IMG/VR virus record: IMGVR_UViG_3300046477_000152
Location: 1-40,999 of that record
Source of the DNA: a virus
DNA: 40,999 bases
Strand: one strand, 5' to 3'
The translations under genes were made by a program, and so were the position numbers. This document shows, one piece after another, positions 1-40,999 of this stretch. Each line of letters opens with the position of its first letter. The first letter of the stretch is position 1. Under the pieces are notes generated by a model. That model ran no database searches and was not told the DNA's origin. It saw nothing but the letters and a program-made list of their open reading frames with translations.

Positions 1-12
1 CTATTCGAAGGT
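1..12. other. Fold-back artefact at the left end
   Basis: These 12 bases are the exact reverse complement of bases 29-40. With the native CCGC/GCGG pair at 13-16 and 25-28 they form a 16-bp stem around an 8-base loop. Base 13 onward matches the right end of the window and bases 1-12 do not. The tail-terminator reading frame is intact in the right-end copy and is broken here by a premature stop, so this is most likely a snap-back priming or assembly artefact and not phage sequence. Confidence 0.75.
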
Positions 13-125
13 CCGCATCATCGCGCGGACCTTCGAATAGACGCGGCCGGCCAGGTCGGTTTCGCAGACGCGCGGCGTCAGCGCGTCGCCGACATTCGCG
101 AACGGGTAGCTGAACGTCACGCCGG
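13..125. repeat. Terminal direct repeat, left copy (113 bp)
   Basis: Bases 13-125 are identical to 40887-40999. The repeat lies inside one coding sequence and joining the ends restores that gene, so it is most simply the overlap of a circular assembly (from a circularly permuted or concatemeric genome). The circle length would be 40,874 bp. A physical short terminal repeat cannot be excluded from sequence alone. Confidence 0.85.
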
Positions 126-186
126 GCGCGACCGTCGCGATCGTCGCCTGAAGGCGCGCCAGCAGCTGTTCGCGCTTGTCGCTCAT
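13..186 (-). CDS. Tail terminator / tail-completion protein, N-terminal part (continues at 40503-40999)
   Basis: This is the start-proximal part of a gene split by the window ends. The ATG at 186 overlaps the stop of the upstream gp10-like gene (ATGA). The frame reads well to base 13, where the fold-back bases add three foreign residues and a stop. Joined to the right-end copy it encodes about 185 aa. It lies between an HK97 gp10-like protein and the major tail protein, which is the usual place of the tail terminator that caps the tail tube and joins it to the head. The assignment rests mainly on that position and on the size, because no diagnostic motif is visible. Confidence 0.7.
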
Positions 187-674
187 GCGCCCTCGTCGAT
201 CGTCGCCTGGACCGCGTCGGCGTGAAAGCCCTGGACCCCGTCGGCCGCGGCGTCCAGCGACGGCCCCAGGAACGGATGGGCCGGCCGGTTCACCTGGCGC
301 GTGTGCGCGCGAACGTAACCCAGGCCGGACGCGACCAGCTTCCGATGTTCGCGAACGTCGCCGCCGCGAAGGCGGCGCGCGTACGCCTTGACGTTTTCCG
401 TCCCGATAAAGCCGTGTTCCTCGATCCCGGCATAGTCTTTTTTCGATTCGACGCGGCCCGTGAAGCCGCCGCGGGCGTTCGCCTTGACGGACGTCGTGAT
501 CGACCGCGCGAGCGCGCCCGAAAGGATATGGACGCGTTCGGTCGCGCCCTTCTGGACCAGGCCGACGGAGTCGCCCATCGCCTTCCGAAGATGCGGCTTC
601 AGGCGCGTCGCGAATTGCCGGAAGCGTTCGATCGCGGCCATCAGCGGCGCCAGGTCGACGTTCAGCTTCAGCAT
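183..674 (-). CDS. HK97 gp10-like head-tail/tail-completion protein
   Basis: This 163-aa protein has an N-terminal helical region containing a basic segment (RFRQFATRLKPHLRKAM), followed by a part rich in beta-prone residues with ILSGALARSI near residues 50-60 and YAGIEEHG near 80. That L-x-G-x-L-x-R-S-I and Y-A-x-x-x-E-x-G layout is typical of the HK97 gp10 family of minor head-tail or tail-completion proteins. The C-terminus has the family-like PAHPFLGPSL near residue 130. Its start overlaps the connector gene upstream by 7 bases, and it is followed by the tail terminator, so context agrees. Size fits the family (about 130-170 aa). Confidence 0.75.
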   Translation of the reverse strand: MLKLNVDLAPLMAAIERFRQFATRLKPHLRKAMGDSVGLVQKGATERVHILSGALARSITTSVKANARGGFTGRVESKKDYAGIEEHGFIGTENVKAYARRLRGGDVREHRKLVASGLGYVRAHTRQVNRPAHPFLGPSLDAAADGVQGFHADAVQATIDEGA

Positions 675-1270
675 GGAAGGAACGCCCTGCGATAGTTCGC
701 GAGGATTGCGTGCGTCACGGCCGGGACGTCCTCCGCGCCGAAGGTCGCCGTTTGACCGGCGATCATCATGGCCGTTTCGCCCAGCCGATCGCGGCGCCGG
801 AACAGCTGCGCCGCCCAGTACGTCACGGCGAACATAAGGTCGTCCGGCGGGACGTCCGTCACGAAGTCGGAAAGGCCGGCCGAATAGCTGACCAGGTATC
901 CATAGACGATCGAGCCGTCCCAGGTGCGCCCGTTCGTTCGAATCAGGCCGTCGGCCGTCATGTTCAGCGCGACTTCGCCGGGCGGATACGTCGCGCCGAC
1001 GGTCGGGTCCTGGATCGTCAGCGGGTTCCCGAATTCCGTCACGGCCGCCAGTTTCACAATCGGGTCGTGCTGAAGGAACAGAACTTCCTTCCAGGTCCCC
1101 GTATACAGTTCCGAATAGTCCCGCGTTTCCAGCGTGCGCCCGATCATCCGTTCAGCGGCGACCTGGCACGCGCCGCCCAGCGCGGCGATGATTTCCGACG
1201 CGCCGCCGGTCGGCGTCCCCGTCTTTTGCAGATAGGCCGTGATCCGTCCATTCCAGTCGAAGTCGGCCAT
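668..1270 (-). CDS. Head-tail connector (HK97 gp6-like adaptor)
   Basis: This 200-aa protein lies directly downstream of the major capsid gene and before the gp10-like gene, where the gp6/gp15-type adaptor that docks on the portal is encoded. It starts with a helical segment (about residues 5-45). A strand-rich middle follows with ELYTGTWKEVLFLQHDPI near 55-72, resembling the family's conserved Y-x-G-x-x-x-x-x-L-L-x-x-P-I pattern. The end is helical (about residues 145-195, with YWAAQLFRRRDRLG), as in DNA-packaging connector proteins. The prediction comes from motif layout and synteny. Confidence 0.72.
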   Translation of the reverse strand: MADFDWNGRITAYLQKTGTPTGGASEIIAALGGACQVAAERMIGRTLETRDYSELYTGTWKEVLFLQHDPIVKLAAVTEFGNPLTIQDPTVGATYPPGEVALNMTADGLIRTNGRTWDGSIVYGYLVSYSAGLSDFVTDVPPDDLMFAVTYWAAQLFRRRDRLGETAMMIAGQTATFGAEDVPAVTHAILANYRRAFLPC

Positions 1271-1340
1271 CGGTTTCCGTTCGCCCCTTCACGGGAAAAG
1301 GCCGGGCGGCCCCGCCGCCGCCCGACCGGATGAGAAAGTT

Positions 1341-2945
1341 CTAGGACAGGCCCTGAAGGCCGCCCAGCGCGAAGTTCCCGTACACGACCAGGGCGCCGTT
1401 CAGGTCCATCCCCATTTCGACGGCGCGCTTCGCCAGACCGAACGTGATCGAACGGTAATCCCAGCCCAGCCAGACCTTGATGTTGTCGCCGATGTTCGCG
1501 CCCGCGTAGTACGGACCGAGTCCGTACGACACGAACAGGACCGTCCCCGCCGGAAGGAACGGATGAACCGTCACGGGCGTTTCTTTCCCCATGTAGCGGT
1601 TCATAACCGAACGGACGCCGAGCGAACCGGCGATGTTCAGGTTCCCCGCCTGGACGTCGATCCGGTAGACCGGCGCGCTGGACCCCGTCGAAATCTGGTC
1701 CGTCTTTTTCTTCTGCGCCGTGTTCACCCACACTTCGTCCGGGCCGATCTTGTAAATGTCATAGAACGCCTTGAACGCCGTGTCGTATTCGTTCACGCCG
1801 CCGGTCGAATCGCCCGTCAGCGTCTGGCCGTCGGTGAACGTCTGGACGTAGCCGGGACCGAACGCGGCCTTCGTGCATTGCGCGATCAGGCCGTCGTAGT
1901 CGAGCGCGTTCGCCGTCTGGTCGGCGGCGTTTCCGACGTTGTTCGAATGGACGTCCGTCGCGGCCGTAATGCCGCTGTTGTACGTCGCCGCGATGGTCGT
2001 CGTCGAAAGGATCGTGACGCAGGCCGCGGTCACGGTCCCGACATACTTACAGTTCGCGTTTCCGGTCGTCGTCCCGAAAAACACGTTATAGGCGACCGCG
2101 CCCTTCACGGGCGTCCAGGTCGCGTTGATCGACTTGTCGCCCGTCTGGCCGCCCGCGGCCGTCGTGCGCGACATTTCGTTCGTGGCGTTCGTCTCGCCCT
2201 TCGCGTCGACGCCGCCGGATCCGGTCGAACCGGCCAGCTGTCCCTGAAGCGTCAGCGCCGAGACGCGGATGAAATATCCCGTCGCGGCCGTCAGCGAACC
2301 GAGTCCCGTCGCCAGGCCGACCGCCGTCGGCGAAATGACCGGAAGCGCGACGACGCCCAGCGCCGTGACGTTTCCGCCCAGGAGCATCTTCTCTTCGACC
2401 AGCATCGTCGCGTGCAGGAGCGTCAGCCGCGCGACGTCTTCCGCCTGGAAGTCCTGGCCGGGCGTAATGTTGCTGTTCGACCCGAAAAGCGCTTCGGGCG
2501 TCAGCATCGTCTCGGCTTCGATCGTCTTGAAGTTGTAGGTGATGTTCGCTTCGTTGTAGGCGATGCGGCTGTTCCGGCCCGTCGTCGAGTCCGTGGCTTC
2601 CGCGACCGATCCCCACACGTTCGTGCTGTTGATCGCCGTGATCTTCCGGAACGTGATCGACGCGCCGCCCGAGACTTCACGCGGGAGTCGGTTCCGAAGG
2701 GGCGTCGGGACGGCGTAGACGAGCTTCGCAGGCGCTTCCAGCGGAACGCCGAGAAGGCCGAGCGGCGTCGCGACGCCGATCTGGTTCGTCGCGTCCTTCT
2801 GGATACCGTCCTTCTGAAAGCGACGGCCCGTCATGTCGACATAACCGTATTCGCCGCCGATCGCCTTCCGGAATTCGGAAGTGAACGCGGCGATCGCGTC
2901 GGGCGTCGTCAGCCCGAATTCGCGCAGAATGCCGTTGATGTTCAT
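1341..2945 (-). CDS. Major capsid protein (HK97 fold) with inserted Ig/FN3-like domain
   Basis: This 534-aa protein follows the maturation protease and has HK97-type features. It has an N-terminal helical arm. Segments around residues 80-180 (PLRNRLPREVSGG, SITFRKITAINSTNVWGSVAE, an EAETMLTPEALFG helix, then a spine-helix-like AEDVARLTLLHATMLVEEKMLLGG) look like the A-, E- and P-domains. The C-terminal part contains VWVNTAQKKK and a final strand region. Residues about 205-340 do not look like core capsid fold. They are Thr/Gly/Ala rich with GYFIRVSALT and WTPVKGAVAYNVFFGTTTGN, typical of fibronectin-III or Ig-like decoration domains. The core without the insert is about 400 aa, a normal size. 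A GGAAAAAACGACC stretch precedes the ATG. Confidence 0.88.
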   Translation of the reverse strand: MNINGILREFGLTTPDAIAAFTSEFRKAIGGEYGYVDMTGRRFQKDGIQKDATNQIGVATPLGLLGVPLEAPAKLVYAVPTPLRNRLPREVSGGASITFRKITAINSTNVWGSVAEATDSTTGRNSRIAYNEANITYNFKTIEAETMLTPEALFGSNSNITPGQDFQAEDVARLTLLHATMLVEEKMLLGGNVTALGVVALPVISPTAVGLATGLGSLTAATGYFIRVSALTLQGQLAGSTGSGGVDAKGETNATNEMSRTTAAGGQTGDKSINATWTPVKGAVAYNVFFGTTTGNANCKYVGTVTAACVTILSTTTIAATYNSGITAATDVHSNNVGNAADQTANALDYDGLIAQCTKAAFGPGYVQTFTDGQTLTGDSTGGVNEYDTAFKAFYDIYKIGPDEVWVNTAQKKKTDQISTGSSAPVYRIDVQAGNLNIAGSLGVRSVMNRYMGKETPVTVHPFLPAGTVLFVSYGLGPYYAGANIGDNIKVWLGWDYRSITFGLAKRAVEMGMDLNGALVVYGNFALGGLQGLS

Positions 2946-2957
2946 GGTCGTTTTTTC

Positions 2958-5231
2958 CTACCCGATCGCCTTCGCGATGTTCAGCGCCTGGTTCCATTTC
3001 GCGCGGAGTTCGGGATCGCTGATGCCATTGCCGGCAGCTTCCAGCTGCGCGACCGCGGCCGTTGAAGTTCCCCCGGTCCCTGCTGCGGCCGGGACGGTTC
3101 GCAGCGGCATCGGAACGGCGGCCGTCTTCGCCAGCTTCCCGATCGTCTCGCCCAGGCCCTTGAAACCGGCTTCAACGAAGCCCCTGGTTTCGGCCTGCGC
3201 CTTTGCGATCAGCGCGTGCGTTTCAGACAGACCCTTGCCGATTCCTTCCGCCAGCTGGTCCCCGTGGTTCACCTTGAAAAGTTCCGGCGTCGTCGCCGGA
3301 GCGTAGCTTTGCGCGATCTTTCGGGCGTACGCGTTCAGGACGCGCGGCATAAGCGCTTTCGTGAATTTCGGATCCAGCGCGAGCGCCATCCCGCCGGCGT
3401 CCTTCGATTCGGGAACGGCCGACGTATCGGGCGGCGCGCCCTGCGCGTCGGCGGTCGGGTCGTCGCCCAGTTCGTCGGATTCCAAACTCGCGAAGCGCTG
3501 GATGGCGGCGAAGGCCGTCGCCAGAAGTTCCAGCTGGGCCGACCCTTCGTCGTCCTCCGCGGATTCGGACGCGTACAGGTCGCGCAGGCGACCGAGAATC
3601 GCCGCGGCGTCCGCAATGTCGTTTTCTTCGCCGCCCCAAAGGTATTTCGTCACCAGCGCCCGGACGGCCGCGCGCCGCTTCCGAAGGTCCGCGTCGGTCG
3701 CCTTCGTCGGCTTCACCGTCGGCGACGCCGGCAGCGCGTTCGGAAGGACCGCGAGCGCCATCTGACATTCGGACTGGTTCCGGCACAGCGCACAGCAGCC
3801 GTCGCTTCCCGTGCATTTCGTCGGCGAGGAGCCGTCGCAGCAGGGACAGTTCGGGTTCGACGTCGGGTAGGGTGCCGGGACGCTTTTCGCCGACGCTTCC
3901 ATCCCGTCCTTCTGCGCCGCGGCCAGGTCGTCCTTCTGACAGGCTTCGACGCCGTCCTTATGGACCTTCATGCATTTCGCGCATTTCGCCTTCGTCAGCG
4001 GCGCGTCCGCGGCCTTGCCGCCGTGTCCCTGGACCGCGCCCATCGGCGCCGCGACGGGCGTCCCGCGGACCGGATCCGGCTTTTTCGTCCCTGCGATCAT
4101 GTCGTCTTCGGTGTCGCTTCCGCCTGCGGCTGCGACGCCTTCGATCCCGTCCGCCCCGTCCGGATCCTTCGGCATCGTCGGGTCGCCGACCTGGCCGGCG
4201 ATCGCCGCGGCGGTCGCCGCGGCCGGCTGGATCGACTGCGGGCCGGAAGTCCCAGGAGCGGCCCCAGCAGGCTCGACGCCGGCCGCAGGCGGGTTCACGG
4301 GCGCGGTCGACTGACTCGCCGCGGGTTTGCCGGTCTGGCCGCCTGCGACCGCCTGGGCCGCCGGGAAGGCGACCGCCGGCGACGCCGGGACGCTGGCGGA
4401 CGGCGCGACGGCCTGGTTCGCGCCGGCGGTCCCGGGCGCGGCGCCCTTCTCCTCGACGCCGGCCGCAGCGACCGCCGGCGCGGCGGACTGCGCCGGCGTC
4501 GGGTCGGCGGCCAGCTTGTCCGGGACGTCGCCGGCGGGCGCCATCGCGCCCGTCATGGTCGTGTCGCCGGTCCCCGTCCCGCCCTGGTCCGCTTCGGCGA
4601 ACAGCGGGTCCTTTTCGTTTTCGTCGATCGACATGTTCCCGGCGCCGATCGGTTCGACCGCGGCGGCCGGGACGTTCCTGGCGGCGCCCTTATGAAGTTC
4701 CTTCAGCAGCGCCTTCGCGAAGCGGTCCGTCGCTTCCGCCAGTTCGTCGACGGCCAGAACGTCGGTCGCGACGCCGTCCGCCTTCACCAGTTCGATATTC
4801 GCGTTCGGGTTCGCGCCGACGTCGACGACGGACAGTTCCGTCATGTCCCATTCCAGGACGCGCCGGGCCATCTTGTCGCCGACCTTCTCGGCGACGGCCT
4901 TTCGCGGGTTCGTTCCGCCGACGCTGAACGACTGAAGGATCCCGTCCTGGATCTTCTGGATCGTGTCGGGCGCGCCGGCCGAAATGAACGCTTCGACCGT
5001 GATCGCTTTCGCGACGTCGTCGAAGGTGACGTTCAGCCGCTTCCCGACCGGCTTCCGCGGGTCGTGCGCTTCGCGGACGTTCCCGCGCCATTTCCCGAAC
5101 GCGGCGACCGATCCCTTGAAGTCCAGAACGTCGCCCTGGCTGTCCAGGGTTTCGTCCGTCGCGATCCCGGAAATCTTCAGACTTCCGTCCGCCTGTTTCT
5201 CGAACTTTGAAATCGGAAAAGCGAAACGCAT
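2958..5231 (-). CDS. Prohead maturation protease fused to scaffold, with cysteine-rich linker
   Basis: This 757-aa protein has an XkdF/prohead-protease-like serine peptidase domain in residues 1-150. The probable catalytic His is H56 (NVREAH) and the probable nucleophile is a Ser in ILQSFSVGG (S101 or S103). A conserved acidic patch ELSVVDVGANPNA lies at 132-144. Residues about 170-400 are a long Ala/Pro/Gly low-complexity stretch. Residues about 415-485 contain clustered cysteines (CAKC, CPCCDG, CCALC) that look metal-binding. Residues about 500-757 are helical and charged, as expected for a scaffolding domain removed during capsid maturation. It lies just upstream of the major capsid gene, behind a GGGGAAAGAA ribosome site. 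Protease-scaffold fusion is known; the cysteine segment is unusual. Confidence 0.82.
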   Translation of the reverse strand: MRFAFPISKFEKQADGSLKISGIATDETLDSQGDVLDFKGSVAAFGKWRGNVREAHDPRKPVGKRLNVTFDDVAKAITVEAFISAGAPDTIQKIQDGILQSFSVGGTNPRKAVAEKVGDKMARRVLEWDMTELSVVDVGANPNANIELVKADGVATDVLAVDELAEATDRFAKALLKELHKGAARNVPAAAVEPIGAGNMSIDENEKDPLFAEADQGGTGTGDTTMTGAMAPAGDVPDKLAADPTPAQSAAPAVAAAGVEEKGAAPGTAGANQAVAPSASVPASPAVAFPAAQAVAGGQTGKPAASQSTAPVNPPAAGVEPAGAAPGTSGPQSIQPAAATAAAIAGQVGDPTMPKDPDGADGIEGVAAAGGSDTEDDMIAGTKKPDPVRGTPVAAPMGAVQGHGGKAADAPLTKAKCAKCMKVHKDGVEACQKDDLAAAQKDGMEASAKSVPAPYPTSNPNCPCCDGSSPTKCTGSDGCCALCRNQSECQMALAVLPNALPASPTVKPTKATDADLRKRRAAVRALVTKYLWGGEENDIADAAAILGRLRDLYASESAEDDEGSAQLELLATAFAAIQRFASLESDELGDDPTADAQGAPPDTSAVPESKDAGGMALALDPKFTKALMPRVLNAYARKIAQSYAPATTPELFKVNHGDQLAEGIGKGLSETHALIAKAQAETRGFVEAGFKGLGETIGKLAKTAAVPMPLRTVPAAAGTGGTSTAAVAQLEAAGNGISDPELRAKWNQALNIAKAIG

Positions 5232-5241
5232 TTCTTTCCCC

Positions 5242-5814
5242 TTATGCCGTCGGCGGCGTGTACGTCTCGAAATAGACGGTCAGCCGAACGCGCCCGACCG
5301 CTGTCCCGGGCGTCAGGTTCGGCGTGATTACGATTTGAGCGGCGGCGGCCTGGCGCGGTCCGGGCGCGCCCGTCTGGTCCGCCTGGATCGTGCCGACGAA
5401 CGTCGTATTGATCGCGACGGCGACGGCCGTCGCGAACCGTCCCGCGGTCGTCGCATCGCCGACGGTGAAGGTCGCAGCGGTCGGGATCGCGACGACGACG
5501 CGTCCGACGACGCCGCGGATGATCGAATTCGCCGGCAGCAGGAAGGCGACGGTCGTCGACGACGCCGCCGCGGCGATCGTCACCAGTTCCGTAAGGGAAC
5601 TGATGCGGATGGATTCGCCGTTCGCGCCAGGAACCGCGACGCCGGCGCCCGTCAGGTCCGAAGCGCCCGCCGCGACGCCGCCGGAAGCCTGGATGGCGCG
5701 GCCGGCCGCGATCGTTCCGCGGACCGACAGGTTCCGTTCGACGACCTGGTTCCCGCTGTCGATCCCGTCGGCCGTCGCTTCGAAGGCGGTCGGCACGAAG
5801 ACGTCGTTTCTCAT
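5242..5814 (-). CDS. Probable virion decoration or fibre-associated protein
   Basis: This 190-aa protein, rich in Ala, Val, Gly and Thr, has regularly alternating strand-like segments (SIIRGVVGRVVVAIP, AGRFATAVAVAINTTFVGTI, AVGRVRLTVYFETY) and no membrane segment or enzyme motif. It sits between the giant fibre gene and the protease, behind a strong ribosome site (GGAAGGGAACG). A beta-sandwich fibre tip, head fibre or capsid decoration protein would fit, but I do not recognise a family. The placement next to head genes slightly favours a head-associated role. Confidence 0.5.
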   Translation of the reverse strand: MRNDVFVPTAFEATADGIDSGNQVVERNLSVRGTIAAGRAIQASGGVAAGASDLTGAGVAVPGANGESIRISSLTELVTIAAAASSTTVAFLLPANSIIRGVVGRVVVAIPTAATFTVGDATTAGRFATAVAVAINTTFVGTIQADQTGAPGPRQAAAAQIVITPNLTPGTAVGRVRLTVYFETYTPPTA

Positions 5815-5830
5815 TTTTCGTTCCCTTCCG

Positions 5831-8800
5831 TTAGTTCAGAACGCGGATGGCCGCGTTCGTTGATGCGACCGAGTCCGTCGCGACGGCGCTTCCGGCCTGG
5901 ATCGTGACGTCGATAAGGCCGGTGATAGTCGTATCAATTGCGCCGACTGCGATCATCGGGAAATATCGCGACCCGACGTTTCCGATTTCCAGCTTCCCTT
6001 GTCCGAACACCGTGCCGCCGGCGCCCGTCGTCCGACAAGTCATTAGAAATTCCAGCTTCCAGGGATTCCCAGCGCCCGGCTGGTCGCCGATCGTCGCGCC
6101 GGCCGGAATGGTAACGGTCCCGAATTTCACCTTCCAGGTATAGACAGGCGTCCCGGCCGTCGATGTAGGGATGTATCCCCACACTTCCAGCTTTACCGTT
6201 TTCCCTGGCACCCAAAAGTTCGCCGGTAGCGTCTTCGTCCCGACGCCGGTCCCCATGATCGTCAGTTCGGCGGCGCTGTTCGAATAGGTGACGGTGTTCG
6301 TCTGCGTGAACAGCGTTCCTACTTCGGCCTGCGTCGCGCCGGCCTGGAAGGACATAAGCGACTTCTGCGTCGAATCGGTCCAGGTGTCGCCGTTCGACGA
6401 CGCCGTCGACGCGACGGGTTCCAGCCTGGCCGTTCCGTTTACGTCCAGGAACTGACCGGGCGATCCCGTATTAATTCCGACGAAGCCGCTTCCGCTGGTC
6501 CGGACGAAAAGCGCGTTCCCCGTGACGGACGTCCCGCCAGACCATAGCGTGATCTGGTCGGTCGTCCCGCTTCCGGACACGGCGCCGGCGCCCAGGAGAT
6601 TGATGTACGCGCCGCCGTTCTGCGAAATCTTCAGCTGTTGTGCGGCCAGGTCGTAGTAAAGCCGCGCGTTGTTCGACGACGACACGCCGGGCGACGTACC
6701 GCCGCGGAACTGATGGCCGCCGGCCTGGTCCAGCGTCACTTCCGGCGCCGTCGTTCCGATCCCCAGGTGCCCGGCGTTGTCCAGGCGCATCCCTTCGGCC
6801 AGGGTCGTCGAGCCGTCCAGCGTCGTCGCCCAGGTGATTCGCGTTCCCTGCGCCGCGTCGGTCCAGCTTCCGGCTTCGTCGGATGCGAACAGCTGCTGCG
6901 CGCGGACCGCCGACGAATATCCTGTCGCGCCGTAACCCTTCGCGCCGACGTTCCCTAGCGTCGTGTTCGTCGCCGTCGCTGTCGGGATCGCGTTCGATCC
7001 GCCCGCCTGGCGGAATTCCAGGGCCGCGACCGAACCGTAAGCGTCGATCCCGATGCGCGCGCCGACGCTGTCCGTCCCGATCAGGTGCAGCAGCGTCGCC
7101 GCGGTCGGCGCCCGCGGGATCGAGACGTTCGAACTCATCGTCAGGAGCGAATCGGGCGCCGTCGTTCCGATCCCCAGCAGGCCCGCGCCCGTCAGGCGCA
7201 TCGTTTCGGCCGTCGCGATCCCGCCGGCCGGCGTCGTGAAAAATCCGAGACGCGTCCCCTGGACCGTGTCGGTCCAGTTCCCGGCTTCGTCGGACGAAAT
7301 CAGCAGCTGGCCGCGGAGCGCCGCGGCGTATCCTGTCGCGCCGTAACCCTTCGCGCCGTACGCGCCGAGCGCTGCGCCCGTCGTGACGCCGGTCGGAGTC
7401 GCGTTCGTTCCGGCCGCCTGGCGGAATTCGATCGCGCCGGCCGTCGCGCCATACGAATCAAGCCCGATGCGCGCGCCGTTTGCGTCCTGCTGAACCAGGT
7501 GGACCATCGTCGACGCGGACGGCGCCCGCAGCGCGGACACGTTCGAACTGACCGTCAGCGGCGAGTCCGGCGCCAGCGATCCCAGGCCGAAGTTCCCCGA
7601 TCCGTCGAAAAGGAATCGGACCGTGTTAACAAATCCGTCCCGAAGTCCGAAGCATGTCGCGCACGACAGCGACCCGCCCTGGACCCAGGACCAGGTGCGG
7701 TCGGCGCCCGTCATGTCGAGGATCCGGCCCGTCCCGCTGTTCCCTTCCAGAATGACGGCCGTCGTCGCCGCCGTGTCGTGAACGTGCAGCTTCGCGGTCG
7801 GCGCGGCCGTTCCCAGGCCCAGTCGATGATTCGTTCCGTCCCAAAAGAAATTTCCATTGTCCTGCGCGAAGGTCGTCGCGTTCGAAAGATACGGGACGGA
7901 TCCTGTCGTCCAGGACGACGCGTTCGTTCCGCCGTTCGCGGTCGGTAGCACGCCGGCCAGGTCCGTCCCGGCGTTCACCTGGGAAAACGTCGGCGCAGTC
8001 GCAAGGCCGGCCGCGCCGGTCGATCGCAGGAAGGTCGGCGTCGTCGTCGTGTTCCCGGCGAGCCTGGTCCCGACGCCGGCGGCGCCGCCGAAAATGACGT
8101 CCCCCAGCGTCGTCATGGGTGACAGCGCATTGAAGGCGCCGTTCGCCGTCGTCGCGTTCGTTCCGCCGTTCGCGATCGCGAGCGTCCCGCCGAGCGTCAG
8201 CGTGACGGCGCCGGTCCCGCCGCCCGTGAGCGTCAGGCCGGTCGATCCGCCGGACCCGTTAACGCTGGTCACGCCGCCGCCCGGAAGCGTCGTCGGTTCC
8301 CAGCGGCTGTTCGCCGTGATCCATTGAAGGACCTGAAGGTTCGTCGGCGTGCCGGACAGGACCGTGTTCCCCTGAATCTTCCCGACCGTGTTCGCGACGA
8401 TCGTCCCCGTGACGTCGCCGGCCAGGGAAGGAAGCTGCGCCGTCGCGACCGTGCCGGACGTCAGGATCGACGCGGGAAGGTTCGGAATGTCGCCGGCGAC
8501 CAGCAGGCCCCAGGCCGGCGCCGCGGACGTCACGCCGTTTCCCGTTTCCGAATAGAACTGTTTCGTGGCCGCCGTGTTCCCGGCGAGTCGCGCCGCGGTG
8601 TTTGCGCCGGACGCGTAAAGCGTATCGCCCAGCGTCGTCAGCGGCATCAAGCCATTGAAGGCCGCCGTCGCAGTCGCCTGCGCCGTCCCGCCGTTCGCGA
8701 TCGGAAGGATTCCCGAAACGTCGGCGGTCAGCGACGCCGGCGCGCCCGTGACGGCGCCGACGCCGTTCCCGTGAAGGACGCCCGTCAGCGTCGTCGCGCC

Positions 8801-10597
8801 CGTTCCTCCCGATGCGACGACCAGCGTCGACGACAGGCCGGCCGCGGTCCCGGAAGTGTTCGCCGCGATCGACGCGGGAAGGTCGCCCGACACGATCGTT
8901 CCCCAGGCCGGCGCCGCGGACACGGCGCCGTTTCCCGTCTGCACCTGGAAGTTTTTCGTCGTCGTGATGTTGCCGGCCAGGCGCGTATTCGTGCCGGCGC
9001 CGTTCGCATAAATGGTGTCGCCCAGCGTCGTCGTCGGCGCCAGGGCGTTGAACGCGGCGGCGGCCGTCGTCTGGCCGGTTCCGCCCGACCCGACGACCAG
9101 CGTCGCGGAAAGGCCGGCGGCCGTGCCGGAAGTGTTCGCGCCGTTATTCGGAATGTCGCCCGACACCAGCGCGGTCCAGACGGGCGGCGTCGCCAGGCCG
9201 GCCGATCCGGTCGAGCTAAGAAACTGTTTCGTCGCGCCGGCGTTTCCGGCCAGGCGCGCGGCGATCGGACCGGCGCCTTCGAAAATCAGGTCGCCGACCG
9301 TGTTCATCGGGGACAGCGTATTGAAGCCGGCGTTCGCCGAAGCGGCGCCGGTCCCGCCGTTCGCGACGTTCAGAACGCCCTGAAGCGTCAGCGTCCCGGC
9401 GCCGACGATCGGCGAACCGCTGAACGACATGCCGGTTCCGCCGCCCGACGCGGCGACGGACGTCACGGTCCCGACCGCGGACGCGGCGTCCCATTGCGAG
9501 CCGGTCCAGGACAGCACCTGGTTCGCCGATGGCGCCGTGTTCCCGACCGGCCGGCCACGAAGGCCCGTTACCGTCATGGCGTTTGCGACGTTCGAAATGT
9601 CGCCCGTGAAGCTGCCAGAAATGGCCGTCGCGGTCGCGGCATTCCCGGTCAGGGCGCCCGTGATCGTCCCAATGACGAAGTTCCCCGACCCGTCGCGCCG
9701 GACGATGGTCGACGGCGTGTTCGCCGCCGTCGCGGCGTTCGCCAGGACGGCCCCAGCTGCGACCGTCGCGGCCGTCTGCGCCCCGACCGTGGCGACGGAC
9801 GGCGAAGGGTACGTCCCGGACAGGTCGCCCCCTGCGGCGCCCAGGTTCGCGGCCGCGACGCCGCCCGCGAGGGTCGGCGAAGGATAGGTCCCGGTCAGGG
9901 CGCCGCCGGCCGCGCCCAGGTTCGTCGCCGCGGCGCCGGCGCCCAGCTGCGTCGCGGTCACGCCGGCCGCCGCGATCCCGACGATCGGGACGGACGCGGT
10001 CCCGCCGACGGTGATCCCGGTCCCGGCCGTGATCGACGTCACGCCGCCGCCGATCACGTTCTGACAGGTGAAAGACGTCGTCCCGGCGTTGTAGACGCGC
10101 GCCTGGCCGTTCGTGCAGGCGCCGGCGGCGAGGATCTGACCGCGAAGACCGACGACCGTCGGGTTCGGCGAGGAGCCGGTAAGGTCGCCGCCCATGCTGG
10201 GACCCGTCGTCGACAGGATCGTCGCCGGCGTCAGCGTGCCGCGGTTGAAAAGCGTAAGCGCCGCGAAGGTCGCGGGACATTGCGCGCCCGTCGGAATGAC
10301 GGTGTCTTTCGCGATCCCGACGGCCGGAATGTCGACCTGGGCGTTCAGGCCCTGGACGAGCGTCAGCGACCAGTTCCCCGACGCGTCGGTGACGGTCGTC
10401 AGGTCCTGCGTCGCGAGCGCGGCGCCCGTGGTCGCCAGGACGGGCGAAATGACGCGGAAGCGGACTTGCGTCCCGACGATCGGCTGCGATCCGCCGTTCA
10501 GGACCTGGCCGGACACGACGCAGACGGGCGGCGACTGCGCGAACGCCGGCGCGGCGAAGGCGAGCGCAGCGAACAGCCAGGTCGAAAAACGCTTCAT
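5831..10597 (-). CDS. Giant repetitive tail-fibre-like protein with Sec signal peptide
   Basis: The frame extends to 11818, but the ATG at 10597 overlaps the upstream stop (ATGA), follows GGGGGAAACG and gives a clean signal peptide, so I start it there (1588 aa). Residues 1-20 are a Sec signal ending APAFA before Q21. An Ig-like carboxypeptidase-regulatory-type domain follows (about 25-100, ASGNWSLTLVQG). Residues about 140-400 are GVTSITAGTGI-like and TYPSPT repeats. About 430-870 hold several roughly 85-aa units built on GGTGxTTAxxAFNALxPxTTLGDxIY and TRLAGN. The C-terminal third has LGIGTTAPDS repeats, including a tandem duplication of about 140 residues, and a final beta-sandwich. Such units occur in phage fibres and large surface proteins. 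I see no S74 intramolecular chaperone motif. A signal peptide on a phage fibre is unexpected. Confidence 0.75.
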   Translation of the reverse strand: MKRFSTWLFAALAFAAPAFAQSPPVCVVSGQVLNGGSQPIVGTQVRFRVISPVLATTGAALATQDLTTVTDASGNWSLTLVQGLNAQVDIPAVGIAKDTVIPTGAQCPATFAALTLFNRGTLTPATILSTTGPSMGGDLTGSSPNPTVVGLRGQILAAGACTNGQARVYNAGTTSFTCQNVIGGGVTSITAGTGITVGGTASVPIVGIAAAGVTATQLGAGAAATNLGAAGGALTGTYPSPTLAGGVAAANLGAAGGDLSGTYPSPSVATVGAQTAATVAAGAVLANAATAANTPSTIVRRDGSGNFVIGTITGALTGNAATATAISGSFTGDISNVANAMTVTGLRGRPVGNTAPSANQVLSWTGSQWDAASAVGTVTSVAASGGGTGMSFSGSPIVGAGTLTLQGVLNVANGGTGAASANAGFNTLSPMNTVGDLIFEGAGPIAARLAGNAGATKQFLSSTGSAGLATPPVWTALVSGDIPNNGANTSGTAAGLSATLVVGSGGTGQTTAAAAFNALAPTTTLGDTIYANGAGTNTRLAGNITTTKNFQVQTGNGAVSAAPAWGTIVSGDLPASIAANTSGTAAGLSSTLVVASGGTGATTLTGVLHGNGVGAVTGAPASLTADVSGILPIANGGTAQATATAAFNGLMPLTTLGDTLYASGANTAARLAGNTAATKQFYSETGNGVTSAAPAWGLLVAGDIPNLPASILTSGTVATAQLPSLAGDVTGTIVANTVGKIQGNTVLSGTPTNLQVLQWITANSRWEPTTLPGGGVTSVNGSGGSTGLTLTGGGTGAVTLTLGGTLAIANGGTNATTANGAFNALSPMTTLGDVIFGGAAGVGTRLAGNTTTTPTFLRSTGAAGLATAPTFSQVNAGTDLAGVLPTANGGTNASSWTTGSVPYLSNATTFAQDNGNFFWDGTNHRLGLGTAAPTAKLHVHDTAATTAVILEGNSGTGRILDMTGADRTWSWVQGGSLSCATCFGLRDGFVNTVRFLFDGSGNFGLGSLAPDSPLTVSSNVSALRAPSASTMVHLVQQDANGARIGLDSYGATAGAIEFRQAAGTNATPTGVTTGAALGAYGAKGYGATGYAAALRGQLLISSDEAGNWTDTVQGTRLGFFTTPAGGIATAETMRLTGAGLLGIGTTAPDSLLTMSSNVSIPRAPTAATLLHLIGTDSVGARIGIDAYGSVAALEFRQAGGSNAIPTATATNTTLGNVGAKGYGATGYSSAVRAQQLFASDEAGSWTDAAQGTRITWATTLDGSTTLAEGMRLDNAGHLGIGTTAPEVTLDQAGGHQFRGGTSPGVSSSNNARLYYDLAAQQLKISQNGGAYINLLGAGAVSGSGTTDQITLWSGGTSVTGNALFVRTSGSGFVGINTGSPGQFLDVNGTARLEPVASTASSNGDTWTDSTQKSLMSFQAGATQAEVGTLFTQTNTVTYSNSAAELTIMGTGVGTKTLPANFWVPGKTVKLEVWGYIPTSTAGTPVYTWKVKFGTVTIPAGATIGDQPGAGNPWKLEFLMTCRTTGAGGTVFGQGKLEIGNVGSRYFPMIAVGAIDTTITGLIDVTIQAGSAVATDSVASTNAAIRVLN

Positions 10598-12210
10598 CGT
10601 TTCCCCCATTTCCCATACTTGAGCATCCCGAGCGGAAGCGGGATTCCCGGACCGACCGGACGCCGCCGCGGCGCTTCGATCGGACGCGTCGTCGGCGGCG
10701 GGACCGGCTGCGGCTGCGCCGCGGCGTATTCGATCCAGGCCGCTTCGGCGGTCGTGTCGTGAACGCCCAGGCGAAGGACGCCGCGGGCGTTCGGCGAATA
10801 AGAATTTCTGACGATCAGCGCGGCCGGCGGAAACGTCGGCGGCGGGACGACCGGAAGCGCCGAGAAAATCCAGGCCGGTTCGGGCGCCGTGTCGTGAAGG
10901 CCCGGACGAAGGACGGCGCGGTCGGCCGATCGGTAAGCGTTCCGGATCGCGTCCGGGACGAACGGCGGAAGGACGATGATCTGCGTCGCATAAATCCAAC
11001 CGAATTCGGGCGACGTCTGGCGGACGTCCAGGACCGCGCGCGTCGCCGGGAGATAGCTGCGGACTAGGTCCTGGCCGGGCGGGTACGTCGCCAGTTTCGC
11101 CTGAAGCCAGCCGAAGGCCGGCGCCGTCAGGTGAAGGCCGGTCAGTTTCGCCGGCGCCCACGGCTGCGGCGCCAGAATCTGTTCCGTTTCGGGTCCGACC
11201 GTCAGCGACGGATCCCACGGCGGGACGCCTGTTCCGCCTGTCCCGCCCGGAGTCGTGCGCCCGACGCCGCCGACGACGATCCGCGACGGCCGGTAGGAAG
11301 CGATCGTCGCCTGCGAAACGACCGGGACCGCCAGGGCCGGATTGAAGGTCGGTGCTACGGCGCCGGCGTAAATCCAGGCGAGCGAAGGCGCCGTGTCGTG
11401 GATCCCGTTCCGAAGGACCGCGCGGGCCGGCGGGACGTAACAGTTCCAGGCCGCGTCCTCGATCCCAATGTCGTCGAACAGAACGTCCGGCGCCTGAAGC
11501 CAGGAAAACGCCGGCGCGGTGTCGTGCGTTCCGAGTCTGAATCCCGGCCGCGCGTCCGGCACGCGGTCCGGCGGGAAGCCCTGGAAAAACCGCGGGTCGA
11601 ACGACGTCGCCGCGGACGAAATCCAGTCGGTGTTCGGCGTCGTGTCGTCGAACAGCGCGCGGTAAACCGGATCGGCCGGGACCGCGAAGGAATTGTTCCG
11701 CCTGGCGTCCCTGGATGCGACGCCGTTCGGCGCGTTGAATAGCGCGTCCGGGACCTGAAGCCAGGTGAAGGCCGGCGCGGTGTCGTGCGTTCCGAGTCGA
11801 AGGCGCGCGCCGGGCCACGGCTGCGGCGCGTTCCGCGCTTCGGCGAAGGTCCCGACGGACAGCGAAGGATCCCAGGCGCCCGTGCCGCCGCCGTCCATCG
11901 CCGTGACGCGGCCGACGCCGGCCATGAAGACGCGCGACGGGCGATAGGTCGACGTCGTCGCCTGCGCGACGGCCGGGACGACCAGCGCGGGATTGAACGG
12001 CTGGACCTGAAGCCAGCCCTGGTCCGGCGCCGTGACGCGTCGGACGTCCAGGGCCGCCCGGGCGGGCGGCGCATACGAACAGTTCAGCGTCGCCGCGAGG
12101 AACGCGACGGCCAGCGGCGCTTCGAATAGCGCCGAACCGAGCGCGGATTTGAACCAGCCGCCCACGGGCGGCGGCCGGTCAAATCGCGGACTGACGATGA
12201 AGTCCGACAT
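10594..12210 (-). CDS. Repeat protein of unrecognised family (about ten HDTAP/W repeats)
   Basis: This 538-aa protein is built almost wholly from about ten degenerate units of 35-50 residues. The core is [S/A/C]Y-x-P-x-x-RAVLR-x-G-x-HDTAP-x-x-x-W-[I/L], then a Pro-rich tail often ending FNPAL. The clearest copies carry LGTHDTAPAFTWLQ, LGTHDTAPAFSWLQ, NGIHDTAPSLAWIY, PGLHDTAPEPAWIF and LGVHDTTAEAAWIE. Two copies have an added YRPSR...GVGR segment, which suggests an older block duplication. A Pro-rich basic tail follows. An N-terminal hydrophobic stretch lies near residues 29-45. It lies between surface-protein genes and the giant fibre, so a virion-surface, fibre-connecting or adhesion role is plausible. 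I do not recognise the family. Confidence 0.7.
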   Translation of the reverse strand: MSDFIVSPRFDRPPPVGGWFKSALGSALFEAPLAVAFLAATLNCSYAPPARAALDVRRVTAPDQGWLQVQPFNPALVVPAVAQATTSTYRPSRVFMAGVGRVTAMDGGGTGAWDPSLSVGTFAEARNAPQPWPGARLRLGTHDTAPAFTWLQVPDALFNAPNGVASRDARRNNSFAVPADPVYRALFDDTTPNTDWISSAATSFDPRFFQGFPPDRVPDARPGFRLGTHDTAPAFSWLQAPDVLFDDIGIEDAAWNCYVPPARAVLRNGIHDTAPSLAWIYAGAVAPTFNPALAVPVVSQATIASYRPSRIVVGGVGRTTPGGTGGTGVPPWDPSLTVGPETEQILAPQPWAPAKLTGLHLTAPAFGWLQAKLATYPPGQDLVRSYLPATRAVLDVRQTSPEFGWIYATQIIVLPPFVPDAIRNAYRSADRAVLRPGLHDTAPEPAWIFSALPVVPPPTFPPAALIVRNSYSPNARGVLRLGVHDTTAEAAWIEYAAAQPQPVPPPTTRPIEAPRRRPVGPGIPLPLGMLKYGKWGKR

Positions 12211-12221
12211 GGATCAGGTTT

Positions 12222-12689
12222 CTAGGTTTCCCACCAGGCGATCATCGCGTCGATCGCGCCGACCGCAGACGACAGGACGCGGAGTCCGCCGTGCATCTGC
12301 GTCTGTTCGAACGTGTCCGCGAGCCCTTCGCCCTGCGGAACCGCCCAGCGCATTCCGCCGCGCTGGTTGAAGCTGAACTGCACGGGGAAGACCGTCCCGT
12401 ACGTCGTCGGTTCCGCGGAGTACGCGACGCCCATCGTCGAACTTGCCGCCGGCGACCGCTGCGAAAAGCGCTCCGGCGTCGGCGAGGATCCGGGCGTGCC
12501 GGCCGTCGTCGCCGTCAGGAACGCGAAAGACGCCTGGTGCTGAATGTCGGCTGCGGCGACGGAGCCGGCGCCGTACATCCCCAGTTCGACGATTTCCCAG
12601 GGAAATTTCGTGATCGACGTCAGCTTAATAGCTGTCTTCTGCGCCGTCGTCGTCGCGAATGCGAGAGTATGACCGCCGTATTTCGCCAT
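12222..12689 (-). CDS. Hypothetical virion-associated protein
   Basis: This 155-aa protein has no signal peptide, membrane helix or enzyme motif. It begins MAKYGGHTLAFATTT and contains beta-prone stretches (TKFPWEIVELGMYG, TVFPVQFSFNQRGGMRW), ending with a short hydrophobic helix (AIDAMIAWW). It has a good ribosome site (AGGAGCAAATAAATC) and is part of the fibre cassette, next to a zinc-ribbon protein upstream and the repeat protein downstream. A beta-sandwich structural component of the adsorption apparatus is an inference from context only. Confidence 0.5.
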   Translation of the reverse strand: MAKYGGHTLAFATTTAQKTAIKLTSITKFPWEIVELGMYGAGSVAAADIQHQASFAFLTATTAGTPGSSPTPERFSQRSPAASSTMGVAYSAEPTTYGTVFPVQFSFNQRGGMRWAVPQGEGLADTFEQTQMHGGLRVLSSAVGAIDAMIAWWET

Positions 12690-12692
12690 GAT

Positions 12693-12995
12693 TTATTTGC
12701 TCCTGTCCTTCCCGGTTTCGTTGATCCATTCGTGAGCTACGTTCGGAAGTGTCCCCTGATTCTTTTCGTAAATCCCGCGCATTAATACTTTTCCGCAGCG
12801 CCGACAGATTCGCTTGTAGAGATAAAGCCCTCCCTTCGACACGGCGAGCGTCTGAACGTCGACGACCTGGTCGCACGGCGCGCACCATTCCTGTCCGTAG
12901 TTCGTCCAGGGAAGGCCCGGCGTCGGGACGACTTCGAACGGCGTGACGTCCAGTCGCTGAAAACGTCGCTTCCGGTCCATGATTTCGACAGGCAT
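12693..12995 (-). CDS. Small zinc-ribbon protein
   Basis: This 100-aa basic protein has two CxxC knuckles, CAPCDQ near residue 40 and CRRCGK near residue 65, separated by a strand-rich stretch (GGLYLYKRI). This is the layout of a zinc ribbon. Its N-terminus is rich in Arg and Lys (MDRKRRFQR). A GGACCTGAAAA site precedes the ATG. Small zinc-ribbon proteins in structural cassettes are usually uncharacterised. It could bind nucleic acid or be a small structural module. No specific function can be assigned. Confidence 0.55.
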   Translation of the reverse strand: MPVEIMDRKRRFQRLDVTPFEVVPTPGLPWTNYGQEWCAPCDQVVDVQTLAVSKGGLYLYKRICRRCGKVLMRGIYEKNQGTLPNVAHEWINETGKDRSK

Positions 12996-12998
12996 TTT

Positions 12999-13739
12999 TC
13001 AGGTCCTTAGGTGGTTTACGCCGACGATTCCGCCGGACGCGGTCGCGGAACCGATCGCCGGGTACTGCTGCGCGGGCGTCGTGCCGCTGGCGACCTTGAA
13101 TGTCGCCAGACACGCGACGTAACTGAACGCGGACGACAGCGACCAGTCGGCGGCGGTCGCGGCGGCCGTCGTCTGGACCGCCGATTCCATCGCCGCGGAA
13201 TTCGAAAACGAATCGCTTTGTGATTCCCGGACCGTGAACGAAAGATTCGATCCGGCGGAAATCGTCACGGTGTCGTTCGTGACGTAAAGGCCGGACAGGA
13301 ACAGTTCGCCGTCGGCGGCCGGCAGGCCAGGCGCGCCGGTCGTCGGCGTCGTCGTCGCCGTGGTCGTCGCGTTCGACGACGACTGGTCGAGCGGCGACGC
13401 CAGCTGGCCGGTCCATTCCTGGATGACGATGGATCGGTTCGACGCCGACACGCTGAACGTCACGGTGACGGTCGGCGTCCCGGCGGCCGACCCGTCGAAG
13501 TAATACATCGTCCCCAGGACGCCGAGCGTCGCGGCGCTTCGCGGACATGCGACGGACCAGGCGTTCGCGCCGTTCACGCTGTCGCCCATCGCGGTCGGGT
13601 TGTTGTTGTCGTCCGACGTCACGAAGGCGACCAGGAGACTCCCGGGCGTTACGGCGCCCGGAAACGTCGCGGCGATCGTCGTCGACGAGACGTTCGCGGC
13701 CGGCGTCGTGATCGCGCCCTGTTTGAAAGTCCAGCCCAT
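12999..13739 (-). CDS. Beta-sandwich virion-surface protein
   Basis: This 246-aa protein has the sequence style of an Ig/lectin-like beta-sandwich: SSTTIAATFPGAVTPGSLLVAFV near the N-terminus, then SNRSIVIQEWTG, GELFLSGLYV and a final SYVACLATFKV strand. Comparable domains occur in phage tail and bacterial adhesion proteins. It lies between the tailspike and the zinc-ribbon gene and starts 3 bases after the tailspike stop. Carbohydrate binding is possible but no binding residues can be named. It lacks a signal peptide, unlike the giant fibre. Confidence 0.55.
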   Translation of the reverse strand: MGWTFKQGAITTPAANVSSTTIAATFPGAVTPGSLLVAFVTSDDNNNPTAMGDSVNGANAWSVACPRSAATLGVLGTMYYFDGSAAGTPTVTVTFSVSASNRSIVIQEWTGQLASPLDQSSSNATTTATTTPTTGAPGLPAADGELFLSGLYVTNDTVTISAGSNLSFTVRESQSDSFSNSAAMESAVQTTAAATAADWSLSSAFSYVACLATFKVASGTTPAQQYPAIGSATASGGIVGVNHLRT

Positions 13740-13742
13740 CGC

Positions 13743-15278
13743 TTAAGCCTTTGCTACGACATAGACGTTGAATTCCGGTCCGGTTTCGGCCGGCGCCGAC
13801 AGGCCGACGGGCGCGGCGATCGTCAGGCCCGACGCGTTCACGGTGACGGGCGCGCCCGTGTAGGTTCCCTTCGCCAGCGGCGTCCCGAAATAGTTCCAGG
13901 CGTTCCGAATGACGTACGGATCGCCAGGGCGCAGGGTCGTCGACAGGTCAAGGTCGACCGTCGCCGACTGGTCCCAGTTGAAGACGGCGATATGCGCGCG
14001 GCCCGTCTCGACCGGGACGGGCGTCACGACGAACACCTTCCCGCTGACCGGCTTCCAGGAAAGGAACGTCCCGCTGGCCGGATTCGGCGCGCTCGAGGGA
14101 CCGACCCAGGTATTCCCGAAGGTCGTAAGGTTCGTGAATGCCGGCTTCACGATGCACGCGGCCGACTGCGACGCGGCGTAATTGTTCGTCAGCGTGAAGC
14201 CGTCGGTCGTCCCGCCGGCATACCCGACGGACACGCCGTCGCCGACCGCGCTGTTCGAATAGATCGCCGAATTTTTCAGCGTCGACGCCGTCAGCGGGCC
14301 AGGATCCAGGCCCATCAGTAGCGACAGCTGCGCGCCGAAGCTGGAAATCATTCCGGCCTGCGCGCTGATAAAGCCGTCCAGCGTCACGTTCCCCAGGACG
14401 GATCCGCCCGTGAACACCTGGGCGCCCAGGTCGAACGCCGCGAGCGAAATGCAGGCGATCAGGTTCGCCGCGCTGGTTAGGGGATTGTCGTTGTGAATGT
14501 AGAAATTGTGACCGTGGCCGCGGTCCGACGCGTCCCAGCCGTTGTAGTACGAAATGCAGCCGATGAAGCTGAAGTTATCCGCGACGATGTTCGCGGTCGT
14601 TCCGCCGTCGGCGCAGTCGTGCAGCCAGCAGATGATCGCCTGGTTCCCGGTCCCCTGAATGTCGATGCTTCCCGCGATGCGCCCGAAGGGATTTGATCCG
14701 GCCTGCGGGTTCACGCGGTTCGCATAGCGCGAGACGGACACGGTCGTTTCGATGTACCACGCCTGCGTCCAGGTCCCTTGCAGCGAAAGGCATTGTCCCG
14801 ATTCGGTGTAGATCGTCGCGCCGGCCGTGTGACCGGCCGCCGTCGTTCCGTTCCAGCCGCGGTCGACGCCGACGTAATTCCCGGCCGAATACGAATGGAG
14901 CCGGATCGCTTCGGAGTCGACGTCGATCACGGTCCCGTCAGGGACGTTCAGCTGCGGCATCGGGATCGACGTCACGGCGCTGTTTATCGTTCCGCCCAGC
15001 GTCGTCGTGACGTAGCCGTCGATCGTGACGCGTTCGCCCGGATACGCCTTGACGCGGATCGGCTGCGTCTGCGTTCCGTTCGTCAGGGCGACATACAGGC
15101 CGTTATACGTCCCGCCGCGGACCCATAGCGACGACCCGGGCGTGATTTGTCCGGACGATCCGCCGTTCAGCGCCGTCTGAAGGTCCCACGGGGAATTGAC
15201 CGAACCGCTGTTCCCGGGAAGTCCGGTCGGCGATGCGAAAAATCCCTGCGGAGCCTTCGGCGACCGAAGCGAAATCAT
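13743..15278 (-). CDS. Tailspike, right-handed beta-helix (pectate-lyase-like) protein
   Basis: This 511-aa protein opens with the features of pectate-lyase or glycosyl-hydrolase beta-helix proteins: WDLQTALNGGSSGQITPG, SLWVRGGTYNGLYV and IRVKAYPGERVTIDG (residues about 30-90). Repeated short strands with Asn ladders follow (IVADNFSFIGCISYYNGWD, NLIACISLAAFDLG, STLKNSAIYSNSAVGDGV, GFTLTNNYA) across about 160-380. A C-terminal beta-sandwich is seen at about 400-511. It probably binds or degrades host surface polysaccharide at the tail. Candidate acidic and aromatic residues are present, but a catalytic set cannot be fixed from sequence alone. Its ATG overlaps the stop of the upstream gene (ATGA). 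Confidence 0.78.
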   Translation of the reverse strand: MISLRSPKAPQGFFASPTGLPGNSGSVNSPWDLQTALNGGSSGQITPGSSLWVRGGTYNGLYVALTNGTQTQPIRVKAYPGERVTIDGYVTTTLGGTINSAVTSIPMPQLNVPDGTVIDVDSEAIRLHSYSAGNYVGVDRGWNGTTAAGHTAGATIYTESGQCLSLQGTWTQAWYIETTVSVSRYANRVNPQAGSNPFGRIAGSIDIQGTGNQAIICWLHDCADGGTTANIVADNFSFIGCISYYNGWDASDRGHGHNFYIHNDNPLTSAANLIACISLAAFDLGAQVFTGGSVLGNVTLDGFISAQAGMISSFGAQLSLLMGLDPGPLTASTLKNSAIYSNSAVGDGVSVGYAGGTTDGFTLTNNYAASQSAACIVKPAFTNLTTFGNTWVGPSSAPNPASGTFLSWKPVSGKVFVVTPVPVETGRAHIAVFNWDQSATVDLDLSTTLRPGDPYVIRNAWNYFGTPLAKGTYTGAPVTVNASGLTIAAPVGLSAPAETGPEFNVYVVAKA

Positions 15279-15637
15279 CGCCGACGCGTTTCCGATAGAA
15301 CGCCTTCCAGCCGCGCCAGCCGCTGGTTCGTGTCGTTCATCGTCTTCGTCGCTTCGGCAAGGTCGCGCCGTAGGGTTTCCAGCTGAAGGTGTACCCGATC
15401 GCCGTCCTGAACAGCCGCGGCGATCGCTCCTTCGTGCGCCCTGGCGTCGATGTTATGAACGCGGATCCGCTGGTCGATGTAGGAATCCGCGACGAATTTC
15501 AGCCCCAGGGTTTGAATCAGCGTCACGACCGCGAGCAGAAGGCCGACGATCGCGGCCAGCTGCTTCACGCTGACGACGCGCGCGAGCGGACGGGCGAGCG
15601 CCCCCGTGTCGTCGGCCCGGCGATGCTCGCCGCTCAC
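15275..15637 (-). CDS. Membrane-anchored coiled-coil protein (candidate inner spanin)
   Basis: I start it at the GTG at 15637, which overlaps the upstream stop (GTGA); it encodes 120 aa. One hydrophobic helix (LAAIVGLLLAVVTLIQTLGL, about residues 27-46) follows a short basic N-terminus. A long helical, charged stretch with heptad-like hydrophobics follows (RVHLQLETLRRDLAEATKTM and QRLARLEGVL). Type II anchor plus periplasmic coiled coil is the topology of Rz-like i-spanins, and a lipobox-like protein is encoded about 1.2 kb upstream. A non-spanin structural membrane protein is equally possible. Confidence 0.5.
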   Translation of the reverse strand: MSGEHRRADDTGALARPLARVVSVKQLAAIVGLLLAVVTLIQTLGLKFVADSYIDQRIRVHNIDARAHEGAIAAAVQDGDRVHLQLETLRRDLAEATKTMNDTNQRLARLEGVLSETRRR

Positions 15638-15984
15638 GGCGCCGCCGACTTTTTCGCGATGTTCGCGACTTCCTGGACGGCGACGGCGTCCCGCTTCACG
15701 GCGTCGGCGACGGCCTGCGGCGAGACGGTGTCGGTCGAGTCTGGCGCCTGAAGTTTTATGCCGACCTTGTCGGCCGACCATAGCGTCAGGCGCCAGAAGT
15801 TTCCGGCGATCGGATCCGTGATCGCGACCAGGAAACGCGCCGCCTTCGGGCGCGTCGTGAAGTCGCGCCAGGTCACGCGGACCGCGTTGTTAACGAGGAT
15901 TACCGCGACGAACGACCAGCAGAACACGGGATGCAGGACGAAAAAGGTCTGAACGTCCTGCCAGACGGCCGCCGCGGTTTCCAT
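15634..15984 (-). CDS. Small membrane protein (possible holin or antiholin)
   Basis: This 116-aa protein has one clear hydrophobic segment near residues 17-36 (HPVFCWSFVAVILVNNAV) and a weaker one near 60-75 (GNFWRLTLWSADKVGIKL). An amphipathic, Ala/Val/Lys-rich C-terminal helix follows. It lies between a two-helix mini-protein and the coiled-coil membrane protein, all tightly packed or overlapping, which suggests one functional group. A lysis role is inferred from this context alone. Confidence 0.45.
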   Translation of the reverse strand: METAAAVWQDVQTFFVLHPVFCWSFVAVILVNNAVRVTWRDFTTRPKAARFLVAITDPIAGNFWRLTLWSADKVGIKLQAPDSTDTVSPQAVADAVKRDAVAVQEVANIAKKSAAP

Positions 15985-15988
15985 CGTG

Positions 15989-16153
15989 TCAGCTTCCTTT
16001 CAGCTTCCCGATCAGCCATTCCAGGACGAGGATCAGGACGTACAGCGCGAAGCCCAGGCCGCCGTACGCGCCGAGCGTGACCGCCCAGGCCGGCCCGTGA
16101 AAGACGGCGAGGATCAGGACGGCCAGGACGAAGGCGACCAGCGCTTCGATCAT
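15989..16153 (-). CDS. 54-aa two-helix membrane protein (holin candidate)
   Basis: This short gene begins with an ATG at 16153 that overlaps the upstream stop (ATGA). It encodes 54 aa with two hydrophobic segments, about residues 4-18 (ALVAFVLAVLILAVF) and 28-46 (AYGGLGFALYVLILVLEW), and a Lys-rich C-terminus (GKLKGS). Two helices, very small size and a charged tail fit class II holins, which form the membrane lesions that trigger lysis. No family-specific motif is visible. Confidence 0.5.
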   Translation of the reverse strand: MIEALVAFVLAVLILAVFHGPAWAVTLGAYGGLGFALYVLILVLEWLIGKLKGS

Positions 16154-16461
16154 GGCGCGGGCGGCGTATCGGCCGCGACGGCGTCGGTGATTTCCTTCAG
16201 GGTCACGTCGGCTTCGTCGGACATTCCCTGGACCGTCGCCGTGTCCGCCGGCGACAGCGATCCGCCGGCGACCAGGTCGTCCAGCTGTTTCTTCAGCGAG
16301 TTCGTCAGCGTGACCAGGCCCTCGACGGCCGTCTTCAGGGTGTCGACCTTCGCTTTCAGATTGTCGATCTGTACGCTCATGGTTCCGATTCCTTTCAGAA
16401 TTTTTTCGAGTCGGTCGTCCTCGTTATGGAAAAAAACGTGAAGGTCGACGCGCATGTCCAT
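16150..16461 (-). CDS. Coiled-coil protein
   Basis: I start it at the ATG at 16461 (103 aa); a GTG at 16470 is an alternative, and the longer upstream frame overlaps the preceding gene and is unlikely. The first half is a long heptad-rich helix (DDRLEKILKGIG, then VQIDNLKAKVDTLKTAVEGL). The rest is acidic and helical and ends AADTPPAP. Similar small coiled-coil proteins are common beside phage fibre genes, but no function is known to me. The stop overlaps the next start. Confidence 0.55.
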   Translation of the reverse strand: MDMRVDLHVFFHNEDDRLEKILKGIGTMSVQIDNLKAKVDTLKTAVEGLVTLTNSLKKQLDDLVAGGSLSPADTATVQGMSDEADVTLKEITDAVAADTPPAP

Positions 16462-16478
16462 CGGCTTCACGGGATTTT

Positions 16479-16700
16479 CTACGGCGTCGGCGCCGCGGAA
16501 GCGGGTTCGAAAATCGGCGCCAGCTTGTCGGCGGTCGGCGCCGCCGCGAGCAGTTGCGCCGCCGCGAAGCGCATGTAGTCGCTGGGATGCTTCGGCGACG
16601 CCTTCAGGTCCGCCAGCGCCCGCTCGATTTCGATTTCCAGCGAGACGAGATCGGGCGCCGCCGAAACGATCGCCGTCAGAACCTGGCCGATATTCGACAT
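16479..16700 (-). CDS. Small helical protein of unknown function
   Basis: This 73-aa protein begins MSNIGQVLTAIVSAAPDL and is predicted to be mostly helical, with an acidic middle (LEIEIERALADL) and an Ala/Pro-rich end. It has a strong upstream ribosome site (GGGGGAG) that is embedded in the end of the preceding gene. No signal, membrane helix or motif is seen. It belongs to the cluster of small genes between portal and tailspike. Confidence 0.5.
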   Translation of the reverse strand: MSNIGQVLTAIVSAAPDLVSLEIEIERALADLKASPKHPSDYMRFAAAQLLAAAPTADKLAPIFEPASAAPTP

Positions 16701-16703
16701 GAT

Positions 16704-16883
16704 TCACTCCCCCTTTTGAATAGGTGCGCCCATGTCGGGCGCGGGTTTCAGAAAGCCGTCATGGACGAGGTTATTTTTCACCTGTTCGGTCGCCGTGCCG
16801 GCCAGTTTCAGCCAGAAGTCCAGGCCGGCGGACCCGGCCTTCGCGAGCGCTTCGACGGCCGCGAGAAGTTCCGCGGGCGTCAC
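16704..16883 (-). CDS. 59-aa protein of unknown function
   Basis: This GTG-started frame overlaps the stop of the upstream lipoprotein gene (GTGA) and ends 4 bases before the next ATG. It encodes 59 aa: a helical N-terminal half (ELLAAVEALAKAGSAGLDFW) and a polar C-terminal half. The tight packing on both sides supports it. No function can be assigned. Confidence 0.45.
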   Translation of the reverse strand: MTPAELLAAVEALAKAGSAGLDFWLKLAGTATEQVKNNLVHDGFLKPAPDMGAPIQKGE

Positions 16884-17302
16884 GGGTACACCTTCGCCGC
16901 GGCCTTGAGCGCGGCCTTTTCGTCGGCCGCCAGGGCCGCGTCGTGTAGCGGCGTCGGTCCCGTGCGCGCGACGCCTGGCGCGATGAACGAACGCCGGTGA
17001 AGGTCGACCAGCCAGGTATCCAGCGCGCCCTTCAGGACCGAACAGTCCGGCGTCGACGCCTTACAGCTGTCCGCGAAGCGCGCTTCGACGAAGTCGTAAT
17101 CGTTCTGCGACGACGCGACGCTGTTGGCTTCGCGGCCCGCGGCCGTCGTGCAGCCGAGCGCCAGCGCCTGCGCGACGGCCAGCGCGACCCAGGCGCGCTT
17201 CAGCGGGTACGACAGAAAAATCGCGGGAACGCCGCCACGGCGCGGGAGGATTGCGCGCCGCTTTGCCCGAACGACGACCCCGCGAAGGCCCGCCAGAATC
17301 AC
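16880..17302 (-). CDS. Lipoprotein-like exported protein (candidate outer spanin)
   Basis: The GTG at 17302 overlaps the upstream stop (GTGA) and gives 140 aa. A basic N-terminal region precedes a hydrophobic segment ending in a lipobox-like ALALGC (cysteine near residue 50), so a signal-peptidase II lipoprotein is possible with a long n-region. The mature part has two further cysteines (DSCKASTPDCS) and helical stretches. In this neighbourhood of small membrane proteins it could be an o-spanin paired with the coiled-coil protein at 15275-15637. It is longer than typical o-spanins, and a plain periplasmic lipoprotein remains possible. Confidence 0.45.
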   Translation of the reverse strand: MILAGLRGVVVRAKRRAILPRRGGVPAIFLSYPLKRAWVALAVAQALALGCTTAAGREANSVASSQNDYDFVEARFADSCKASTPDCSVLKGALDTWLVDLHRRSFIAPGVARTGPTPLHDAALAADEKAALKAAAKVYP

Positions 17303-17538
17303 TTGTCGCCTTTCGGGACGTCGCGCGGGACGTCCAGCGGGAACACGACGATCCGTTCGATCGTCGTCGTTTCGGCTTCGTCCGGCCTTCCGCCTGGCGC
17401 GCGGCCCTGCGAATGGAAGGTGATCGACCGATTCGCCGCGTTTTTCTCGAAAACGATCCCGTGAACGAATCCGTCGGCGGTCGTCACGCGCATTTCGGTC
17501 CCGGTTTCGACATGTTCGACTTCTTCCCAGGTCGTCAT
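17299..17538 (-). CDS. Small beta-rich protein of unknown function
   Basis: This 79-aa protein has alternating strands (TEMRVTTADGFVHGIVFEK, NRSITFHSQG, TTIERIVVFPLD) and may be a small barrel. It has its own strong ribosome site (GGAGGAACT before ATG), unlike most neighbours, which are translationally coupled. No signal or membrane segment is present. No function can be assigned. Confidence 0.5.
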   Translation of the reverse strand: MTTWEEVEHVETGTEMRVTTADGFVHGIVFEKNAANRSITFHSQGRAPGGRPDEAETTTIERIVVFPLDVPRDVPKGDK

Positions 17539-17557
17539 AGTTCCTCCGTTACTGAAT

Positions 17558-17968
17558 TCAGGGCGCGATGTATCCCGTCAGCGTCGCGCCGAAGGCGGTC
17601 GCCGCGGAAGGCGAAACGCAGACGGCGTTCCCGGTCGGAACGACCAGGAGAATCCCGCCGCCGTTTACGACGGACCCGACGGCCGTCGGAAGCGCGATCG
17701 CGTGCGTCAGCTTGATCGTGTTCGTCCCGCAGGCGGCGCCCGTCCCGGCCAGGAGCGTCAGCGACTGCGCCGTCGCGACTTCGTCGGACAGAACGAAGCC
17801 GGTCACATAGATTCGGAACGGCGACGCCGTCGGGACCTGGCATTGCGTCGCCGCCGAAACGTTTTCGACGAAGCACGAAAACGGGATCGCGCCCGGCAGC
17901 TGCTGGGCGAAGGCCGGCGCCGAACAGACGGCGAGAATGACGGCGATGAACCAGGCAAGTTTCCTCAC
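17558..17968 (-). CDS. Exported protein with Sec signal peptide
   Basis: This 136-aa protein starts with a GTG overlapping the upstream stop (GTGA). Residues 1-21 form a classical Sec signal (RK, then WFIAVILAV) ending APAFA before Q22, the same cleavage-site sequence as in the giant fibre at 5831-10597. The mature part is Ala/Val/Thr rich and beta-prone, with four cysteines that could form disulfides after export. I know no family for it. Its position between portal-linked genes and the small membrane proteins fits a periplasmic or surface role late in infection. Confidence 0.55.
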   Translation of the reverse strand: MRKLAWFIAVILAVCSAPAFAQQLPGAIPFSCFVENVSAATQCQVPTASPFRIYVTGFVLSDEVATAQSLTLLAGTGAACGTNTIKLTHAIALPTAVGSVVNGGGILLVVPTGNAVCVSPSAATAFGATLTGYIAP

Positions 17969-18201
17969 GCGTTCCCCCTTATCACTAGGTTTTCCATCCC
18001 CGCGGGTATCAGCCGCAGGCCGATGATGTTCAGTTCGACCCAGCGTCCGCGCTTCGCTTCGGCCTGGGCGACGTACATCCGCAAGGCGTCGGAAATTTTC
18101 AGCGCGGCTTCCGGCGAAAGGTGCAGCGTCTGGCGGACCGGCGCGTCCGGGTCCTCCGAAAGCGGGACGGGTTCGCCGATGCGACAGTCCGCGGCCCTCA
18201 T
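17965..18201 (-). CDS. Small protein downstream of portal
   Basis: The ATG at 18201 overlaps the portal stop (ATGA), giving 78 aa. The longer frame upstream lies wholly inside the portal gene and is rejected. The product has a helical middle (PEAALKISDALRMYVAQAEA) and a beta-prone C-terminal part (VELNIIGLRLIPAG). No motif is recognised. The coupling suggests it is made in proportion to portal. Confidence 0.5.
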   Translation of the reverse strand: MRAADCRIGEPVPLSEDPDAPVRQTLHLSPEAALKISDALRMYVAQAEAKRGRWVELNIIGLRLIPAGMENLVIRGNA

Positions 18202-19988
18202 GCGACCGCCTGCATCGCGGAAGGTTCGTGACGCGCGGTCACGAAGACGGCGCGGACGTCGTCGTCGGTGCTGGCATTTTTCAGGCCCCGGGCGATCGCG
18301 TCCGCGACGTCCTTCGGGATGGCGACAGCTTCGAACGCGGCGGCGTGCTTCCCCTTCTCGACGCGCCGGCGCGCGAACTTTTCCCAGGCCGCGAGTTCGG
18401 CCTTCGCCGCCGTCGGCGCCTTCGGCGCTGGCGGGGCCGCTGCGACCGGCGCCGGCGATCCAGGCTGGACAGGCCGTTCCTCGCCCGGCTTCGCGCCAGG
18501 GGTCGGCTGAACGACGCCTGCGGCCGGCGGCGTGCCGGCGTGAACGACCGCGTCGGGCGCCGGCGTCCCTTCCGGAAGCGGGTCCATCCCCTTTTCGGCC
18601 CGGACTTCGTCGACCGACATAATCCCGGACGAGACGTAAAGCGCCTGCGCCTGCGCCATTTCCCATTCGGACCCGCTGATGGTGTCGACCCATACGAATT
18701 CCAGGTCCGGCGCGTTCAGGTCGTTCTGGATCAGGTCGTCCAGCCAGTCCTTCGTGAAGGTTTTCAGCGGCCGGAAACCGACGTCCTGCGCTTCGTCGCG
18801 CTGCGTTTCGGCCGTCGCCTTGTTCACCTGGGCGACGAAGATGGAACGCGGGACGCCCATGAAGGCGCAGACCATCGAAATCAGCGCTTCTTCTTCGTCC
18901 TTCGTGTATTGAAACGGCTTCGACTGGTGCAGATTCGCACCCGGCGGGAGGAGCCGGACGCGCGCGCGTGTCTCGTCGTTGTAAAGCTGGTCGAAGTACG
19001 CCTGCGCGCGCTGAAGGACTTCGACCGTCGGCGCCGGATACTCCATCGTCGCTTCCGGGACCGTGCCGGTCGTGTACCACGCCAGCTGCTTCGACCAGCG
19101 ACGGATCGCCAGGTCGATCACGGGCCGGATTTCCTCCGCGACGGGCGAACCGTAAACGGAGTCGACGACCGGCGTCGAAACCAGGTAGAGGATCCTGCCG
19201 TCGAGTTCGTCGACGTCGCGAACCATCGTCGGACGCGTCCGATACTGCGTCGTCGGGTAGCCGTAGAGGATCTGCTGAAAGCCGGCGATATGTCCGTAGA
19301 CGTCGATCACGGGTTTTATCGTCGCGCCGTCGATCTGAACGAGCGAATGAAGTTCCTTCCCGTCCAGCGTCGGATGTTTCCAGAACGTCAGCGCATCGGT
19401 CGTGTAGATTTCTTCGACCGCCTGCTGCATGAATTCGCCGAATCGAAGGTTATCCAGGCGATTCGGCTTCATGAGGAACGTCTTCACGCGGTCAATGTCC
19501 TTCTGAAATTCCTTTTTCGCCGCGGGCGTCTTCGTGTCGATCGGCGCGACGTCCCAGTTCATCGCGCGAATCTGTTTCTTCCGATGCGAAATCGCTATCC
19601 GAACGTAGGGACACGCGGCGACCAGGGCGCGCAGTTCCGGAAAACGCGTCGCGTCACCTTCGCCGCGCGGCGTCGGGATCAGGTTAAAGCCGGGACTGAA
19701 CTGGTATTCGCGCGGCGGGAACGTCGGATCCGGGAAGCGCGGCGCCAGCGGCCCGCCCGGGCCGCCGTCGATCGGCGAACGGAAGTCTTCGAAGCCGAGC
19801 GGCTTGTTGTCGGCGCCGAACAGGACGGCCGGCCCGGTCCCCTGGCCGCCGTAATTGAACGACGACATGGCGGCGACCAGTTCGGCGGGAATGAACACGC
19901 CGCCCTGGCCGGCCATCCGCGGCATGGTCGCGGAATTGCCGGGCCGGTAAGTCCCGTCGTCGCGCGACTGCTGGAAGCGGCCGGCCAT
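18198..19988 (-). CDS. Portal protein
   Basis: This 596-aa protein follows terminase and carries portal-family features: SHRKKQIRAMNWDVAPID (about 130-148), an entry region with LRFGEFMQQAVEEIYTTDALTFW, then HSLVQIDGATIKPVID and GFQQILYGYP, the clip and wing hallmarks. Further on, EALISMVCAFMGVPRSIF and NKATAETQRDEAQ (about 380-410) match the conserved stem and tunnel-loop region of SPP1/HK97-like portals. The C-terminal 120 residues are Ala/Pro rich and disordered-looking, then helical. The dodecameric portal forms the DNA channel at one capsid vertex. Length is at the upper end for the family because of the low-complexity tail. Confidence 0.87.
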   Translation of the reverse strand: MAGRFQQSRDDGTYRPGNSATMPRMAGQGGVFIPAELVAAMSSFNYGGQGTGPAVLFGADNKPLGFEDFRSPIDGGPGGPLAPRFPDPTFPPREYQFSPGFNLIPTPRGEGDATRFPELRALVAACPYVRIAISHRKKQIRAMNWDVAPIDTKTPAAKKEFQKDIDRVKTFLMKPNRLDNLRFGEFMQQAVEEIYTTDALTFWKHPTLDGKELHSLVQIDGATIKPVIDVYGHIAGFQQILYGYPTTQYRTRPTMVRDVDELDGRILYLVSTPVVDSVYGSPVAEEIRPVIDLAIRRWSKQLAWYTTGTVPEATMEYPAPTVEVLQRAQAYFDQLYNDETRARVRLLPPGANLHQSKPFQYTKDEEEALISMVCAFMGVPRSIFVAQVNKATAETQRDEAQDVGFRPLKTFTKDWLDDLIQNDLNAPDLEFVWVDTISGSEWEMAQAQALYVSSGIMSVDEVRAEKGMDPLPEGTPAPDAVVHAGTPPAAGVVQPTPGAKPGEERPVQPGSPAPVAAAPPAPKAPTAAKAELAAWEKFARRRVEKGKHAAAFEAVAIPKDVADAIARGLKNASTDDDVRAVFVTARHEPSAMQAVA

Positions 19989-20260
19989 CAGCTGGCCGCC
20001 TTCGCCGGCGTGATCGCGATTCCGTAAAGGAACAGCTGGACCGACGGGTCGAGCGCCGGCGCGTCGCCGGGAATCTCGACGCGATGGCCGTTCACCATCA
20101 GCGCGACGGCGTCAGCTGGGACCGGGACGTTCGTCAGCATCGCGCCGCCGGCCATGCGGATCGACGCGACCCGCGGCGAAGACGGAAGGCCGTCGACGGT
20201 CGTCACCAGGGAACGCGGGATCGTCTTTCGCCGATATGGACCGCGAGATTTTCTCTTCAT
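19988..20260 (-). CDS. Small basic protein between terminase and portal
   Basis: This 90-aa protein has a strongly basic N-terminus (MKRKSRGPYRRKTIPR) and a beta-prone rest with VALMVNGHRVEIPGD and VQLFLYGIAIT. Its ATG overlaps the terminase stop (ATGA) and its stop shares a base with the portal start (TGATG). A head-completion or DNA-binding role would fit, but nothing diagnostic is seen. Confidence 0.5.
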   Translation of the reverse strand: MKRKSRGPYRRKTIPRSLVTTVDGLPSSPRVASIRMAGGAMLTNVPVPADAVALMVNGHRVEIPGDAPALDPSVQLFLYGIAITPAKAAS

Positions 20261-21546
20261 GCGACCGCCTGTTCCTTTGCCGCCAGCTTCGCGTGGTGAC
20301 GTTCGACCGCCTGGAACCAGCCGGCGACGCCGCTGGCGTTTCCCTTGATCGCGTGCCAGGCGAGGAACGTCGAAACGACCGTGTCGTCGTGAACGCCGTC
20401 GGGCGCGTTGTAGCGGAACGATCCGGACGGAAGGCGTTCGGCTTCGTACGCTTGCAGTTCGTTCACCAGAATCGGATCGGGAAGGATCGACAGTTCGCGA
20501 CGTTCGAAGGCGCCCGCGAGCGCGTCGACCGCGAGCGTCTTCGACGGGCCGGTCGTCGTGAACGGCTGAATCGGCAATCCCTCGCGCTGAAGGACTTCGA
20601 TATTCGGAACGCCGATGGAGTTCGCTTCGGCGACGATCAGCGACGGCTTGAACCGTTCATAAAGCGCCATCAGACGATCGCGCTGGACGACGTAGTCGAT
20701 CTTGTTAAACCGATCCATCTCGACCATCGCCTGCGCTTCGACGTCGAAGACGGTAATGACGGTGAAGTCGTGCGCCTTGCCGAAGTCGACGCCGAAAACG
20801 TACGACCTTCCCGGGACGCCACGCTCTAGACGGGTCGACGTCGCGCAGTCCAGGACGCCGCGGAAGACGCCGCCCGCGTCCGCGATCACGGCCGCGAGCC
20901 ATTCCTGTTCGAACATCCGCTGCGGCAAGTCCGCTTTCGCCGCGGCGACTTCCGACGCGCGGATGAACGGGTTCGTCGACGTCGGAAGCTGCCAGGAATT
21001 CCAGCCGTCTTCGCGGTTCTGTCCCTTCGTGAAGGCGCGCCAGCCCCAGTTTTTCCCTTTCGGGACGCCCGTGAAAAGCGCCCAGCCCTGAACGTCCGCG
21101 AGGGTCGCGCGAACGTGTTCGGTCCAGACGTTTTCGGCCATCATCGTAAATTCGTCGATCACGACGCCGGCGACACCTTCGCCCGACAGGCTGTCCGGCG
21201 CCTCCGCGGTCCGCAGCCATATTTCCGAACCGTTCGCCAGCTGGATCTCGCGATCCGCTTCGCGAATCTCGGCGATCCCCTGAAACCGCCGCTTCAGCAG
21301 GCGCCAGGCCCGCTTCATCGAAGCGGACCGCCAGGTCAGCCCGACCCACCAGTAAATTCCGGGACGTTCGCAGGCGCCGCGGATGATTTCGTCGACGCCC
21401 AGTTCCGTTTTTCCCCAGCGGCGCCCGGCGAAGACGACCCGAAAGCGCGACCGATCGTCGAAGACGACCCGCTGCGCGTCGTGTAGGGGCGGGAGGACGA
21501 TACGGGCCGCGCCGTTTCGGGAATGCTTTCCCGCGGCGGCGCCCAT
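20257..21546 (-). CDS. terL: Terminase large subunit
   Basis: This 429-aa protein has all landmarks of the packaging motor. Walker A is AGRRWGKT (40-47). Walker B is VVIDEF (128-133). A coupling-type LFTGVPKGKN follows at 158-166. The RNase H-like nuclease domain begins GVDFGKAHD (D254), with AEAN near 306-309 and HDDTV (D387, D388) supplying further acidic metal ligands. It translocates DNA into the prohead through the portal and cuts concatemers. The start overlaps the upstream gene by one base (TGATG). The nuclease acidic residues are intact. Similar compact Terminase_6-type proteins are common in soil siphoviruses; the packaging type (cos or pac) cannot be told from this alone. Confidence 0.93.
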   Translation of the reverse strand: MGAAAGKHSRNGAARIVLPPLHDAQRVVFDDRSRFRVVFAGRRWGKTELGVDEIIRGACERPGIYWWVGLTWRSASMKRAWRLLKRRFQGIAEIREADREIQLANGSEIWLRTAEAPDSLSGEGVAGVVIDEFTMMAENVWTEHVRATLADVQGWALFTGVPKGKNWGWRAFTKGQNREDGWNSWQLPTSTNPFIRASEVAAAKADLPQRMFEQEWLAAVIADAGGVFRGVLDCATSTRLERGVPGRSYVFGVDFGKAHDFTVITVFDVEAQAMVEMDRFNKIDYVVQRDRLMALYERFKPSLIVAEANSIGVPNIEVLQREGLPIQPFTTTGPSKTLAVDALAGAFERRELSILPDPILVNELQAYEAERLPSGSFRYNAPDGVHDDTVVSTFLAWHAIKGNASGVAGWFQAVERHHAKLAAKEQAVA

Positions 21547-22025
21547 CAGACCGCTTCCGCCGCTTCCTCGCGATGCGAATCGGCGAAGACGAACGACACG
21601 CCGCCGGCCGGGACGTCGACCGTCCGCGTAATCGGTTCGATCATGTCGACGATCAGCCGCATCGCCTGCACCCGGTTCATCCCCGACGACGCCGAATCGA
21701 GCAGCATCGCGGCGAAAACGTCGTATCCCGACACCGTGACGGTCCCGCGCGACGCCCTGAAACGGACCAGGTGCTGAAGCATCGCGTCCGAACTGAGCGC
21801 CAGGCCCAGGACGCGCTGCGTTTCCGTCAGCGCACGGCCGCCCTGGCGCAAGTCCTCGCGCCGTAGCGACACGATCGGAAGCCCCAGCATGTCCCGAATC
21901 GAAGCGCGAATCGACAGAACCGTCGCCGCCTGCTCCGCTTCGCGCATCGCCAGGTCTTTCGCCTTGCGGACCGCTTCGTCACGGTCCTTCGGAACAAGCC
22001 GCGGGCGTTCGACTGTCGCGTCCAT
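21546..22025 (-). CDS. terS: Probable terminase small subunit
   Basis: This 159-aa protein is encoded directly upstream of the large terminase, overlapping it by one base. It is largely helical with a basic start (RPRLVPKDRDEAVRKAKDL), and a helical segment near 40-60 (LSIRASIRDMLGLP) could form part of a DNA-binding head. A beta-prone C-terminal third follows. Small terminase subunits are too divergent to be recognised reliably by eye, so the call is mainly synteny. The palindrome-rich gap next to its start is a natural recognition site for it. I see no strong ribosome site before the ATG at 22025. Confidence 0.6.
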   Translation of the reverse strand: MDATVERPRLVPKDRDEAVRKAKDLAMREAEQAATVLSIRASIRDMLGLPIVSLRREDLRQGGRALTETQRVLGLALSSDAMLQHLVRFRASRGTVTVSGYDVFAAMLLDSASSGMNRVQAMRLIVDMIEPITRTVDVPAGGVSFVFADSHREEAAEAV

Positions 22026-22083
22026 TGCCGGAAAGTGTCGGGGAAGTCGGCGCCGGACGTCACGCGGAAAATAGTTCGGCGCG

Positions 22084-22098
22084 TTACGCGGTGCGTAA
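22084..22098. promoter_or_regulatory. Operator-like dyad TTACGC-GGT-GCGTAA
   Basis: This is a perfect 6-base inverted repeat with a 3-base spacer, 59 bases upstream of the terminase small-subunit start. It shares the TTACG core with the dyad at 22278-22290 (GTTTACGCTAAAC). The position suits control of the late transcript. Confidence 0.4.
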
Positions 22099-22277
22099 TG
22101 GACGGAAGGGGCCGGTTTGTGAGGGGTAAGCGCCGGCGCGCTTCATCGGTTGAGAAACGATTCGAATTCGCGTGCATTCATCGGCTGGCCGGCCCGATGC
22201 GCCTCCCCCCTGGTGCACGCGTAGCGCAGGCGCTTGTCCATGCCAGCACAAGCCTAGACGGGCCGACTTGCGCCCCT

Positions 22278-22290
22278 GTTTACGCTAAAC
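22278..22290. promoter_or_regulatory. Operator-like dyad GTTTA-CGC-TAAAC
   Basis: This is a perfect 5-base inverted repeat around CGC in the AT-richer part of the intergenic region. It resembles the dyad at 22084-22098. It could be a binding site for a small dimeric regulator such as the ribbon-helix-helix protein encoded at 32083-32295, but the pairing is speculative. Confidence 0.4.
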
Positions 22291-22321
22291 CATTGCATAT
22301 ACGTCCGGTTGCGCGGTTTAA

Positions 22322-22337
22322 CATAATGATTATTATG
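22322..22337. promoter_or_regulatory. AT-rich dyad CATAAT-GATT-ATTATG
   Basis: This is a perfect 6-base inverted repeat with a 4-base spacer in the most AT-rich stretch of the window. It could be an operator, part of a promoter or an easily melted element of an origin. There is nothing to choose between these on sequence alone. Confidence 0.4.
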
Positions 22338-22503
22338 GGACGTGGTTTTATCTCGCCTGTTTGCAGCACGTTACAAGCGCGCTGAAGCGTAAGTCGTCGG
22401 CCTGGATGCGCGCCCAACCATTCGCGCTTTGCGATCGGGCCGATAATTCCTGGAACGGCCGACCGCTGAATCGAGATTGTGCGGGCGGCGGCGCTACGCA
22501 CGA

Positions 22504-22662
22504 CCGTTCCCGGCGGAACCCCCCCGGTCCTGGTTCCCCGCCCGGAAGGATCCGGTACCCCGTTCCCGGTGGTCCCCCTACGGGGGACACCGTTCCCGGG
22601 AACGGGGTATACCGTCTGACCCCGTTCCCGACCGGAACGGACCCCCCGTTCCCGGAACGGGG
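22504..22662. repeat. Cluster of CCGTTCCCGG palindromes
   Basis: The decamer CCGTTCCCGG occurs at 22504, 22560, 22590 and 22647, with a near copy at 22622, and in inverted form within the same block. The copies make a perfect 16-bp palindrome (22590-22605), an imperfect pair at 22622-22640 and a palindrome with 9-base arms around one central base (22644-22662). A separate stem GTCCCCC/GGGGGAC with a 3-base loop lies at 22572-22588. Iteron-like replication origin, terminase binding site, or repeated operator are all possible. No T-run follows, so these are not typical intrinsic terminators. Confidence 0.65.
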
Positions 22663-22676
22663 TCTGGACAAACGAC

Positions 22677-22704
22677 ATGTTACCTTTCGTAACACTTTTC
22701 TCAA
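22677..22704 (-). promoter_or_regulatory. Candidate leftward promoter overlapped by an operator-like dyad
   Basis: On the minus strand TTGAGA (22699-22704) and TAACAT (22677-22682) are separated by 16 bases, a fair sigma-70 type match. The dyad TGTTAC-CTTTC-GTAACA, a perfect 6-base inverted repeat at 22678-22694, lies across the -10 element and spacer, so a bound protein would block the promoter. Transcription would run through the palindrome cluster into terminase. The prediction is by eye. Confidence 0.42.
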
Positions 22705-22749
22705 CGTTTACGGGACTTCTCGCGACGATGCCCCAGGACGCCCGATCGG

Positions 22750-23040
22750 TCACGACCGCGGCCCATTGCCAGGCTTCACGCCCGCTTTGGCCGCTGACAG
22801 GCGCCGTTCAAGCCTGCGACGTTCCCTGAAGGTGTCTTCGGTGAGGATTTCTCGGCCCTGGACGAACAGCGCGACCCGCAGGCGACCGTCGTCGTGTCTG
22901 GCTTCGACCAGGACCGTATGGACGCCGCGAAGTCGGAAGTGTTCGGACCAGGTCGCGAAGACTTCGCCCCGGGCGTGCGACCAGTCGGTGAAGCGGAAGA
23001 AACCGGCCGGCGCGAGATCGGGAAGACGCTTCCGGCTCAT
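22750..23040 (-). CDS. Hypothetical protein downstream of the helicase
   Basis: This 96-aa basic protein overlaps the helicase stop with its ATG (ATGA). It has a beta-prone core (GVHTVLVEARHDDGRLRVALF) and a charged helix near the end (RERRRLERRLSAAKAG). I recognise no family. It is the last gene of the early block and sits beside the palindrome cluster, so a replication accessory or initiator-type role is possible but unsupported by motifs. Confidence 0.5.
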   Translation of the reverse strand: MSRKRLPDLAPAGFFRFTDWSHARGEVFATWSEHFRLRGVHTVLVEARHDDGRLRVALFVQGREILTEDTFRERRRLERRLSAAKAGVKPGNGPRS

Positions 23041-24275
23041 TCGTCACCTTCCGGATCGTCGCTGGCCGATCGCGCGGGATTGCCGGCGTACCAGACCAGG
23101 GATTTTCCTTTCGTCCCTTCGAAAAACACCTTTCCGTCCGCTTGCAGCTTTGCGCGCGCGTCGAGACGGACCTGGCGCCGCGTTTTTCCGGACGCTTCTT
23201 CCCAGGCGCCGGTCGTCAGTCCAGGGTTTCGCTTGATTACGTCCAGCATGATTTTCGCTTGTGCGTCCGTATCAAGGCCGCGTTTCTTTTCCAGTTCGAC
23301 CCGTTCGGCTTCCTCGACGGTCGCCGCGTCCAGTTCGTGAAACGTGGCGGACGGGAAGTCGCAGCTGCACGCGAACTGGAACGTCTCGCCGTAACCGAGA
23401 CGGTTTTTCGGCGCGCGTATCTCGATCTTCTTTTTCGGATCGCCGTCGACATGAAGGATCAGTTCCGACGCGTATTCGATCGCTGACGATTCGGCGCCGG
23501 CCGCAAGGTCGTCGACGCGTTTCGTTTTGTCGCGGCTGGAATAGGCGCCGCGGTTCACCTGGGAAACCAGCAGCGCGATCGCCTGGTACTTGTCGGCCAG
23601 TTCGCGCACGCGCCAGACGACGTCGCTGACCTGGATGCGGCGGCCTTCGGTCGACGACCTTTCGGACTTCACGACCTGGGCCGAGTCGATCAGCCAGACG
23701 CGCGGAAGTTCGGGCGGCGCGATGCGGTCGAAGTCTTCGGCGAGGAATTCGATCGTCGACGTCGCGGTTCGCGGCTGAAGGAAGCGAAAGAATTTCGTCG
23801 ATTCGGCCAGGGCGCGCGTCGCCGCTTTCGTCGCGACGTCGTCCGGCCGGCGCATGCGCGTCCGTTCCAGGCCCAGCTGCTGGCCGATCCTGATGCGCGC
23901 GCCGGTCAAACCTTCGTCTGCGAACAGACACGCGACGGCGCAATGCTTTCCTAACGCCCGCGCGATCTGCGTCGCGACAAGTGTTTTCCCGATTCCCGGT
24001 TTTCCCTGGATCGTGCAGATCGTCGCGCGTGGAAGGCCGCCGTCGGTGTAGCGATCGACCGTCGGGAATCCCGTTCCGTACTGTTCGCCCAGGGCCAGCG
24101 CGTGATCGAAAAGGTCGGAGAATTCCAGCCAGGCCGCAGCGGGCGTTTTCCCGCGTGCGCCCAGCTGTTCCTGTTCCTGCTGTTCCAGCTGGCGGACCGC
24201 GTCCTGATGCTTCAGCTTCAGGCGCCGGATTTCTTCCAGTTCGGGATCGACTGGTTCCGTAGGATCCGCCTTCAC
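23037..24275 (-). CDS. DnaB-family replicative helicase, ATPase domain only
   Basis: The protein has a RecA-type core with Walker A GKPGIGKT (91-98 from the chosen start) and Walker B VWLIDSAQ (193-200). The DnaB-typical ALLVSQVNRGA (235-245, compare S-Q-x-N-R in DnaB) and the acidic EYASELILHVDGD block follow. It hydrolyses ATP to unwind DNA at the fork. I start it at the GTG at 24275, which overlaps the upstream stop (GTGA), giving 412 aa. An ATG at 24338 would add 21 residues but overlap the 70-aa gene by 67 bases. A linker-like charged helix occupies 10-45. The helical N-terminal domain normally fused to this core is missing here and is encoded separately at 24481-24870. The C-terminus may carry a small helix-turn-helix-like extension (GLTTGAWEEASGKTRRQVR). 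Confidence 0.88.
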   Translation of the reverse strand: MKADPTEPVDPELEEIRRLKLKHQDAVRQLEQQEQEQLGARGKTPAAAWLEFSDLFDHALALGEQYGTGFPTVDRYTDGGLPRATICTIQGKPGIGKTLVATQIARALGKHCAVACLFADEGLTGARIRIGQQLGLERTRMRRPDDVATKAATRALAESTKFFRFLQPRTATSTIEFLAEDFDRIAPPELPRVWLIDSAQVVKSERSSTEGRRIQVSDVVWRVRELADKYQAIALLVSQVNRGAYSSRDKTKRVDDLAAGAESSAIEYASELILHVDGDPKKKIEIRAPKNRLGYGETFQFACSCDFPSATFHELDAATVEEAERVELEKKRGLDTDAQAKIMLDVIKRNPGLTTGAWEEASGKTRRQVRLDARAKLQADGKVFFEGTKGKSLVWYAGNPARSASDDPEGDE

Positions 24276-24484
24276 TTCGTCCGCCTGCGCTTTGAAACGT
24301 GCGCGGCGTACAGGTCGGCGATAACAGCTTCGAACCATCGGCGTCGGACGATGAAGACGCCGGCGAACGGTCCGTCGCCCCAGCCGCTGGTGTCGTGATA
24401 TTCCATCGGCGACCAGCCGCGGGCATGCGTCGGCTGGCGATTGCAGAAAGCGGCGCGCATCTGCGCGACCTGAAACGACGTCAT
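24272..24484 (-). CDS. 70-aa protein between the two helicase parts
   Basis: This 70-aa product is aromatic and basic (SPMEYHDTSGWGDGPFAGVF, then IVRRRWFEAVIADLY) and ends KRRRTK. Its ATG overlaps the stop of the DnaB N-domain gene and its stop overlaps the GTG of the helicase core, so the three are translationally linked. Function is unknown. A helicase partner or loader would fit the position, but no motif shows this. Confidence 0.55.
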   Translation of the reverse strand: MTSFQVAQMRAAFCNRQPTHARGWSPMEYHDTSGWGDGPFAGVFIVRRRWFEAVIADLYAAHVSKRRRTK

Positions 24485-24870
24485 AGTTTTTTCCGTTCGC
24501 GCGCGCGATGCGCTTCAGCGATCAGGCGTCCGTATACGTTCAGCTGCGAACAGTCGGTCGAGTCCAGCAGGCCGGCGACGTAAGCGGCGCCTCCGCATTC
24601 GACCAGAAGGTTCGCGCGACCCAGTTCGAAAATGACGCGCGTCAGGTCCGGACTTTCGTCGGCCGCGATGATCCGGCGGATAGCGCGCCAGACGATCCCA
24701 TGAGCCAGCGTGACGAACGCGCCGGGCGACAGTCCCGGGATTCCCTGTTCGGTCGGCGCCGTGCAGGCCGTCATACATCCGCCCAGGAATGCACGCTCCA
24801 GGTCGACCGTCGCCCGGTACAGGCCGGGCGCTTCGTCCCGGCCCGCTTCAGCGAAGCGATCAACGATCAT
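24481..24870 (-). CDS. Separate DnaB N-terminal domain protein
   Basis: This 129-aa protein matches the layout of the DnaB helicase N-terminal domain. DLERAFLGGCM lies near residue 23. A helix with AHGIVWRAIRRIIAADESPDL aligns with the family's H-x-x-I-x-x-A-I...D pattern. VIFELGRANLLVECGGAAYVAGL then corresponds to the L-x-x-x-G-x-L-x-x-V-G-G-x-x-Y-x-x-x-L signature, and the end LNVYGRLIAEAHRARERKKL resembles the final domain helix. In bacteria this domain assembles the hexamer collar and binds primase. Here it is encoded alone, two genes upstream of its ATPase core. Motif order makes the identification good; the functional pairing is inferred. Confidence 0.8.
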   Translation of the reverse strand: MIVDRFAEAGRDEAPGLYRATVDLERAFLGGCMTACTAPTEQGIPGLSPGAFVTLAHGIVWRAIRRIIAADESPDLTRVIFELGRANLLVECGGAAYVAGLLDSTDCSQLNVYGRLIAEAHRARERKKL

Positions 24871-25031
24871 GGTGCACTTCCCTCGACGCGCCCGGTCCCG
24901 TCGCACGCGGGACACTCCACCTGTACGGGGATCGGGCAATCGGGCGCGCACTTGACGCCGTCGCACTTTTGGGAGTGTTCGGACGCGACGATCCAGCCGT
25001 CGCCCCTGCATCTTTCGCATGTTTCCGTCAT
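24867..25031 (-). CDS. 54-aa DnaJ-type zinc-finger protein
   Basis: The ATG at 25031 overlaps the upstream stop and the stop overlaps the start of the DnaB N-domain gene (ATGA both times). The 54-aa protein has CERCRGDG near its start, CDGVKCAPDC in the middle and CPACDGTG near its end. The CxxCxGxG knuckles resemble the cysteine-rich domain of DnaJ. Such stand-alone mini-proteins are common in phages. Its coupling to the helicase genes makes a role in replisome assembly possible. Confidence 0.6.
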   Translation of the reverse strand: MTETCERCRGDGWIVASEHSQKCDGVKCAPDCPIPVQVECPACDGTGRVEGSAP

Positions 25032-25342
25032 GGTGTCCTCCCCGGCCCGCGGCCTTCGAACCGCGGTTCAGCCGCGTCGCGTTTCACTTCGGACGCGTCC
25101 TTACAGGTTGACCAATGCGAGACGTAGCGAAGCGGCTGGCCGAACAGATCGCCGGTCGCGTGCTGCTGCGGAATGATGGCCGGCCCGGCGTGCGTGTCTT
25201 CGATCGACCAGGGGCCGGACGCGACGGGCGCGCGGTCAAGCGGCGTGAACGATTCCATGTCCAGCGCCAGGACCCAGCGGATCGCGGCGCCGCAGCGTTT
25301 ACAGAACGAACTGTTCGGATCGGTCGGCGCGCGTTCGCTCAT
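25028..25342 (-). CDS. Small zinc-binding protein
   Basis: The internal ATG at 25342 overlaps the upstream stop (ATGA) and gives 104 aa. It has a CKRCGAAIRWVL knuckle near residue 14-25 and a late HWSTC near 76-80 that could complete the metal site. Between them are LDMESFTPLDRAPV and GPWSIED. Phage proteins with this C-x-x-C...H-x-x-x-C layout are common but uncharacterised. Confidence 0.52.
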   Translation of the reverse strand: MSERAPTDPNSSFCKRCGAAIRWVLALDMESFTPLDRAPVASGPWSIEDTHAGPAIIPQQHATGDLFGQPLRYVSHWSTCKDASEVKRDAAEPRFEGRGPGRTP

Positions 25343-25737
25343 GGCTTCACCTTCGCGCGGGCCTTCCAGCAGTCGCAGGGTTCGGGGTCGTCCATGTAGG
25401 TTTCCGGGTCGTAGTGGTCTACCGCGCACGGCTTGAGCGCGGTCCCGTGCGGAGCCTCCTCCAGCGCCTTCGTCAGCCGCTCCACCTCTACCGCCAGCGC
25501 GTCGGCCTTGATCCTGAAGTGTTCCTTCTGGTCGAGAATCATCAATCCGCGCCTGACGGCACCGTCGCGCTCTACCGTCAGCGAGTCGGCGCGGGCCTTG
25601 AAGCCATCGGACTCGTTACAAGCCGACATGAAGTTTTTCCTCAGTCGCTCCACCTCGGCGCGTAGCGCGGCGATCTCGTCACCCCGCTTCTTGTAGGCGG
25701 GTCCGCACTTCGCGCACAGCGGCGCGGAGACGTTCAT
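25339..25737 (-). CDS. Coiled-coil protein with terminal cysteine motifs
   Basis: The ATG at 25737 overlaps the upstream stop (ATGA), giving 132 aa; the longer frame is rejected. The N-terminus has CAKCGPAYKK. A long heptad-rich helix covers about residues 20-95 (EIAALRAEVERLRKNF, then ADALAVEVERLTKALE). The C-terminal part has a second cysteine group (EPCDCWKAR). Oligomerisation through the coil with metal binding at the ends is likely. Role unknown. Confidence 0.52.
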   Translation of the reverse strand: MNVSAPLCAKCGPAYKKRGDEIAALRAEVERLRKNFMSACNESDGFKARADSLTVERDGAVRRGLMILDQKEHFRIKADALAVEVERLTKALEEAPHGTALKPCAVDHYDPETYMDDPEPCDCWKARAKVKP

Positions 25738-26303
25738 CGCGTCACTTCCGCGCCGAAAAGTTCGCCGGCTTTCCATCCAGGCGCGGGCGCCGGGAAGCGC
25801 AGAAGGACGACGCCATCGGGACAGTCCGAAAAGCGATAGGCGGTCCCTTGCGAACCGTCGCCGTTATCGAACGTCTTCCCGCGGACCGTTCCGTCCTTCA
25901 GCGCACGGGAAAACGCGCGCATGTCGACGACGGTCCATTCCAGAAGGTCAGGCGGCCGGTCCGGATCGACCCAGCCGTAGAACATCAGGTCCGCTCCGTC
26001 GCCGCGGCGAATCTTGTGCAGTTCCGTTTCGCCGCCATACTTCACGGCGCTTCGGATCGTGAATTCGTGGCCGAACGAACAGCGCAAGCCGGCGCCGGCG
26101 GTCCCGAAGCCGCGCAGGCGAAGCGCGACGCCGCGGTCCGGCGTTCCCAGGACGACCAGGTCGGTATATCCGCCGCGGTCCTCGTCGGCCGTCGCGTAGC
26201 GGATCGTCGCCAGCTGGCCGACCACCTGGCGCAGCGCCGCGGCGACGCCCGGGAAGTAAGGGATCGTTTTTTCCAGCTGCGGCCGGTACGCGTACGGCTT
26301 CAC
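25734..26303 (-). CDS. Conserved-looking phage protein of unknown function
   Basis: The GTG at 26303 overlaps the upstream stop (GTGA), giving 189 aa. The order DRGGYTDLVVLG, VALRLRG, HEFTIRSAVKYGGETELHKI and ADLMFYGWVD recalls an uncharacterised group of prophage proteins, with acidic and basic residues spaced in a way that could suggest a nuclease-like core. No catalytic set can be confirmed. The tight neighbourhood of small early genes gives no further clue. Confidence 0.5.
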   Translation of the reverse strand: MKPYAYRPQLEKTIPYFPGVAAALRQVVGQLATIRYATADEDRGGYTDLVVLGTPDRGVALRLRGFGTAGAGLRCSFGHEFTIRSAVKYGGETELHKIRRGDGADLMFYGWVDPDRPPDLLEWTVVDMRAFSRALKDGTVRGKTFDNGDGSQGTAYRFSDCPDGVVLLRFPAPAPGWKAGELFGAEVTR

Positions 26304-26500
26304 GGCTTCGCCCCTTTCCGATGCGGGCGCCGTCGCGCCTTCTCGCGCGCCAGCTGTTCGCGCAGCGTCACGACTTCAGCCATCGCCGCGCGCCGTTCGA
26401 TCAGCGCCGCCGTCAGTTCGGCTTCCAGCTGCTGGATGCGCGTGTTCCGTCCGTCGGGATAGGCGCGGGACCAGGACGCCAGTTCGATTCCTTCGCGCAT
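26300..26500 (-). CDS. Small coiled-coil basic protein
   Basis: This 66-aa protein has a strong helical coil (IQQLEAELTAALIERRAAMA, then VVTLREQLAREKA) and a basic end (RRRPHRKGAKP). Nucleic-acid binding through the tail is possible. No family is recognised. It starts 4 bases after the preceding stop. Confidence 0.5.
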   Translation of the reverse strand: MREGIELASWSRAYPDGRNTRIQQLEAELTAALIERRAAMAEVVTLREQLAREKARRRPHRKGAKP

Positions 26501-26504
26501 CGCG

Positions 26505-26771
26505 TCACCTGATGCGGCGCAGGCCGATCAGGGCCAGCGCGAAGACGACGGCGATGGTCGCCCAGGTGGACAGCGCCGGGACGGGCGTCGCGGTCCCGCT
26601 CGTCACGTTCGGCGGGGTTCCAGGGTCGCCGGCCAGGAAGCAAATCGTCGTCGTCGGCGACGTTTGCAGCGGGACGTAATGCCAGGTCGGGCCGGGCGGC
26701 GGACAGGCGCAGGGGTTCGTCGTGACGCATGGCGTCGAGACGTTCGGGACAGACGTCAGATAAGCGGGCAT
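26505..26771 (-). CDS. Protein with IPTL-CTERM-like C-terminal sorting signal
   Basis: The ATG at 26771 follows a clear GGAGGACTTC ribosome site and gives 88 aa. The C-terminus is VPALSTW, then a hydrophobic helix (IAVVFALALIGL), then RRIR. This three-part layout matches the IPTL-CTERM / PEP-CTERM type of sorting tail, in which a short P-containing motif precedes a membrane helix and an Arg cluster and is processed by an exosortase or archaeosortase-like enzyme. The rest is Pro/Thr/Cys rich (PCVTTNPCACPPPGP). No N-terminal signal peptide is evident, so export is unproven and a simple tail-anchored protein is the alternative. Confidence 0.58.
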   Translation of the reverse strand: MPAYLTSVPNVSTPCVTTNPCACPPPGPTWHYVPLQTSPTTTICFLAGDPGTPPNVTSGTATPVPALSTWATIAVVFALALIGLRRIR

Positions 26772-26791
26772 GAAGTCCTCCGAAAAAGTGT

Positions 26792-27232
26792 TTACGGGAC
26801 GGCTTGAATAATGATCGTCACGCCCGGGGCGTTGTTCACGACGAACTGGTCCGTCGCCCAGGGATCGCGCAGACAGTTCGGCGACGGCGGCGTGCATTGC
26901 GTCCTGATGCGGACGCGAAAGCCGGTCGACTGAATGACGACGACCGGCCCCAGGCCGGGCGGGAACGTCGGCGTCGGTGTCGGAGTCGGCGGCCCGCCGG
27001 GCGTCGGCGGGAGTGTCGGCGGAAACGGTGTCGGCGTGAACGTCGCCGTCGGCGTCGGGCCGGACGTCGTCGGCGATGGCGTGACGGTCGGTGTCGGACT
27101 GGGCGTCGGCTTGAAGGTCGGCGTCGGCGTGACCGGAAGCGGCGTCGCCGACTTCGTCGGTGTCGGAAATGGCGTATAGGCCCGCGCCCGCCCTGCGGCG
27201 AGGATCAGCAGGGCGAGCGCGAACCGACGCAT
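26792..27232 (-). CDS. Exported Pro/Thr-rich protein
   Basis: This 146-aa protein has a signal peptide (MRRFALALLILAAGRARA, residues 1-18) and then about 75 residues of TP/PT-type low complexity, as in stalk or wall-spanning linkers. A compact C-terminal domain of about 50 residues follows, with VVVIQSTGFRVRIRTQ, two cysteines in TQCTPPSPNC, and VTIIIQAVP. The layout is a secreted or surface-tethered domain on a stalk. It is next to the sorting-tail protein, so both may act at the host envelope. I know no family. The TP-rich stretch could be expanded or slippage-prone. Confidence 0.58.
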   Translation of the reverse strand: MRRFALALLILAAGRARAYTPFPTPTKSATPLPVTPTPTFKPTPSPTPTVTPSPTTSGPTPTATFTPTPFPPTLPPTPGGPPTPTPTPTFPPGLGPVVVIQSTGFRVRIRTQCTPPSPNCLRDPWATDQFVVNNAPGVTIIIQAVP

Positions 27233-27236
27233 CAGC

Positions 27237-27755
27237 TTACCGTCCGGACGGTCCGGGAATTCCGGGCGTCGCGATCAGGTAAATCGCCGCGTCCGTGAAC
27301 GACATTCCCATCGGCTGCGCGTAGATGGTGACGCCGCCCGTCATGGCGCTTCCCTGCGTCGCGCCGCCCAGGATCAGTTCGACCGCCGTGTCCGGATCGA
27401 AGTTCCCGGCGTTCCCCATCGCGGCGTTCGCTTCCTGCGGCGTCGACGCGTTGAAGACGCCGTCGGCGTACTTCAGCGCCTGGTCCCAGTCCTGCGTCGC
27501 GACGCCGCGCGTCAGGTTCGCGCGGAAGCCGTGCGCCAGGTAGCGCTTCAGGGCGTCGACGTCCGTCAGGTCGTTCAGCGGGACCGTCGGGACGGGCGAC
27601 GAAGTGTCCCTGTACCAGACCACGGGTTCGGTCGGCGGGACCGGATCGCCGATGCCCGGGCCGGGAAGGACGCCGGCCTGCGGGCCGCGTCCAGACTCTT
27701 CCTTGACGACGGTGACGAACGCTTCCAGCGCGTCCAGGAATCTTTGCGAAAACAT
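27237..27755 (-). CDS. Hypothetical protein
   Basis: This 172-aa protein starts after a GGGGACACC ribosome site. It has an N-terminal helix (FLDALEAFVTVVKEES), a Pro-rich segment, a helical middle (DVDALKRYLAHGFRANL) and a Gly/Ala-rich end. No motif is recognised. It stands between the DUF1064 nuclease and the exported protein genes, with short gaps and not overlaps on both sides, so it may start a sub-operon. Confidence 0.48.
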   Translation of the reverse strand: MFSQRFLDALEAFVTVVKEESGRGPQAGVLPGPGIGDPVPPTEPVVWYRDTSSPVPTVPLNDLTDVDALKRYLAHGFRANLTRGVATQDWDQALKYADGVFNASTPQEANAAMGNAGNFDPDTAVELILGGATQGSAMTGGVTIYAQPMGMSFTDAAIYLIATPGIPGPSGR

Positions 27756-27796
27756 GGTGTCCCCTTTCGCTTGTTCGTGCGCCCTGCTGCGCGTGG

Positions 27797-28207
27797 TCAG
27801 TCGGATTTCTTTCGCGCGCGTGTTTCGAGAATCTCAACGCCCAGGACCGCGCGCATCAGCTTCTTCTTCAGCCGGTACATTTCGGTCCGCATCCCCTTCG
27901 CGTCCTCGACGATCGTCTGCCAGGACGCGCCGGACGCGAACGGGACTTCCCGTTCGTATACGAAATCGGCGACGTAGGTGCAGACCGGAAAATCGTTGAC
28001 CGTGATCGCGAACGGTCGCTGACGAATCAGGCGCCGGATCGTCCCGGCCTTTTCTTCCAGGCGCAGCTGCGACCAGCGCGCCGCTTCCCATTTCGAATCG
28101 AACGTGATCCCGTCGACCGTCACCTTCACGTTCCGGAATTTCGTCCGGGCGACTTCGCGACGGTACAGGCCCGCGGCTGCGGCTTCGGCGACGTCCTTCA
28201 GGCTCAC
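27797..28207 (-). CDS. DUF1064-family PD-(D/E)XK nuclease
   Basis: The GTG at 28207 overlaps the upstream stop (GTGA) and gives 136 aa. The sequence fits DUF1064: VDGITFDSKWEAARW (31-45), a later TYVADFVYE with an acidic residue (D81), then VEDAKGMRTEMYRLKKKLM (100-118) with the E/D-x-K pair (E101 or D102, K104) of PD-(D/E)XK nucleases. Such small phage nucleases are thought to process DNA junctions or recombination intermediates. The active-site residues are present. Substrate is unknown. Confidence 0.78.
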   Translation of the reverse strand: MSLKDVAEAAAAGLYRREVARTKFRNVKVTVDGITFDSKWEAARWSQLRLEEKAGTIRRLIRQRPFAITVNDFPVCTYVADFVYEREVPFASGASWQTIVEDAKGMRTEMYRLKKKLMRAVLGVEILETRARKKSD

Positions 28208-28497
28208 AAAAGCCTCATTGCCGACGGCTTCGCCCATTCGACGGCGACATGCCAGACGTAAGGTCCGTCGATCACGGCGCCGATCCCGTGAAAGCCTTCC
28301 GGCCATTCCCGGCCGGTCCCGACGACGGCGAACCGGACCGTTTCCAGCGGCGCTTCGGTGTCGACCATCGCCCATACGAACAGGCCGGCGCCCTGAAGTC
28401 CGACGAAGTACGGATGGGCGCCCCGTGGCATCTTGACGTCGACGAAAGGCCCTTCCGAATCCTTCGCTTCTAGCGAGAATTTCCAAATCGCTTTCAT
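28204..28497 (-). CDS. DUF7352-like protein
   Basis: This 97-aa protein begins MKAIWKFSLEAKDSEG and continues with a MPRGAHPYFVGLQGAGLFVW segment and RFAVVGTGREWP. This pattern matches a small phage/bacterial family of unknown function (M-K-x-I-W-K-Y..., M-P-x-G-A, F-x-x-x-G-T-G), recently named DUF7352. It is a compact mixed alpha/beta protein. It overlaps both neighbours by 4 bases. Confidence 0.68.
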   Translation of the reverse strand: MKAIWKFSLEAKDSEGPFVDVKMPRGAHPYFVGLQGAGLFVWAMVDTEAPLETVRFAVVGTGREWPEGFHGIGAVIDGPYVWHVAVEWAKPSAMRLL

Positions 28498-28730
28498 TGC
28501 GCCTCCGCGCCCGTCAGATCGGTTCGGGATTCCCCGACGATGTTAGTCCAGCCAGACGACGCAATGGCCGCTAAGACGACCAGGGCGAGCGCCAGGGCCA
28601 GGGAAAGGACGCCGGCCCAGGACAGGCCCGGACCGGCGTCGGAAGCGGATGGCCGCGGGCAAGCGGCGCCCTGGACGGGCGTCGATCGGCGCCCGTCCGA
28701 AGACGTCGACGACACGCGGCGGGTAGGCAT
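28494..28730 (-). CDS. Small single-helix membrane protein
   Basis: The ATG at 28730 shares a base with the upstream stop (TGATG), giving 78 aa. The N-terminal half is polar and disordered-looking. One hydrophobic helix (LSWAGVLSLALALALVVLAA) lies near residues 36-55, with a short polar C-terminus. It is one of several one-helix proteins in the early block. Role unknown. Confidence 0.48.
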   Translation of the reverse strand: MPTRRVSSTSSDGRRSTPVQGAACPRPSASDAGPGLSWAGVLSLALALALVVLAAIASSGWTNIVGESRTDLTGAEAQ

Positions 28731-29137
28731 CAGAAGGTCCCCGAATCGCCGCCGCCGCCGGAGTCGCCGCCGCCGCCCGTGAAGTCGGACGACGGCGACG
28801 GGTCGGGCGAAGACGGCTGGTCGAGCGGCGCCAGAACGGTCGCGACCTCGCCGTCCGACAGCGGGACGCGGCGTTCCGTCGGCGCCGGGAAGTTGAATTC
28901 CAGGACGCCCGTTTCGGGATTGACGACGGTCGCCGGCCGGGCCGGCGTCAGGTCGATCGGCCGGACGCGACCGGACGCGACCAGGTCGCCCAGGTCGTCG
29001 ACGACGCCCTGGACGATGCGGCCGGCCAGCCATTCGGCCGTCCCGGGCGCCGTGCCGGCGAAGCGCAGCAGGGCGACGCGCGCCAGTTCGCGCGCCGCCG
29101 TGACCAGCACCGGATCGTTCTGGCCGTAGGTCAGCAT
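28730..29137 (-). CDS. Hypothetical protein with Gly/Ser-rich tail
   Basis: This 135-aa protein has a helical N-terminal half (ELARVALLRFAGTAPG, then LAGRIVQGVVDDLGDLVAS), a beta-prone middle and an acidic Ser/Pro-rich stretch, and it ends in a flexible Gly/Ser/Asp tail (GGGGDSGGGGDSGTF). A terminal aromatic after an acidic disordered tail is also seen in single-strand DNA-binding proteins, where it recruits partners. The core does not look like a recognised OB-fold, so this is only a loose analogy. Confidence 0.45.
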   Translation of the reverse strand: MLTYGQNDPVLVTAARELARVALLRFAGTAPGTAEWLAGRIVQGVVDDLGDLVASGRVRPIDLTPARPATVVNPETGVLEFNFPAPTERRVPLSDGEVATVLAPLDQPSSPDPSPSSDFTGGGGDSGGGGDSGTF

Positions 29138-29379
29138 CAGCCGGCCTTCGCCGCCGCGACCGGACGCGGCGCCTTTTCCTTTTTCGCCTTCGGCGTGCCG
29201 GCCTTCCGCGGCCGGCCGATCAGCGCGCGGATTTCCTTCGCTTCCGCCTTCAGCCGGGCGTTCGTTTCCTTTTTCTCGACGGCGATCGCCGCGAGCCTGT
29301 CGACCAGGGCGCCTTTCGCGGCTTCGGCTGCGTCCTTCGCGGCCTTGAACGTGTCGAATGCGGTCGTTTCGTCTGCCAT
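29137..29379 (-). CDS. Small helical protein with basic tail
   Basis: This 80-aa protein has a long helix (TFKAAKDAAEAAKGALVDRL, then VEKKETNARLKAEAKEIRAL) and a Lys/Arg/Pro-rich C-terminus with GRPRKAG and PKAKKEKAPRP, an AT-hook-like basic region. DNA binding is plausible, perhaps as a histone-like or nucleoid protein. The strong CCGGAGGAAAC site before the ATG suggests efficient expression. Family not recognised. Confidence 0.5.
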   Translation of the reverse strand: MADETTAFDTFKAAKDAAEAAKGALVDRLAAIAVEKKETNARLKAEAKEIRALIGRPRKAGTPKAKKEKAPRPVAAAKAG

Positions 29380-29410
29380 GTTTCCTCCGGATGTTCGTGG
29401 CGTTGATCGG

Positions 29411-30184
29411 TTATCCGGCGACCAGACCTTCGTCGCCGAACGTGAGGGTCGGTTCCAGGGCCGCGTCCGTCTGCTGATAGCCGGGCCAGTCGTTCGATTC
29501 CCGGCAGACCTTGAAGCGTTCGAACCAGGTGCGCCAGGTCCGCATCCCGGTATCCAGCGCGAACGGCGTCAGCCGGAACGTCTGGACGACGTACGGCGCC
29601 GACGTCTCGACGGCGACGATGAACGCGTCGTCGAAGGTCCCCAGGCCCGCCAGCTGCGCGCCGTTCTGGTAGAAGGGAAGCTGCGCGAAGTAACCCAGGC
29701 GGTCCGCCGTGCGCTGGAAGGCGCCGGGCGAAGCGTCCGTCGTCGACTTCAGATCGACGATCCGGTTCGTCCCGTGATTCTTCACGACGTCGGTCGTCGA
29801 CCGACAGGGGATCCCGTCGACTTCGAAGTCGAACGTCTGTTCCCTGGCGCCTTCCAGCAGTTCGGCCGCCCGCGGATGGACGCGCACGGCCGCGGCGATC
29901 GCCTGGACCCTGTCGAAGTCGTCGGCCAGAAGGATTGTCGCGCTGGCCGGCGCGGCGGCCTTGAACGCTTCCCAGTCCTTCCCGGCGCGCCGGGCGCCTT
30001 CGAACTTCACCAGGCCGGCGCTGTCTTCCAGGACGGCCAGGTGGATCGCCGTCCCCAGCTGCATCGCCGCCGTTTCGTCGGTTCCGAATTCGTACGCCTG
30101 GCGGTAGTGGGCCGGCGACCGTCCCATCAGCTTCAGGTTCGAAAAGTGAACGTGTCCGCAGCGCGGGCCGCAATGCTTCGCCAT
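29411..30184 (-). CDS. RecE/RecB-like PD-(D/E)XK exonuclease
   Basis: This 257-aa protein shows the order of the RecB/RecE (PDDEXK_1) nuclease fold. LGTAIHLAVLE (43-53) supplies the conserved G-x-x-x-H. RSTTDVV follows with D132, then RIVDLKSTT (141-149) with the D144-x-K146 pair, then RLGYFAQLPFY (162-172) with the conserved Y/Q. It probably resects double-stranded ends for phage recombination or genome processing. A CGPRCGHVH cysteine/histidine motif near the N-terminus is an unusual addition. No RecT/Bet-type annealing protein is recognised next to it; the small upstream protein at 30275-30700 is the only candidate partner. Confidence 0.8.
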   Translation of the reverse strand: MAKHCGPRCGHVHFSNLKLMGRSPAHYRQAYEFGTDETAAMQLGTAIHLAVLEDSAGLVKFEGARRAGKDWEAFKAAAPASATILLADDFDRVQAIAAAVRVHPRAAELLEGAREQTFDFEVDGIPCRSTTDVVKNHGTNRIVDLKSTTDASPGAFQRTADRLGYFAQLPFYQNGAQLAGLGTFDDAFIVAVETSAPYVVQTFRLTPFALDTGMRTWRTWFERFKVCRESNDWPGYQQTDAALEPTLTFGDEGLVAG

Positions 30185-30273
30185 CAGCGTTTTCCTTTCG
30201 GCAGCGCGAGCGGATCGTAAGCGGCGATCGCCAGCAGGGCGACCATTGCGAGAATCGTCGCGATAGCGTCCAC
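30184..30273 (-). CDS. Possible 29-aa membrane peptide
   Basis: A GTG frame of 29 codons fills the space between two real genes and shares a base with the nuclease start (TGATG). It has one hydrophobic stretch (IATILAMVALLAIAAY) and a basic end. The packing favours it but the length is too short for confidence. Confidence 0.3.
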   Translation of the reverse strand: MDAIATILAMVALLAIAAYDPLALPKGKR

Positions 30274-30274
30274 G

Positions 30275-30700
30275 TCAGCCGTCCTCGCCCGGTTCGCGCG
30301 CGCCGGCGTGTTCGGGCGCGGCCGGTTCCGGCATCGTTTCGGGATCGGCGAATTCGCCGGCCTTCGCCTTCGCCGCGGGCGCGGTCGGGCGGACGCGGAT
30401 GCAGTCGACCGTCTTCGGGCCGAACCGCGTCGTCGTCGGGTACAGCGTGATCCGCTTCCCGATCCATTCCTCAAAGTCCGGCCCGTAGATACCGGCGATC
30501 AGCAGGCCGTTCGTGATGCAGCAGACCAGGCCGCGCGCGTCCTTCGATTCCTTGAAGTAAAGGATCGGTTTCCGTTCCTCCTTCGTTTCGTTTTTCACCT
30601 TCGCCTGTTTCACCTGGGCGATCGTGACGGTGACGTCGCGACCTTTCAGGTCGTAGGCGTAGATGTAATTCCGGTCGTACATCGTTCGAAAATCCGTCAT
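30275..30700 (-). CDS. Possible ssDNA-associated recombination partner of the nuclease
   Basis: This 141-aa protein has a beta-rich core: YIYAYDLKGRDVTVTIAQVK, a KPILYFKESK strand, ARGLVCCITNGLLIAGIYG, then EEWIGKRITLYPTTTRFG and VDCIRVRP. It ends in an acidic, Pro/Ala-rich tail (PEPAAPEHAGAREPGEDG). The small-barrel core with an acidic flexible tail and a place beside a RecE-like nuclease would suit a single-strand-binding protein or annealing partner. It has its own strong ribosome site (GGGGAGGAACC). Similar proteins are found in other phages without known function. The role is an inference. Confidence 0.5.
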   Translation of the reverse strand: MTDFRTMYDRNYIYAYDLKGRDVTVTIAQVKQAKVKNETKEERKPILYFKESKDARGLVCCITNGLLIAGIYGPDFEEWIGKRITLYPTTTRFGPKTVDCIRVRPTAPAAKAKAGEFADPETMPEPAAPEHAGAREPGEDG

Positions 30701-30718
30701 GGTTCCTCCCCTTGTCGG

Positions 30719-30856
30719 TTAGCGCCGCGGGCGCGGCGAGCGGTTCGAACGTCGCCAGTCGGCGACGGAAAGACAGACCAGGCCGAGAAGGACGACGCCC
30801 AGGGCGATCCAGTCGCCGACGGCGTGCGAATCAAGCCAGGACATGAAGCCGCTCAT
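30719..30856 (-). CDS. 45-aa membrane protein
   Basis: The ATG at 30856 overlaps the upstream stop (ATGA). One hydrophobic helix (GDWIALGVVLLGLVCLSVAD) is followed by an Arg-rich end (RRSNRSPRPRR). It is the last of a run of small membrane proteins, all coupled. Function unknown. Confidence 0.45.
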   Translation of the reverse strand: MSGFMSWLDSHAVGDWIALGVVLLGLVCLSVADWRRSNRSPRPRR

Positions 30857-31005
30857 GGCTTCCACGGCCGCGTGCGCGTGAACTGTTCGAAGCGCTTCCA
30901 TTCGTCCAGCGCGGCCTGAAAGCCGCGAGCGTGACCGACTTCGAAAATGACGGCGCCGACGATCAGAACGACGCCGATGGCGCACGCGACGGTCAGCACG
31001 TTCAT
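30853..31005 (-). CDS. 50-aa membrane protein
   Basis: The ATG at 31005 overlaps the upstream stop (ATGA). An N-terminal hydrophobic helix (VACAIGVVLIVGAVIF) is followed by a helical, charged tail (FQAALDEWKRFEQF) that would lie in the cytoplasm or periplasm. Function unknown. Confidence 0.45.
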   Translation of the reverse strand: MNVLTVACAIGVVLIVGAVIFEVGHARGFQAALDEWKRFEQFTRTRPWKP

Positions 31006-31304
31006 GGTTCCCCCCTTTCGGACTTGACGCGCGCGACGTAACAGGTCGCGCATTCGCCGCGGCCGTCATGGACGCAGCGCAGAAGGAAAGGCGGACGCGG
31101 TTCGTGGAAGGCGCGGTCGCGCGCGTCGTCCAGCGCCGCCTGCGGGACGGCCGGGACGTCGCCGTGAACATCCGGAACGCGATCCGTCTCGCGATCGAAG
31201 CGGCGCGTTTCGAAGACGGCCCAGCAGTAGACGACGAAGACGAGCGCGACCATGCCGGCCGCGACGTATCCCAGGAACGACAGCGCGGTCGCCAGGGCGA
31301 TCAC
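31002..31304 (-). CDS. Membrane protein with cytoplasmic cysteine motif
   Basis: The GTG at 31304 overlaps the upstream stop (GTGA), giving 100 aa. One hydrophobic segment lies near residues 9-30 (SFLGYVAAGMVALVFVVYCW). The soluble tail is acidic and ends with CVHDGRGECATC, a C-x(7)-C-x-x-C pattern that could bind zinc. Membrane anchor plus metal-binding tail is unusual for so small a protein. Function unknown. Confidence 0.48.
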   Translation of the reverse strand: MIALATALSFLGYVAAGMVALVFVVYCWAVFETRRFDRETDRVPDVHGDVPAVPQAALDDARDRAFHEPRPPFLLRCVHDGRGECATCYVARVKSERGEP

Positions 31305-31471
31305 GGCTTCACCTGAAGGAAGCGCCCGCGCTTCACGACGAATTCGCTGACGACGGCGCCGGCGACGAAGATGCGATAGCCGTCGGCCGGGAACGGATGG
31401 GCGATCGGCCGCGGCTTCGCGCCCGGGACCGGGCGGACGCCCGACGTCGGGTTTTTCGCGGGCCGCTTCAC
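31301..31471 (-). CDS. 56-aa protein of unknown function
   Basis: This GTG-started frame overlaps genes on both sides by 4 bases (GTGA). It encodes 56 aa with a Pro/basic N-terminal half and a beta-prone C-terminal half (YRIFVAGAVVSEFVVKRG). The packing supports it. No motif is recognised. Confidence 0.42.
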   Translation of the reverse strand: MKRPAKNPTSGVRPVPGAKPRPIAHPFPADGYRIFVAGAVVSEFVVKRGRFLQVKP

Positions 31472-31917
31472 GGCCGATACCTTTCGCGTTCCAGGCCGCG
31501 CGGGAAATGGGCCGCCGCTTCCTCGAAAGACAGTTTCTCGCCGTACGCCGCGACGAAGACGGGCGAACCGATCCCGGCGTAAGCGGCGTAATCGCCGACG
31601 CCGCCCGCGACCAGGACGACCAGGACGTCGACGACGCAGGGCGCGGCGCCGACCATTTCCTTCGGGTAGCCGCGGCGGTCGACGCCCAGGACCGTCCCGG
31701 GTTCGGCGTCCACCTTCGGCGGCGTCGCTGGTGCGTCGGCCGTGACGTCGTCGCCCGCGGTCCGCTTCATGGTGTCGGCGCAGCCGTGGCAGAACAGCGC
31801 GGCGTGGCCGCAGACGATCAGGCGGCGCGAAGCGTAAAGGCCGCAGGCGCCGGCGACATGGCCGCCGGACTTTTCGCAGGCGTCGTTTTCGCAGTCGCAG
31901 CGGCGCGGGTTAGTCAT
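31468..31917 (-). CDS. Cys/His-rich N-terminal protein
   Basis: This 149-aa protein begins with many cysteines and histidines (CDCENDACEKSGGH, then IVCGHAALFCHGC) in the first 50 residues, probably a zinc-binding module. A low-complexity linker leads to a beta/alpha C-terminal part (APCVVDVLVVLVAG). Its start overlaps the upstream gene by 8 bases. Function unknown. Confidence 0.5.
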   Translation of the reverse strand: MTNPRRCDCENDACEKSGGHVAGACGLYASRRLIVCGHAALFCHGCADTMKRTAGDDVTADAPATPPKVDAEPGTVLGVDRRGYPKEMVGAAPCVVDVLVVLVAGGVGDYAAYAGIGSPVFVAAYGEKLSFEEAAAHFPRGLERERYRP

Positions 31918-32086
31918 GGAGTCCCCCTTTCGCGCGCGCGGCCTTCAGGCGCGCGGCCAGCTTGTCGCGCCGGATGCAGGCGCGGCGGTACGCTTTCGGA
32001 TCGCGGCCGGTGTAAGGAAGTTCCTTCAGCGTGAAGTCCAGCGCGCGTTCCAGGTGCGCGATTTTTTCGGCCAGCTTCGGCGTCAT
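31910..32086 (-). CDS. 58-aa helical basic protein
   Basis: The ATG at 32086 overlaps the stop of the ribbon-helix-helix gene (ATGA). The product is helical and basic (KIAHLERALDFTLKEL, then ACIRRDKLAARLKAARA). It may bind nucleic acid or pair with the upstream regulator, but no motif is recognised. Confidence 0.45.
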   Translation of the reverse strand: MTPKLAEKIAHLERALDFTLKELPYTGRDPKAYRRACIRRDKLAARLKAARAKGGLHD

Positions 32087-32295
32087 GCGACACCTACCCG
32101 TTCCACCTGGGCCGCGTCGGTCGCTTCGGCCGCGCGCGCCTGTTCGACGATTTCCCTGACGATGGACGAGACGGATCGGTCCCCTTCGCTGCGCGCCTTC
32201 GACGACAGCCAGGTCCGCGTCGCCGCCGGGAACCGGATATAAGTTCCGATCCCGTGCGCGGCGTCCGCGCGCGGAAGTTTCTTCTTTCGCTTCAT
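32083..32295 (-). CDS. Ribbon-helix-helix (Arc/CopG-type) DNA-binding protein
   Basis: This 70-aa protein has the ribbon-helix-helix layout. A strand (GTYIRFPAA) is followed by a first helix (TRTWLSSKARSEG), a turn with DRSVSS, and a second helix (IVREIVEQARAAEA). The basic N-terminus (MKRKKKLPR) may add DNA contacts. Such dimers bind short dyads and usually repress. It is the only clear transcription regulator in the window, so it is a candidate to act at the dyads in 22026-22749 or the divergent promoters at 33257-33299. It has a good ribosome site (AGGAGAATAACC). Confidence 0.72.
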   Translation of the reverse strand: MKRKKKLPRADAAHGIGTYIRFPAATRTWLSSKARSEGDRSVSSIVREIVEQARAAEATDAAQVERVGVA

Positions 32296-32297
32296 GG

Positions 32298-32606
32298 TTA
32301 TTCTCCTGTCCCTTCGTTGTCGCGGTTGAGCGTCGAAAGCGTGCGCGGCGCGAGCCGGTCCGCGGCGCCCGCGGGTCCGATCGCTTCGATCGCTTCGACG
32401 GCGGACATGTTGCCGGCGCCGCGCGCGTTCTCGCGGTCCCAGCGGTCCAGTTTGCGGCGGCAGTCGTCGGCGATGCGGGCGGCGCGCAGCATCGTCTGAA
32501 TCGCGCGGTCGTACCGGGCGCCTTCGCGCAAGTAGCGGACTTCGCGCAGCGTCGGCTTCGGCGCGTCGCCCATCGTGTCGGGCCGCTTCGTCGTCTTCGG
32601 TCGCAT
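32298..32606 (-). CDS. Helical basic protein of unknown function
   Basis: This 102-aa protein is mostly helical and Arg-rich (VRYLREGARYDRAIQTMLRA, then DDCRRKLDRWDREN), with a GGAGTAACCG site upstream. It lies just upstream of the ribbon-helix-helix gene. Nucleic-acid binding is possible. No family is recognised. Confidence 0.48.
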   Translation of the reverse strand: MRPKTTKRPDTMGDAPKPTLREVRYLREGARYDRAIQTMLRAARIADDCRRKLDRWDRENARGAGNMSAVEAIEAIGPAGAADRLAPRTLSTLNRDNEGTGE

Positions 32607-32609
32607 CGG

Positions 32610-32918
32610 TTACTCCGCGCGCGGCGCGTCGACGACGTCGGCTTCGCGGAAAAACGCCGTCGCCGGCGTGGCGACATGTTCGGCGACGATCCGCGCGGCG
32701 ATCGCGCGGTTCAGCGGGCCGAATTCCTCGCGCGCCGCGTCGACCGTCAGGACGTAACCGTCGGTCGAATCGCCGGCGCCATTCTCGATTCGGAACCGGA
32801 CGCTGACGCCGTCGCCGTCGACGTACCAGCGGGCGCAGGGATGCATCGCGTTCCAGGGGATCGCGCGGCGATTGTCGGCGGCGGATTCGGTGTTCGTCGT
32901 CTTCCGGTTCGCGTTCAT
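32610..32918 (-). CDS. Hypothetical early protein
   Basis: This 102-aa protein has a beta-prone centre (GVSVRFRIENGAGDS, GYVLTVDAAREEF) and a helical end (NRAIAARIVAEHVATP). No motif is recognised. It is the second gene of the leftward early transcript and starts 3 bases after the first. Confidence 0.48.
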   Translation of the reverse strand: MNANRKTTNTESAADNRRAIPWNAMHPCARWYVDGDGVSVRFRIENGAGDSTDGYVLTVDAAREEFGPLNRAIAARIVAEHVATPATAFFREADVVDAPRAE

Positions 32919-32921
32919 GGC

Positions 32922-33224
32922 TTAGACGACCGGCCGGTTCGGATTCGTTGAGACGCGGAAGCGGCGCACAGGGCCGCCCCAGGACGGGCGGACGCCGGAC
33001 GCGGCGGTCCGAACGTAAACCGTGAAACCGCGGACGCGAAGGTTCGGGCGGAAGCCTGGTTCGTCGAGCGGGCGGCCATCCCAGCCGCGCCCGACAAGGA
33101 TCGGGACGCAGTACCCGGCGCCGCCGAAAAACGAAAGGAACCGGACGCGGCCCGGCCCGGCGTATTCGGTATGGGTCCCAGCCTGGACGCGGAACAGTCG
33201 GCGAAGTTCGGGCGCGATTCTCAT
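32922..33224 (-). CDS. First gene of the leftward early transcript, function unknown
   Basis: This 100-aa basic protein is rich in Arg, Gly and Pro, with strand-like segments (RVRFLSFFGGAGYCVPILVG, RVRGFTVYVRTAA). Its ATG has a strong ribosome site (GGAAGGAGA) and lies about 33 bases downstream of a candidate promoter. First-in-operon phage genes often act on the host immediately after entry, so a host-takeover role is plausible, but no motif supports a mechanism. Confidence 0.5.
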   Translation of the reverse strand: MRIAPELRRLFRVQAGTHTEYAGPGRVRFLSFFGGAGYCVPILVGRGWDGRPLDEPGFRPNLRVRGFTVYVRTAASGVRPSWGGPVRRFRVSTNPNRPVV

Positions 33225-33256
33225 GGTCGTTTGTCTCCTTCCCTTGCGGGACCTGA

Positions 33257-33286
33257 ATCATCCCGCCGTTTGTAAAGGTCTGTCAA
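33257..33286 (-). promoter_or_regulatory. Candidate early leftward promoter
   Basis: On the minus strand a perfect TTGACA (33281-33286) is followed after 18 bases by GATGAT (33257-33262). Transcription would begin about 25 bases before the first early gene at 33224. It overlaps the rightward promoter candidate, so the two may compete. The hexamer match is by eye. Confidence 0.5.
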
Positions 33287-33299
33287 GCCCTGTTATTAA
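33270..33299 (+). promoter_or_regulatory. Candidate rightward promoter for the plus-strand gene
   Basis: TTGTAA (33270-33275) and TATTAA (33294-33299) are separated by 18 bases, and the gene begins 57 bases further on. A GGTCTG/CAGACC inverted repeat (33277-33282 and 33315-33320) encloses the -10 region. Both directions share the same 30 bases, a switch-like layout. Confidence 0.42.
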
Positions 33300-33356
33300 A
33301 CGGCTGGCATTGTCCAGACCCGTCCTGATAGGCTTCCTGGCCGGAGGATTACGAAC

Positions 33357-33869
33357 ATGCCCCAGCCAGTACGCGCGAACCGCATCCACGCCCTGAAGGA
33401 CGAACTGGACAAAAAGGACGCCCAGCTGGTCGAAGTCCGCGGCGCCCTGATGCGGATCCTTCTGCTTCAGAACCAGAACGACGACCTGGCTTACCAGGTC
33501 CAGCAGCATCGAAACGCGCTGGAACAGGCGCACGACCAGAACCGTCAGGTGATAACGCTTTTCCTGGGCCGCCACGGGTACAACGACGGGAAGACGGTCG
33601 GCGCCGAGTTCAGCCAGGACGAGCTAGAACGCGCTTACTGCTGCGCGCCGCAGCTGACGACCGTCGACGACGACGCGCCGGGCCAGCGCTTTCGGCTGGA
33701 CCTGTCCCTTCCGGTTCGGGAACTGAAGCGGCCGGCGCCTCCGGCAGACAAGCCGGCTGACACGCCAGCGCCATCAGGAACGGCGGAAGGATCGGACCAG
33801 GGTTCCGCGCCGGATGATCCGGCAGCGCCGGCGACGAAACCCGACGGCAGCGAACCGCTTCCGTCATAG
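33357..33869 (+). CDS. Only plus-strand gene: coiled-coil protein with Pro/Ala-rich tail
   Basis: This 170-aa protein is preceded by a strong GGAGG site (CCGGAGGATTACGAAC) and its own promoter candidate. Residues about 10-70 form a helical coil (IHALKDELDKKDAQLVEVRG, then ALEQAHDQNRQVITLFL). A compact middle carries EFSQDELERAYCCAPQL, and residues about 120-170 are a flexible Pro/Ala/Asp tail. It has no helix-turn-helix motif that I can see. It faces the lysin gene and the two overlap by 6 bases at their stops. A regulatory or structural role are both possible. Confidence 0.65.
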   Translation: MPQPVRANRIHALKDELDKKDAQLVEVRGALMRILLLQNQNDDLAYQVQQHRNALEQAHDQNRQVITLFLGRHGYNDGKTVGAEFSQDELERAYCCAPQLTTVDDDAPGQRFRLDLSLPVRELKRPAPPADKPADTPAPSGTAEGSDQGSAPDDPAAPATKPDGSEPLPS

Positions 33870-34217
33870 CGCCAGGAAGTCCGCGACGGCGAACGTCGTC
33901 CCGCGCGCACGCTGGGCGTGGATATGTTCGTTCGCCGTCCCGGCCGATTCCAGGAAGGCGAAAAACCGCGGGCCGAGCGCCGCCGACAGCGCCGCGACCA
34001 GGTGCGCTTTGCGGTCCAGGGCGAAGTCGTGTGACCGGACGTCGTACGCTTCGCCCGAATGGTGAGGGTCGCCCGGGCCGGAATGGACGCCGTCGCAGGC
34101 CGACGTAATCACCAGGTCGACGCCTTCTTCCGCCGACAGCGTCTTCAGGGCCGCGAGGATCACGAAGCCGGCCGGCGCGACGACGGCGAAATCGACGCCG
34201 TCTTTCGTCGTCACCAT
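33864..34217 (-). CDS. M15-type peptidoglycan peptidase (lysin)
   Basis: I start it at the ATG at 34217 (117 aa); a GTG at 34214 is also possible. The M15 zinc-site pattern H-x-x-G-x-A-x-D is seen in HHSGEAYD (H52 to D59), after TSACDG. The second half E-x-x-H is EHIH (E97, H100). These are the zinc ligands and catalytic Glu of D-Ala-D-Ala carboxypeptidases and L-Ala-D-Glu endopeptidases that cut peptidoglycan stems. No signal peptide or cell-wall binding domain is present, and the size is that of a single catalytic domain. It closes the tail operon, so it may be the endolysin or a tail-tip enzyme. Confidence 0.78.
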   Translation of the reverse strand: MVTTKDGVDFAVVAPAGFVILAALKTLSAEEGVDLVITSACDGVHSGPGDPHHSGEAYDVRSHDFALDRKAHLVAALSAALGPRFFAFLESAGTANEHIHAQRARGTTFAVADFLAL

Positions 34218-34714
34218 TGCGACTGCGCCCATTCGCCAGGCGTCGGGACCAGGTCCCGCGTGACGATCGAGAAGTCGACTTCGTAGAACATTTGTTTCCC
34301 GGCCATCAGGACCGGCTGCCATTGCATCCCGTCGACGACGACGCCGCGCCAGGCGGCGCCCGTGAACATCCGGAACTGAAGGCCCGCGAACGTCAGCTGG
34401 TTCGCGATGCTATACGCCCACAGCCGATGCAGCAGCGTCAGGCCGTAGCTGGTCGACACCGGATCCGATTCGACCGCCTGGAAATGCATCAGCGCGTGAA
34501 GCTTGTAACCGAGCGGGAAGGACACCGTCGACCAGGCGAAGTTTTCCCACGGGCCGACGACCTTCGCTTCCTCGCCGGCGTCGATCGTGTTCAGGACGAC
34601 GCCCAGCGTCGTCTGCGCGCCGCCGCCGACGTTGAACAGGTACGGGCCGCCGATCACGCCGCCGACGCTGTTCACGACCTGGATCGCCGGCTGGCGTATG
34701 GGTGCAGTCGCCAT
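34211..34714 (-). CDS. Probable minor tail protein
   Basis: This 167-aa protein has a beta-rich style (IQVVNSVGGVIGGPYLFNVG, FAWSTVSFPLGYKLHALMHF, KQMFYEVDFSIVTRDLV). It lies between the large tail-tip protein and the lysin gene and has no signal or enzyme motif. A baseplate or tip adaptor is likely from position. It overlaps the lysin gene by 7 bases. Confidence 0.52.
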   Translation of the reverse strand: MATAPIRQPAIQVVNSVGGVIGGPYLFNVGGGAQTTLGVVLNTIDAGEEAKVVGPWENFAWSTVSFPLGYKLHALMHFQAVESDPVSTSYGLTLLHRLWAYSIANQLTFAGLQFRMFTGAAWRGVVVDGMQWQPVLMAGKQMFYEVDFSIVTRDLVPTPGEWAQSQW

Positions 34715-34717
34715 TCG

Positions 34718-37264
34718 TTATACCTCTAACCCGACGACCTTCACGGTAACGCCCGTGACGGGATGGTCGCTTTCGATGATCTGAAAGTTTCGATTCAGGC
34801 CGTCCGATACGGCGTGGAAGGTATAGCCGATCGTGTATGACCGGCCGTCGCGCACGCGTTCGATTTCGACCCAGCGCTTTTTCGCGCCCAGGTAACTGAA
34901 CAGCGACGTCGCCAGCGCCTGCGCGTTCACGCTGGACGTAAGGAATCGGCTTTTCAGCGTCAGGCCCGAATCGGTGTCCTGGAAGGCCGGATTCCCAGCG
35001 AAGCCGAAAATCGTCGAGTCGTTTTCGTTTTCGAAGCGGACATAGCCGGTCCAGCGGTTGAAGACGCTTTGCGTCACCATCGAAAGGAAGCCAGGGTCGC
35101 CGTCGATCTGGTCGTTCGTCCCGATCGTGTTCCCTGGCATCGGGCCGGACCGCGACCGGAACACCCAGCCGAACGGCGCGAAGTAGAAGATCCCGGCGTT
35201 CAATAGCGACAGCTGCTGAAGCGCATCGCTGACCGAAAGGCCCGTCATGTCGGCGTAAGCGATCGACGCCGTGAAGGTTTTCGAAATCGACCACATCGCG
35301 CCGCCGAACAGCGCGACGAACGGAAACTGGCCGGACCCATCCAGGCCGGTCCCGCGCAGGATGATTAGGTCGACGTCCATCGGCCGGCCCAGCAGCGATG
35401 CGGACTGGGCCGGGACGTTCGGCGGCGGCGCCAGAAGGATCGGCGTTGACAGCGCGTCGACGCCGAACGTCGGTCCCCACGAAACGATCGACACGCCGAC
35501 GTTCGGGTCCGACGTCAGGCCGTAGAACCTGGCATCGCCGCGGTTCCGCTTGATCGACCGGCCGATCAGATAGGGCGTCGTCATGGCCGTCGTAAAAAGC
35601 GTCATGGTCCCGTTCGCCGCGACCGTGTAGACGAAGACGTTCGGCGACTTCCCCAGGATCCCGTCGACCTGGGCGACGCCGATGAACGAGTTCGGCCCGA
35701 ACGCCGCCGACGCCTTCGCCAGCATAACGATCGGTCCATTAACGCCGGTCGCTTTGTTCGCCTGGTAGGTGCCGCCCGCGATCGTCGCGCCCGCCGGCTG
35801 CCAGGCGGAAGTGTTCATCGTGATCGCGGACCCCGCGCCGGCGGAATTCTGAATGTCGGTGAAAAAACAAGTCCCCGTGTTCGAATCGACTTCGATCCCG
35901 ATCGCGTCGTAAAGCCGCGACATGTCGGTCGTCGTCGTGCCGGAAATCAGCGTCTGAAGCGTTCCCTGGGAAGTCCAGACGTACGACGCCGGGTTCTGCG
36001 TTTCCCAGGTCAGGACGGACGAAAACGAAAACGTCGGCGAATCGACGTCGGCGTTACAGCTGACCGTCAGGCAGTAGCGATTGAAGGTCGCGCCGTAGAA
36101 TTTCCCGTCGTACGCATAGAACTTGAAGGTGACGTTCAGGCCGAACCGCGGCGCGTTGTTCCGCGACTTCGTCCGCTTCGGCGCGTTCTGGAAAATGAAG
36201 CCGGCTTCGGTATTCGTGTCGTCGATCAGCGGGCCGGTCGACGAACTGTTTATCAGGGCGAACGGCGAGATCGCATCGGGCGCCCGGTACAGGCCGAAGG
36301 CCGTCCCCGCCAGGATCGGCGCCTGGAAGCCAGGCAGGACGTCGCCAGCTGCTATCCCCTGGATCGCGCCGGCCGGCATTCCCGTAGGCGGGAGGGGCGT
36401 CGCGAACAGCGTCGAGATCCCGGGCAGCGCTGGCGCCGAAAAGTAACCTTCGGCCGGGAAGCCGGCCGCGTTGAACAGCGTCGTGACGACCGATTCCAGC
36501 GGAAGGTTCCGCTGGTACGGCGTCAGAAGGTTCACAACCTGGCCGACCGCGTAGTTTTTCTGGATCGGCGTCGACAGCGTCAGTTCCCAAAAGTTTCCCG
36601 GCGCCGTCCCGGACTGGGCCGGGTCGGGCGAAACGCCAGCGACGACCAGGACGTCCGCGCCGTTCACCTGGATCGTGTCGCCGGCGAGGAAGTCGCAGAC
36701 GAAGTTCAGCAGGAAGCCGGCGACGGTCGGGCCGGTGACGCGGAGCGTGAAAGGATCCTTCGTCGAAGCGTCCTGCTGAAGCGTCCATTTCCCGTCGAAG
36801 TAGCTTGAGCGCTGGAACAGCGGGACCGCGCTGGTATTCTGAAGCGCCTTCACGCTCGAAATTACGGTGAAGGAAAAAGACGAATCCTTCGCGTTGAACT
36901 GCCAGGTCGACGGCTGAACGATCCCGAAAAACTGGACGTCGAACTGGACTTGCGGGATCGTCGGCGTCGCGCTGTCGGCGCCGGTCAGCCCCAGGTTAAT
37001 AAAAATCGACCAGTCCGCCGACGCCGGTCCCATGTTCGCGAACAGGCCCTGAACGAAACCCGTCGGGTCGTACCCTTTCAGCGTGACGTCGCCAGCCGTG
37101 AAACTATTCGTTCCGGTCGGGTCCTCGATCGTTTCGGTCAGGACCGGCGCGGTTTCCTGCGACAGATACGTCGTGATCTCGACTTGCGGCTGGCCGGCGC
37201 CGGGCGTCAGGTAGACACGAATCGCGGGCGGCGCCGGCGCGGGCGGGATCGGCTGCCAGGTCAC
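34718..37264 (-). CDS. Large tail-tip / baseplate protein
   Basis: The GTG at 37264 overlaps the tape-measure stop (GTGA), giving 848 aa. It is the first gene after the tape measure, the usual place of distal-tail and tail-tip (Dit/Tal-like) proteins. The N-terminal quarter is beta-rich with GDVTLKGYDPTGFVQGLF and FFGIVQPSTWQF, consistent with a hub domain. The middle resembles beta-sandwich carbohydrate-type modules (FFTDIQNSAG, FNRYCLTVSCN) and the end has MVTQSVFNRWTGYVRFENE and RVRDGRSYTIGYTFHAVSDG. The protein may combine Dit and Tal functions in one chain. No lytic domain is seen, which fits the separate lysin downstream. Confidence 0.65.
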   Translation of the reverse strand: MTWQPIPPAPAPPAIRVYLTPGAGQPQVEITTYLSQETAPVLTETIEDPTGTNSFTAGDVTLKGYDPTGFVQGLFANMGPASADWSIFINLGLTGADSATPTIPQVQFDVQFFGIVQPSTWQFNAKDSSFSFTVISSVKALQNTSAVPLFQRSSYFDGKWTLQQDASTKDPFTLRVTGPTVAGFLLNFVCDFLAGDTIQVNGADVLVVAGVSPDPAQSGTAPGNFWELTLSTPIQKNYAVGQVVNLLTPYQRNLPLESVVTTLFNAAGFPAEGYFSAPALPGISTLFATPLPPTGMPAGAIQGIAAGDVLPGFQAPILAGTAFGLYRAPDAISPFALINSSSTGPLIDDTNTEAGFIFQNAPKRTKSRNNAPRFGLNVTFKFYAYDGKFYGATFNRYCLTVSCNADVDSPTFSFSSVLTWETQNPASYVWTSQGTLQTLISGTTTTDMSRLYDAIGIEVDSNTGTCFFTDIQNSAGAGSAITMNTSAWQPAGATIAGGTYQANKATGVNGPIVMLAKASAAFGPNSFIGVAQVDGILGKSPNVFVYTVAANGTMTLFTTAMTTPYLIGRSIKRNRGDARFYGLTSDPNVGVSIVSWGPTFGVDALSTPILLAPPPNVPAQSASLLGRPMDVDLIILRGTGLDGSGQFPFVALFGGAMWSISKTFTASIAYADMTGLSVSDALQQLSLLNAGIFYFAPFGWVFRSRSGPMPGNTIGTNDQIDGDPGFLSMVTQSVFNRWTGYVRFENENDSTIFGFAGNPAFQDTDSGLTLKSRFLTSSVNAQALATSLFSYLGAKKRWVEIERVRDGRSYTIGYTFHAVSDGLNRNFQIIESDHPVTGVTVKVVGLEV

Positions 37265-39090
37265 TTTGTCCTCGTCGCGATTGTAGTCGGGCCGAGCGTA
37301 TTCGAATCGACCATTCGAATCGTCCGGATCAGCTTCTTAACGGATTCGACGTTCGACGGATCCTGAATCGACGCGTTGATCGTCGTGCGCCGGCTGTTGT
37401 CGATGTTCGTCGTCGTCGATCCGCCGCGCATCCCTTCGGCCCAGCCGGAGTCGACGCCCTGGTTCCATTTCGTCACCATGTCCTTCGCCCAGCGCCGGCC
37501 GCCGCGGAACGATTCGGCGTCGTTCGACGGATCGTCGAAGCCAGCGCCGGAAGCGATCGCACCCGCGGAGTCTTCCGACAGACTCGCCTGCGGCGCGCTT
37601 TGTCCCGAAATCTGAACTATGTCGAGGATCCCGACGGCGACGACCAGCGCCGCGAGCGCCGGGCCGAGCGTGCCGCCCTGCGCCAGCGCCTTCGTCGCGC
37701 CTTCATAGGTGTTAATCACGGCGGCGGCGATCGCCAGTTCCTTCTGAATCCCGAACTGTTGGCCGGCGAGATTCAGCACGCCGTTCGCGACGTCCGTTTC
37801 CAGCTTCAGCTTTTGCTTCGCGAGTTTCGTGTACGTCTTCGCCATCTCATGCGTGGAATAGCGCATAACGTCTTCTTGCGCTTTCCAGTTCGCCGTGAAG
37901 CCCGCGAGGATTTCCGCGTCCGTATCGGCGCGCATTTTCGCTACGTTTTTATAGTAGAGATTAAAGGCCTTTTCCTTTCGGAGAATGTCCGCGTTGAATT
38001 TCTTCCAGTCCGATTCGGCGTAGAAGGTCGACCCGGTTTTCCATAGTTCGGCCGTCTTCAGATCGTCCTTCAGCTTGCCGGCATTCGCCGCCAGGCGCGC
38101 GGCGAGCCCGGTCGCTTCACGCTTCGCCATCCGTTCGGCCGCCTGGTCCTCGATCGCTTCCAGGGTCGCGTGGTAATCCTTATCGGCCGCGGTCTGTTTC
38201 GCCCGTAGCTTGTCCCACGCCGCGCCGATCCCGCCGCTTCCCAGGAAAACGTCCTTCATAAAGGTCGCCAGGTTCCCTATTTCCGCGCCCGCTTTCATAA
38301 AGGACGCGCCCAGCTTTTCGGTGCCGATCGTTACGGCTTCGATGAACAGCATGAATGCGTCTTTTACTTTGATAATCGCCGGGCCGATCTGTCCGCCGAT
38401 CTCTTCTTTGAACAGTTCCCAGCGGACCTTCGCCTGGTCGGCCGCCTTCGCGCTGTCGTTCGTCCTTTCCGTCAGGCCGTAGAAGTTTTTTTCCAGGTAC
38501 GCCATCGCGAACGCTGACGCTTCGTGAGCGTCCTTGATTCCCTTGATGCCAGGGATCAGGTCCTTCAGCTGTTTCGTCTGGCCGAGCGCGGCGGCGCTGA
38601 CCATGTTCATCCCGTACTCGAAACCCTTGCCGGTCGAAGTCCCGATGTCCATCGCGAGCGCGACGCGATGCTGGGCGTCGGCAAGGTCGTGCGTCCGCAT
38701 CATCTGCATTCCGAGCGCGCTGGTGACGCTGGGAATCGAAACGCCGCCCATCAGCGCCATCTGTTCGGACCATTCCTTCGCTTCGGCCGTTACCTTCCCA
38801 GCGTCCTCGCCGAAGGCGCGCGCGGCCGTCGCGACAGCGCGCGTCGCCCGTTCCTGGTTGTAAAACTCCTCCGTGCTTTCCTTCAGGAAGCTGGTCACTT
38901 CGGCGAGCGTCGCCATTTCCGCGAGCGCTTCGGTCAGTTTCTTGACGCCCTCTTCCGCGGCGCTGGCGGCCTTTTCCTTCAGGTCCGCCGCGGCGTTCGC
39001 CGTGTTTTTCAGCCCTGCGGTCGCCTGGTCCGTGCCGGCCGAATTGAAAGACGAGTCAATCGGGACGCCGATTCCTTTTTCGTCAGCCAT
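37261..39090 (-). CDS. Tape measure protein
   Basis: This 609-aa protein is long, helical and Ala/Lys/Glu rich. It has the N-terminal coil ADLKEKAASAAEEGVKKLTE, a membrane-like segment in the middle (about 235-255, KDAFMLFIEAVTIG) and a typical C-terminal hydrophobic block (AAVINTYEGATKALAQGG, then ALAALVVAVGILDIVQI). The length would give a tail of roughly 90 nm by the usual 0.15 nm per residue. It sets tail length and may help eject DNA. It overlaps the assembly protein upstream by 8 bases. The body of the gene looks lower in G+C than its neighbours. Confidence 0.85.
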   Translation of the reverse strand: MADEKGIGVPIDSSFNSAGTDQATAGLKNTANAAADLKEKAASAAEEGVKKLTEALAEMATLAEVTSFLKESTEEFYNQERATRAVATAARAFGEDAGKVTAEAKEWSEQMALMGGVSIPSVTSALGMQMMRTHDLADAQHRVALAMDIGTSTGKGFEYGMNMVSAAALGQTKQLKDLIPGIKGIKDAHEASAFAMAYLEKNFYGLTERTNDSAKAADQAKVRWELFKEEIGGQIGPAIIKVKDAFMLFIEAVTIGTEKLGASFMKAGAEIGNLATFMKDVFLGSGGIGAAWDKLRAKQTAADKDYHATLEAIEDQAAERMAKREATGLAARLAANAGKLKDDLKTAELWKTGSTFYAESDWKKFNADILRKEKAFNLYYKNVAKMRADTDAEILAGFTANWKAQEDVMRYSTHEMAKTYTKLAKQKLKLETDVANGVLNLAGQQFGIQKELAIAAAVINTYEGATKALAQGGTLGPALAALVVAVGILDIVQISGQSAPQASLSEDSAGAIASGAGFDDPSNDAESFRGGRRWAKDMVTKWNQGVDSGWAEGMRGGSTTTNIDNSRRTTINASIQDPSNVESVKKLIRTIRMVDSNTLGPTTIATRTK

Positions 39091-39772
39091 TCGGCGCGTC
39101 CCCGCGGGCGTCCGCTTCGGCCATCAGCCGGGCCAGGTTCGCCGCGGCGGTCGGATCCTTCACGGCGCCGACGACCTGGTCCGCCGGCCGCGGACCGTCC
39201 CAGCCGTCCGCCTGGCGTTCGGCGCGTTCCTGCGCGTCACGCTGCGCGGCGTAGCGCGACTTCACGGCGCCGGCGGCCATGAAGAAACCTTCCGCCCGGA
39301 AGCCCAGCGGTTCGTCGATTCGACAGCCGAGTTCGCGCGCCAGCAGCAGAACCGCGGTCTGAAGGTCCAGGTCGGCCGCGCGGTCGTCTTCCGGGTCGTC
39401 CTTCGGCCCGAACAGCGCTTCCTTTATGAACGGCCAGTCGTGAACCTTCGAAAAGAATCCGATCAGTTCCAGAAGGACGTAGGGGTCGCCGTCCTGAAGC
39501 CAGGCGTCGACCGTCATTCCAGGGATCGCCGCAGCCGCGGCTTCGGCGAACGCTTCGACCGGGAAATGCGCCAGCGCCTTCCCGACCGCTTCCGGCGTGT
39601 CGCCCGTGAACATCCCGGCGAAATCCTTCGCGTCCGTCGCGCCTTCGGACTGGGCGCGCATCAGCTGGTCGAGTCGGCCGAACGTCAGCGGCGGGACGGT
39701 GTATTCCGTCCCGCCGACGACGACCTTCCGCGTCGGTTCCAGTTCGAACGCTTCGCGAAGCGACAGCTTCAC
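39083..39772 (-). CDS. Probable tail assembly protein
   Basis: The GTG at 39772 gives 229 aa; the longer frame overlaps the major tail gene and is rejected. It lies between major tail protein and tape measure, the place of the gpG/gpGT tail chaperone. The sequence shows REAFELEPTRKVVVGGTEY at the start, a helical centre (PVEAFAEAAAAAIPGM) and an acidic/helical end. I find no obvious slippery site or second overlapping frame for a frameshift product, which sets it apart from lambda-type chaperones. The call rests on position. Confidence 0.6.
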   Translation of the reverse strand: MKLSLREAFELEPTRKVVVGGTEYTVPPLTFGRLDQLMRAQSEGATDAKDFAGMFTGDTPEAVGKALAHFPVEAFAEAAAAAIPGMTVDAWLQDGDPYVLLELIGFFSKVHDWPFIKEALFGPKDDPEDDRAADLDLQTAVLLLARELGCRIDEPLGFRAEGFFMAAGAVKSRYAAQRDAQERAERQADGWDGPRPADQVVGAVKDPTAAANLARLMAEADARGDAPNG

Positions 39773-39783
39773 CTGTCGCCCGC

Positions 39784-40488
39784 TTACGCGTCGATCCCGA
39801 TCCCGACGGCGCCGCGGTTCGCGGCGTAAGCGGCCGGATCTGCGACGACCTGCCAGGCGACCGAAAACGTCCGCTCCTTGTTTTTCACCAGCTTCCAGGT
39901 GCCCGGCCCCTGCGGAACGCAGCGCCAGAACTGCATCGTCCGCGTGACCTGTTCGCCCGGGCCGGGACCCTTCCACAGCATTTGCATGTAGCGCCGCGCC
40001 CACGATTCGCCCATCGTCATCGACCCAGCCGGCGCCGCGACCGTGCCGCCCGTGAGAAGGTTCGCCGCCGCGGTCGTCGGCGATTCGGCGCCGAGCGTGG
40101 ACCAGGTGTTGTAATGGTTCGCCCAGTTGTCATGCAGGAACGACGCCTTGATCTGCCAGTCCTCGCCGGACGGGAAGGCGCCGATCGGACCGATGAATTG
40201 ATCGCAGTCGATCTTCGTCAGCGTGCGCTTCGAATCGACTTCGATCCCGCCCGTCGTCGGCCCGATCCCGAAGACGGTTCCCGGATCGGCGCCGGCCGTC
40301 GTGCTGGGCGCGTAATAAAGGTATCCCGACCCGCGGGACACGGCGGCCTGGTTCGGCGTCGCTGACGCGTCCGTCGGGAAGACGAGCCCGAAGACGAGGA
40401 GCGAAAGCGCCGCGAGGATCGCGGCAAGCGTGCCGCCGCCGTGGTGCGCGGCGACGGTGGAAACGGCGAAAGCGACGGACGTCAGCAT
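39784..40488 (-). CDS. Major tail tube protein with N-terminal hydrophobic extension
   Basis: This 234-aa protein follows the tail terminator and precedes the assembly protein, the normal place of the tail tube subunit. From about residue 45 the sequence (ATPNQAAVSRGSGYLYYAPS, TGGIEVDSKRTLTKID, VTRTMQFWRCVPQGP, RTFSVAWQVVADPAAYA) resembles beta-sandwich tube subunits. Residues 1-44 form an extra hydrophobic leader with a helix at about 20-37 (GTLAAILAALSLLVFGLV). The ATG at 40488 has a strong AAGGAGCAATCGCC site, and I see no good internal start, so the leader is probably real. It may be removed, or help membrane-side assembly. This is unusual for a tube protein. Confidence 0.62.
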   Translation of the reverse strand: MLTSVAFAVSTVAAHHGGGTLAAILAALSLLVFGLVFPTDASATPNQAAVSRGSGYLYYAPSTTAGADPGTVFGIGPTTGGIEVDSKRTLTKIDCDQFIGPIGAFPSGEDWQIKASFLHDNWANHYNTWSTLGAESPTTAAANLLTGGTVAAPAGSMTMGESWARRYMQMLWKGPGPGEQVTRTMQFWRCVPQGPGTWKLVKNKERTFSVAWQVVADPAAYAANRGAVGIGIDA

Positions 40489-40502
40489 GGCGATTGCTCC
40501 TT

Positions 40503-40999
40503 TTACGGGTTCAGCTGGTGAAAGAAAAACGAAACCGTGTAATCCAGAACGAGAATCCCGACCGGGTTTTCTATGGCCGGTTCGGTGTATTCGGCTTTAG
40601 GAAGGATCGTCAGCGGCCCGTGGCTGGCAGTCAAGGGGATCGAATTCGCGCCGGCGTCCGTCCAGTAGGGGAACGCCTCCATCGCGGCCTGAAGGTCGGC
40701 CAGCAGCGCGTTCAGCTTCGCCCTGGTCGACGAATTCAGGTCGTCGCCGGCGTCGTCGCCCGCGACGTATCCCCATAGCTGGATGTTCATGGTCCGCTGG
40801 TAAAACAAGTCGTCGTGAGGAACGACCTGGTCCGGCTGGTTCAGCAGCGTCAGGACTTCGACCATCGGAAGTTCCGTCAGGTCGGGCCGCATCATCGCGC
40901 GGACCTTCGAATAGACGCGGCCGGCCAGGTCGGTTTCGCAGACGCGCGGCGTCAGCGCGTCGCCGACATTCGCGAACGGGTAGCTGAACGTCACGCCGG
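40503..40999 (-). CDS. Tail terminator / tail-completion protein, main part (start at 13-186)
   Basis: The gene continues past the window end into the copy at 13-186. Joined, it encodes about 185 aa and ends at 40503. Visible segments include RPDLTELPMVEVLTLLNQPD, FYQRTMNIQLWGYV, RAKLNALLADLQAAMEAF and LVLDYTVSFFFHQLNP. An alpha/beta layout with a late strand-rich end, and the place between gp10-like and major tail genes, fit the tail terminator (gpU-like) fold. It caps the tail and allows head joining. The gene is real but split only by linearisation. Confidence 0.7.
   Translation of the reverse strand, partial: GVTFSYPFANVGDALTPRVCETDLAGRVYSKVRAMMRPDLTELPMVEVLTLLNQPDQVVPHDDLFYQRTMNIQLWGYVAGDDAGDDLNSSTRAKLNALLADLQAAMEAFPYWTDAGANSIPLTASHGPLTILPKAEYTEPAIENPVGILVLDYTVSFFFHQLNP
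40887..40999. repeat. Terminal direct repeat, right copy (113 bp)
   Basis: This copy is identical to bases 13-125 and gives the intact reading of the tail-terminator gene. Removing one copy closes the genome into a circle of 40,874 bp. Confidence 0.85.

What the first reader, a model, noticed from the sequence alone, without database searches (positions are those of the whole stretch)
23037..24870. Split DnaB replicative helicase: N-domain and ATPase core in separate genes
A 129-aa protein with the DnaB N-terminal domain layout (24481-24870) lies two genes upstream of a DnaB-type RecA core that lacks that domain (23037-24275). Three ATGA/GTGA overlaps couple them through a 70-aa gene of unknown function. 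Normally both domains are one chain. A two-piece hexamer, perhaps with the 70-aa protein as an adaptor, would be an unusual replisome design. The phage also lacks a recognisable primase and polymerase.
Basis: partly seen in the sequence, partly recalled or inferred. Interest (0 to 1): 0.72.

Follow-up and report, generated by a model that had tools for sequence, protein, structure and literature searches.

The report
Phage DnaB helicase in two genes
An uncultured phage and two relatives encode the two halves of the DNA-unwinding motor DnaB, normally one protein, as two separate neighbouring genes; this split is real and conserved, but the small gene lying between the halves in this genome is not a necessary connector because the relatives lack it there.

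Summary
The 129-aa gene (24481-24870, -) is a free-standing DnaB N-terminal domain (Pfam PF00772 E 2.5e-10; predicted fold Z 16.6 to a solved DnaB N-domain). The 412-aa gene (23037-24275, -) is a DnaB-type RecA core (PF03796 E 3.8e-13) without that domain. In the single PHROG family of DnaB-like helicases, phrog_19, N proteins of the group cover profile positions 161-270 and this core 295-598, so the pair makes a nearly complete DnaB, cut inside the helical hairpin.

It is not an assembly error. Two other ~40-kb viral records (L089, L090; cores 70% and 59% identical, N-domains about 50% and 40%) have the same split. In both, the N-domain stop overlaps the core start directly (ATGA) and no 70-aa gene lies between. 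The "70-aa adaptor" idea therefore fails as a general mechanism.

The core belongs to a divergent clade in which the N-domain varies: fused in one Myxococcota copy, absent in its near-identical paralogue and other relatives, split here. Most likely the two translationally coupled proteins assemble non-covalently into one phage replicative helicase; that step is inferred. I found no published intein-less split DnaB. Verdict: real, a new variant of a known kind.

The parts
24481..24870 (-). Free-standing DnaB N-terminal domain protein, 129 aa; contains the globular head and only the first turns of the hairpin (ends at the equivalent of Geobacillus DnaB residue 121)
   Evidence: PF00772 E 2.5e-10; profile of three relatives to DnaB 2vye residues 13-119 E 1.4e-17; AlphaFold2 pLDDT 93.2; Z 16.6 to DnaB NTD 2r5u
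24272..24484 (-). 70-aa gene of unknown function lying between the two halves in this genome only
   Evidence: No family or phage match; absent between the halves in L089 and L090; codon-position GC 0.59/0.55/0.79 resembles a coding gene
23037..24275 (-). DnaB-type RecA core, 412 aa: N-terminal helix 11-37, linker helix 53-62, RecA/SF4 motor about 64-316, C-terminal winged-helix-like tail; no N-terminal domain
   Evidence: PF03796 E 3.8e-13; phrog_19 E 1.5e-25 to profile 295-598; Walker A GKPGIGKT, E121, D197, Q239, K290-N-R292 in the alignments; model; Z 27.4 to G40P ATPase domain
22750..23040 (-). 96-aa gene of unknown function coupled by ATGA to the core stop; a homologue lies downstream of the core in L089 too
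   Evidence: blastp 65% over 68 residues to L089 ORF 8970-9335
24867..25031 (-). 54-aa protein with CxxCxGxG-type cysteine motifs, coupled by ATGA to the N-domain gene
   Evidence: ORF and overlap; motif read by eye, not tested

Best explanation
This is a phage DnaB-type replicative helicase encoded as two translationally coupled genes. Shown: one gene gives the DnaB N-terminal head domain, the other the linker plus RecA motor plus a C-terminal winged-helix-like tail; the break falls in the helical hairpin that normally joins them; the arrangement is conserved with purifying selection in three related phages. Inferred: the core forms the hexameric ATP-driven motor, and the N-domain proteins bind it non-covalently, probably through the remains of the hairpin (the basic C-terminal helix of the N protein and the N-terminal helix 11-37 of the core). 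There they would form or regulate the collar that in ordinary DnaB stabilises the ring and recruits primase or loader. Overlapping start/stop codons would keep the two in step. The 70-aa protein is a private addition of this phage, not a structural adaptor.
For: Each half has its own significant match and fold. The halves tile phrog_19 with only a small gap (N protein of L089 161-270; window core 295-598). L089 and L090 keep both genes in the same order with ATGA overlap. One N-domain and one core match per record, so neither half has a full-length substitute in these records. N-domain dN/dS about 0.45-0.54 and core about 0.23-0.31 by NG86, so both are maintained. A fused version of the same core subfamily exists (L267/L243 in a Myxococcota genome: PF00772 E 6e-12 and PF03796 E 8.9e-10 in one chain). 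Catalytic motifs are intact.
Against: No complex was predicted or measured: only single chains could be folded. Related cores occur without any N-domain nearby (L268, L270, L244, L092), so the core may not need it. The N protein lacks most of the hairpin that makes DnaB NTD dimers and contributes to primase binding (head 1-112, hairpin 113-151 in Geobacillus, PMC6391071; N protein ends at 121). The extra basic charge at its C-terminus is slight (+3 to +4 against a mean of +1.9 in fused homologues). N-domain and core trees do not agree on a common fused ancestor and the N-domain tree is unresolved.
Confidence: 0.68

Rival explanations
1. The core is a self-sufficient core-only SF4 helicase of the phage, and the free N-domain acts on the host's machinery instead: it mimics the DnaB N-domain to bind host DnaG, host DnaB or its loader and so captures host primase or blocks host replication.
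For: Related cores occur without any N-domain; the isolated RecA core of a phage DnaB unwinds DNA (PMC4523182); no phage primase was found among scanned ORFs; a separate small domain is free to diffuse.
Against: The N gene is joined to the core by a direct start/stop overlap in two relatives and stays in the same short coupled run here, which fits a joint complex better; the primase-binding hairpin is mostly missing (with PMC2761005, PMC6391071).
Confidence: 0.2
2. The N-domain gene is a decaying remnant of a once fused helicase and has no function of its own.
For: It evolves faster than the core (dN/dS 0.45-0.54 against 0.23-0.31) and lacks most of the hairpin.
Against: An intact ORF with its start, stop and fold is kept in three genomes at about 40-50% identity, with a strictly conserved LDSTDCS segment; a remnant would be expected to have broken at that divergence.
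Confidence: 0.06
3. The split is a sequencing or assembly frameshift, or the halves are rejoined by frameshifting or by a split intein.
For: Split inteins from gp41 helicase genes are known (gp41-1; PMC10882715 and the work it cites); one Staphylococcus-type contig here (L050) has a frame-broken dnaB.
Against: Same gene boundaries in three separately assembled records; no intein family match in either protein; no canonical slippery heptamer seen at the overlaps in L089 and L090; in the window the -1 frame after the N gene leads into the 70-aa gene, not the core.
Confidence: 0.03
4. The 70-aa protein is an adaptor that bridges the two halves.
For: Position between the halves with ATGA/GTGA coupling; codon composition like a real gene.
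Against: Absent between the halves in both relatives; no homologue found.
Confidence: 0.03

Closest known systems
Replicative DNA helicase DnaB (Pfam PF00772 + PF03796; phrog_19)
   Same: Both domains present, linker helix, Walker A/B, catalytic Glu and KxR motif; fold matches at Z about 16 and 27
   Different: Two polypeptides instead of one; break in the helical hairpin; extra C-terminal winged-helix-like tail; core only about 17-24% identical to ordinary DnaBs
Core-only mycobacteriophage DnaB relatives, D29 Gp65 type (PMC4523182); nearest library model phrog_243
   Same: RecA core chain without an N-domain; window core matches the short core-only-length model phrog_243 (E 6e-9). That D29 Gp65 belongs to phrog_243 is from memory, not tested
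   Different: Here linker helix and an N-terminal helix are kept and a separate N-domain gene sits next to the core; the passages read in that paper mention no such partner gene
Fractured gp41 helicase genes with split inteins (gp41-1; Dassa et al. 2009, cited in PMC10882715; the paper itself was not available)
   Same: A phage replicative helicase encoded in two genes
   Different: Those halves are re-ligated by trans-splicing; no intein is found here
Fused homologue L267/L243, Myxococcota genome G411
   Same: Same core subfamily (E about 1e-35 to the group profile), with C-terminal tail, and a PF00772 domain
   Different: Single chain of about 550 aa; its N-domain does not group with the split N-domains in an unresolved tree

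Membership tests
DnaB replicative helicase | PF00772 N-terminal domain present | tested here: met
   129-aa gene, E 2.5e-10, above the curated cut-off; Z 16.6 to DnaB NTD
DnaB replicative helicase | PF03796 RecA-type core with Walker A, Walker B, catalytic Glu and KxR finger | tested here: met
   (E 3.8e-13), alignment, Z about 27
DnaB replicative helicase | N-domain and core in one polypeptide | tested here: not met
   Separate genes in the window, L089 and L090
DnaB replicative helicase | Complete helical hairpin between head and linker helix | tested here: inconclusive
   N protein ends at Geobacillus residue 121 of hairpin 113-151 (PMC6391071); helix 11-37 of the core may supply the second helix but was not aligned to it structurally
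DnaB replicative helicase | Hexameric ring, ATPase and 5'-3' unwinding, role in phage replication | not testable with these tools
   Needs biochemistry or a complex prediction
Split-intein (fractured) helicase genes | Intein N- and C-fragments at the junction | tested here: not met
   No intein family among Pfam or NCBIfam matches; the proteins are accounted for by helicase domains and short helices
Core-only DnaB relatives (D29 Gp65 type) | RecA core with no DnaB N-domain gene attached or adjacent | tested here: not met
   Adjacent coupled N-domain gene in three genomes

The most novel reading that the evidence does not exclude
A replicative helicase hexamer built from two different non-covalently held chains, in which the N-domain collar is an exchangeable subunit (possibly in unequal numbers to the motor), from a helicase clade in which the N-domain is gained, lost, fused or detached as a module.
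Probability: 0.4. Interest if true: 0.72.

Novelty: new variant of a known kind. Interest (0 to 1): 0.5.

Why it matters
The role of the DnaB N-domain (ring stability, primase recruitment, loader contact) has been studied by cutting the protein artificially; PMC2761005 notes that removing it abolishes unwinding in some DnaBs and only reduces it in another. Here nature has made the cut and kept both pieces, with fused, split and core-only versions of one core subfamily to compare. That gives a ready system to ask what the N-domain does when it is not covalently tied to the motor.

Tried and rejected
70-aa gene as adaptor: rejected because both relatives join the N-domain directly to the core. 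Assembly frameshift: rejected, same boundaries in three records. Programmed -1 frameshift: overlap ends of L089 and L090 show no canonical slippery heptamer (read by eye); the A-run near the window N-gene end leads into the 70-aa gene. Split intein: no match. Direct peptide-pattern searches with window core, N-domain and terminase found no relatives; the group-alignment scan A2 filled its 600-row candidate list without a confirmed relative; genome-contig scans gave no N-domain relative or pattern matches without a related core. The A1-based scan returned ordinary fused DnaBs and a few truncated contigs, apart from the frame-broken L050. Terminase and portal searches in named phages gave only distant kin; core searches in phages and plasmids gave only distant DnaBs. 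N-domain phylogeny could not decide between gene fission and recruitment of an N-domain by a core-only helicase. The viral structure library gave mainly full-length DnaBs for the N-domain; a few shorter entries (234, 231 and 139 aa) were not followed. Literature searches for an intein-less split DnaB found none, but the library lacks most subscription papers.

Full report
CHECK OF THE OBSERVATION. The 129-aa product matches the DnaB N-terminal domain family PF00772 at E 2.5e-10, well above the curated cut-off, and its closest solved chains by sequence are DnaB helicases. A profile of the three related N proteins reaches DnaB 2vye at E 1.4e-17 over residues 13-119. The AlphaFold2 model is confident (pLDDT 93.2) and its best structural matches are DnaB N-domains (Z 16.6), far above the unrelated rows (Z 4.4 and below). 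The 412-aa product matches PF03796 (E 3.8e-13), phrog_19 (E 1.5e-25) and the ATPase domains of G40P and bacterial DnaBs (Z about 27), and not PF00772. Chance is not an issue.

THE BREAK POINT. In G. stearothermophilus DnaB the head is residues 1-112 and the helical hairpin 113-151; in E. coli the linker helix is 182-202 (PMC6391071). The N protein's model ends at Geobacillus residue 121 / E. coli 138, that is, within the first hairpin helix. The core model keeps a linker helix (53-62) before the RecA domain and adds a confident helix at 11-37. On the PHROG profile of DnaB-like helicases (phrog_19) the L089 N protein covers 161-270 and the window core 295-598: the two genes together make an almost complete DnaB with the cut inside the hairpin. 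Catalytic residues are intact in all three cores.

RELATIVES. A motif scan of IMG/VR found two clear relatives. L089 (40,516-base record): core 70% and N-domain about 50% identical. L090 (40,826-base record): core 59% and N-domain about 40%. Terminase (81% and 55%), portal (78% in L089) and exonuclease (65% in L090) also match, so these are related phages. Both have the same split, and in both the N-domain stop overlaps the core ATG directly as ATGA. The 70-aa gene is therefore private to the window phage. Each record holds one PF00772 and one PF03796 match. N-domain and core are both under purifying selection (dN/dS about 0.45-0.54 and 0.23-0.31, NG86, approximate at this divergence).

WIDER FAMILY. 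Searches of about 980 bacterial genomes in three phyla with the core profile (only a handful of candidates per genome were scored, so not exhaustive) found a divergent clade with the same NRG.Y ... ES..IE motif. In Myxococcota genome G411 one copy is fused to an N-domain (L267/L243; PF00772 E 6e-12) and a second, nearly identical core (L268) lacks it, with no N-domain in 11 kb around. L270, L244, L271 and L092 are core-only; L269 carries about 380 aa in front with only a weak LigD_Prim-Pol match. The core tree puts the three split cores together (100/100) and ordinary DnaBs in a separate group, though several branches are long. The N-domain tree keeps the three split N-domains together (100/99) but does not resolve their place. 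So the direction, fission of a fused gene or adoption of an N-domain by a core-only helicase, is open. Among 88 N-domain hits in the loci held at that point, the only ones standing alone came from these three phages.

MECHANISM. Shown: two conserved, coupled genes giving the two parts of DnaB. Inferred: the N protein associates with the core. The stop/start coupling argues for joint synthesis; the C-terminal helix of the N protein is a little more basic than in fused homologues, and the second half of the core's first helix is mildly acidic, which is compatible with docking but weak. Against it, the N protein lacks most of the hairpin used for dimers and for primase contact (PMC2761005), and core-only kin exist. 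The main rival is that the N protein acts on host DnaG or DnaB.

COMPARISON. Core-only phage DnaB relatives are known, and an isolated core of one phage DnaB unwinds DNA (PMC4523182). Helicase genes broken in two but rejoined by split inteins are known (gp41-1, via PMC10882715). An intein-less DnaB with its N-domain as a conserved separate gene was not found in the held literature. I file it as a new variant of DnaB: it fails the one-chain feature, which lowers 'it is an ordinary DnaB' but not 'it works like DnaB'.

LIMITS. No multimer prediction was available; records may be incomplete; viral-contig scans need exact peptide or DNA patterns and miss distant relatives; scans of genomes were samples.

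Noticed in passing
L267 (5587-7338) and L268 (5125-6567), both from genome G411 (Myxococcota): One genome holds two nearly identical DnaB-type cores, one with a fused DnaB N-domain and one without; L268 has a terminase-like ORF (by eye) about 1 kb from the core, so that copy looks like part of a prophage. A natural pair for testing what the N-domain adds.
   Followed up: partly
L050, 3510-4768: A Staphylococcus-phage-like contig whose dnaB is broken by a frame change between N-domain and core; could be a real split, a pseudogene or a sequencing error.
   Followed up: no
window 24272-24484: 70-aa gene present only in the window phage, lying at what is a 4-base start/stop overlap in the relatives, with the coupling kept on both sides.
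   Followed up: partly
L092, 5271-5651: 126-aa protein just upstream of a core-only helicase ends in WDDVPF, like the acidic tail of single-stranded DNA-binding proteins.
   Followed up: no
window 29411-30184 and 27797-28486: RecE-type exonuclease VIII (phrog_412 E 1.2e-53; PF12684) and a DUF1064 (PF06356) gene lie upstream in the same run of genes; no phage primase or polymerase was recognised.
   Followed up: partly
window 34718-39090: Two large ORFs (848 and 609 aa) with no match in Pfam or PHROGs.
   Followed up: no
window 2958-5231: 757-aa ORF whose N-terminal part matches head maturation protease families and some major head protein families, possibly a protease-capsid fusion.
   Followed up: no
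window 26792-27232: Short protein made largely of TPTPTP-rich repeats, perhaps a secreted or surface-type linker protein.
   Followed up: no
BFVD entries A0A8S5VQ89 (234 aa), A0A6J7X369 (231 aa), A0A3T0ILX5 (139 aa), seen: Short viral proteins with a DnaB/gp41 N-domain fold; may be further split or fragmentary helicases.
   Followed up: no
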